A stretch of 37,332 bases of DNA, from positions 1 through 37,332 of IMG/VR virus record IMGVR_UViG_3300021964_006699, one strand, 5' to 3'. The position numbers and the translations under genes are program-made. A model generated the notes under the pieces. That model saw only the letters and a program-made list of their open reading frames with translations, was not told the origin of the DNA and searched no databases. This DNA is from a virus. This document shows positions 1-37,332 of this stretch, piece after piece. Every line of letters begins with the position of its first letter. Within the stretch, counting starts at the first letter, position 1.

Positions 1-1509
1 TTTGGTAAACACATTATTGAAACTTCCTCAAACATTGCGAAACTAACTGCGTTCAAAAGGTACGTAGGTAAAAAAGACTTCATGAATACAACCTCAAATG
101 ATATTATTGAAGGATCTAATGTTGAACTTGAAAACTTAAGAACACATATGAAAAAGTTACAAGGACAAAATTACTATACACAAACAAAAGAAAACTTTAC
201 ACCTGCCGAGAGCGGGGACTCAGAATTGGGCGAAGACGTTGTAAACGAATTGACCAATGCATTTACTATTCCGCAGTTTAACGAAGAACTAAAAGACATG
301 TTCCCATTACTACACAGCATTCATCAAAAGCGTGTTGCAGAAACTACAGTAGATTTAGACACAGTAGTCGGCGAAGCAAGTGCTGTAGCAGAAATGGATC
401 CGGACAGTTTCTTTGCAAAAGTTGCTGGCGCAGAAGAAGAAGGATTTGATATGCTTCATGATGCTTTGATGGGCAAGTATGGTAAGGCTATAGAACAAAA
501 AGTTCAGAGCATGTACGATGATGTTGCTGTGGATAATGGATATCATCCAGATGACGACTTTGAAAAAATTTATGATAGAATGTTAGATAACATTGCAGAC
601 GATTATGGTAAGACAGAAGGCTTAGATGATTTCGAAAACTGGGCCGATGATGTTGTTGATAACGCTCTTGAAGACGGCGACGATGACAACGGAACAACAG
701 ATGTAACAATTGATAAAGACGGTGCTATGAAACTAGCAGGCGATGAAGAAGAGCCTAAAGATGAAAAAGCAAGCACTGAAGATATCATTGAGTTTGTCCG
801 CTCATTCTATGATAAAGAAACTGGAGCGTTTCCAAAAGGCGAAACAGGCGTGGTTATTTCCGCTCGTAAGCGTTTTGGCGATTCCGTAGGGGATCTAGTT
901 GAGAAGTTTGTATCTAAACTGACAGGTAATAAGGTACAAGTGGAAGACGAAGAAGATGTAGAAGAAGGTAGCATCAAGTATATGCACAGTTTAAAAGCCA
1001 AAGGTCACAGCGATGAAGAAATAGCCAAAGAACTAAACATGTCCGCTGATGAAGTTAAAAAGGCTATGAGCAAAACTGTAGAAGATGCTGACAAAGACAA
1101 CATGGGCTTCAGTGATAAAGAAATCAAAATGGCATTTGGTGTATTGAATGACAAAAGATTTAAAGGTGGCAATTACACAGGTGCTGTTGGAGTAATTGAA
1201 AAGATTGCTAAAGGCTTATCCAAACATCCTAGTGTGGCTAAAGCATTACAAAAAACAAACGAAGTTACAGAGTCTCGAAAAGCACCAGCAGAAGTTAAAA
1301 AATTAATGGCTGGACATACATACACTTGTGAAGACTGTGGATGCGAAATGCACAACTGCAAACCAGATTGTGATTGCAAGCACGACTCACATGACGAAAT
1401 GGGATCTTGGTGGAAAGATGAAAACGGAAACGGTATCCCAGATGTAAAAGAATCTAAAAACGAAGACTTAGACTACATTACAGACAAATTGGCTAAATTA
1501 CTTAGATAA
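1..1509 (+). CDS. Large acidic phage protein, 5'-truncated by window edge
   Basis: The reading frame is open from base 1, so the methionine at 82 is probably internal and the true start lies upstream; 502 residues are visible. I do not recognise the family. It is strongly acidic, with Asp-rich runs in the middle. It carries a helix-turn-helix-like stretch (KGHSDEEIAKELNMSADEV, bases about 990-1050) and a Cys/His-rich segment near the C terminus (CEDCGCEMHNCKPDCDCKH) that could bind zinc. An EF-hand-like DENGNGIPD follows directly. It could be a virion-associated or regulatory protein; the sequence does not decide. It ends 141 bases before gp32, which has its own promoter. Confidence 0.75.
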   Translation, partial: FGKHIIETSSNIAKLTAFKRYVGKKDFMNTTSNDIIEGSNVELENLRTHMKKLQGQNYYTQTKENFTPAESGDSELGEDVVNELTNAFTIPQFNEELKDMFPLLHSIHQKRVAETTVDLDTVVGEASAVAEMDPDSFFAKVAGAEEEGFDMLHDALMGKYGKAIEQKVQSMYDDVAVDNGYHPDDDFEKIYDRMLDNIADDYGKTEGLDDFENWADDVVDNALEDGDDDNGTTDVTIDKDGAMKLAGDEEEPKDEKASTEDIIEFVRSFYDKETGAFPKGETGVVISARKRFGDSVGDLVEKFVSKLTGNKVQVEDEEDVEEGSIKYMHSLKAKGHSDEEIAKELNMSADEVKKAMSKTVEDADKDNMGFSDKEIKMAFGVLNDKRFKGGNYTGAVGVIEKIAKGLSKHPSVAKALQKTNEVTESRKAPAEVKKLMAGHTYTCEDCGCEMHNCKPDCDCKHDSHDEMGSWWKDENGNGIPDVKESKNEDLDYITDKLAKLLR

Positions 1510-1524
1510 ATTCAGAATTTATAG

Positions 1525-1553
1525 TTGACTTTAAGATAAAAGATAACTATAAT
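1525..1553 (+). promoter_or_regulatory. Sigma70-type promoter for gp32
   Basis: TTGACT at 1525-1530 and a perfect TATAAT at 1548-1553 are separated by 17 bases. Transcription should start near 1560, leaving a leader of about 90 bases before gp32. The match to the bacterial consensus suggests host polymerase uses it early in infection. Confidence 0.8.
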
Positions 1554-1556
1554 ATA

Positions 1557-1605
1557 GATATGTTGTTAGAGAAACATATCGAAACGTTTGGTACTAGTAT
1601 CGAAC
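1557..1605 (+). promoter_or_regulatory. Two hairpins in the gp32 mRNA leader
   Basis: GATATGTT (1557-1564) pairs perfectly with AACATATC (1573-1580). A second hairpin spans 1586-1605, with eight pairs including two G-U pairs and a CTAG tetraloop. TGTTGTT (1561-1567) can alternatively pair with AACAACA (1603-1609), which would break both hairpins. In T4 the gene 32 leader folds into a structure bound by gp32 for translational autoregulation. An equivalent role here is inference from position and pairing. Confidence 0.5.
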
Positions 1606-1650
1606 AACAGGCACATAAAACATAAAGGCAAAACATAGGAGGCTTATATT

Positions 1651-2646
1651 ATGGCAACATTAGCAGAGATTCGTGCAAAACTACGCGAACAAGAAACAAA
1701 CAGTTCGGGCAACCGACAGTCAAGCGGCGGCGACAACGCAATTTACCCACATTGGAATATGGCAGAAGGTAGCGAAGCAGTACTTCGTTTCTTACCTGAC
1801 GCAGATCCTGAAGCGACTTTCTTTTGGAAAGAGCGTTTGATGATCAAACTTCCTTTTGCAGGTATTAAAGGTCAAACTGATTCACGTCCAGTGACAGTTA
1901 ACGTTCCATGCATGGAAATGTATGGAGAAGCATGTCCTGTACTACAAGAAGTACGTGGCTGGTTCAAAGACCCTGCGTTAGAAGCACAAGGTCGTAAGTA
2001 TTGGAAAAAACGTTCTTACATTTTCCAAGGCTTTGTAGTTGATAATCCAATTTCAGAGGATACAACTCCAGACAATCCAATTAGACGTTTTATTATTGGT
2101 CCACAAATTTTCCAAATCATTAAAGGTGCTTTGATGGATCCAGAGATGGAAGAACTACCTACAGATTATGTACGTGGTGTTGACTTCCGCATTAAGAAAA
2201 CATCTAAAGGCGGATATGCTGATTACTCAACATCACAATGGTCACGTAGAGAACGTGCTATTACTGATGAAGAAAAAGCGGCAATTGATGCAAATGGATT
2301 GCATAACCTTAATGACTTCTTACCTAAGAAGCCAACTGACGTTGAAGTTAAAGTTATTCAAGAAATGTTTGAAGCATCTGTTGATGGTGAAGCATATGAT
2401 CCAGAGCGTTTTGGGCAGTACTTTCGTGCTCCAGGCATGAGTGCTCCTACAGGTGATCCAAACAAAGGTGCAACAGCGCCTGCGGCGGCTCCTGCGGCTC
2501 CGGCTCCTACTCCAGTAGCAGAACCAGTAGCAGAAACTGTGGCACAACCTGCTCCAGCGGCAACTACTGCAAGTGCAAGTGAAGACAAACCAAGTAGCGA
2601 ACGTGCTAATGATATTTTAGCAATGATTCGTAACCGTCAATCTTAA
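1651..2646 (+). CDS. 32: Single-stranded DNA-binding protein gp32
   Basis: T4-type gp32, 331 residues. It coats ssDNA at the replication fork and during recombination and works with UvsX, UvsY and the helicase. The N terminus (MATLAEIRAKL) is the basic cooperativity arm. The OB-fold core covers about 30-255, and the tail is a long Ala/Pro linker (274-306) followed by a charged end, as expected for the protein-interaction tail. The T4 zinc site is reduced: Cys87 and Cys95 remain, but the residue after CP is Val where T4 has another Cys. The start is fixed by TAGGAGG at 1636-1642. The stop codon overlaps the uvsX ribosome site. Confidence 0.93.
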   Translation: MATLAEIRAKLREQETNSSGNRQSSGGDNAIYPHWNMAEGSEAVLRFLPDADPEATFFWKERLMIKLPFAGIKGQTDSRPVTVNVPCMEMYGEACPVLQEVRGWFKDPALEAQGRKYWKKRSYIFQGFVVDNPISEDTTPDNPIRRFIIGPQIFQIIKGALMDPEMEELPTDYVRGVDFRIKKTSKGGYADYSTSQWSRRERAITDEEKAAIDANGLHNLNDFLPKKPTDVEVKVIQEMFEASVDGEAYDPERFGQYFRAPGMSAPTGDPNKGATAPAAAPAAPAPTPVAEPVAETVAQPAPAATTASASEDKPSSERANDILAMIRNRQS

Positions 2647-2655
2647 GGAGTAATC

Positions 2656-3771
2656 ATGGCGAAACCATTCGACGTTAGTAAATTTCGTAAGAATCTTACC
2701 AAGAGCATTACAGGTCTTGGTGTAGGTTTTAACGATCCAACTGACTGGGTTTCGACTGGCAATTACGCATTAAATTATCTTATCTCTGGGGATTTCTACA
2801 AAGGGATCCCCTTAGGTAAGGTTACTGTGTTTGCTGGCGAATCCGGTGCAGGTAAATCATACTTTGCAAGTGGTAATATTGTAAAGGCCGCACAAGATCA
2901 AGGTATCTTTGTAGTTCTAATTGACTCAGAGAATGCACTTGATGAAAAGTGGCTACAAGCATTAGGTGTTGATACAGACGAAGGCAAGTTGCTTAGACTG
3001 TCAATGTCAATGATTGACGATGTTGCTAAAACAATTAGTGAATTTATGAAAGACTATAGATCAGATTATGATGCTGTAGATACAGTGGACAGACCTAAAG
3101 TACTGTTTGTTGTTGATTCACTAGGTATGTTGTTAACGCCAACCGATGTTGATCAGTTTGGTAAGGGTGACCTAAAAGGTGATATGGGTAGAAAACCTAA
3201 AGCACTTACGGCACTTGTACGTAACTGTGTTAATATGTTTGGTGCTTACAATGTAGGTATGGTGTGTACAAATCACACATACGCATCACAAGACATGTTT
3301 GATCCTGATGACAAAATCAGTGGTGGACAAGGATTTGTGTATGCTTCATCTATTGTAGTAGCAATGAAAAAGTTGAAACTAAAAGAAGATGAAGACGGTA
3401 AAAAGGTAACAGATGTACGTGGTATCAGAGCCGCATGTAAGGTAATGAAAACACGTTACGCAAAACCTTTTGAAGGCGTACAAGTAAAAATCCCATATGA
3501 AACAGGTATGGATCCTTATAGTGGACTAGTAGATTTGTTTGAAAAACAAGGTCTTCTAACACAACAAGGTAACAGACTAAAGTTTGTCAACAGTCGCAAT
3601 GAAGAAGTTCTAAACTATCGTAAGGACTGGACAGGCGAAAATCTTCAACTCGTAATGGACGACTTTTCTAAGATTAGGCATAAGTACGAAGATGCTGTAG
3701 AACCGGAAGACGAACCGGAAGAAGCAGTTAGTACAACTATCGAGGAAAAAGTAAGTAATGGAGATGAGTGA
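2656..3771 (+). CDS. uvsX: RecA-like recombinase UvsX
   Basis: Strand-exchange recombinase of the T4 pathway, 371 residues. Walker A is GESGAGKS (61-68) and Walker B is VLFVVDSLG (149-157). The L2-side GGQGFVYAS (223-231) and a conserved RecA core follow. It loads onto gp32-coated ssDNA with UvsY. The C-terminal 25 residues are acidic, as in many RecA-family proteins. The ribosome site AAGGAG (2645-2650) overlaps the gp32 stop, so the two are one operon. The end overlaps the next gene by 14 bases. Confidence 0.95.
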   Translation: MAKPFDVSKFRKNLTKSITGLGVGFNDPTDWVSTGNYALNYLISGDFYKGIPLGKVTVFAGESGAGKSYFASGNIVKAAQDQGIFVVLIDSENALDEKWLQALGVDTDEGKLLRLSMSMIDDVAKTISEFMKDYRSDYDAVDTVDRPKVLFVVDSLGMLLTPTDVDQFGKGDLKGDMGRKPKALTALVRNCVNMFGAYNVGMVCTNHTYASQDMFDPDDKISGGQGFVYASSIVVAMKKLKLKEDEDGKKVTDVRGIRAACKVMKTRYAKPFEGVQVKIPYETGMDPYSGLVDLFEKQGLLTQQGNRLKFVNSRNEEVLNYRKDWTGENLQLVMDDFSKIRHKYEDAVEPEDEPEEAVSTTIEEKVSNGDE

Positions 3772-4021
3772 AGATCAACTAATTGACCTTTGGGACATAT
3801 TTTCTGAATATGTACCCAAAGGTAATAAAGAACAATTAGCAATGCAATACATTAAGTGGTGTCAAGACAACGGTGTTGACGAAGACGTTTTATATGCTGT
3901 AGGTGCTGAAGATCCTTATCTAGGAGAAGCAGTAGAAGATCTACAGGGCAAACGCGGAGACGAAGACGCTGACGATTGGGACGACGATGAATATAGCAGT
4001 GACGATGAAGAGTGGGATTAA
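3758..4021 (+). CDS. Small acidic protein between uvsX and uvsY
   Basis: 87 residues. An N-terminal helical part (LIDLWDIFSEYVPKGNKEQLAM) is followed by a very acidic tail rich in Asp and Glu. The start may be the ATG at 3758 or the one at 3764; both overlap the uvsX end, pointing to translational coupling. In T4 the gene after uvsX is 40, a head-assembly chaperone, but I see no convincing similarity and base the comparison only on position. A recombination accessory role is possible given its neighbours. Confidence 0.7.
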   Translation: MEMSEDQLIDLWDIFSEYVPKGNKEQLAMQYIKWCQDNGVDEDVLYAVGAEDPYLGEAVEDLQGKRGDEDADDWDDDEYSSDDEEWD

Positions 4022-4477
4022 ATGAATTGGTATTCTAGGATTACTCAAGATATTGCAAATATACCTAATGCTATATTATGGTATGAAGGCGAACTAGAAG
4101 AAGCACGTAAAGAAACTAGACTGTTTGGCAACTTAGAAAAACAAGCGGCCAACTTACCCGGTGTAGTTGAACAACGCTTTGGTCAGTTGCAAGAGATTGA
4201 AGCAATTTTAGAATACCTAAACATTGAACTACGCCGAACACGAAGTAAGTTCTTTAAACAATATTTAGAAAACTATCAACGAGCATTATCCAGCCGTGAC
4301 GTAGAAAAATACGTAGACGGTGAAGCAGACGTTGTTGATTTTGAAAAAATTATCAACGAGTTTGCCCTGTTGCGTAACAAGTGGTTAGGTGTTATGAAAG
4401 GCATTGATATGAAGCAATGGCAGATAACTAACATTACCAAGTTACGTGTAGCAGGAATGGAAGATGCTTCGATATAA
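4022..4477 (+). CDS. uvsY: Recombination mediator UvsY
   Basis: 151 residues. It resembles the marine T4-like form of UvsY: the middle RTRSKFFKQYLENYQRALSS and the end LRNKWLGVMKGIDMKQWQI, then KLRVAGMEDA, follow the pattern of that family as I know it. UvsY helps UvsX displace gp32 from ssDNA. It starts directly after the preceding stop and overlaps the first gene of the sugar island by 14 bases. The assignment rests on remembered family pattern plus context; T4 UvsY itself is only weakly similar. Confidence 0.72.
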   Translation: MNWYSRITQDIANIPNAILWYEGELEEARKETRLFGNLEKQAANLPGVVEQRFGQLQEIEAILEYLNIELRRTRSKFFKQYLENYQRALSSRDVEKYVDGEADVVDFEKIINEFALLRNKWLGVMKGIDMKQWQITNITKLRVAGMEDASI

Positions 4478-5300
4478 CATACTACTTCTTAACAATACAG
4501 AAAATTATCATAGCGGTTGTAAGACTGTAATCGATTTCTATAGACATTATTTTACTAATCACAATTTAACTATAGCAGAGAATTTAGATGTAGATGTAAA
4601 GAGTTATGATTTAGTTGTTGCTAATGGCGAAGGAACAATGCATCATAATAGTGAAAAGGCAAATAAGATCTTAGACTTGTTATTACAAGCAAAAAAGTCC
4701 ATGCTAGTTAATACTGTATGGCAGAATAATGACAAAGAACTAGCAGAAAAATTATTAAAAATAAGTTATATTAGTGTTAGAGAAATTAAATCAAAGTATG
4801 AAATTTATCAACAAATAGGATTAACTGTTGATGTTCATTTAGATTATAGTTGGTTTGTTCCTGTTGGATTTACTGTAAAAGAATACAAAAATCTAATAGT
4901 AGGTAATAAAATGAATGTTCCGAATGTTAAACCAAAAAAGCCTAAAATTAAAAACATAGGTGAAGACGGATACATTGACATATTCACACAATCATGGAAT
5001 GATATTGTTTCGCAACTAAAAAATTCAAAGTTGCTTGTTACAGGTCGTCATCATGAAATGTATGCCGCATGTAAAGCAGGATGTCCTTTTATTGTAATAG
5101 AAGGAAACACACATAAAAATCAAGGACTTTTTGAAACTGCTGATGTAAACATACCTGTTTTACCTTTTGGTTGTTCAAATGAAGAAATAATTAATGCAGT
5201 AAATAATATTGATCAATATCAATCTGAGTATGAAAAATTATTTAAGTATATGGCCGGACAAAGACCGCCGGAACTATTGAAGTATGTTGGAATGGTTTAA
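4464..5300 (+). CDS. Polysaccharide pyruvyltransferase-like protein
   Basis: 278 residues. It shows the pattern of the CsaB/WcaK polysaccharide pyruvyltransferase family (PF04230): VVANGEGTMHH near residue 51-61, a VNTVWQNND step, ISVREIKSKYEI, and LLVTGRHHEMYAACKAGCPFI in the C-terminal half. Members transfer pyruvate from PEP, or act as related GT-B-like enzymes, on surface glycans. This is the first gene of the island and overlaps uvsY, so it was joined to an existing replication operon. Substrate unknown. Confidence 0.72.
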   Translation: MLRYNILLLNNTENYHSGCKTVIDFYRHYFTNHNLTIAENLDVDVKSYDLVVANGEGTMHHNSEKANKILDLLLQAKKSMLVNTVWQNNDKELAEKLLKISYISVREIKSKYEIYQQIGLTVDVHLDYSWFVPVGFTVKEYKNLIVGNKMNVPNVKPKKPKIKNIGEDGYIDIFTQSWNDIVSQLKNSKLLVTGRHHEMYAACKAGCPFIVIEGNTHKNQGLFETADVNIPVLPFGCSNEEIINAVNNIDQYQSEYEKLFKYMAGQRPPELLKYVGMV

Positions 5301-5802
5301 CAATAAAGATGTTGCTATAATAGGCGGCGCAGAATCTTTGTTTAACCAAGGCTATGGTAAAACAATTGATCAGCACGAAGTTATAGTAAGAATAAATCGA
5401 AGCGTAATTATAAAAAAGCAAGAACATCAAGGAATCAGAACTGATTATTGGGCAATTGGCCATCATAAAACTGTTGAAGATCTCTTCGATAAAATATCCT
5501 GCAAAAATTTCCATTTAAGTCATAAAAGACCTAAAACTCCACATCCTAGAATAGATTATTATTTGCCTATGGATATTCTTAATAATTTACGATCAAATTT
5601 AAAGCATGATAAACCTAGTAGTGGATTAATGACTTTAGATTATATAAACCTATGCAACCCAAAATCTATTAGTATATATGGGTTTGATTGGAGAGAGACT
5701 CCTACTTGGTATTATACAGATACAGATTATCAACCCCACGATTGGCTCTTAGAGAAGAAATACATAATAACTAATTTTAAACATATAAAGGTTTATAACT
5801 AA
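5284..5802 (+). CDS. GT29 sialyltransferase-like protein
   Basis: 172 residues, shorter than typical GT29 enzymes. Three sialylmotif-like blocks appear in the right order: an L-like block (VAIIGGAESLFNQGYGKTID then HEVIVRINR, residues 10-39), an S-like block (PSSGLMTLDYINLC, 111-124, then IYGFDW), and a VS-like H-x4-E (His152, Glu157). GT29 enzymes transfer sialic acid from CMP-sugar. The donor here is unproven. It overlaps the preceding gene by 17 bases and the next by one base. Confidence 0.7.
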   Translation: MLEWFNNKDVAIIGGAESLFNQGYGKTIDQHEVIVRINRSVIIKKQEHQGIRTDYWAIGHHKTVEDLFDKISCKNFHLSHKRPKTPHPRIDYYLPMDILNNLRSNLKHDKPSSGLMTLDYINLCNPKSISIYGFDWRETPTWYYTDTDYQPHDWLLEKKYIITNFKHIKVYN

Positions 5803-6587
5803 TGGAAACTCCAAAAAAATTTAGAATGAAGATTACGTATCCCGACGGTACAACTATAAATGCTAGAAAAGATTTTAAAGTTTGGACTGACTATGTTAAC
5901 ATTACTGATCTAGACTTTAAAGGAAAACGTGTGCTTGATATAGCAACAGACGAAGGTTGGTGGGCATTCTGGAGTGAAATGCAAGGTGCTGATTATGTAG
6001 AAGCAAGCGATGTCGAACGTGGCGAAGATTATGACTGGGGTGCTACAAAAGATTGGGAGTGGATTAACACATTAAATCAGAATAGAGGCGGCAAAAAAGT
6101 ATTTGATTATCATCATAAAAACCTAAATAGTAAAGTTGTATATAAAAAAGAGAGTATATATCAAGCAAAAGGCAATTTTGATTTTATTTTTGCTCATGGG
6201 TTGATGTATCATTTAAGGCACCCGTTACTAGCGATAGATAATATGTATAATTGCTGTAAAGGATTTTTTATGTTTGAAACGTTTGTAGACGGTCATAATC
6301 CAAATCAAGATATTGCTGAAACAAAGTTTTATAGAACGACTGAATTAGGTCCAATATCAAATTGGACAGGAGCAACAAGTGCGTGTTACAACAGTTGGTT
6401 AAAAGATGCAGGATTTAATGATGTTTATTACACTGATAGAGGTGCTCCATTAGGACCACCTAGACAAATTTTTATAGGAGTAGTTGATCCTATGTATAAC
6501 GAAAGATTTAAGTCGTGTGAAAATTTACATTATTGCGACGATGATTATTGGGAAAAAGTATTCAATCAAACTAAGTATTCGAAATAA
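5802..6587 (+). CDS. Class I SAM-dependent methyltransferase
   Basis: 261 residues. The SAM-binding motif I is VLDIATDEGWWAFW (about 45-58) with acidic VEASDVER after it. FDFIFAHGLMYHLRHPLLAI (about 126-145) matches the post-motif seen in DUF1698/CmoB-like methyltransferases. Location in the island suggests a sugar or small glycan target rather than DNA. The stop is followed by 34 bases holding a late promoter for the next gene. Confidence 0.8.
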   Translation: METPKKFRMKITYPDGTTINARKDFKVWTDYVNITDLDFKGKRVLDIATDEGWWAFWSEMQGADYVEASDVERGEDYDWGATKDWEWINTLNQNRGGKKVFDYHHKNLNSKVVYKKESIYQAKGNFDFIFAHGLMYHLRHPLLAIDNMYNCCKGFFMFETFVDGHNPNQDIAETKFYRTTELGPISNWTGATSACYNSWLKDAGFNDVYYTDRGAPLGPPRQIFIGVVDPMYNERFKSCENLHYCDDDYWEKVFNQTKYSK

Positions 6588-6608
6588 CTCGATACAATAA
6601 TATACGCA

Positions 6609-6616
6609 TATAAATA
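6609..6616 (+). promoter_or_regulatory. T4-type late promoter TATAAATA
   Basis: An exact TATAAATA, the T4 late promoter core. In T4 this element spans -13 to -6; applying the same spacing puts +1 at 6622, the A of the next ATG, so the transcript would be leaderless. No Shine-Dalgarno sequence is present between the element and the ATG. Confidence 0.65.
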
Positions 6617-6621
6617 CCAGT

Positions 6622-7428
6622 ATGAAAACAATCGTATTGGTAACAGGTGGCTTTGATCCACTACATTCCGGACACATTGCCTACTTTGAAGCGGCGGCCA
6701 AACTAGGTGATGAACTTATTGTCGGACTTAATTCCGACGAATGGCTTACACGTAAAAAAGGTAAACCATTTATGCCTCTTAAAGAACGTGTTGCTATTGT
6801 AAGCAACTTGCGTATGGTAAGTGGTTGTATTGATTTTGACGATTCAGACGACGGTGCTGGTGGTGCGATATTTAAATGCAAAGAACTTTTTGGTACTGAT
6901 TGTAAAATTATCTTTGCTAACGGCGGTGATCGCAGTGTAAAAAATATTCCAGAACTTGTTATGTATGGTGATGATCCGCAAGTAGAGTTTGTATTTGGGG
7001 TCGGTGGCGAAGATAAAAAGAATAGTTCAAGTTGGATATTAGATGAATTTAAACATCCTAAAGTAGTAAGACCGTGGGGATGGTATAGAGATCTATACAC
7101 TATAGGAAAAGGAATTAAGGTCAAAGAACTGGTTATAGAACCAGGAAAACAATTATCAATGCAAAAGCACAGCAAACGTGCAGAAATGTGGTATGTGCTT
7201 AAAGGAAAATGCAAAGTCCTAACACTGTTAAATAATGTACCCGACGAAAAAGTTTTGAATAGTTTAGGTATAGGCTATGATATAGGAAAAGAAGTTTGGC
7301 ATCAAGGAGTAAATCCTTACCAAGAACCTTGTCATATACTAGAAGTTCAACATGGAGAAGAATGTGTAGAAACAGATATTACACGCATTGGTGTTGACGA
7401 AAACTATGACAAGGAAGGACAAGAATAA
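6622..7428 (+). CDS. Cytidylyltransferase and mannose-6-P isomerase-type cupin fusion
   Basis: 268 residues with two domains. The N-terminal part (1-135) is a nucleotidyltransferase of the RfaE/TagD type: VTGGFDPLHSGH (7-18) holds the HxGH motif, with LKERVAIVSNLRMV (53-66) downstream. The C-terminal part (146-258) is a cupin like type II mannose-6-phosphate isomerase: PWGWYRDLY, QLSMQKHSKRAEMWYVLKG (178-195, metal ligands His183 and Glu188), and WHQG (His227). It probably makes an activated sugar for the island's transferases; the sugar is unknown. Confidence 0.82.
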   Translation: MKTIVLVTGGFDPLHSGHIAYFEAAAKLGDELIVGLNSDEWLTRKKGKPFMPLKERVAIVSNLRMVSGCIDFDDSDDGAGGAIFKCKELFGTDCKIIFANGGDRSVKNIPELVMYGDDPQVEFVFGVGGEDKKNSSSWILDEFKHPKVVRPWGWYRDLYTIGKGIKVKELVIEPGKQLSMQKHSKRAEMWYVLKGKCKVLTLLNNVPDEKVLNSLGIGYDIGKEVWHQGVNPYQEPCHILEVQHGEECVETDITRIGVDENYDKEGQE

Positions 7429-8108
7429 TGAATACTGTATATATTGGTTACGATACCAGAGAAAAAATCGCCAGTGATGTTTGTGAACACAGTTTACGTC
7501 ATACCACAGAAGAACCTATAAACATTAAGCATCTTAAACTAAATGAACTAAAACGCAAAGGCATTTATACAAGAGGAGAAGATTCTCTTAGTTCAACAGA
7601 ATTTACATTCAGTAGATTTTTAATTCCACATCTACAAGATTATAAAGGCTGGGCATTGTTTTGTGATTGTGATTTTTTATGGTTAGAAGATGTAGACAAG
7701 GTATTTGCACAACGTGATGACAAGTACGCTGTAATGTGCGTTCATCATGATTATACACCCAAAGAAGGTCAAAAAATGGATGGCAAACAACAAACACTAT
7801 ATCCAAGAAAGAATTGGAGTTCAATGGTGTTATGGAACTGCGGTCATCCTAGCAATCAACAGGTTATTCCTAGTATGGTTAACAACGAAACTGGAAAGTT
7901 TATGCATCGCTTTAGTTGGCTTAAAGACGAAGAGATTGGCCAAATAAGTCACGAATGGAATTGGCTAGTAGGTTGGTATCATGAACCGCAAGACGGCAAG
8001 CCTAAAGCATTACATTACACAGAAGGCGGTCCTTGGTTTGAAAACTGTCAAGATGTTGAATACGCAGATCTTTGGTTAAAAGCACAACAAGAAGTTAAAA
8101 ATGGATAA
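7428..8108 (+). CDS. GT-A glycosyltransferase
   Basis: 226 residues. Starts one base before the preceding stop ends. It has the layout of small GT8-like transferases: MNTVYIGYDTRE at the N terminus, SSTEFTFSRFLIP (about 55-67) and a DxD-type metal site in FCDCDFLW (about 81-88), then WSSMVLWNCGHP and an acceptor-side HYTEGGPWF. The DxD motif binds the nucleotide-sugar with a divalent ion. It overlaps the next gene by eight bases. Confidence 0.8.
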   Translation: MNTVYIGYDTREKIASDVCEHSLRHTTEEPINIKHLKLNELKRKGIYTRGEDSLSSTEFTFSRFLIPHLQDYKGWALFCDCDFLWLEDVDKVFAQRDDKYAVMCVHHDYTPKEGQKMDGKQQTLYPRKNWSSMVLWNCGHPSNQQVIPSMVNNETGKFMHRFSWLKDEEIGQISHEWNWLVGWYHEPQDGKPKALHYTEGGPWFENCQDVEYADLWLKAQQEVKNG

Positions 8109-9129
8109 GTTAACCATTGCGGCAATCGACGGATCTATAAAAAGAAATCCTAAAGTTTTAAAAAAGTGGTTTGGTATTGAAAATTTTGTTTGGTGTTCTT
8201 CATTGGCAGAAGCAGAAGAGCAAGCAAATAATATAGACATTTACATTCAAACTAATCTATTAAAATATAAATTTTTTATTAGAGGTCGAGATCCACAATA
8301 CGTTCATATACTTACTAGCGGCAAACCTAAACTAGTACAAGAAAGTTCTATGTTTAGATCTGTAAAAAATCCTCATGATAAAAAACAACTACAAAGGTTA
8401 GGATGGAATAGTTATCAATATGGAGAAGCAGATTATAACAATGAAAATTCACCACCTGATCGCTGGAAAATGATTGAAAGAGATTATCAAATACAAAGAC
8501 GAGACTGGAAACGTAATGGGGAGTATGTATTATTATTACTACAAAAACCTGGAGACAGCAGTTTAAATAAAATCTATATTGAACAAGGTTACAGAAGATA
8601 TGAACAATGGATTATAGATACAGTTAAAGAGATACGAAAACATACTGATAGAAAAATAAGAATTAGACCACACATCAATCAACAAACAGCAGGATATAGA
8701 ACTGCTAACAGAGCCGCTGAACTAGTAGAAAATTGTGAAGTAAGTCCTAATTATGAATGGCATCCTGAATATGCACAATCAGGCGGAGCAGGACTTCAAG
8801 AAGATTTAAAAAACGCATGGTGTTCTGTAACATATAATAGTCTTTCAAGTGTTGAAAGCATACTGTCAGGAACGCCTGTTGTTACATTAGATAAAACTTG
8901 TATGGCTTGGCCTGTGTCAGAACATAGTTTAAAAAATATTGAAACAATTAATAGAGATAGAAGCATAGATCAATGGTTATACGATTGTGCTTATACTTCA
9001 TGGTGTAGTCCTGAATTAGCAAGCGGCGAAGCATGGGCTCATCTAAAACCTAGATACGAATACTGGAAAAAAATGGCCAAACGTCAAGACACTAATGATA
9101 TTTTGAAGTGGAAAAAATGGATAGGCTAA
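8101..9129 (+). CDS. KpsC/KpsS-like sugar transferase, paralog 1
   Basis: 342 residues. First of five related proteins in the island. Shared marks are KHTDRKIRIRPH (180-191), WCSVTYNSLSSVESILSG (240-257) then PVVTLD, and a C-terminal SPELASGEAWAHLKP. An RxH near a basic strand and a SS/E-x-I-x-x-G-x-P turn are typical of GT-B Kdo-transferase-like capsule proteins (PF05159-like). Assignment to that fold is inference; the paralogy is visible directly. Confidence 0.72.
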   Translation: MDKLTIAAIDGSIKRNPKVLKKWFGIENFVWCSSLAEAEEQANNIDIYIQTNLLKYKFFIRGRDPQYVHILTSGKPKLVQESSMFRSVKNPHDKKQLQRLGWNSYQYGEADYNNENSPPDRWKMIERDYQIQRRDWKRNGEYVLLLLQKPGDSSLNKIYIEQGYRRYEQWIIDTVKEIRKHTDRKIRIRPHINQQTAGYRTANRAAELVENCEVSPNYEWHPEYAQSGGAGLQEDLKNAWCSVTYNSLSSVESILSGTPVVTLDKTCMAWPVSEHSLKNIETINRDRSIDQWLYDCAYTSWCSPELASGEAWAHLKPRYEYWKKMAKRQDTNDILKWKKWIG

Positions 9130-9923
9130 CAGTAATTACTTCTATGAACAAAGACTATTACGACCTTATAGGTCGTATTTTAGTTGACAGTTTCCAACAA
9201 ACATGGGATCAAAAATTAATTGTTTATTCTGAAGATATTGATAATATAGATGGCATAGAAGTAAGAAAATTTCAATCACAAAATTTAAATGAATACTTAG
9301 ATTATATAGGCGATCATCGTAGTAGAGGCTTTGCTTATAAAGTGTTTGCTTGGATTGATGCGGCACGTAACTGTGATACAGAATGGTTACTATGGCTTGA
9401 TGCAGATAGTTGTTGTATTCGAAAACCAGACACAAGACTATATGATAGTTTATTTCCTAATAATCATATATGTTCATATATGAAAACTGTTATGTATAAA
9501 GACAAGCACGGTTGGCAAGGAAAGCATAATTGCGATAGTGCTATTATAAGTTTCAATACGAAAACAATTCAAAGTAAAAAGTTTATAGATGAATTTGAAA
9601 GACTATACACATCAAAAGAAATTGATGACAGAGAATTGTATCCAAAGCCTAATGATACACATGCTTTTGTTAAGTGTATTGAAGACGCAGACTTAAACGG
9701 ATTTAAAAGTTACAACTTAAATCCTAATGATCAAAGTTTAAGTCCAATTAAAGAAACTGTGTTAGGAGATTATTTTAGACACTTTAAGGCAGGAAGAAAA
9801 GATAAAACAAAAATACAAGGTGTTATTAATAAATTAATATCTAGCACAAATAAACTAAAAGACAGTCCTACAGCATTAGCAAAAAGGATAGAAAGAGTAG
9901 AACGTAGATTTAGAAATGGATAA
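9117..9923 (+). CDS. GT-A glycosyltransferase with DxD motif
   Basis: 268 residues from the ATG at 9117 (MDRLTVIT), which I prefer to the ATG at 9108 because the hydrophobic first strand begins there. A DxD site is WLLWLDADSCCIRKP (about 90-104). HNCDSAIISFNTK follows, a typical acceptor-loop region. It resembles the leftward protein at 15027-15851 in layout (both have W[LM]DADS followed by a Cys/aromatic segment). It overlaps its neighbours on both sides, so it is translationally coupled. Confidence 0.78.
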   Translation: MDRLTVITSMNKDYYDLIGRILVDSFQQTWDQKLIVYSEDIDNIDGIEVRKFQSQNLNEYLDYIGDHRSRGFAYKVFAWIDAARNCDTEWLLWLDADSCCIRKPDTRLYDSLFPNNHICSYMKTVMYKDKHGWQGKHNCDSAIISFNTKTIQSKKFIDEFERLYTSKEIDDRELYPKPNDTHAFVKCIEDADLNGFKSYNLNPNDQSLSPIKETVLGDYFRHFKAGRKDKTKIQGVINKLISSTNKLKDSPTALAKRIERVERRFRNG

Positions 9924-10716
9924 TATTATTTGTTTAAGTAAAAATGGAAGTGACGAGTATGTTAATATGTTTGCTAACGGTGCAAATATAACTCCAACTT
10001 CTGATAAAGAGTTTGATTATGAAAGTTCTAAACCCACACCCATATTGCTCCGTGGAATTCTCAAACACAAAATAATGAAACAATGTTGGGAAGATGAGCG
10101 TGACTTCTATTATATGGATAGTGGTTATTTGGGTAACTATAAGTCACCTATTAACCCTAATGGTTGGAAGTGGTTTCATAGAATTGTAAAAAATGATTTA
10201 CAGCATAATCAAATTGTTAATCGTCCAAGTGACCGATGGGAAGCACTAAAGTATACAATTCCAAAATGGAAGAAAGATGGTCGTAATATTCTTGTTGTTA
10301 TGCCAAGCGAAAAACCTGCAAAGTTTTATGATATTGATATGGATCAATGGCGTGAAGAAACAATTAATACACTTAAACAACATACAGATCGTCCTATTGT
10401 TGTGCGTGAAAAAGCAGACAGACCTACACGCATTGTAAAAACAATATACGAAGAACTAGATAATGCTTATGCTGTTGTAACACTACAAAGCATTGCGGCT
10501 ACAGAAGCAATACTGTATGGTGTTCCTGCGTTTGGACTAGCACCCAATGCTAGTACTCCGGTAGCACTAGATGACATAACTAAAATTGAAACACCTTTTT
10601 ATGCAGATCAAGATCTTGTTTATAAATGGGCCTGCCACTTAGCATACGGTCAATTTCACATACAAGAACTAAACGATGGAACTGCATATAAGATATTAAA
10701 AAAGGACAATAAATGA
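9916..10716 (+). CDS. KpsC/KpsS-like protein, paralog 2 (reduced)
   Basis: 266 residues. It shares with its paralogs a QHTDRPIVVR strand, AYAVVTLQSIAATEAILYGVPAFG, and a C-terminal WACHLAYGQFHIQELNDG. The conserved RxHP is replaced here by REKAD, so a basic/His site kept in the other copies is missing. The protein is also about 40-80 residues shorter. It may be a degenerate or structural copy. It overlaps both neighbours, the downstream one through ATGA. Confidence 0.7.
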   Translation: MDNIICLSKNGSDEYVNMFANGANITPTSDKEFDYESSKPTPILLRGILKHKIMKQCWEDERDFYYMDSGYLGNYKSPINPNGWKWFHRIVKNDLQHNQIVNRPSDRWEALKYTIPKWKKDGRNILVVMPSEKPAKFYDIDMDQWREETINTLKQHTDRPIVVREKADRPTRIVKTIYEELDNAYAVVTLQSIAATEAILYGVPAFGLAPNASTPVALDDITKIETPFYADQDLVYKWACHLAYGQFHIQELNDGTAYKILKKDNK

Positions 10717-11750
10717 ACGTACAAATATATATGAACTCAGCAGGACATAATAGAGAACGTGAAGTGCTTCGTTGTATGCACGACGGTATTATGAGCGTAG
10801 AAGTTCCGGACAATAAAGAAAAAGCAGACATGCTTAAGAGTATGGCAAAAGAATTAGGAAGAAAACGCAAAGTAGAATACTGTTATGAAACCAACTATCA
10901 AAATTGTGATGTAAGTGTATTCTTAGGAAGTTGGAAACCAGATCGTGCTAGAAGTTGGCACGAAACACGAACAGATCTAGCAAAACATTCTAAATCATTT
11001 GTTTGTATCGAAACTCCTTTACTTGGACGTAAAATGTTTCAAAAAGACAGTTATCATAGGGTTGGTATAAATGGATTTTTAAATAGAGCGGCATACTGGG
11101 GAGAAGATAAAGACTACCCAGATGATAGATTAAAAAAATTAGGATACGAATATAAAGGCTGGAAGAAACCAAACGAACTAGGAGATACTATTGTAGTTGC
11201 ATTACAACTTGCAGGAGATGCTAGTTTACGTGGAAATGATATTAACGAATGGTGTTTAGATACTATAACAGAATTAAGAAAGCATACAGATCGTCCTATT
11301 GAGATTAGAACACATCCTGGAGTAAGTGAGAAAGGAATGAGCAATCATGACGATCTAATGAAACATTTCATTTTTAAGTATAGCACTAGTATTAAAGATG
11401 TTACATTTGTAAACGGCAAAGATATTGCTTGGGAAAATCAATTAAAAGATGCTCGTGCTGTTGTTGCTTATTCAAGTGGATTATCTATTGATGCTGTTGC
11501 TAATGGTGTACCAGTTATTGCTTGTGATGAAGGTAACTTTGCTTGGCAGGTTGCAGAAAAACGTTTAGAGAACATTAATGATATGAAACTTGCAAATGAA
11601 CAACAAGTGTATCAATGGCTATCTAACTTAGCATATATGCAATGGTCTCCAGAAGAAATGCTCAGTGGAGAATGTTGGCGACATCTTAAACCTACTATCG
11701 AACAAGTACTTTTAATCGAAGAGGAAAAACGCAAGAATGAAAGTAGTTAG
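10713..11750 (+). CDS. KpsC/KpsS-like sugar transferase, paralog 3
   Basis: 345 residues, start coupled to the previous stop by ATGA. Family marks: KHTDRPIEIRTHPG, ARAVVAYSSGLSIDAVANG then VPVIACD, and LAYMQWSPEEMLSGECWRHLKP. The RTHP motif is intact. The N-terminal third (about 1-120) differs from the other copies, consistent with different acceptors and a shared donor-binding half. Confidence 0.74.
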   Translation: MNVQIYMNSAGHNREREVLRCMHDGIMSVEVPDNKEKADMLKSMAKELGRKRKVEYCYETNYQNCDVSVFLGSWKPDRARSWHETRTDLAKHSKSFVCIETPLLGRKMFQKDSYHRVGINGFLNRAAYWGEDKDYPDDRLKKLGYEYKGWKKPNELGDTIVVALQLAGDASLRGNDINEWCLDTITELRKHTDRPIEIRTHPGVSEKGMSNHDDLMKHFIFKYSTSIKDVTFVNGKDIAWENQLKDARAVVAYSSGLSIDAVANGVPVIACDEGNFAWQVAEKRLENINDMKLANEQQVYQWLSNLAYMQWSPEEMLSGECWRHLKPTIEQVLLIEEEKRKNESS

Positions 11751-12672
11751 TTACCTTGCAGGAATACCGCCTAAGAATAAAAATCTAGAAAAGCCTGCAC
11801 TACTTAAAAACTATATTGAAGGTGTACGCACTATAGGAGACGAAGGTGTAGTATGGGAAGCAAACAGTGTAATGAATCAAGACGTTGCTGTGTTGCAAGG
11901 GTTTATTCATGAATCTAGTCCTAATAGTCCTCACTTAAGATTAAGACGAGAGGTTATAGATCATCAAATACGTACAGGTGGTAGAACAGTAGTTGTTGAC
12001 AGCAATTTATTTTTATATATGAATAAACATAATCCTGGAAACTATTTACGTTACAGTTTTGATGGCGTATTTCCAACTACAGCAGAATACTGTTGGAACA
12101 ATCCGGATCCTGCACGTTGGCATAAGATTAGTCGAGATTTAGGTTTAGTAATTAAACCATGGAGAAATACAGGTAATCATATTTTAGTTTGTATGCAACG
12201 TAATGGTGGATGGAGCATGAAGGGCAAAGATACTTGGGAATGGCTATCAGAAACTGTTAAAGATATAAGACGATATAGCGATCGACCTATTATTGTAAGA
12301 GGTCATCCGGGCGATGCTAAAACAAAAAGAGTTATACAACAACGTAGATATCCTGGAAATATTCCAATGGATAATTTATATTTTAGTGACCTCGATAAAC
12401 GAGAACTACTTGACGACTTACGCAATGCTTGGGCAACAGTTGTGTATAATAGTTCACCAGCAGTAGCAAGTGCAATAGAAGGTGTGCCTGTATTTGTTTA
12501 TGATAAAGATGACTGTCAAGCAGGTGATGTTGCAAACACAAATCTTAATAATATAGAATCGCCTAATATATTTGATCGTGTTCCGTGGGTACAAAAAATA
12601 TCAATGTGTCATTGGAACTTTGATGACTTACGTAGTGGTGCTTGTTGGAAGCACATGAAAGGATATGTATGA
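11737..12672 (+). CDS. KpsC/KpsS-like sugar transferase, paralog 4
   Basis: 311 residues. Marks: YSDRPIIVRGHPGD, LRNAWATVVYNSSPAVASAI then EGVPVFVYD, and a C-terminal MCHWNFDDLRSGACWKHMK. It starts inside the end of the preceding gene (14-base overlap) and its stop forms ATGA with the next start. All five copies keep the order basic strand, RxHP, SS-turn and W-x-H-x-K tail. Confidence 0.74.
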   Translation: MKVVSYLAGIPPKNKNLEKPALLKNYIEGVRTIGDEGVVWEANSVMNQDVAVLQGFIHESSPNSPHLRLRREVIDHQIRTGGRTVVVDSNLFLYMNKHNPGNYLRYSFDGVFPTTAEYCWNNPDPARWHKISRDLGLVIKPWRNTGNHILVCMQRNGGWSMKGKDTWEWLSETVKDIRRYSDRPIIVRGHPGDAKTKRVIQQRRYPGNIPMDNLYFSDLDKRELLDDLRNAWATVVYNSSPAVASAIEGVPVFVYDKDDCQAGDVANTNLNNIESPNIFDRVPWVQKISMCHWNFDDLRSGACWKHMKGYV

Positions 12673-13169
12673 AATTAGAATTTGGAAGCGGTGAAAGTCC
12701 AACTAAACAAGGATTTCTAACAGTTGATGTAAGAGATTTGCCCGGAGTAGATTATGTTTGTAATGCATGGGAAATAGATAAGCATGTAGGTGAAAACAGT
12801 GTAGATGAAATTTTTTCAAGACATTTCTTTGAACACTTAACATTTGAGCAAGGCGAAAGGCAACTTCAAGTATGGCATAAAATACTAAAGCCTGGAGGAC
12901 GTTGTGAAATAATGTTACCAAATATGGTTCATCATGTGCATCAGTGGATACATCTTAGAAACGATCCACATGCTTTAAAACGTGCCCAAGAAGGATTTTG
13001 GGGAAGACAAAGAGAAAGTCTAACTGAAACTTGGGATATTCATAAAAGTGGGTATGACGAAGAAACTTTTACTGCATTAGTAAAACGTTTTAATTATGTA
13101 GATATAAAACCGTTAAGTAAACACACTATAAAGCACAAGCATTTACACCTAGAGTTTTACAAAGCATAA
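12669..13169 (+). CDS. SAM methyltransferase, short form
   Basis: 166 residues from the ATG at 12669, which overlaps the previous stop as ATGA; an upstream methionine at 12642 is inside the previous gene and less likely. MKLEFGSGESPTKQGFLTVD is the SAM-binding N terminus, VDEIFSRHFFEHLTFEQ and ILKPGGRCEIMLPN are motifs common to methyltransferases acting on sugars (Methyltransf_11-like). Its 3' end overlaps the convergent gene by 21 bases. Confidence 0.78.
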   Translation: MKLEFGSGESPTKQGFLTVDVRDLPGVDYVCNAWEIDKHVGENSVDEIFSRHFFEHLTFEQGERQLQVWHKILKPGGRCEIMLPNMVHHVHQWIHLRNDPHALKRAQEGFWGRQRESLTETWDIHKSGYDEETFTALVKRFNYVDIKPLSKHTIKHKHLHLEFYKA

Positions 13170-13724
13170 ACCGTTATTTTTTACAAATGCTTTTCTACTA
13201 AATTTATTTTTCTTTGCATTTAGTGTAGTTACTTCTCGAATTTGTCTAGTCATATTTGCATCATATTGAAAGCCATAGTTTTTAAAAACACCTTTCCAAT
13301 ATTCGTCGGTTTGACAATTTACATGATGATGTCCGGGTGTTCCTGGAGGAGCAAAAGTCATTATAACAAAATTTCCTCTTTGAAAGTCTTTCATATAGTT
13401 GTCTTGGTATTCTTCATATACATGTTCTACAAATTCTACGCTCCAAATTAAATCAACTTGTAAATCTAAACTACTAGGGCCAGTGGTGTAGTCGTGTAAT
13501 GTTACCCAACTATCTTCAATACCTGGTCTTTCTACACGGAAGTCTCCGTCAATTCCATGTGCAGTTATACCTATTTCATTTGCTAACTTTACCATACCTG
13601 CCGGACCGCACCCTATATCAAGCATTGATTTTACATTTAAATTCTTTTTCATAAACGCAAGAGACCCTTGATCTAAGTGTGTTTTATTCATATGTCCGCC
13701 TAGGTGTTTAGGTAATTTTTCCAT
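13149..13724 (-). CDS. SAM methyltransferase
   Basis: 191 residues. Motif I is MLDIGCGPAGMVKLA (about 35-49), followed by GIDGDFRVERPG. VDLIWSVEFVEHVYEEYQ (about 90-107) is motif post-II. It is the last gene of a leftward four-gene block and runs head-on into the rightward operon. It begins directly after the stop of the upstream methyltransferase. Confidence 0.82.
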   Translation of the reverse strand: MEKLPKHLGGHMNKTHLDQGSLAFMKKNLNVKSMLDIGCGPAGMVKLANEIGITAHGIDGDFRVERPGIEDSWVTLHDYTTGPSSLDLQVDLIWSVEFVEHVYEEYQDNYMKDFQRGNFVIMTFAPPGTPGHHHVNCQTDEYWKGVFKNYGFQYDANMTRQIREVTTLNAKKNKFSRKAFVKNNGLCFVKL

Positions 13725-14450
13725 TTAACTCTCCAATAACTCTTGTATTTGTTCTTTAGTAATATATACTGTATTTGGCTTCATGCCCCGTATTTGATTT
13801 GATTTTTTAATTAGATACGGATTAAACCAATCTTTCAATTCTAAATCACCCCAAAAACTTTTTTGATCATCTGGCAAGTTCCTATAACGTTTATCTAATT
13901 TACTTCCGCTATTACATGCGAGATATAGGGCGCCACCTTCATTTAAATGTTCATTCATATCCTCTAAGAAAAATTTCCATTCTTCTTTTGACCATGCCTG
14001 CGGTCTTTGACCTAAGAATGAACGCATGGTAGTAATATAATCAAACTTACCATCTAAATTCATTTTTTGCATAGGATATGTTAATTCTCCTAAAATATCT
14101 ATACCTAGAAAATTATATCCTGCATCATATTCAGGCCGATCTAAAATATCAGTTCCGTAGCATTCGTGTCCTAATTTTCTAGCAACATACACAAACCAAC
14201 CAGCACCGGTGCCTAAATCAAGAATACGTTTTTTGGGAGCAGTATCTAATCCTAGCCATAATGCAACACTTAGTTTTTCTTGTATCCAACGTAATATATT
14301 ACCTTTAAAATATCTATTTGATTTAGATTCATCACCGCCTTCGTAATTTTCAAACTCAAGTTTTCCGATTGCACGAATATTCTTTTCGCCTAATTCAGCA
14401 ATAATTTTTTCTACTTCTTTATTAATATTAATATCTAAATTTTTATTCAT
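13725..14450 (-). CDS. SAM methyltransferase
   Basis: 241 residues. Motif I is ILDLGTGAGWFVYVARKLG (about 75-93), with GTDILDRPEY after it. FDYITTMRSFLGQRPQAW takes the place of the usual post-motif and LNEGGALYLACN is the following strand. The RSFLGQRPQAWSKEEW stretch resembles methyltransferases beside glycan clusters. It is packed between its neighbours with eight bases of overlap upstream and none downstream. Confidence 0.8.
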   Translation of the reverse strand: MNKNLDININKEVEKIIAELGEKNIRAIGKLEFENYEGGDESKSNRYFKGNILRWIQEKLSVALWLGLDTAPKKRILDLGTGAGWFVYVARKLGHECYGTDILDRPEYDAGYNFLGIDILGELTYPMQKMNLDGKFDYITTMRSFLGQRPQAWSKEEWKFFLEDMNEHLNEGGALYLACNSGSKLDKRYRNLPDDQKSFWGDLELKDWFNPYLIKKSNQIRGMKPNTVYITKEQIQELLES

Positions 14451-15030
14451 TGAATACTACCGGTTGTATATGTTTTGTACTAGAATGAGGAATAAAACTT
14501 ATGCATGGTTTAGGAGCATCAAACACTTCGTCCCATGCATACTCAATTAGTTTATCTTTTTTTACTAATTCATCAACAAACTGTTTTACGCCTTCTGTTT
14601 GATAATCGTCAAACACTATTACTTTACTACCACTTACTTTATAATAATCATGCTTTACTGTTTCATAACTGTGACCGCCGTCTATATAAACAAAATCATA
14701 TACTGCTTGCGTAAGTGTTTCTTGTGTTAAGCCTTTAATTAACTTGAATTTAAACTTTTTATGTTTTGACTGTCTATGTGTTAAATTGTTTTTTGCAGTT
14801 CTATACTTTCCTGCGCCTTTTCCGTTAATTTCTTTTTCATGAAACTGTTCGTTGTCTTTTACAGCATCAAATACATCATAACCAACATAAGATAGTTTAG
14901 GATTTAATTTTACACAATAGTCAACAAATTGTATTGCACTTTTACCGTCATGTGTTCCAATTTCGCATATAATACTAGGTTTATAATAATCAAATATTTG
15001 ATGAAATGGAGGTAGCATTGTTGGCTTCAT
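14443..15030 (-). CDS. Methyltransf_24-type SAM methyltransferase
   Basis: 195 residues. ICEIGTHDGKSAIQFVDYC (about 20-38) is the SAM-binding motif; YDFVYIDGGHSYETVKHDY (about 114-132) is the D-G-x-H signature of the Methyltransf_24/macrocin O-methyltransferase type, where the Asp pair binds a metal in related enzymes. VIVFDDY follows. Overlaps both neighbours by a few bases. Confidence 0.82.
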   Translation of the reverse strand: MKPTMLPPFHQIFDYYKPSIICEIGTHDGKSAIQFVDYCVKLNPKLSYVGYDVFDAVKDNEQFHEKEINGKGAGKYRTAKNNLTHRQSKHKKFKFKLIKGLTQETLTQAVYDFVYIDGGHSYETVKHDYYKVSGSKVIVFDDYQTEGVKQFVDELVKKDKLIEYAWDEVFDAPKPCISFIPHSSTKHIQPVVFNE

Positions 15031-15851
15031 CGTACATTCTGCCAGTAAGATTCTGATCTATCACGTTTAAGATCTTTTTTGTTGCTGTGACCTTGACGCT
15101 TACGATCGCCTTTCATATGATCGATATATGCTCCCAACTCGCTGTTAATAATTGGGTGTCCTTCTTTTTCTACTATGCCTGCCGAGTAATTTTTATTTGT
15201 AACGCCAAACTTTTGTTCATGCCATACTCTTACTACATCGTAGATATAACTATCATGCCATTCTTTTTCTAAAAAGATTCCGTTCTCTGCATCATCATAC
15301 ATGCGTTGAAACTCGTCAAAAAACTCTGTTGCGTGTGGATGTTTTAAATTCATACTATACCAACCACACTCTGTATATTTGTTTGCTCTCCCTGCATAAC
15401 AAGTAAATGCATCTTCAGGAATAAACTTTTCTAAAAAGTCAATAGTCATTGGACTATGAACATAACTGTCTGCATCCATCCAAATTAGTACATCTGCATT
15501 TACTTTACGTGCCGCATCACATACAACATAAACTTTATTACTAAACTTAATAGCGTCCCATTTAAATGCTTTTTTAGCATCTAATCGTTTTTTATCTGGA
15601 CCCATACCGTTTGCTCTAGGATCATTTTTATATTTCTTTTTAAATTCAAAAAGAGCAGGAACCTGTTGCTCTTGATCCATAGGATAGATTAGACTTTTAC
15701 TCTTTGGTACTTGCGGTCTACATCTTTCACCGTAAGCATATAATTCTATGCCAGCAGGCATATTTTGAGCAAAACTGTTAATAAATCTTTGCCCATATAA
15801 CTGTAGTCCTTGCTGATTAAATGTGGTTACAACCGCAAATTTTCGTGACAT
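15027..15851 (-). CDS. GT-A glycosyltransferase, leftward
   Basis: 274 residues. AVVTTFNQQGLQLYGQRFIN at the N terminus and VLIWMDADSYVHSP (about 120-133, DxD metal site) mark a GT-A fold; GWYSMNLKHPHATEFFDEF is the downstream acceptor segment. It resembles the rightward protein at 9117-9923. A ribosome site GGAG lies about eight bases before the ATG. It is first in the leftward block and has its own late-type promoter. Confidence 0.8.
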   Translation of the reverse strand: MSRKFAVVTTFNQQGLQLYGQRFINSFAQNMPAGIELYAYGERCRPQVPKSKSLIYPMDQEQQVPALFEFKKKYKNDPRANGMGPDKKRLDAKKAFKWDAIKFSNKVYVVCDAARKVNADVLIWMDADSYVHSPMTIDFLEKFIPEDAFTCYAGRANKYTECGWYSMNLKHPHATEFFDEFQRMYDDAENGIFLEKEWHDSYIYDVVRVWHEQKFGVTNKNYSAGIVEKEGHPIINSELGAYIDHMKGDRKRQGHSNKKDLKRDRSESYWQNVR

Positions 15852-15862
15852 TAAAAAACTCC

Positions 15863-15890
15863 ATAAATAGTATTAACTACGTATATTTAG
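15863..15890. promoter_or_regulatory. Divergent late-type promoter pair
   Basis: ATAAATAG at 15863-15870 faces the rightward gene at 15911, and CTAAATAT (read leftward, 15883-15890) faces the leftward block. Both are near-matches to the T4 late core. The 59-base gap between the divergent genes contains nothing else of note. Confidence 0.5.
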
Positions 15891-15910
15891 TGTTAAGAGG
15901 TATTCAATAA

Positions 15911-16840
15911 ATGATCTTCGGAATGTTCAACGAGTTTGGAGCACAAAATTCAACACCAGTATTTGGTGCTTTTGAACGGAGCCTTGATTTGGCAGGTATT
16001 CCGTGGACAAAAAACATTGATATGTGTAATGTAGCAGTAATATGGAGTGTACTTTGGAATGGACGAATGGCTCAAAACAAACGCATATGGGACCATTGTC
16101 AGCAGTATAATAAACCCGTTATTGTTTTAGAAGTAGGTGGATTATTACGAAATCAAAGTTGGAAAGTAGCAATAGGTGGTATTAATCGTGAAGCCTACTT
16201 TGGAGAACGATCAACTAGCACTATTAATAATTGGTTACGTAATGCTAGTCAACATAGACAAAAGCGTTTTGGTTTAGACTTACAGCCATGGAAAGAAACT
16301 GCTAGTAGCAAATATATTTTAATCTGCACACAACATAATAAAAGTCATCAATGGAGACATATGCCAAATATCGAAGAATGGTTAGATAAGGAAATAGAAA
16401 AAATCCGTAAACATTCTTCAAGAGAAATTAGGATACGTCCTCACCCACGCAGTCCTATAAGTCCATCAACAATAAGAAATTTAAATTTTAAACATAAAAA
16501 TGTTGAACTACAATACCCTGTACGATATGCTCAAACCTACGATGAATTTGATTATGATACAGCACTTGAAGGCGCTCACTGTGTTATCAGTCATAGTAGC
16601 AATCCAGGACTACAAGCCATAGTTGCTGGAGTACCTGCATTCGTAGGAAAAGATAGTTTGGCATATGACGTAGCAAATACAGACTATAGCCGAATAGAAG
16701 ACCTCAAAAAACCAGACAGAACACAATGGTTTAATGACTTACTTTATACTGAATATTTTATAGATGAGATCAATAACGGCCTTCCATTGGTAAGATTACT
16801 TCCAAAATTAGAACAATTAGTTCTTGCTCAAAACAAATAA
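15911..16840 (+). CDS. KpsC/KpsS-like sugar transferase, paralog 5
   Basis: 309 residues. Family marks: KHSSREIRIRPHPRSPIS, AHCVISHSSNPGLQAIVAG then VPAFVG, and a shortened C terminus (LLYTEYFIDEINNGLPLVRL) in place of the W-x-H-L-K tail. It stands apart from copies 1-4, beyond the leftward block, suggesting that block was inserted into a longer array. AAGAGG lies 11 bases before the ATG. Confidence 0.72.
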   Translation: MIFGMFNEFGAQNSTPVFGAFERSLDLAGIPWTKNIDMCNVAVIWSVLWNGRMAQNKRIWDHCQQYNKPVIVLEVGGLLRNQSWKVAIGGINREAYFGERSTSTINNWLRNASQHRQKRFGLDLQPWKETASSKYILICTQHNKSHQWRHMPNIEEWLDKEIEKIRKHSSREIRIRPHPRSPISPSTIRNLNFKHKNVELQYPVRYAQTYDEFDYDTALEGAHCVISHSSNPGLQAIVAGVPAFVGKDSLAYDVANTDYSRIEDLKKPDRTQWFNDLLYTEYFIDEINNGLPLVRLLPKLEQLVLAQNK

Positions 16841-16852
16841 TAGTGCTATAAT
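16824..16852 (+). promoter_or_regulatory. Sigma70-type promoter for the uvsW operon
   Basis: TTGCTC (16824-16829) and TATAAT (16847-16852) with a 17-base spacer. GAGGT at 16866-16870 then serves the ATG at 16879. It restarts transcription after the island, so the replication genes do not depend on island read-through. Confidence 0.65.
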
Positions 16853-16878
16853 ATAGCATATAATTGAGGTAGTAGAAC

Positions 16879-18063
16879 ATGCACACTATATCCACCAGTG
16901 AACAGAATGTAGAAAATTGCGTAATGTTCCTTGCAGGTGAAGGAAACTTTATCTTTCAAGAAGAAGTTAGCATTGACCAATTTGACCTAAGCATTGTAAA
17001 GAGTCTCGGAAAACAATTAGGTAACGGCAATCCATTTACAGAAAAACAAAGCCACATTGGGTTACGTTTAGTAAAAAAATATAGTTCTCTATTATTTGAA
17101 AAAGGATTTGAAGCAGACAATATATTAGATCAAAAATTATTCCAATGGCCTTTTAGAACAATCGACAAAACTAAAAGTCTATATATCGATGGTGAAAAGA
17201 TTGTACTAAAAAGTCCTTTTATTGCTGATATAGTAAACAAAGTTAAAAAACGTAAAAAGCCTAGTTACTATAAAGGTGAATACCAAAGTGAAACTAAAGA
17301 ATGGGCATTTGATTACAGTGAAGCCAATGTAGAATTTTTGGTTAATTTAGTAAAGGGGATGAACTTTAATATTGATGAAAAAATCAAAGAAGATTATAAA
17401 AAGATAGTTGATATTAAAAAGAATGCATTAGATTATTATCCTATGCTTACACGAAAAATGGGTGGATATGTTTACAATAATATAGTAATTGAACAAGAAG
17501 ATCCAAGACGTGCTGTTATGAAAGCCAAATTAAACGGATGTGCAGTGTATGATGATAGTGTTGTACACAGTATGAAACCACTTACAGTAACAGATAAAGT
17601 ATTGTTAGGTGATAGTCAAAAATGGTTTATTAATTCTAATATTCATCACTTTTTGGAGATATTTTCATTGCTTAATACAGTAGATCAGTGTATAATTATG
17701 TGTAGTAGTAATAGTGTTGATCAACTACAAAGTATTGTTGAAAACTTGCTAGGTAGTGGATATAGTTCTAATGATATCTGTGTTATGTTTAGATTTAAAA
17801 ATAACAAGGAATGGTTTGAAGGAAACAAATATATTAAGAATGCAGGCGTGAATACATTTAGTCCTGACAAGAAAGTTTTTATTATTAATGAAAAAATTCC
17901 AAAACCATTGCTTCAAAATAATATCGATCCACAGTTAATTATTAGTACATTGGCTACACAACCTAGTCATTACAAAACACAGGCTTGGTTAGAAAACAAG
18001 CCAACTGTGGTGTATTATTGTAGTAGCAAACCAAGTGGAGTAGAAAACTGTGCCAACGTGTAA
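16879..18063 (+). CDS. HARP-like protein upstream of UvsW
   Basis: 394 residues. The segment KPSYYKGEYQSETKEWAF then DYSEANVEFLVNL (about 131-162) has the look of a HARP domain as in SMARCAL1-type annealing helicases. I see no Walker A or DEAD/H box, so the ATPase function is absent or unrecognisable. The last third has alternating hydrophobic strands (VDQCIIMCSS, KKVFIINEK) like a decayed RecA-type fold. It overlaps uvsW by 14 bases, so it probably acts with that helicase. The domain call is tentative. Confidence 0.6.
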   Translation: MHTISTSEQNVENCVMFLAGEGNFIFQEEVSIDQFDLSIVKSLGKQLGNGNPFTEKQSHIGLRLVKKYSSLLFEKGFEADNILDQKLFQWPFRTIDKTKSLYIDGEKIVLKSPFIADIVNKVKKRKKPSYYKGEYQSETKEWAFDYSEANVEFLVNLVKGMNFNIDEKIKEDYKKIVDIKKNALDYYPMLTRKMGGYVYNNIVIEQEDPRRAVMKAKLNGCAVYDDSVVHSMKPLTVTDKVLLGDSQKWFINSNIHHFLEIFSLLNTVDQCIIMCSSNSVDQLQSIVENLLGSGYSSNDICVMFRFKNNKEWFEGNKYIKNAGVNTFSPDKKVFIINEKIPKPLLQNNIDPQLIISTLATQPSHYKTQAWLENKPTVVYYCSSKPSGVENCANV

Positions 18064-19510
18064 ACTAGTAATTAAAGATGAAGTGAATGTTAAGTTTGAA
18101 GGACTTGATTTAGAGATGCGGAAGGCATTAACTAATAAGTTCAAATACGACATTCCGTATGCTCGTTATTTGCCAGCATACAAACTAGGACGTTGGGACG
18201 GCAAGGTCAGTTTCTTTGGACTAGGCGGAACTACATATGTTAGTATGCTTGAAGAAGCATTGCCATTACTTGAGCAAAAAGGTTGGTATGTTGAAGTAGA
18301 AGATTTACGTGATTCTACACAGTTAAACTTTACAAACATTACAGAAAACTATTGGAAGGATCAAGGTGCAGTATGGCCTAAAGGACATGTTGCTGAGGGA
18401 CAGCCTATTGTACTACGTGACTATCAAGTTGAAGTAATCAATAACTTTTTAAGTAATCCACAGAGCCTACAAGAAGTAGCAACAGGCGCAGGTAAAACTA
18501 TTATTACTGCAACATTAAGTAATATATGTGAGCCATACGGTAACACTATTGTAATTGTTCCTAACAAATCACTTGTTACACAAACAGAAGAAGACTACAT
18601 TAACTGTGGTTTAGATGTAGGTGTATACTTTGGTGATAGAAAAGAATTAGGACATAAGCACACTATTATTACATGGCAAAGTCTTAATGTGTTGGATAAG
18701 AAGTCAAAGAACCATGAAGCAAAACTTACACTAACAGAATTTTTACAAGATGTAAAATGTGTTATTGTCGACGAAGTACATCAAGCAAAAGCAGATGTAC
18801 TTAAGAATTTGCTTACACAAAACTTTGCACATGTTCCTATACGTTGGGGACTAACAGGTACAATACCAAAAGAACAGTTTGAGTTTCAAGGTATTAAAGC
18901 AGGCTTAGGCGAAGTTATTAATCATATATCAGCACACGACTTACAACAAAAAGGTGTGTTAGCACAGTGTCACGTAAACATTGTGCAAACAGATGACGTA
19001 CAAGAGTTTGGTAACTATCAAGAAGAATTAAAATATTTGGTTACAAGCGAACATCGAATTGATTGGATGAGCAAACTTGTAGACAAAATTAAAGACTCCG
19101 GCAATACATTAATTCTAGTTGATCGTATTTCAGCAGGTAAAATGCTTGAAGAACGTCTAGAAGGTTCCGTGTTTGTGTCTGGTGAAACTAAAGGAACCGA
19201 CAGGAAGGAACACTATGATTCTATTAAAGACAGCACTAATAAAATCATTATTGCTACTTATGGAGTTGCCGCGGTTGGTATTAATATCCCTCGCATTTTT
19301 AACTTGGTTCTTATTGAGCCTGGTAAGTCTTTTGTTCGCGTTATTCAGTCTATTGGCAGAGGAATTAGAAAGGCTGAAGACAAAGATTTCGTCCAAATTT
19401 GGGATATAACTAGCAGATGTAAATTTGCTAAACGGCACCTAACGCAAAGAAAAAAATATTATAAAGAAGCGAACTATCCGTTTACCATAGAAAAGATAGC
19501 AATCGATTAG
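18050..19510 (+). CDS. uvsW: RNA-DNA and DNA helicase UvsW
   Basis: SF2 helicase, 486 residues. An N-terminal substrate-binding domain (1-110) is followed by the Q-like LRDYQ (122-126), Walker A ATGAGKT (144-150), DEVH box (241-244), motif III GLTG and motif VI QSIGRGIRK near 427. In T4, UvsW unwinds R-loops and branched DNA and moves the phage from origin- to recombination-driven replication. It lies in operon with the HARP-like protein and the following gene. Confidence 0.93.
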   Translation: MPTCKLVIKDEVNVKFEGLDLEMRKALTNKFKYDIPYARYLPAYKLGRWDGKVSFFGLGGTTYVSMLEEALPLLEQKGWYVEVEDLRDSTQLNFTNITENYWKDQGAVWPKGHVAEGQPIVLRDYQVEVINNFLSNPQSLQEVATGAGKTIITATLSNICEPYGNTIVIVPNKSLVTQTEEDYINCGLDVGVYFGDRKELGHKHTIITWQSLNVLDKKSKNHEAKLTLTEFLQDVKCVIVDEVHQAKADVLKNLLTQNFAHVPIRWGLTGTIPKEQFEFQGIKAGLGEVINHISAHDLQQKGVLAQCHVNIVQTDDVQEFGNYQEELKYLVTSEHRIDWMSKLVDKIKDSGNTLILVDRISAGKMLEERLEGSVFVSGETKGTDRKEHYDSIKDSTNKIIIATYGVAAVGINIPRIFNLVLIEPGKSFVRVIQSIGRGIRKAEDKDFVQIWDITSRCKFAKRHLTQRKKYYKEANYPFTIEKIAID

Positions 19511-19518
19511 GAGAACAT

Positions 19519-20022
19519 ATGCAAATACTTACATTAGAAAATGAACACTTTGATCTACAAACACTGCCTAAAGAAATAGATAAAGATATACGCTACAGCG
19601 TATTAGATAATTCAGATCCAAAAGATCCTGATTACTTTTTTGTACCTTTAATTTATTTAGAAAGTTTTAGTTCGCCGGCAGTAGTACTACAAATTGGTAA
19701 TCATCAAGTACAAATGCCTTTAGAATGGAGCATGGTAGTTGGTAATTCAGAAGTAGGTGACCTCGAAGTATTGCCGTTAACAAGTTTAAACGACAGGGGG
19801 TTTGAAGCATTTATTTTCAATCCATTAACAAGCAGTAGACCAGAGTTTCTGCCTGTTGATGTAATTAACGTATATCAAGATGTGAAGTTTTACTTTCCTA
19901 AATTAAAAAATGGACAGTTGCTTACTACACCAATACAAAAGAAAAAAGAACCACAGTGTGCATTCTTTGTAAAGGAAGTAAGTAGACAAAGCGAAGTACT
20001 TGATTTTAGTTTAGTCTGGTAA
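19519..20022 (+). CDS. Conserved phage protein of unknown function
   Basis: 167 residues, ribosome site TAGGAG at the uvsW stop. The pattern MPLEWSMVVGNSEVGDLEVL then PLTSLNDRGFEAFIFNP, followed by DVKFYFPKLKNGQLLTTP, is one I associate with marine T4-like phages next to uvsW, with no assigned function. It is mostly beta-strand in character, without membrane segments. The FVKEVSRQSEVLD end is conserved in style. Confidence 0.75.
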   Translation: MQILTLENEHFDLQTLPKEIDKDIRYSVLDNSDPKDPDYFFVPLIYLESFSSPAVVLQIGNHQVQMPLEWSMVVGNSEVGDLEVLPLTSLNDRGFEAFIFNPLTSSRPEFLPVDVINVYQDVKFYFPKLKNGQLLTTPIQKKKEPQCAFFVKEVSRQSEVLDFSLVW

Positions 20023-20040
20023 TAATAAGGAGAAAGGACA

Positions 20041-20400
20041 ATGACAATGAAAGCAGGAAAGATTTGGGGTCAAACAGAATTGATCCATGCGAACGGTGTA
20101 CTAGAATTTCATCGTATCGAATTTAAAAAAGGATTTAAATGTTCAGAACACGAACATCGTTATAAATGGAATGGCTTCTTTGTAGAGTCAGGTAAAATGA
20201 TTGTGCGTGTATGGCAGGATGCTGATCAAGAAGGATTAGTTGACGAAACTATCCTAGGCCCAGGTGAGTTTACACAAGTAAAGCCAGGCAAGATCCATCA
20301 GTTTGAAGGTGTAGAAGATGGTGTAGCATTTGAACTGTATTGGGCAGAGTTTAATCATGACGACATTGTAAGAAGAACAGTAGGCACTAAGGTTAAGTAA
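20041..20400 (+). CDS. Single-domain cupin
   Basis: 119 residues. The cupin metal site is visible: CSEHEHRYKWNGFFVESG gives His37, His39 and Glu49, and KPGKIHQFEG gives His86. It resembles small sugar-isomerase or dioxygenase-type cupins found in marine phages. It ends with its stop overlapping the next ATG (TAATG). AAGGAG precedes the start. Substrate unknown; related by fold to the cupin half of the 6622-7428 fusion. Confidence 0.82.
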   Translation: MTMKAGKIWGQTELIHANGVLEFHRIEFKKGFKCSEHEHRYKWNGFFVESGKMIVRVWQDADQEGLVDETILGPGEFTQVKPGKIHQFEGVEDGVAFELYWAEFNHDDIVRRTVGTKVK

Positions 20401-21128
20401 TGTTTGAAAAACTTAAAGGCTGGTTTAAAAAAGATCAACCAGAAATTACATTCTGGAGTGAAGTTCCTGGCCTTGAGGAAGTTGTTCCTGTACAACCTGC
20501 TGTAAAATATCTTCCTGAATGGTGGAAGAAGATGCCTCGGTTTGCTGATGTAGAAGTTCCACCTGATAGTATTAACAAAGGAACAGCAAAAAACTGTCCT
20601 GCATTTGTTGACTTTTTTAAATCGGCATATGTTGTACCTTTATGGTGTGACATTGAATTGAATATCACACCTGAAGGTTATACTGTTAGGACAAGTCACG
20701 ATAAATTTAACTTTTCACATCATAATCCAATACAGTTTAAGCAATGGTTACCTGCACACTTACAGCAACAGGTAGCAATGGTTTTGAAACCTGCATGTCC
20801 ATGGAGAGTTAAAACTAATCCAGGATACAGTGTAATGCAGTTACCTATGATGTTTGAATTTAGTAATATATTCGAAACACTTCCTGGAACTATCTGGAGT
20901 GATAAGTTTCATGAAATGAATCAGCAAATGATTATTAAAAGGTATGGCAAGGTAGAACTAGAAAGAGGAACTCCTCTAGCAATGTATGTTCCATTCAAAC
21001 GTGATAAGTTTGATTTTAATTGTACACACCAAACACCGGAACTTGAAAGGCTACAGCACAAGAGTCAAATGCTTGTTAGATCAAAGTTTATTGGTGGTTA
21101 CAAAAGTATGATGAAAGATAATGACTAA
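20400..21128 (+). CDS. Conserved phage protein of unknown function
   Basis: 242 residues, coupled to the cupin by TAATG. Marks: LPEWWKKMPRFAD (about 40-52), NCPAFVDFFKSAYVVPLWCD (about 65-84) and a Trp/Pro-rich middle. The pattern is familiar from cyanophage and marine phage hypothetical proteins, but no catalytic motif is evident. No signal peptide or membrane segment. It overlaps the next gene by eight bases. Confidence 0.75.
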   Translation: MFEKLKGWFKKDQPEITFWSEVPGLEEVVPVQPAVKYLPEWWKKMPRFADVEVPPDSINKGTAKNCPAFVDFFKSAYVVPLWCDIELNITPEGYTVRTSHDKFNFSHHNPIQFKQWLPAHLQQQVAMVLKPACPWRVKTNPGYSVMQLPMMFEFSNIFETLPGTIWSDKFHEMNQQMIIKRYGKVELERGTPLAMYVPFKRDKFDFNCTHQTPELERLQHKSQMLVRSKFIGGYKSMMKDND

Positions 21129-21345
21129 AATATACGAATCACCCGATGGAGGAGAAACTGTGTATGAACGAGATACAGAAACAGGCGAACGAGTATGTAT
21201 AGAAAAGCCTGTGCATCCTGATTGGTATATTGATCCTTATGATTTTGATTTGGTAATAGAGATGGCCAAAGATGGGAATAAAACCTTGCAAAATTTACTA
21301 AAAGAAGTTAAACTAGTATTTGAGTTGAGTTACAAAGATGACTAG
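21121..21345 (+). CDS. Small acidic hypothetical protein
   Basis: 74 residues, overlapping both neighbours by eight bases. The N-terminal part (YESPDGGETVYERDTETGER) reads as a short beta hairpin; the rest is helical. Not recognised. Its tight coupling supports it being real. Confidence 0.65.
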   Translation: MTKIYESPDGGETVYERDTETGERVCIEKPVHPDWYIDPYDFDLVIEMAKDGNKTLQNLLKEVKLVFELSYKDD

Positions 21346-21520
21346 AAAGTTAAAAAATGGAACCAAAGTGGAAGAACTAGATACACCTGTAGCATTAGAA
21401 GTATACACAAAATGTCCTAGTAAATGGAAACTAGTTGATATGGAAACAGGCGAAGAATACATAGGACAGGATCCTGAAGCAGATAAAATCCAACCACAAT
21501 ATTGGAAAAGGGTAAACTAA
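21338..21520 (+). CDS. Small hypothetical protein
   Basis: 60 residues. Not recognised. It carries a DMETGEEYIGQDPE segment similar in style to the ETGER segment of the preceding protein, but the two are not clearly paralogs. The stop overlaps the next start as TAATG. Confidence 0.65.
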   Translation: MTRKLKNGTKVEELDTPVALEVYTKCPSKWKLVDMETGEEYIGQDPEADKIQPQYWKRVN

Positions 21521-21969
21521 TGGCAGAGAAGAAAAAGTTTCTAGATTTAAAAGCAATGTTAAGTGCAGTTGATCGTCGTGACAAAGAATGGTATAACAAA
21601 CTAAGTGACGATGATAAGAAACTATTTGCTCCGTTTATTGCTATGCGTTATGTTAGTAATGTAAAAGCAGATGTGTTCTTTCAAGAACATTATTTAGAAA
21701 TGACCAACGAGTTTGTTAATAAACATCACTGGAGTCTAAGTAAAGGACACAAAGGATTGCTGTGGAAACTTATGGCAATGTGTGGTGCATATGAAAACTT
21801 CTTTCATCAGTATGTAGCGGCACCAAAGAAGCAGGCTAAAAACAAGTTTACACAAACGCTATTAGATAAAAATCCCACAATGAAGATGGAAGATGCAGAA
21901 CTATTATCAAGTATTATGTCAAAGAAAGAACAAAGCGAATATATTAAAAACCATGATCCAAACGCTTGA
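21520..21969 (+). CDS. 62: Probable clamp-loader small subunit gp62
   Basis: 149 residues from the ATG at 21520, chosen because TAATG couples it to the previous stop. FAPFIAMRYVSNV (about 36-48) matches the PFI-x-R-x-S turn near the start of marine gp62 proteins, and FHQYVAAPKKQAKNKF then ELLSSIMSKKEQSEYI resemble their later helices. gp62 with gp44 loads the sliding clamp gp45. Similarity to T4 gp62 is weak and no gp44 lies in the window, so the call is moderate. Confidence 0.55.
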   Translation: MAEKKKFLDLKAMLSAVDRRDKEWYNKLSDDDKKLFAPFIAMRYVSNVKADVFFQEHYLEMTNEFVNKHHWSLSKGHKGLLWKLMAMCGAYENFFHQYVAAPKKQAKNKFTQTLLDKNPTMKMEDAELLSSIMSKKEQSEYIKNHDPNA

Positions 21970-22645
21970 ACAACCACATAATTGTATACACTGCGGAAAG
22001 AGTTTCCAAAAAGAAAAAACTCTTATGGCCCATATGTGTGAGGCTAAACGCAGATACTTGCAAAAAGATGAGAAGCGTGTACAGGTTGGCTTCTTAGCAT
22101 TTAATAAGTTTTATATACTAGTACAACGTAGCAAAGAAAAAACATATGCAGAGTTTTGTAAAAGCAGTTACTACAATGCGTTTGTAAAGTTTGGTAGTTT
22201 TGTTTCAAACATCAATCCGCTATACCCAGAAAAGTTTATTGACTTTGTGATCAAATCAAATGTTAAACTAGATCACTGGTGTCGTGACGAACTGTACGAC
22301 ACATATATGTTTGAAATGCTCAAAGTCGAGCCCACAGAGGCCGCACTAGAACGTAGCGTAAAAACAATGTTAGAGTGGGCAGAAAAGCAAGAAGCACAAT
22401 ACAATGACTACTTCAGATATTGTAATTTAAATCGTGCAGTTAGCGATATTAGAAATGGACTAATTAGTCCTTGGTTATTATTGAATTCTAAAACAGGAAA
22501 GACTATGCTGAGTAACTTCAACGACGAACAACTGTTAATTGTTGAGCCTGTATTAGATATCCCGTACTGGAATCGACAGTTTAAAGCGAAGCCAGCAGAT
22601 GTTGAACTAACTAAAGAAATAATCAAGGAGGCACATATTGACTGA
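21953..22645 (+). CDS. Zinc-finger protein of unknown function
   Basis: 230 residues from the ATG at 21953 inside the end of the previous gene. The N terminus has a zinc-finger-like CIHCGKSFQKEKTLMAHMC (C-x2-C-x12-H-x2-C), then a helical body (NPLYPEKFIDFVIKSNVKLD, LERSVKTMLEWAEKQEAQYN). The general pattern is known in marine T4-like phages but has no function assigned. Nucleic-acid binding is a reasonable inference from the finger and neighbours. Confidence 0.72.
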   Translation: MIQTLEQPHNCIHCGKSFQKEKTLMAHMCEAKRRYLQKDEKRVQVGFLAFNKFYILVQRSKEKTYAEFCKSSYYNAFVKFGSFVSNINPLYPEKFIDFVIKSNVKLDHWCRDELYDTYMFEMLKVEPTEAALERSVKTMLEWAEKQEAQYNDYFRYCNLNRAVSDIRNGLISPWLLLNSKTGKTMLSNFNDEQLLIVEPVLDIPYWNRQFKAKPADVELTKEIIKEAHID

Positions 22646-22943
22646 TTCAAATGATTTTGAAAACGGCAAATACACAATAGTAAGTAACTATCGAAACGGT
22701 GAACCTATTGATAGAATATACGGTGGTGGAGCATTGCGTTTACGATTGATCCAAAAAGATGGAACAGAATACAAAGGCACTATTACCAAAAAGACTATAA
22801 TACAAGACGGCCTAAATGGTAAATTTAAATCGCACATTTATGTTACAGATGACAAAAGAACATTTGACAGAAGCGGTATGCCAGTGTATAATATAGATAC
22901 AGTTGAACTAGAAGCGGAGCAAGAAGATGCTACACAAGATTAG
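22638..22943 (+). CDS. Small hypothetical protein with TTG start
   Basis: 101 residues. The start is TTG at 22638, fixed by a strong AAGGAGG at 22625-22631, six bases upstream; no ATG occurs nearby in frame. It overlaps the preceding stop by eight bases. The content is mostly beta-strand (YTIVSNYRNGE, ALRLRLIQKDGTEYKG) with an acidic tail. Function unknown. Confidence 0.7.
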   Translation: MTDSNDFENGKYTIVSNYRNGEPIDRIYGGGALRLRLIQKDGTEYKGTITKKTIIQDGLNGKFKSHIYVTDDKRTFDRSGMPVYNIDTVELEAEQEDATQD

Positions 22944-23118
22944 TGATTTTTGTAAAAAGATAGATTCAATTAAATCTATGTCAGATAAACTTATGGAAAT
23001 AAAATATAAACAACCAAAAAGTAATGCGAGAGATATCGAAGTACAAAGTTTGATTGATACTATACAAGCAGACTGCTATCTTATTTCGCAGGATAAACAA
23101 GACTACACAAAAGAATAG
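22927..23118 (+). CDS. Small hypothetical protein
   Basis: 63 residues, helical, overlapping the previous gene by 17 bases. Not recognised. The stop TAG is followed at once by the next ATG (TAGTATG). Confidence 0.6.
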   Translation: MLHKISDFCKKIDSIKSMSDKLMEIKYKQPKSNARDIEVQSLIDTIQADCYLISQDKQDYTKE

Positions 23119-23119
23119 T

Positions 23120-23332
23120 ATGCCTAAACAAAAAAAATATTCTGACGTATCACAGTACGACCCAAAGATACACACAAAAACCAAAGGTGGATTAGGATTC
23201 GGTATGAAAAAAAATACTAAAAATGATAAGAAATACGAAAGCAGTGGACTACAACTTATTGATGTATTCCGTTGGGAAGTACCTGAAAATTTAAAAGATG
23301 CCTACGAGGAAATGAAAAAAGAAAATGCCTGA
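23120..23332 (+). CDS. Small basic hypothetical protein
   Basis: 70 residues from the ATG at 23120, which sits one base after the previous stop; the longer frame from 23054 lies within that gene and is unlikely. Lys-rich N terminus (MPKQKKYSDV, KKNTKNDKKYES) then a helical acidic end (WEVPENLKDAYEEMKKEN). It overlaps the polymerase-like gene by eight bases and could be its partner; that is inference only. Confidence 0.65.
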   Translation: MPKQKKYSDVSQYDPKIHTKTKGGLGFGMKKNTKNDKKYESSGLQLIDVFRWEVPENLKDAYEEMKKENA

Positions 23333-23900
23333 TATTGATTTAGATTTTTTTGATCGTGACAGTGTGCTTGAAAAGTTCAAACACATTAAAGGTTCACGAT
23401 TAGAAAAAGATGAATTAAAGAAACACAATACAGGTGTTTACTTTCACAATGCTCCAATTGATCCGTTTACAGAACGTTGTACACTAGATCATAAAGTAGC
23501 AGACGAACGTGGATACTTCAAAATAGATATGCTAAATGTTCACATATACGAGCATGTGAAAAGCGAAGAACACTTAAATAGTTTGCTACAAAAGGAACCA
23601 CTATGGGAACTTCTAACTCACGAAGACTTCAGCAACAAATTATTTCACGTCGCAGAACACAGCACTATTCTAAAAGAAATGAAACCGCAGAGTATAGAAC
23701 AACTAGCGGCGGTACTAGCAATTATCCGTCCAGCGAAGAGGCATTTGCTTGGAAAGAAGTGGGATACGGTGATGAACGAAGTGTGGTCGAAACCGACTGA
23801 CGATTCCTATTATTTTAAGAAGGCACACGCGATTGCTTACGCACACGCGATTGTGGTACATATGAATTTAATTTGCGAAGGATTATATGAACAAGAATGA
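23325..23900 (+). CDS. Miniature C-family (Pol III alpha-like) polymerase protein
   Basis: 191 residues, against more than 1000 for bacterial Pol III alpha. PDIDLDF (2-8) matches the catalytic PD-x-D-x-DF, giving Asp5 and Asp7. YFKIDML (64-70) aligns with the KFDFLGL site, giving Asp68. HNTGVYF (34-40) parallels the HA-x-GV strand, QLAAVLAIIRPAKR (126-139) parallels the LVALFRPGP region, and FKKAHAIAYAHAIVVHMNLI (164-183) parallels FNKSHSAAYALVSYQT. All three catalytic acids survive while the PHP, thumb and C-terminal domains are gone. Whether it polymerises DNA is unknown; T4-like phages normally use gp43 (family B). Confidence 0.75.
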   Translation: MPDIDLDFFDRDSVLEKFKHIKGSRLEKDELKKHNTGVYFHNAPIDPFTERCTLDHKVADERGYFKIDMLNVHIYEHVKSEEHLNSLLQKEPLWELLTHEDFSNKLFHVAEHSTILKEMKPQSIEQLAAVLAIIRPAKRHLLGKKWDTVMNEVWSKPTDDSYYFKKAHAIAYAHAIVVHMNLICEGLYEQE

Positions 23901-24141
23901 CGAACAATTTGTTTTTAACAACGACACATTTGAAGAACAAGAACTAGCACAGATTAGTTCTTTGATGGAAAATGAAGCGGCACTACGCAAGGCACGTGAA
24001 GAATATGATAAAAAAGCATCAAAGCCTAGCCTAGAAGAATGTAAAGAATGTGGAGAACCTATTCCAGAAGCAAGACAAAAAGCGGTGCCTGGAGTAGAAC
24101 TCTGTATGGAATGTGCAACACTTAATGAGAAGCCATGGTAA
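23887..24141 (+). CDS. DksA/TraR-type zinc-finger protein
   Basis: 84 residues. The C4 finger is ECKECGEPIPEARQKAVPG then VELCMEC: Cys52, Cys55, Cys73 and Cys76, with the spacing of the DksA/TraR family. An N-terminal helical part (15-45) would reach into the RNA polymerase secondary channel in that family. Probably alters host transcription during infection. It overlaps the polymerase-like gene by 14 bases. Confidence 0.82.
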   Translation: MNKNDEQFVFNNDTFEEQELAQISSLMENEAALRKAREEYDKKASKPSLEECKECGEPIPEARQKAVPGVELCMECATLNEKPW

Positions 24142-24144
24142 ACA

Positions 24145-24546
24145 ATGATACAGGAAAAGATAGATAAATGGGCAGACGATTTAAGTTTATTGGAAGGCAC
24201 AGATAGATTGACCTATCTTGTAGACCTAGCCAAGCAGGCAACTACACTGCCAGAAGAACTTAGAACTGATGACAAACTTGTTCCTGGTTGTATTAGTAAA
24301 ATTTGGGTTGACGTTGGTCTAGTAGAAGGCAAAATAAAAGTTTATTATGATAGTGATGCTATGATTCCCAAAGGCATTGCTACAATAGTTTGTGATATTT
24401 TTACAGACTGTTCTAAACAAGAAGCAAATGATTTTAAAGAAGAAGATCTTACTAAACTGGGATTCATTCAGTTAGTAACACCACAACGCAGGAATGGATT
24501 GTATAATTTAATTGGTGTTCTCAAAAAAAGGATTGAGTTAATATGA
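24145..24546 (+). CDS. sufE: SufE-like sulfur acceptor
   Basis: 133 residues, normal length for SufE. LVPGCISKIWV (45-55) contains the acceptor Cys49 in the VxGCxSxVW motif. Downstream PKGIATIVCDIFTDCS and LTPQRRNGLYNLI-like residues (VTPQRRNGLYNLI, 110-122) fit the family. SufE accepts sulfur from SufS for Fe-S cluster building. Here it may support phage or host Fe-S and iron enzymes, of which the window has several. It starts three bases after the previous stop. Confidence 0.88.
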   Translation: MIQEKIDKWADDLSLLEGTDRLTYLVDLAKQATTLPEELRTDDKLVPGCISKIWVDVGLVEGKIKVYYDSDAMIPKGIATIVCDIFTDCSKQEANDFKEEDLTKLGFIQLVTPQRRNGLYNLIGVLKKRIELI

Positions 24547-24773
24547 TTCCAGAGATGCATAACCCTAGACCTCCTAAAAAACCTAACTTAGGCAGTTGGC
24601 CTTTTTGGAGTTCACCTCCGGAACTTGCTCTTGATTATTGTATAAAGATATTGATCTTTTTGATTGTGTTGCCTGCTTTTTTTGGTGTAGCATTTACACC
24701 AATTGGACTGTTTTTAAATTATCTTTTTTTAGATTTTTTAATCTATTGGCAGTACAAGAACAGACCTATCTGA
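24543..24773 (+). CDS. Small membrane protein
   Basis: 76 residues, coupled by ATGA to sufE. A Pro-rich N terminus (MHNPRPPKKPNLGSWPFW) is followed by two hydrophobic segments (about 33-50 and 52-68) and a basic end, so it probably spans the inner membrane twice. Not recognised. A second possible start is Met5. Its 3' end overlaps the convergent gene by eight bases. Confidence 0.65.
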   Translation: MIPEMHNPRPPKKPNLGSWPFWSSPPELALDYCIKILIFLIVLPAFFGVAFTPIGLFLNYLFLDFLIYWQYKNRPI

Positions 24774-25140
24774 TTTTACGTATTAGTTGAATACTCTTAC
24801 GTTTTATACGTTTTTCAGTAATATCATTTAAACGTACCATTGGCCCAAATATTAGTTCAACATCTTTAGTAGCAAATGTTTTAATTAGGTTTCTAAATGG
24901 AATCATATCCGACTTCATAAAAATGTTAATTGGAATTTTTCTATTTGATTCCCACCACCAACTATCTCCGCATTCTAGCAAACGTAATTTTTGACCATCA
25001 TCAGTACAACTAGAATAATCGTAAATGCTCGTTACAGCAGAATCTTGATTAATAATAATACCAACATATTCGATATCACCGTGTTTAACGCAACTTAAAA
25101 ACGGAAATTTTTCTTGTAAATCTTCTTGTAGTGTTGTCAT
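24766..25140 (-). CDS. Conserved phage protein of unknown function
   Basis: 124 residues from the ATG at 25140 (MTTLQEDLQEKFPFLS), chosen because GGAAAG precedes it and the longer frame runs into the divergent gene. GDSWWWESNRKIPINIF (about 57-73) and LIFGPMVRLNDITEKRIKRK then SIQLIRK form a pattern I associate with cyanophage and marine T4-like proteins of unknown role. No catalytic motif. It is the only leftward gene inside the replication block. Confidence 0.72.
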   Translation of the reverse strand: MTTLQEDLQEKFPFLSCVKHGDIEYVGIIINQDSAVTSIYDYSSCTDDGQKLRLLECGDSWWWESNRKIPINIFMKSDMIPFRNLIKTFATKDVELIFGPMVRLNDITEKRIKRKSIQLIRKIR

Positions 25141-25149
25141 GTCTTTCCA

Positions 25150-25157
25150 ATAAATAG
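25150..25157 (+). promoter_or_regulatory. Late-type promoter ATAAATAG
   Basis: Near-match to the T4 late core, 21 bases before the ATG at 25178, with TAGGA between. It would switch on the probable structural gene late, although the surrounding genes are early or middle in function. Confidence 0.5.
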
Positions 25158-25177
25158 TGTTATAGGATGAACTCAAT

Positions 25178-26005
25178 ATGCATAAGTTACCCATATATAT
25201 TTATGAAACCGGTTATACCTTGTTCAGTGATTTGGACGGGGCCGTAAGACAAGGATATACGCCAATGTACCAGAAAGATATTCAAGTGGTTAAAGGTGTC
25301 ACGAACACTCTTAAATTCACTGTAAAAAACCAAGATCAGAAGCCGTTAGATATAAGTGGCGAAACACTTACATTTAACTTAGTAAACAAAGAAACAGGTG
25401 CTGTACATTTACAGACGCCTTGTGTAACAGTAGATGACGGTAGCACAGTTGCTACACGCGGCGTTGCTACACTTACGCTAACAGAAAGCGACACAGCAAG
25501 CCTAGTAAGCAAGTTTTATAAGTTTAGTGTAACTAGAACAATTGGCGGTTCTGGTAACCATGTGACTTATGCTAACACATACTATGAAGTTGCCGGTACA
25601 ATCGAAATTGTTGATCACGTTTATCCTGCGTTTACAGATTCAACCGAATTACCAAATACAGACTTTGTTCGTCCACTAACTAGTAGTTTTTATAGACCTA
25701 ACGGACAAATAACAGAGTATTTTAGTAGTTTAGTCGAAGCACAACCCGAATATAAACGCAACGGTGCATTACACACAATAACTTACTATTCTAGTAACTA
25801 TGTAGGTGATCTTACTATCCAAGCAACATTAGATAGTCAAGTTACAAGCGATACAAGTTGGGTAGACTTAACTACTATTAACTTAACTAGTTCTGACTCA
25901 ATTGGTTATCAAAATATTACAGGTGTTTACAATTATTTTAGATTGAAACATTTACCTGACAATTCGAACACAGGAACACTTGACAAAGTACTAGTTAGAT
26001 CGTAA
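25178..26005 (+). CDS. Probable virion protein with Ig-like N-terminal domain
   Basis: 275 residues, rich in Thr, Ser and beta strands. Residues about 33-75 (DIQVVKGVTNTLKFTVKNQD then KPLDISGETLTFNLVN) resemble the BppU-type Ig-like domain of baseplate or fibre proteins. The C-terminal half (about 190-270) looks like a jelly-roll or carbohydrate-binding-like fold. No signal peptide. The late-type promoter upstream agrees with a structural role. The exact virion location is not determinable. Confidence 0.6.
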   Translation: MHKLPIYIYETGYTLFSDLDGAVRQGYTPMYQKDIQVVKGVTNTLKFTVKNQDQKPLDISGETLTFNLVNKETGAVHLQTPCVTVDDGSTVATRGVATLTLTESDTASLVSKFYKFSVTRTIGGSGNHVTYANTYYEVAGTIEIVDHVYPAFTDSTELPNTDFVRPLTSSFYRPNGQITEYFSSLVEAQPEYKRNGALHTITYYSSNYVGDLTIQATLDSQVTSDTSWVDLTTINLTSSDSIGYQNITGVYNYFRLKHLPDNSNTGTLDKVLVRS

Positions 26006-26014
26006 ACTAGTAAT

Positions 26015-27031
26015 ATGAATTCGATACAATCGACAATCACGACTGCCTTACCTTCAAAAAGAAAGCAAACTCCTAGTGGGTGGATTTCTTTTGATGGTGT
26101 TTGCTGTGTTCATAATGGCGAAAGTGCAGACAAAAGAAAACGTGGTGGAATGATGTTTAACGCAGACGGTACTGTGAGTTATCACTGTTTCAACTGTGGG
26201 TATACAGCATCATTTGTTCCGGGTAGAAATTTAACCTATAAGATGCGTAAACTACTCGGATGGTTCGGTATGCCAGATTCAGAAATTACTAAACTTGCTT
26301 TAGAGGCACTACGTATAAAGGAGGAGTACGTCATAGACGGGGACACACCTCACATACAGTTGCCTATTTTTGAAACAAAAGAACTGCCAGTCGGTGCTAG
26401 ATCCTTTGAGGAGTTGCATGACTGGAAGGCACTCGAACCAAGTGGATTGGATGAGGAATTCATTAGAGCCGTTGAATATGTAGTTTACGACCGTGGCCTT
26501 GACTTAGGGGACTATGACTTTATGTGGACTCCAGAAGGATCATATAAAACAAGGCTGATAGTTCCGTTTTATTATCAAGGGGACATAGTCGGATACACTG
26601 CTCGTAAACTCGGCGACGGCTCACCTAAATACATTACAGACAGTCAACCTGGATATGTTTTTAACTTGGATGGACAAGGATGGGATAGGCAATTTGTAAT
26701 TGTGGTAGAAGGACCTTTTGATGCTATCAGTGTAGGCGGTGTAGCAGTACTGCGTAATGAAGTAAACGAACAACAAGCAATGCTTATTAACGCTCTACAA
26801 CGTAATGTAGTAGTTGTTCCAGATAGAGATCAAAGTGGAGAGCAATTGGTTACTGATGCGGTTAAATATGGATGGAGCGTAGCGTTTCCTGAATGGCCAA
26901 ATGCAGACGTAAAAGATGTCGCAGATGCTGTGAAACGATACGGCAAGATTTACACAATGCAAAAGATAGTAAACTCACAAGCAACAGGTTTGAAAATTCA
27001 ACTATTGGCAAAAACATACTTTGCAGAATAA
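26015..27031 (+). CDS. 61: DNA primase gp61
   Basis: 338 residues. A zinc ribbon is present: Cys31, His33, Cys58 and Cys61 (CVHNG, CFNCGY). The Toprim core follows: VVEGPFDAISVGG (230-242, catalytic Glu232) and VVVPDRDQSG (266-275, Asp270 and Asp272). It makes RNA primers for the lagging strand and works with the gp41 helicase encoded next. It starts nine bases after the structural gene's stop. Confidence 0.92.
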   Translation: MNSIQSTITTALPSKRKQTPSGWISFDGVCCVHNGESADKRKRGGMMFNADGTVSYHCFNCGYTASFVPGRNLTYKMRKLLGWFGMPDSEITKLALEALRIKEEYVIDGDTPHIQLPIFETKELPVGARSFEELHDWKALEPSGLDEEFIRAVEYVVYDRGLDLGDYDFMWTPEGSYKTRLIVPFYYQGDIVGYTARKLGDGSPKYITDSQPGYVFNLDGQGWDRQFVIVVEGPFDAISVGGVAVLRNEVNEQQAMLINALQRNVVVVPDRDQSGEQLVTDAVKYGWSVAFPEWPNADVKDVADAVKRYGKIYTMQKIVNSQATGLKIQLLAKTYFAE

Positions 27032-27049
27032 ACTAAAAGGCAGTATAAT
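27021..27049 (+). promoter_or_regulatory. Possible promoter inside the primase end
   Basis: TTGCAG (27021-27026) and TATAAT (27044-27049), 17-base spacer. The expected start point is about 27056, the A of the helicase ATG. No Shine-Dalgarno sequence precedes that ATG, so a leaderless message is possible. Confidence 0.45.
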
Positions 27050-27055
27050 ATAACA

Positions 27056-28486
27056 ATGCAAGACTTTAATACAGACATACAAAAACTATTTTTAGAAATG
27101 TTTCTATCAGATGCAGAAGCATTTGTGAGATGTCAAGGCATCTTTGAAAGTGAGAACTTTGATCAGAAACTAAAAGACAGTGCAGAGTTTATCAAAACGT
27201 ATGTTGATGAATACAAGGTCATGCCTGAACTTGAAATTGTTAACAGCACTTGTCAAACTAATCTAAAAGATGCAAGCAGTGTAGGTGTAGAACACACTGA
27301 TTGGTTGTTGGATACATTTGAAAAGTTTAGCAGACACAAAGCACTAGAACGTGCAATTCTTAAGAGTGCTGACTTGCTTGAAAAAGGTGAGTATGGTCCA
27401 GTAGAAGGACTAGTCAAAGAAGCAATACAGATTGGTCTTGCAAAAGATATGGGTACAGATTACTTTGCTGATCCAAGAGCAAGATTAGAAGGACTTAAAG
27501 ATAACAACGGACAAGTAAGCACAGGTTGGCCCAGCATTGACAAGAAACTGTTTGGTGGATTCAACAGAGGTGAACTTAATATTTGGGCAGGTGGCTCTGG
27601 TGCAGGTAAAAGTTTGTTCTTGCAGAATATGGCTGTAAACTTTGCTACAGAAGGTATGAATGTATTGTACATCAGTTTAGAACTTTCAGAAGCACTAACA
27701 GCAATGCGTATTGACAGTATGCTTACAGGTGTAGCAACAAAAGAAATTTTTAAGAATCTTGATGATGTAGAAATGAAAGTCAGGATGATGGGTAAGAAAA
27801 GCGGTCGCATACAGATCAAATATATGCCTAGTGGTAAAAACGCAAACGACTTGCGTAGTTACGTTAAAGAATGGTCAATTAAAAACAAGTGTAAGCCAGA
27901 CGTATTGTTGATTGACTATTTAGATTTGATGATGCCACTAAGTGTTAAAGTATCACCAAGTGATCTGTTTGTTAAAGACAAGTATGTGTCGGAAGAACTG
28001 CGTAACCTAGCAATGGAATTAGGCTGTGTGTTTGTTACAGCATCACAGTTGAACAGAGCGGCTGTAGAAGAAATTGAGTTTGATCATTCACATATCTCAG
28101 GTGGTTTGAGTAAGATTCAAACTGCGGACAACGTGATTGGTATCTTTACAAGCAGAGCAATGAAAGAACGTGGACGTTATCAAATCCAGTTTATGAAAAC
28201 ACGTTCAAGTAGTGGTGTAGGACAAAAAGTAGATCTAGAGTTTGACGTAGACAGTTTGCGTATTAGAGATCTTGCAGAAGATGAACAAAATTCATATCAA
28301 AGTCAATCAAGCACTATCGTAAGCAATCTTAAAAAGCAAAGTACAGTAACAGAATCACATCATGATGCAGGTGAAGAAACTGCACTGCGTGAGCCTGGAG
28401 AAGGTGCTACAATAGGCAAAGTTACAGGTAAAGCACAAAGTAGCAAACTGCGTGACATGCTTAAGAGTTTAAATCCAGAGGAATAA
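27056..28486 (+). CDS. 41: Replicative DNA helicase gp41
   Basis: DnaB-type hexameric helicase, 476 residues. Walker A is GGSGAGKS (179-186), Walker B VLLIDYLDL (283-291), the glutamine sensor ASQLNR (329-334), and the SGG motif near 345. The N-terminal third is the helical collar. The C-terminal 60 residues are low-complexity and charged. With gp61 it forms the primosome. It is followed directly by an oxygenase gene with no gap (stop TAA then ATG). Confidence 0.93.
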   Translation: MQDFNTDIQKLFLEMFLSDAEAFVRCQGIFESENFDQKLKDSAEFIKTYVDEYKVMPELEIVNSTCQTNLKDASSVGVEHTDWLLDTFEKFSRHKALERAILKSADLLEKGEYGPVEGLVKEAIQIGLAKDMGTDYFADPRARLEGLKDNNGQVSTGWPSIDKKLFGGFNRGELNIWAGGSGAGKSLFLQNMAVNFATEGMNVLYISLELSEALTAMRIDSMLTGVATKEIFKNLDDVEMKVRMMGKKSGRIQIKYMPSGKNANDLRSYVKEWSIKNKCKPDVLLIDYLDLMMPLSVKVSPSDLFVKDKYVSEELRNLAMELGCVFVTASQLNRAAVEEIEFDHSHISGGLSKIQTADNVIGIFTSRAMKERGRYQIQFMKTRSSSGVGQKVDLEFDVDSLRIRDLAEDEQNSYQSQSSTIVSNLKKQSTVTESHHDAGEETALREPGEGATIGKVTGKAQSSKLRDMLKSLNPEE

Positions 28487-29053
28487 ATGTTTAAAGTAAT
28501 ACCAAATTTTTTACCACAACAAGAATTTGACAGTGGTGTCGGCCGGGTAATACACGATCCGAGTATACCATGGTTTTGGGTTAGAGGAACTAGTGATATC
28601 AAAAGAGACTTTGACGACAATGCACACTGGGATCACAGTTTTGCACATACAGCATATGAGTTTGGTGAACCAACCAGTTTCTTAGGTATAAAATGTGAAG
28701 AAATCCTTAAACAAGCATGTAGTAAATTAGATCTTAAATTAAAATACATATTAAGAATACGCTTAGGATTGATTACAAAAACACCCGAACCAGTTGAGCA
28801 CGGTGGACATGTAGACTTTAAACAACCGCACATGACTGCATTGTATTACCTTACAACCTGTAATGGGCCTACAATTTTTTATAATGAAAAATGGCAAGAA
28901 GGTGTTACACATAGCACTTTAACAGAAGCAAGACGTGTGCCTGCAGAACAAAACAAGTTGTTAGTATTTGACGGTACTACATATCACAGTTCAATTTCAC
29001 AAACAGATACTAAGCAAAGAATAGCCATAAATTTTAACTTTGAAGTAGAATAG
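28487..29053 (+). CDS. 2OG-Fe(II) oxygenase, P4H-like
   Basis: 188 residues. Iron ligands are visible: EHGGHVDF gives His108 and Asp110, and FDGTTYHSS gives His167; Arg178 in KQRIAINFNF would bind 2-oxoglutarate. The layout matches prolyl-4-hydroxylase-type dioxygenases. Substrate unknown; marine phages often carry such enzymes. It directly follows gp41 and is the first of four Fe(II)-enzyme genes in 4 kb. Confidence 0.85.
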   Translation: MFKVIPNFLPQQEFDSGVGRVIHDPSIPWFWVRGTSDIKRDFDDNAHWDHSFAHTAYEFGEPTSFLGIKCEEILKQACSKLDLKLKYILRIRLGLITKTPEPVEHGGHVDFKQPHMTALYYLTTCNGPTIFYNEKWQEGVTHSTLTEARRVPAEQNKLLVFDGTTYHSSISQTDTKQRIAINFNFEVE

Positions 29054-29060
29054 CCATACA

Positions 29061-29068
29061 CTAAATAC
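29061..29068 (+). promoter_or_regulatory. Late-type promoter CTAAATAC
   Basis: Same core as the leftward late promoters of this region (NTAAATAC). It lies 17 bases before the ATG at 29086, with GAGGG in between as a ribosome site. Confidence 0.5.
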
Positions 29069-29085
29069 TAGTGCGAGGGTAAGAT

Positions 29086-29331
29086 ATGAAATGGCTAATA
29101 CTAGTGCTTATGTTAGGAACACATCCAGATGGTTCTAAAGATACATTTGTGTACATGGAACCAGAGTTTGACAATCTTCAACAGTGTCAAGAATACGTAT
29201 ACAGACAAGCATCTGAAATTAAAAAACACATGATTATAGAATACGCAGGCAAAGGTATTGATACTGTGTACTGTGTAAAACAGAATCGTTTAAAAGATCT
29301 TTTGCAAATATCTGAAGGTACAGCAATTTAA
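29086..29331 (+). CDS. Small protein with hydrophobic N terminus
   Basis: 81 residues. MKWLILVLMLG is a short hydrophobic start; later FDNLQQCQEYV and DTVYCVKQ hold two cysteines that could form a disulfide. The same plan (MKWFLVYVGLTLGG, then C-x and VCLY near the end) appears in the leftward protein at 32798-32995, so the two are likely distant paralogs. Probably exported or membrane-attached, but the hydrophobic segment is short for a signal peptide. Confidence 0.7.
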   Translation: MKWLILVLMLGTHPDGSKDTFVYMEPEFDNLQQCQEYVYRQASEIKKHMIIEYAGKGIDTVYCVKQNRLKDLLQISEGTAI

Positions 29332-29359
29332 AAAGAAGTAGATTAAATTTACTCAATCA

Positions 29360-29926
29360 CTAAAACAGTTTGTTTACAGAACTTTCAATAGCATTGTGAG
29401 TTTGGCCTTTCCACAAATGACGTACAGGTAATTCTAATAGGTTGTTAGGACAAGGCTGTGTGAGCCAACGATGATGAGGTGTCCAAGGTCGTTCACCACT
29501 TTGTTCTCCTTCAAGTTGTCCACCTTTCCACGAACTGACTCCTACTACTAATCTCCAGGATTTTGGACCTCTACCTTGTGCTAGTTCTCTTAGAATATAT
29601 TCACTGCTGGTAACACACACCGTGTTAGTTACCCACCGTGTGTTTGATGCTAAACAGTCTGGAGTATGAATAAAGTGTAGGCCATCGGTTTCAATAGGGC
29701 CGCCAATGTAAACACTTTCTTCTGAAGGATAGTCAATTCCAAATGTTGCGGCTATATTACCAACATTTACTTCTGTGCTGGGTTTGTTAACAACAAGACC
29801 CCATGCACCATTAGCATGATGCTCGCACAATAATACAACACTCTGTGCAAAGAATGTGCTGTTGGCTATTGGCTGAGCAATCAGTAACTGTCCTTGAAGA
29901 CTAGATTGTAGTTCCACGTTTTGCAT
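29360..29926 (-). CDS. YqgE/AlgH family protein
   Basis: 188 residues, full length for the family (DUF179/UPF0301). LQGQLLIAQPIANSTFFAQSV (about 10-30), GAWGLVVNKPS (about 40-50), YIGGPIETDGLHFIHT (about 72-87) and WRLVVGVSSWKGGQLEGE (about 123-140) match the YqgE pattern. Its cellular role is poorly defined (AlgH was linked to alginate expression). It is a host-type gene carried by the phage, behind its own late promoter and with GGAG before the start. Confidence 0.88.
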   Translation of the reverse strand: MQNVELQSSLQGQLLIAQPIANSTFFAQSVVLLCEHHANGAWGLVVNKPSTEVNVGNIAATFGIDYPSEESVYIGGPIETDGLHFIHTPDCLASNTRWVTNTVCVTSSEYILRELAQGRGPKSWRLVVGVSSWKGGQLEGEQSGERPWTPHHRWLTQPCPNNLLELPVRHLWKGQTHNAIESSVNKLF

Positions 29927-29946
29927 TACACTCCAATTGTATATGT

Positions 29947-29954
29947 GTATTTAT
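29947..29954 (-). promoter_or_regulatory. Late promoter ATAAATAC for the YqgE gene
   Basis: Reads ATAAATAC leftward, 20 bases before the ATG at 29926, with GGAG in the resulting leader. Exact copies of this octamer also precede the genes at 31384 and 32995. Confidence 0.6.
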
Positions 29955-29955
29955 T

Positions 29956-30585
29956 TTATAGTGTAAGTGTGCTGTGGTCGCCTACTGATGTTGTTCCACG
30001 CAAGAAGTAATTAAATGCAACACAGTATCGATCATTTGGATTTAGATTCTTTGTTACACTGTGTTCTACGTGACTTGGAAAAATCACAATGTCGCCAGTG
30101 CGTGGTTGATAATTCCATTCATCACCGGTGCTTGCTGAGAATCCTATAAACTCAATAAAGGTAGTTCTAGGAAATACATTATTCCATTGCAGTTGTTTGT
30201 GTAGTATAAGTCTGCCACTATCGTGTTCACTACTCAAATATATGATACCACTGATCATACTGTTCACATGATCGTGTCTTTGTGCCCAGTCACCTGTGTT
30301 ATGCTTTACGCCCCAAGTGTTTAGAATATCTAGTTTGTGCTTTGAGTGATTGACTTGCAGTGTTCTAAACACATAATTATTGACATGTTCGTCAACTATC
30401 TCTCGCAGTTCTTTGTGAGCAGGACTTTCAAGCAAATGTTTGTTTGTAGTTCCCCAACCGTTGCCTGCTGGAAATCTATGCCACTCTTCATTTTTTACAG
30501 TTTCAAGTATGTCATTGTTGATGTCTGTGTGTCCAAGATAAACTGGTACACCAAAAAGATCCTGTGATTGTGATTGTTGATTCAT
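29956..30585 (-). CDS. 2OG-Fe(II) oxygenase, TIGR02466-like
   Basis: 209 residues. FGVPVYLGH at the N terminus is the typical start of this family. RHDHVNSMISGIIYL (103-117) provides His104 or His106 as iron ligands, VIFPSHVEHSV (167-177) provides His175, and Arg186 precedes FNYF. AGGAG lies six bases before the ATG. It is divergent to a second member at 30675. Substrate unknown. Confidence 0.84.
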   Translation of the reverse strand: MNQQSQSQDLFGVPVYLGHTDINNDILETVKNEEWHRFPAGNGWGTTNKHLLESPAHKELREIVDEHVNNYVFRTLQVNHSKHKLDILNTWGVKHNTGDWAQRHDHVNSMISGIIYLSSEHDSGRLILHKQLQWNNVFPRTTFIEFIGFSASTGDEWNYQPRTGDIVIFPSHVEHSVTKNLNPNDRYCVAFNYFLRGTTSVGDHSTLTL

Positions 30586-30632
30586 TGTTTCTCCTATCGC
30601 TAGGCAACTGCCTTACTAGTAATTATCTTGCT

Positions 30633-30656
30633 CGCATTTAACGTATTGCAAATGCG
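30633..30656. repeat. Inverted repeat between divergent oxygenase genes
   Basis: CGCATTT (30633-30639) and AAATGCG (30650-30656) are exact reverse complements with a ten-base spacer. A smaller AGGC-AACT-GCCT hairpin lies just to the left. The 89-base gap has TATAAC at 30662-30667 just before the rightward ATG. The repeat could be an operator for the divergent pair. Confidence 0.4.
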
Positions 30657-30674
30657 GTTTCTATAACTATTAGT

Positions 30675-31226
30675 ATGCATATTAGAACAGTATTCCCTAC
30701 ACCAATCGGATTTGAAAAACTAGAAGGTGATTGGTTTGAACTTGCAAACAGTCAATCATTTAACAATGAGTTCTTTGGTCAAACACCAGGAGATCTTCAC
30801 ACACAAGAAGAATGGAAAGACCTTACAACCAAACTAACAGAAGCCGCAAACAAATACAATAACGAAATCGGAAACACAACTCCGGTGCATATTTCAAACA
30901 TGTGGCTAAACCGATATTATCAATACAACAGCATACACCCACACTTTCATTCAAACTGTTTGTTTAGTTGTGTGATGTATATACAAAGCGATACCGGAAC
31001 AGTTTTTTATAGACCACAGCCTATACAATTTCAAGCCAGTGAATACAGTGATAGAGGTTTCTTTTATGATGACTTTACTGCCCAGCCTGAAACTAATGGT
31101 GTTGTGTTCTTTCCAGCAAATATTAGACACACCAGTATACCAAGCAGTACACTTAGATTAACTATTAGTGCTAATTTTAACTGTGACAGTTATGGTAATA
31201 CACACAGTCTTAATCGTTTAGATTAA
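30675..31226 (+). CDS. 2OG-Fe(II) oxygenase, TIGR02466-like
   Basis: 183 residues. VFPTPIGF opens the protein, as in this family. HPHFHSNCLFSCVMYI (88-103) supplies a His pair, VVFFPANIRHTS (143-154) supplies His152, and Arg161 lies in LRLTISANFN. No Shine-Dalgarno sequence is seen; TATAAC eight bases upstream suggests a leaderless or near-leaderless message. Its stop overlaps the convergent small gene by three bases. Confidence 0.84.
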   Translation: MHIRTVFPTPIGFEKLEGDWFELANSQSFNNEFFGQTPGDLHTQEEWKDLTTKLTEAANKYNNEIGNTTPVHISNMWLNRYYQYNSIHPHFHSNCLFSCVMYIQSDTGTVFYRPQPIQFQASEYSDRGFFYDDFTAQPETNGVVFFPANIRHTSIPSSTLRLTISANFNCDSYGNTHSLNRLD

Positions 31227-31384
31227 CGTGCTTTTTTAAGTTGGATAGTAACTTGCTTTTTGCCTTTGTTTTCAGTTCTTGCTCTAGCAATGTTTAATTC
31301 TGCTGTGTCAACACGAATCTTTTGACCTGCAAATTCTCCAGGTTTAATTTTGCCCTTGTTGTCCACTGATTTTGATTCTGCCAT
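31223..31384 (-). CDS. Small basic protein, 53 residues
   Basis: ATG at 31384, stop at 31223-31225. The sequence begins MAESKSVDNKGKIKPGEF and ends KKQVTIQLKKAR; it is rich in Lys and Arg. AAGGAG lies seven bases before the start and a late promoter (31406-31413) just upstream, which supports a real gene although it is short. Not recognised; nucleic-acid binding is possible from its charge. Confidence 0.78.
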   Translation of the reverse strand: MAESKSVDNKGKIKPGEFAGQKIRVDTAELNIARARTENKGKKQVTIQLKKAR

Positions 31385-31405
31385 TGTATGCTCCTTGTTG
31401 TAGCA

Positions 31406-31413
31406 GTATTTAT
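31406..31413 (-). promoter_or_regulatory. Late promoter ATAAATAC for the 53-residue gene
   Basis: ATAAATAC read leftward, 21 bases before the ATG at 31384. It overlaps the stop of the upstream hydroxylase gene by four bases. Confidence 0.6.
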
Positions 31414-32072
31414 TCTAACCACCCGGGTTTAAATTGATTGACCACTGTTCTAAACACTGCGGCTGTACACAGTTTGGCTATTTCCAATTTGTCCCAACGA
31501 CTACGCATGTATTTGTTAGGAGGTATACCCAGTGTGCTACGATGTAGATCTATTATGAATACTAATCTGTTTGTTTGTGCATTTGACCAAGCAATGTGTA
31601 CACCCGAGTTGTCAAATCCAAAAACACCATCACGCCAACCTATGCGTTGACCCATTATCCATAATCCCATATCGCCCGGAGGAACAATCAAAGGTATATG
31701 ACAGCGTATGAATTTGCAGTAGCGATTTTCTTCATCACCGTTGTGTAGAGGAATTTTAGCACGAGGTTTCAGTATGCTGTAACTGGCCACATTGCAGTCA
31801 TCACCAAACGCACTTACCAACCGGTGTGCTGTGGGATAGTTCTTTTTGATTACGCTTTCATCATCTGCCCACTGCTTTTTGTAGAGAACTCCTAGAGGCA
31901 CCCAACCATTAATGTCATGCCAATATTTTTGTTCATCACCTTTTACACGTTGTTCTTGTTGCTGTAGAACATCAGGATGAACCTTTACAAAATCGTCACG
32001 GAGTTTTGGTGCAAGTTCTAGGAATTGCTGTGCATAGGGAATTTCATTGTGTCGCCATACATACTTACGCAT
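31410..32072 (-). CDS. Aspartyl/asparaginyl beta-hydroxylase-type oxygenase
   Basis: 220 residues from the ATG at 32072. A longer frame reaches 32111 but its start lies inside a hairpin (32097-32127). SYSILKPRAKIPLHNGDEEN (98-116) and FDNSGVHIAWSNAQTNRLVF (153-172) are the two motif blocks of the PF05118 family, giving His110, His159 and Arg169. LWIMGQRIGWRDG lies between. It probably hydroxylates a protein or peptide residue; target unknown. The late-type element places +1 exactly on the ATG and no ribosome site is visible. Confidence 0.84.
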   Translation of the reverse strand: MRKYVWRHNEIPYAQQFLELAPKLRDDFVKVHPDVLQQQEQRVKGDEQKYWHDINGWVPLGVLYKKQWADDESVIKKNYPTAHRLVSAFGDDCNVASYSILKPRAKIPLHNGDEENRYCKFIRCHIPLIVPPGDMGLWIMGQRIGWRDGVFGFDNSGVHIAWSNAQTNRLVFIIDLHRSTLGIPPNKYMRSRWDKLEIAKLCTAAVFRTVVNQFKPGWLE

Positions 32073-32076
32073 ACGT

Positions 32077-32084
32077 ATATTTAA
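32077..32084 (-). promoter_or_regulatory. Late-type promoter TTAAATAT, leaderless spacing
   Basis: Reads TTAAATAT leftward. Taking TTAAATA as -12 to -6, +1 is at 32072, the A of the hydroxylase ATG, the same geometry as at 6609-6622. Confidence 0.45.
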
Positions 32085-32096
32085 GTGATTGTGTGC

Positions 32097-32127
32097 TGGG
32101 GGCATACACAAATGATATATGCCCCCA
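32097..32127 (-). terminator. Strong hairpin after the 64-residue gene
   Basis: TGGGGGCATA (32097-32106) pairs perfectly with TATGCCCCCA (32118-32127) around an 11-base loop. It lies just past the stop of the gene at 32133. No T-tract follows on either strand, so it may stabilise the 3' end or need a factor rather than act as a simple terminator. Confidence 0.45.
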
Positions 32128-32132
32128 AACTG

Positions 32133-32327
32133 TTACCAGTTGTTGGTAGATTTAGTGCTTTTGTGTGCTAGGACCTTGTCCTTGTTAGCACCATTCTTTA
32201 CTACATATCCACTAGTGCCGTTGTCGTTAATTCCGACTTCTGCTCTAGCCTTAAGAAGTATTCCTTCCTTCTTTTTGCGTAGTTGTTGCTCACTGTAATT
32301 ACGGAGCATAAATGAGTGTCTATCCAT
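32133..32327 (-). CDS. Small basic protein, 64 residues
   Basis: Start chosen at 32327 (MDRHSFMLRNYSEQQL) because GGGAGGG lies just upstream; the longer frame to 32429 would run through a perfect inverted repeat. Lys/Arg-rich middle (LRKKKEGILLKARAEVG) and Lys-rich tail. Not recognised. Its leader contains the 64-base structured element at 32366-32429 and a late promoter lies beyond. Confidence 0.72.
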   Translation of the reverse strand: MDRHSFMLRNYSEQQLRKKKEGILLKARAEVGINDNGTSGYVVKNGANKDKVLAHKSTKSTNNW

Positions 32328-32365
32328 GTCACCCTCCCTGTTAAAGTTAGGTGCGTTCCTTCGAT

Positions 32366-32429
32366 GTGTATAGACACACTGCTGGATTCTAACCAGACGT
32401 TTGCCGTTAGGCTCAGTGTGTCTATACAC
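32366..32429 (-). ncRNA. Structured leader element with 16-bp stem and T-loop-like arm
   Basis: GTGTATAGACACACTG (32366-32381) and its exact reverse complement (32414-32429) form a 16-bp stem. On the leftward strand the inside folds into ACG-GCAAA-CGT and CTGG-TTAGAAT-CCAG; the second arm abuts the long stem with no unpaired base, as the T arm does on the tRNA acceptor stem, and its seven-base loop fits the UU-N-R-A T-loop pattern. It is not a tRNA (stem too long, no anticodon arm). A regulatory or protective RNA structure is inferred. Confidence 0.5.
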
Positions 32430-32462
32430 TATCTACTTCCATACTAGTGTACGAACGTATGT

Positions 32463-32470
32463 GTATTTAG
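32463..32470 (-). promoter_or_regulatory. Late-type promoter CTAAATAC
   Basis: Reads CTAAATAC leftward. Transcription would start near 32458 and give a leader of about 130 bases containing the structured element, ahead of the gene starting at 32327. Confidence 0.5.
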
Positions 32471-32502
32471 CAGTACAGGGTTGTGGGATTTGCATTTACA
32501 CA

Positions 32503-32590
32503 CGGCGAAGCCGCGGCCAATTTTTTTTGCAAGCGAAGCGTTTGCGGTAGATTTACTACAGAGCGTAGCGACAAGCGGTAGCGTTAGCGA
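32503..32590. repeat. Cluster of GNA/GNNA DNA mini-hairpins
   Basis: Five units in 84 bases: GCGAAGC (32505-32511), GCGAAGC (32533-32539), GCGTAGC (32563-32569), GCGGTAGC (32575-32582) and GCGTTAGC (32581-32588). Each is a two-pair GC stem closed by a GNA or GNNA loop, the class known as unusually stable DNA mini-hairpins. Two have extended stems (CGGC-GAA-GCCG; GCAAGC to GTTTGC). An eight-T run lies at 32521-32528. No gene overlaps except the last codon of 32584-32772. Function unknown. Confidence 0.6.
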
Positions 32591-32772
32591 CCCAAAGCAT
32601 GGTCAGTTTCATGATCCACATTCTTGCACACTGCACCCCAGCGTAGCACAAACTCTACGTGATCACGGTGTGGTACCCAAAAGCGTGTTCGTGCTAGATG
32701 CACTTCAAACTTCCAATCTCTTGAATTGACCCATGCTACTACTTCTCGAAATTCTGATTGATGTGTGTACAC
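32584..32772 (-). CDS. Small Trp/His-rich protein, GTG start
   Basis: 62 residues; the only start in frame is GTG at 32772. WVNSRDWKFEVHLARTRFWV then PHRDHVEFVLRWG and VDHETDHALGR read like real coding sequence, and the overlapping rightward frame does not. No clear ribosome site. It lies 25 bases after the next upstream gene and is probably read from the late promoter at 33049. Not recognised. Confidence 0.55.
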   Translation of the reverse strand: MYTHQSEFREVVAWVNSRDWKFEVHLARTRFWVPHRDHVEFVLRWGAVCKNVDHETDHALGR

Positions 32773-32797
32773 ACAGTATTGATATACAGTACGATAC

Positions 32798-32995
32798 TTA
32801 ATCGTTCTCTTCCTTTGCGTACAAGCACACTAACTGTGAGCCCTCTAGTGGATAACCATCTTGACTGCCCATGTTTACTAGTGCTAGTTCACGTTCCACA
32901 AAGCAGTTTTCCATTGAGTCTGCTTCTGTGAGTTTGAATGCTTGCACACCCTCACCACCCAGTGTTAGACCTACATATACTAAAAACCATTTCAT
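32798..32995 (-). CDS. Small protein with hydrophobic N terminus
   Basis: 65 residues. MKWFLVYVGLTLGGEG resembles the start of the rightward protein at 29086-29331; a Cys in MENCFVERELA and another in SQLVCLYAKEE match that protein's two-cysteine plan. Likely distant paralogs, possibly exported with a disulfide. A late promoter is 53 bases upstream. Confidence 0.68.
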   Translation of the reverse strand: MKWFLVYVGLTLGGEGVQAFKLTEADSMENCFVERELALVNMGSQDGYPLEGSQLVCLYAKEEND

Positions 32996-33294
32996 AATAA
33001 TAGTTAGTGTAGTGTGTTAAGGGTGTAGTGATTGTGACTTTTGAACACGTATTTATCCGCACAGTGTACGCCTATACTAATAAAGTGTTATTTTTGAGTG
33101 TTTTGAATTTGGTGTAGCGACGAGTGCGTGTTCTTTTATATATGTAGCACGTTATGTGTATACTCACGATATACGGTGCTTTAAATGCGTTCTAGCGTGT
33201 AACACGACTCTTTATACTCGCTACAATATTAGTTAGCGTGTATGACGCTTATACAGCGTTTTAGACGCCTTTTTTTGACGTTTTTAGATGGGGA
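32996..33294. other. Gene-poor stretch with late promoter and short repeats
   Basis: No convincing gene in 299 bases. A late promoter ATAAATAC (leftward) is at 33049-33056. The rest has scattered TAGCG words, including TAGCGTGTA near 33194 and again near 33233, and GTAGCGAC near 33113 that also occurs in the mini-hairpin cluster. On the + strand GCGT-TTTAG-ACGC (33256-33268) is followed by seven T, a weak terminator shape with no rightward gene upstream. Confidence 0.5.
33049..33056 (-). promoter_or_regulatory. Late promoter ATAAATAC for 32995 and 32772 genes
   Basis: Exact ATAAATAC read leftward, about 53 bases before the ATG at 32995. It has the same octamer as the promoters at 29947 and 31406. 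Confidence 0.58.
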
Positions 33295-33537
33295 TTACTG
33301 CTTGTTACACGAGTCAGGAGCAAACACACAGCCTAGTGCGTGTGCTATACTGTCAAAATTGGGTATGTTTGATTCTGATTCTTTATCACTGTTAGTGTGC
33401 GTAGATGACTCTTCAGTAGCATCTAATATTGGACCTTGTGTAAAGGGAGGTTGATTACAGCCTGTTAACAGTAGTAAGAGGATTAAAGCACTGCATATGC
33501 TTAGTATCCATGCATACTGTTTGAGTAGGTGTTTCAT
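33295..33537 (-). CDS. Phage lipoprotein
   Basis: 80 residues. A Lys-containing N terminus and long hydrophobic run (ILSICSALILLLLL) end in the lipobox LTGC, so Cys27 should be lipidated. The mature part is acidic and Ser/Thr-rich, and ends ALGCVFAPDSCNKQ with two cysteines. It could be an outer-membrane spanin-like protein or a superinfection-exclusion lipoprotein; the sequence alone does not decide. It starts by ATGA overlap with a 22-residue membrane peptide gene. Confidence 0.82.
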   Translation of the reverse strand: MKHLLKQYAWILSICSALILLLLLTGCNQPPFTQGPILDATEESSTHTNSDKESESNIPNFDSIAHALGCVFAPDSCNKQ

Positions 33538-33602
33538 GCGTTAAATCCCAATACGACTAATACTACAAGCAAGGTAATGATTATAGCATTGTCCAATTTC
33601 AT
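33534..33602 (-). CDS. 22-residue membrane peptide
   Basis: ATG at 33602; the stop TGA overlaps the lipoprotein start as ATGA. The peptide is MKLDNA followed by IIITLLVVLVVLGF and NA, a single membrane-spanning helix. No ribosome site; the late-type promoter at 33610-33617 would put +1 about three bases before the ATG. Coupling suggests it works with, or only drives translation of, the lipoprotein. Confidence 0.6.
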   Translation of the reverse strand: MKLDNAIIITLLVVLVVLGFNA

Positions 33603-33609
33603 AACAGAG

Positions 33610-33617
33610 GTATTTAG
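33610..33617 (-). promoter_or_regulatory. Late-type promoter CTAAATAC
   Basis: Reads CTAAATAC leftward, seven bases before the ATG at 33602. It marks the boundary between late units (left) and early units (right). Confidence 0.5.
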
Positions 33618-33768
33618 CGGTTTCGACCCCGGTTATAGTATAGTAAAAATTTCTGCAAATAAAATTTTAAAAGTCAGATTTTTCGATGCCTGGTGATTCT
33701 GCATCACCATGGTTTTATTATATAAGCCCCTCGCCTCAAAAAGTTTTTGATTTTTCTTTTCTCTCGCC
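33618..33768. other. AT-rich gap between early and late regions
   Basis: No supported gene. It contains an AT-rich run near 33640-33685 and the hairpin GGTGAT-TCTGC-ATCACC near 33690-33710. A 25-codon leftward frame starting around 33713 has no well-placed ribosome site and is not called. Confidence 0.4.
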
Positions 33769-33796
33769 AAAAAAAAGGGCGACATCTCTGCCGCCC
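33769..33796 (-). terminator. Rho-independent terminator of the early region
   Basis: Leftward, GGGCGGCA-GAGA-TGTCGCCC (one G-U pair, GNRA loop) is followed by eight T. It lies about 30 bases after the stop of the gene at 33825 and separates early from late transcription. Confidence 0.85.
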
Positions 33797-33824
33797 AAAG
33801 TTCTACGAGGTATCTGTTTAGAAT

Positions 33825-34229
33825 TTAGTCTGCTCTGCTGTCCATGTAAGCAGTAAAGCCATAGTTCTTAAACACTTGGGCACATGCTTGGGCACCCACT
33901 TCCTTAACGTCCATGCTCTGTCCTCTGTGCTCTGAAGGGTTCCAAATTGAGTATGCACCACTGTAGTCTTTCTCAATGCCCGCGGCTTTGAATGCCTTGC
34001 CCAACTTGGTGTTACCCTTAACACCATATATCTTAGTGCTGGCAAAGCCACAGTACATAGGCTCACCATACTGGTTGCCTCCAGTCTTTGCATTCCAATC
34101 ATCTAGGAATGATTGTGCCGCAATCTGTGCCGCACTCTTGGCTTCTGCTAGGATGTTACGGATTGCTTCTGCATCGTATTGGTTAATGTCTTGTGCTACT
34201 GCACCTGCTGTTTGTGTTGCTGTAAACAT
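33825..34229 (-). CDS. Conserved phage protein of unknown function
   Basis: 134 residues from the ATG at 34229, set by AAGGAGCG just upstream; a longer frame to 34274 runs into the promoter. An Ala-rich helical N-terminal half is followed by YSIWNPSEHRGQSMDVKEVG then AQACAQVFKNYGFTAYMDSR, a pattern familiar from cyanophage and other marine phage proteins without known function. Strong early promoter and terminator of its own. Confidence 0.75.
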   Translation of the reverse strand: MFTATQTAGAVAQDINQYDAEAIRNILAEAKSAAQIAAQSFLDDWNAKTGGNQYGEPMYCGFASTKIYGVKGNTKLGKAFKAAGIEKDYSGAYSIWNPSEHRGQSMDVKEVGAQACAQVFKNYGFTAYMDSRAD

Positions 34230-34261
34230 ATATTCGCTCCTTTGTTTAAGTTTGTATATAC

Positions 34262-34290
34262 AGTATATGTCCAAAAAGGGGTTCTGTCAA
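34262..34290 (-). promoter_or_regulatory. Early promoter TTGACA-17-TATACT
   Basis: TTGACA at 34285-34290 and TATACT at 34262-34267, read leftward. The -35 box lies in the loop and right arm of a terminator hairpin (34273-34295), so end of one unit and start of the next overlap. Confidence 0.82.
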
Positions 34291-34295
34291 CCCCT
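34273..34295 (-). terminator. Terminator overlapping the next promoter
   Basis: Leftward AGGGGTT-GACAG-AACCCCT then TTTTT. The hairpin starts in the stop codon of the gene at 34294 and contains the -35 box of the following gene. Confidence 0.75.
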
Positions 34296-34626
34296 AAAGT
34301 TCACTAAATCCAAAACTATCTACCTTGTACTTTACTGTGCCAAATAGGATATGATCTCCTACACTTGTGCTACGGTGTCCATACTCTACACCTTCTCGTA
34401 CATGTAGAGGTTGCATTACTGTGATGTCTTCACTGTAGTCACCATTGTCATGCTCTTCGCCGTCCCATTCAATAACCGGACCTTTGCTCCAACTACCCTC
34501 AATGTTCTGTGTGCGTCTGTATGCATACTCAAGTGCATCACTGCCTGTACGCTCGCCCACTTCCACAAATGCTACTGTGCGAGGAGTATCTTCAAATGCT
34601 CCGTGAATTACTACTGCTTGTGCCAT
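34294..34626 (-). CDS. Conserved phage protein with RSTSVGD motif
   Basis: 110 residues. ALEYAYRRTQNIEGSWSKG (about 31-49) and HRSTSVGDHILFG then YKVDSFGF (about 84-107) form a pattern seen in small phage and plasmid proteins of unknown function. AAGGAGCG precedes the ATG. It has its own early promoter, so it is expressed soon after infection, possibly in host takeover; that is inference. Confidence 0.72.
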   Translation of the reverse strand: MAQAVVIHGAFEDTPRTVAFVEVGERTGSDALEYAYRRTQNIEGSWSKGPVIEWDGEEHDNGDYSEDITVMQPLHVREGVEYGHRSTSVGDHILFGTVKYKVDSFGFSEL

Positions 34627-34658
34627 GTGTTACGCTCCTTATTAATTACTATACTTAC

Positions 34659-34687
34659 AGTATATGATCACTTTGGGTTTGTGTCAA
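34659..34687 (-). promoter_or_regulatory. Early promoter TTGACA-17-TATACT
   Basis: TTGACA at 34682-34687 and TATACT at 34659-34664, read leftward, with the GGTTGACACA context also found at three other early promoters here. Confidence 0.82.
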
Positions 34688-34700
34688 CCGGTTTTTCCAA

Positions 34701-35339
34701 TTATTTTTGGAATGTGTGTCCGCCTATGATTGCTGTTGTGGTCTTCTCTGCGGCCCAGTTTGGTAGCACAATGTTGTGGGCATAATACCACAGTGCTCCC
34801 TGGGTATTGTCATTAACACGATATGAACCATATCCAAGTGTCCATATAGCAATCTCTACTGATTGTCTCCAAGCCTGTGCGTTCAACTCAATCAGTTCAC
34901 CCGTACGCTCTAGGTTGGCCCATATGATGTCCTTCTTGCCATCGCAGTACCATGAGAACTGGCAACGATGCTTGATGGGATAGTACACAGGCTCTAGGTT
35001 GGGATCCTGTTTGGTCTTCCACGATTCTCTAACAGGTCCTTGGTACACAACTTCACAGTAGGTGTTTGGAAAACGATCGCTTTCAACCCTGTTGCGTGTG
35101 ACATTGGCTACCGCGGCCTTGCCTTCCACTGATTCCGCTCGTGCTTCAAAGTAGATGTTCTCTGCTAGGCAGATCATTTCTCTGTGTTTGCTGTTAGGGA
35201 TCTTTGCTTCGTTTACTTCTTGGAATACTATTGTCTTGGCTTGATCAGTTAGTTCTGCGGCGTGTGGAAAACTCAGTTTCTCCGCGGCGTTGGCCTGTGT
35301 TGCAATCAGCATTGCTGTTGCTAGTAGTAACTTCTTCAT
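34701..35339 (-). CDS. SleB-type cell-wall hydrolase with signal peptide
   Basis: 212 residues from the ATG at 35339 (GCGAGGA lies just before it; the frame's upstream Met is in the leader). MKKLLLATAMLIATQANA is a Sec signal peptide with cleavage before AEK. CLAENIYFEARAES then VEGKAAVANVTRNRV is the Hydrolase_2/SleB catalytic block with its glutamate, and CEVVYQ plus CQFSWYCDG are the usual downstream cysteines. It probably cuts peptidoglycan from the periplasm. Unusually for a lysis enzyme, it has an early-type promoter. Confidence 0.88.
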   Translation of the reverse strand: MKKLLLATAMLIATQANAAEKLSFPHAAELTDQAKTIVFQEVNEAKIPNSKHREMICLAENIYFEARAESVEGKAAVANVTRNRVESDRFPNTYCEVVYQGPVRESWKTKQDPNLEPVYYPIKHRCQFSWYCDGKKDIIWANLERTGELIELNAQAWRQSVEIAIWTLGYGSYRVNDNTQGALWYYAHNIVLPNWAAEKTTTAIIGGHTFQK

Positions 35340-35382
35340 TTTGGTCCTCGCTTCCATAATATTTAAAGTTGTTTATAGTATT

Positions 35383-35411
35383 ATAATACACTGGTTTTAC
35401 CGATGTGTCAA
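35383..35411 (-). promoter_or_regulatory. Early promoter TTGACA-17-TATTAT
   Basis: TTGACA at 35406-35411 and TATTAT at 35383-35388, read leftward. It lies directly after the terminator at 35414. Confidence 0.78.
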
Positions 35412-35413
35412 CC

Positions 35414-35438
35414 AAAAAAAAGCCCCGTAAAATGGGGC
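35414..35438 (-). terminator. Rho-independent terminator
   Basis: Leftward GCCCC-ATTTTAC-GGGGC followed by eight T. It ends the transcript of the AAA ATPase gene together with its structured 3' region. Confidence 0.9.
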
Positions 35439-35575
35439 ATAAAAGGTGAACCCTAGTACACGGAGCGAGGATGTGTACTAGGGTTCTGTTGTGAAAGTCA
35501 CACACGGAGCGAGGATGTGTATGACCTTCTGTTAACGCATGTACCCGTGATAGGCTACTTTGAGCGAGGGTAAGA
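35439..35575 (-). ncRNA. Putative 3'UTR regulatory RNA with repeated anti-ribosome-site loops
   Basis: Leftward order: CCCTCGCTC (35570-35562), then a hairpin (35494-35528) and a 14-bp perfect hairpin (35448-35486), both with the same loop ATCCTCGCTCC, then the terminator. The loop is antisense to GGAGCGAGGAT; the ATPase leader has GGAGCGAGCAT and neighbours have AGCGAGGA or GGAGCGA as ribosome sites. It may be released as a small RNA that blocks early translation. Read the other way, the loops show GGA motifs, so the active strand is not proven. Confidence 0.55.
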
Positions 35576-36616
35576 TTAAGCCTTCATCACTGTGGTACTT
35601 GCGTAATCCCTCCAGTCGGTAGGGAAACTTGTTGCTAGGTCTGCAATCTTAAGCACTGTACGTAAACTTAGTTCACGCAGTCTAGCCTTGTTCTCGTCGA
35701 TGAATTCAATTACATCATCTTTACGTTCTTGTGGCATGTTGTAGTCATCCAGCATACCATCTCTAACAATCTGTTTGATTCGTAACATCTTCTCACGCTC
35801 TCCATCAATGGTCAAGTCCACATAGTGACAACGTGACTCAAGTGCTTCAAGGTGATCCTTCAACTTCTTGCTTCGCACGTTCTCGAACTTAATATTAGTT
35901 ATGAAGATCGCAGAACCCTTGAACTCAAAACGATCCGGAATACCTTCGCTACGCAGTAGACGCGAGTCAGTGTTCCACGAAATGTAACGCTTCTTGCTAG
36001 TGTCCAATGCGGCCTTAAGAATGTTTAGCGAAAGGTCATCTAGCAGTACTGAGTCACAGTCATCAAACACAACTACGTTTTTAGGATCTGAGTACTTGTA
36101 CAGTTTAGCATAAAGACCAATTGCACTCATAGCACCCTTTACAACTTCGTGCTTGCGATTACCGCCACCGATGTCTTCAAACACTGCATCCTTTTCCAGT
36201 TGCTGTTCTACACCGTAACTCTTACCAACACCCGGAGGTCCTGACACAATCATTGCTCGAATGTCACCTTGCTTTGCGGCACGTGTCATGTCGTCTAGGA
36301 TTTTAAAACGTTTACCAATACGGTCCATGATCTGCTCGTCGCTTTCGCTGTTACGTGCTTCCTTCTTAGCCGCTTGCTGTTTTACTGAGTCGAAGTTTGA
36401 ATCCACAATCTCATAGTCCTGTGGCTTCTCAATTCGTATACGTATACTACGTTCTGGAAAGCCTGGCTGTGCGCCGCCATCAACAGTAACGTAGTTGCCG
36501 TTCTTGCCTTCTTTGAAATGTTCGATCAACGGAAACTTAAGACCTGCAACTGATACATCGTTGCCACGGATCTTGTAACTGCCTTCGTTGATTTGTATTA
36601 ATGCTGTTTTGCTCAT
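35576..36616 (-). CDS. AAA family ATPase
   Basis: 346 residues. Walker A GPPGVGKS (126-133), Walker B VVVFDDCD (181-188), sensor-1 region FITNIKF (238-244) and a candidate Arg finger near Arg229. The first 95 residues form a separate N-terminal domain (ending in KKEARNSESDEQ). It resembles single-ATPase-domain proteins in marine T4-like phages, of unknown task. Its leader CAGCGAGGAGCGAG holds two overlapping ribosome-like motifs. Confidence 0.85.
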   Translation of the reverse strand: MSKTALIQINEGSYKIRGNDVSVAGLKFPLIEHFKEGKNGNYVTVDGGAQPGFPERSIRIRIEKPQDYEIVDSNFDSVKQQAAKKEARNSESDEQIMDRIGKRFKILDDMTRAAKQGDIRAMIVSGPPGVGKSYGVEQQLEKDAVFEDIGGGNRKHEVVKGAMSAIGLYAKLYKYSDPKNVVVFDDCDSVLLDDLSLNILKAALDTSKKRYISWNTDSRLLRSEGIPDRFEFKGSAIFITNIKFENVRSKKLKDHLEALESRCHYVDLTIDGEREKMLRIKQIVRDGMLDDYNMPQERKDDVIEFIDENKARLRELSLRTVLKIADLATSFPTDWRDYASTTVMKA

Positions 36617-36656
36617 ATGCTCGCTCCTCGCTGTTAATTAATTGTTAACTGTATAC

Positions 36657-36685
36657 AGTATACTATCGATACATGCATGTGTCAA
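36657..36685 (-). promoter_or_regulatory. Early promoter TTGACA-17-TATACT
   Basis: TTGACA at 36680-36685 and TATACT at 36657-36662, read leftward, for the AAA ATPase gene. Confidence 0.82.
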
Positions 36686-36692
36686 CTAGTTT

Positions 36693-36854
36693 TTAATTCC
36701 AATCTTCCCAATTGTCGATCCCCTCGACGTGGTGATTGTCTGCTGTTTCCTCATCGTACAGTTCGTCTAGTGAAACGTGTTCCTGTTCGACTTCGTTGTC
36801 CTTTTCGATAATGTCTAGGGCTTCATCCCAAAATGTTTTCTTAGGGTCCATCAT
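36693..36854 (-). CDS. Small acidic protein, 53 residues
   Basis: ATG at 36854 (MMDPKKTFWDEALDI), ending GIDNWEDWN. Strongly acidic throughout. AGGAGG lies ten bases upstream, inside the previous gene, and the start overlaps that stop (TAATG). Not recognised. Third gene of a coupled trio of small early genes. Confidence 0.78.
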   Translation of the reverse strand: MMDPKKTFWDEALDIIEKDNEVEQEHVSLDELYDEETADNHHVEGIDNWEDWN

Positions 36855-36997
36855 TACTGTGTCGCCTCCTGTACTACTGTTGCGCCTTTGTTAATTCCCT
36901 GCTTGAGCATCTCGGTTGCTCCATCCACATCGCCCGGGTTCATGTATAGGTATGCACCCACGGCTCCGATTGCTATAAAAATAATTGCCTTAACCAT
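36854..36997 (-). CDS. Small membrane protein, 47 residues
   Basis: Starts MVKAIIFIAIGAVGAYLYMN, a single N-terminal membrane helix, followed by a short soluble helix (DGATEMLKQGINKGATVV). It overlaps the upstream gene by eight bases and the downstream start by one. GAGGTG precedes it. Not recognised. Confidence 0.75.
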   Translation of the reverse strand: MVKAIIFIAIGAVGAYLYMNPGDVDGATEMLKQGINKGATVVQEATQ

Positions 36998-37193
36998 TTA
37001 GCACCTCATTTCTTACAAGAATAATAGCACCAAATACTACCATTGTCAAGCCTACGCCTGCTACCATTAGCATCTCGCCAATTGTGTTAGCAGTTTCCAT
37101 GCAAGCACCATCACAGTCATTTGCACTTCCTGCCATCGCCATCAACCCACCAAATACTAGCAGGGCGGCAACTGTGTTAATAATTGTTTTCAT
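36990..37193 (-). CDS. Small two-helix membrane protein
   Basis: 67 residues. A first hydrophobic segment (about 5-23, could act as a signal), a short loop with two cysteines (NDCDGACMET) and a second hydrophobic segment (about 41-60). GCGAGGA lies a few bases before the ATG. It heads a three-gene unit with its own early promoter. Not recognised; membrane location is clear, role is not. Confidence 0.78.
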   Translation of the reverse strand: MKTIINTVAALLVFGGLMAMAGSANDCDGACMETANTIGEMLMVAGVGLTMVVFGAIILVRNEVLNG

Positions 37194-37226
37194 TTGTTCC
37201 TCGCTTTGTTAATTTGTTATAATACT

Positions 37227-37254
37227 ATAATAGCATCTTTTCCAAATGTGTCAA
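37227..37254 (-). promoter_or_regulatory. Early promoter TTGACA-16-TATTAT
   Basis: TTGACA at 37249-37254 and TATTAT at 37227-37232, read leftward, for the trio of small genes below it. Confidence 0.75.
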
Positions 37255-37263
37255 CCACTTTTT

Positions 37264-37332
37264 TTAAGCACAATTTGCCCAAAGTCGTTGCTCGTCCAAA
37301 TAGTCAGCGTCAATGCCTCGCTTTTCCATTTC
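37264..37332 (-). CDS. C-terminal end of a truncated gene
   Basis: The leftward frame is open from the window edge to a TAA at 37264-37266 and encodes EMEKRGIDADYLDEQRLW then ANCA. It may be the end of a larger gene or a 21-residue peptide from the ATG at 37329. Too short to identify. Confidence 0.5.
   Translation of the reverse strand, partial: EMEKRGIDADYLDEQRLWANCA

Follow-up and report, generated by a model that had tools for sequence, protein, structure and literature searches.

We propose that an RNA with repeated anti-Shine-Dalgarno loops, either released from the 3′ end of a phage ATPase mRNA or acting within it, probably silences a regulon of early genes whose ribosome sites carry a matching tag. 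The structure of this element, its conservation, its exact complementarity to the tagged ribosome sites, and the joint change of loops and ribosome sites between clades are established at the level of sequence. The window, i.e., the whole stretch of DNA that was analysed, is the 37,332-nt IMG/VR virus record IMGVR_UViG_3300021964_006699.

The element and its host transcript

The rightward part of the window carries T4-type replication genes, namely those of a single-strand binding protein, a UvsX-like recombinase, helicases and a primase. Its final 3.5 kb consists of leftward genes, including that of a 346-aa ATPase. Other leftward genes, at 29360-32111(-), encode an AlgH-like protein (PF02622), a 2OG-Fe(II) oxygenase and an aspartyl/asparaginyl hydroxylase-like protein. 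Gene starts were assigned by simple rules. The features of the ATPase transcript, in its direction of reading, are as follows:

36657-36685, minus strand: sigma70-type promoter of the ATPase transcript, TTGACA-17-TATACT; no comparable candidate from there to the hairpins
35576-36616, minus strand: AAA-type ATPase gene (phrog_1250, T4 NrdC.10-like), the host transcript of the element
35553-35582, minus strand: stop-codon-spanning hairpin of the ATPase gene; its loop holds the third anti-ribosome-site motif, CCCTCGCTC (CCCUCGCUC), at 35562-35570
35493-35529, minus strand: anti-ribosome-site hairpin 1, 13 pairs (two G-U), loop AUCCUCGCUCC at 35506-35516
35448-35486, minus strand: anti-ribosome-site hairpin 2, 14 perfect pairs, loop AUCCUCGCUCC at 35462-35472
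35414-35438, minus strand: intrinsic terminator GCCCCauuuuacGGGGC, stem 35438-35422, U-tail to 35414; end of the transcript

The initial annotation had described two hairpins with an identical 11-base loop on unlike stems, followed by a strong terminator; both observations were confirmed on the minus strand, with the terminator stem at 35438-35422(-) followed by its U-tail. Its 14 perfect pairs for hairpin 2 also stand, but hairpin 1, given as 12 positions with two mismatches, forms 13 pairs of which two are G-U wobbles. The two positions are wobbles only if the RNA runs leftward; in a rightward RNA they would be A-C mismatches, which speaks for the leftward strand as the RNA strand. Folding of the leftward RNA gives a z-score of -7.3, and none of 200 shuffles is as stable; the value for the rightward strand is -5.3. 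The third motif reported nearby is likewise present, but calling it unpaired needs correction, as it occupies the loop of the stop-codon-spanning hairpin of the ATPase gene. This hairpin recurs in relatives (GAGCCTCTT/AAGGGGCTC in L004 and GAGCCTCAT/ATGGGGTTC in L005), where it has nine pairs and one compensatory change. The distance from the stop codon to the loops of the element hairpins is 6-65 nt, and 108 nt for the second copy in the window.

Between the ATPase promoter and the element, a consensus scan found no promoter scoring above 9/12, and the sole weak 9/12 match lies inside the ATPase gene. Since no promoter of its own was found, the element likely originates from the 3′UTR, although a consensus scan is not able to exclude such a promoter; the 3′UTR origin put forward earlier fits this result. 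That is, the element lies where a 3′UTR-derived RNA is expected, between a stop codon and a terminator and with no promoter of its own detected.

Five leaders of the window have ribosome sites that match the loops, as previously described:

37198-37205, minus strand: ribosome site AGCGAGGA of the gene starting at 37193; duplex -14.5 kcal/mol
36620-36627, minus strand: ribosome site GGAGCGAG of the ATPase gene, whose leader reads GGAGCGAGCAT; duplex -14.9 kcal/mol
35345-35352, minus strand: ribosome site AGCGAGGA of the cell-wall-hydrolase gene starting at 35339; duplex -16.0 kcal/mol
34633-34638, minus strand: ribosome site GGAGCG of the gene starting at 34626; duplex -10.4 kcal/mol
34234-34240, minus strand: ribosome site GGAGCGA of the gene starting at 34229; duplex -12.6 kcal/mol

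The loop/leader duplexes are thus predicted at -10.4 to -16.0 kcal/mol. These five are the only tagged genes in the window, and the one starting at 34626 is complementary over six bases only. Within the window alone, GGAGCGAG with at most one mismatch occurs 9 times against 6.9 expected, which is not above chance; the significance of the motif there rests on position, structure and relatives.

Conservation of the loops on changing stems

The loci of relatives were retrieved via similarity of the ATPase protein, not via the motif. Loci fetched by pattern are biased towards an invariant loop, and the positional, covariation and co-change counts given here use protein-fetched loci only. The sense motif UCGCUCC lies within 1.5 kb 3′ of the ATPase gene in 72 of 75 IMG/VR loci, and occurs upstream 7 times in 244 kb. 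These 75 loci are the members of clade A (82-90% identity) and clade B (58-63% identity), together with L060 and L061, that have enough downstream sequence. All genomes bearing the element are metagenomic.

In clade A, locus L003 has one hairpin with a loop identical to AUCCUCGCUCC on another stem, whereas in L004 and L006-L008 the loop AUUCGCUCC sits on 14 pairs whose sequence is unrelated, and in L005 the stop-spanning loop alone remains. L089, which was found by pattern, has a loop identical to AUCCUCGCUCC and a stem with a G-U exchange. The contig of L004, from the same clade as the window, also carries a glutamine riboswitch aptamer (RF01739, 50.1 bits, L004:8513-8560).

In clade B, small genes separate the ATPase gene from the element, which lies 3′ of them and consists of a variable outer stem, an internal loop, a CCG/CGG inner stem and the 9-nt loop AUUCGCUCC, followed by a terminator. 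Counted over 32 distinct sequences, changes on both sides of the outer stem occupy 57 cells. Shuffles gave 20.6, with none of 500 reaching 57, and sliding the stem by 1-3 columns gave at most 23. In the same 32 sequences, the loop and inner stem show hardly any variation. The initial annotation had predicted that relatives would show covarying stems and an invariant loop matching their own early ribosome sites, and this is what the protein-fetched relatives show. The clade B core is found in at least 120 IMG/VR stretches. The gene directly 5′ of the clade B element (L036:5622-5894 and homologues) encodes a small winged-helix protein (PF14090, phrog_4973), possibly a regulator.

Several genomes carry a second copy of the element, with a different stem that starts at the stop codon of another gene. 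In G014, G015, G012 and G020 (e.g., G015:43150-43190(+)), the second loop copy lies 6-7 nt past the stop codon of a conserved protein of ~100 aa, MAT.KKFAVAGVSTL..., which has no family match, and its stem is unrelated to the one after the ATPase gene. In G017, a 400-kb jumbo contig with a T4-type capsid gene, two tandem hairpins with AUUCGCUCC loops follow the ATPase stop codon, the first motif 19 nt past it, in the same layout as in the window.

As some copies, such as those of G017, belong to the terminator itself, the hairpins might be ordinary terminators or 3′ stabilizing structures whose anti-Shine-Dalgarno loops arose by chance or duplication. This reading is extremely unlikely, given the invariant loop on covarying stems, the position kept in 72 of 75 loci, and the change of loops together with ribosome sites described below.

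Tagged ribosome sites and their change with the loops

Among the triplets that follow GGAG at ribosome-site positions of 16 contigs (including two near-duplicates), CGA ranks first, with 124 of 829 occurrences; AAA is next, with 61. In G001 and G005, every GGAGCGA is a ribosome site except one, which is the hairpin read in reverse. Each large contig has about 6-12 tagged genes, clustered around the ATPase gene and mostly on the same strand; PHROGs and Pfam assign no function to most of them. A TTGACA/TATAAT-like promoter lies just 5′ of 93 of 106 tagged genes, compared with 550 of 1971 others (p = 8e-36), as expected for early genes read by the host polymerase. Leaders with 7-nt complementarity to the main loop number 4-13 per contig, against 0-1 such sites inside genes, and shuffles that keep the Shine-Dalgarno core give means of 0.5-3.2. 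Pairing with the element would offer a direct reason for the puzzling conserved CGA after GGAG in these ribosome sites.

The ATPase gene itself bears a tagged ribosome site in 12 of the contigs examined, and the element lies 3′ of that site in the same transcript direction. Both facts are consistent with loops that act in cis only, on the ribosome site of their own mRNA, the site shared by the other genes having another cause. We consider this unlikely: it accounts neither for some 6-12 separately promoted genes that keep the exact complementary word, nor for the change of their word along with the loop, nor for the second loop copy behind a different gene in several genomes.

Another reading takes GGAGCGA as the double-stranded DNA site of a phage regulator, placed 3′ of early promoters and inverted behind the operon. 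Antisense copies would then be expected, because the two orientations of a DNA site are equivalent, yet the motif lies at Shine-Dalgarno spacing from start codons and includes the Shine-Dalgarno core, and the copy in the element is part of a loop whose stem shows RNA-type covariation. A DNA site is therefore highly improbable, and we return to pairing between RNA loops and ribosome sites.

If the loops pair with the ribosome sites, the two should change together. L060 has no GGAGCGA ribosome sites; its ribosome sites read GAGGGCA, a word found elsewhere in its 30 kb only twice, in antisense, in the hairpins after the ATPase gene. A second fetch with the L060 ATPase yielded clade C, with 17 distinct loci. 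The ribosome sites of clade C comprise 71 GAGGGCA and 1 GGAGCGA, and after its ATPase genes there are 26 TGCCCTC (25 of them in loops) and 0 TCGCTCC. In clades A and B, the corresponding numbers are 1 GAGGGCA versus 200 GGAGCGA at ribosome sites, and 1 TGCCCTC versus 52 TCGCTCC after the ATPase gene. The loop core GCCCUC is carried by 34 different clade C hairpins. Tagged ribosome sites and loops are both missing from clade D, L061 and the isolate PA5oct. The initial annotation had regarded loops that mismatch the ribosome sites of their own genome as evidence against its proposal; the opposite was found, in that clade C has changed both together. In G028 (L061), which likewise lacks tag and loops, several genes have in common a long leader, ACACTAACACAACAAGGAGCA, that comes with a promoter, possibly another leader code.

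In the ATPase tree, which has modest support at several forks, clades A, C and D are each recovered as a single group, with D branching next to C and L061 nested in B. With this topology, the joint states require one switch and two joint absences. The switch to GAGGGCA is thus a single event in the tree, and the many contigs that show it are not independent. Even so, the joint change of loops and ribosome sites is the pattern expected of base-pairing partners, and base-pairing appears to be the best reading of it.

The same comparison bears on two further alternatives. Certain phage small RNAs target host mRNAs, e.g., PreS on dnaN, and the loops could similarly silence host mRNAs or ribosomal RNA containing GGAGCGA, the phage ribosome sites being merely similar. 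This is very unlikely, as phage ribosome sites are enriched in the complementary word, which changes from clade to clade in step with the loop. Secondly, the initial annotation had noted that the opposite strand would show AGGAUGU in its loops, close to the CsrA/RsmA binding consensus. A rightward RNA acting as a CsrA/RsmA decoy would make use of the GGA in this loop. In the relatives, the reverse-complement loops read GGAGCGAAU in clade B and CGAGGGCACA in clade C and do not retain the binding core, and a leftward RNA agrees better with both the terminator and the wobble pairs. We give this reading almost no credence. Judged as a CsrA/RsmA-type RNA, which keeps GGA-core loops on the transcribed strand, the element was rejected as well, since clade C lacks the core and the predicted transcribed strand is the opposite one.

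Proposed mechanism and known systems

The preferred reading, silencing by anti-Shine-Dalgarno loops, would operate as follows. At its 3′ end, which probably becomes a small RNA by processing, the ATPase mRNA would expose two or three such loops. These would pair with the extended ribosome sites of the tagged early genes, that of the ATPase included, through the words GGAGCGA/AGCGAGG in the window, GGAGCGA(A) in clade B and GAGGGCA in clade C, and so would block ribosome loading on the tagged mRNAs. As the ATPase transcript builds up, early translation would be shut off simultaneously and under autoregulation. Pairing could also stabilize or activate its targets in place of repressing them, and the element may act within the mRNA, with no separate small RNA.

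More broadly, we lean, if only somewhat, towards a private tag/anti-tag code in hundreds of uncultured T4-type phages, in which one multi-loop RNA would silence an early regulon with extended Shine-Dalgarno sites, through an exchangeable word, and so do the job of RegB and RegA. If true, this would be a naturally evolved, re-programmable translation switch, the RNA counterpart of T4 RegB, and the early-to-late translation switch of uncultured T4-type phages would become testable with simple reporters.

The element occurs in at least 100 environmental phage contigs and is absent from Rfam and from the isolate phages searched. At the Rfam gathering score, only tRNAs and one glutamine riboswitch were matched in six sources, leaving the element unmatched, and DNA similarity between the window or clade B element and isolate phages gave nothing relevant. 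By the capsid protein of one clade B contig, the closest isolates are Sinorhizobium phage Phosso (72%) and PA5oct (66%), in neither of which the element was found. The clade B covariance model gave one match only, with E = 0.38, in a search of Phosso, PA5oct, Vibrio 2.275.O, GAP32 and Melnitz. PA5oct has an RNA-Seq-supported putative long non-coding RNA (L380:1061-1679), located some 2 kb upstream of the gene for its ATPase homologue. Exact matches to the clade B core number 36 in 84,980 bacterial and archaeal genomes and look like chance: none has flanking stem arms, and nearly all are in GC-rich DNA. Matches to GGAATTCGCTCCTC outside the clade were also mostly chance. A literature search found no account of the element.

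The closest known kind is that of the alphaproteobacterial ar14 RNAs (RF02344; NfeR1 of Sinorhizobium meliloti; "cuckoo"), of which the element is not a member. The ar14 RNA has three hairpins with the same anti-Shine-Dalgarno motif in each unpaired region and unlike stems, and in a reporter assay NfeR1 silenced ntrB via ribosome-site occlusion, with redundant motifs (PMC10746234). The element resembles it in having repeated identical anti-Shine-Dalgarno loops on unlike stems, followed by a terminator. Aligned end to end with the ar14 model, however, the window element reaches 29.5 bits where the gathering score is 58.8, and no match to the model was obtained for the clade B element. The ultraconserved ar14 motif is CCUCCUCCC, in place of which the element has the loop UCCUCGCUCC; none of its loops, whether AUCCUCGCUCC, AUUCGCUCC or UGCCCUC, equals the ar14 motif. 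Unlike ar14, the element is encoded by phages, in the 3′UTR of a protein gene, and corresponds to a private class of ribosome sites.

In T4, RegB cuts GGAG in early ribosome sites, its own included, and RegA serves a similar end (PMC3014915). The element would likewise inactivate early mRNAs at GGAG ribosome sites, but RegB and RegA are proteins and the element is an RNA. Searches for RegB and RegA (PF10715, PF01818), both of which find the T4 proteins, found neither in ten contigs of clades A and B, which are possibly incomplete; that the element replaces them in these phages is offered as a suggestion only.

The c4 RNA of P1/P7 blocks the ribosome site of the ant mRNA via complementary sequences that are likely in loops (PMC12197685). 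As proposed for the element, it is a phage RNA acting at a ribosome site, but it has one target, belongs to other phages and involves no shared class of ribosome sites. We know of no repeated loops in c4 RNA.

Bacterial 3′UTR-derived small RNAs likewise lie between a stop codon and the terminator of the gene, with no evident promoter of their own; the predicted targets of the element are instead the phage's own early leaders. Anti-Shine-Dalgarno small RNAs are already known in bacteria. New here are the occurrence in phages, a ribosome-site word that is both extended and private, and the fact that this word and the loops are exchanged together.
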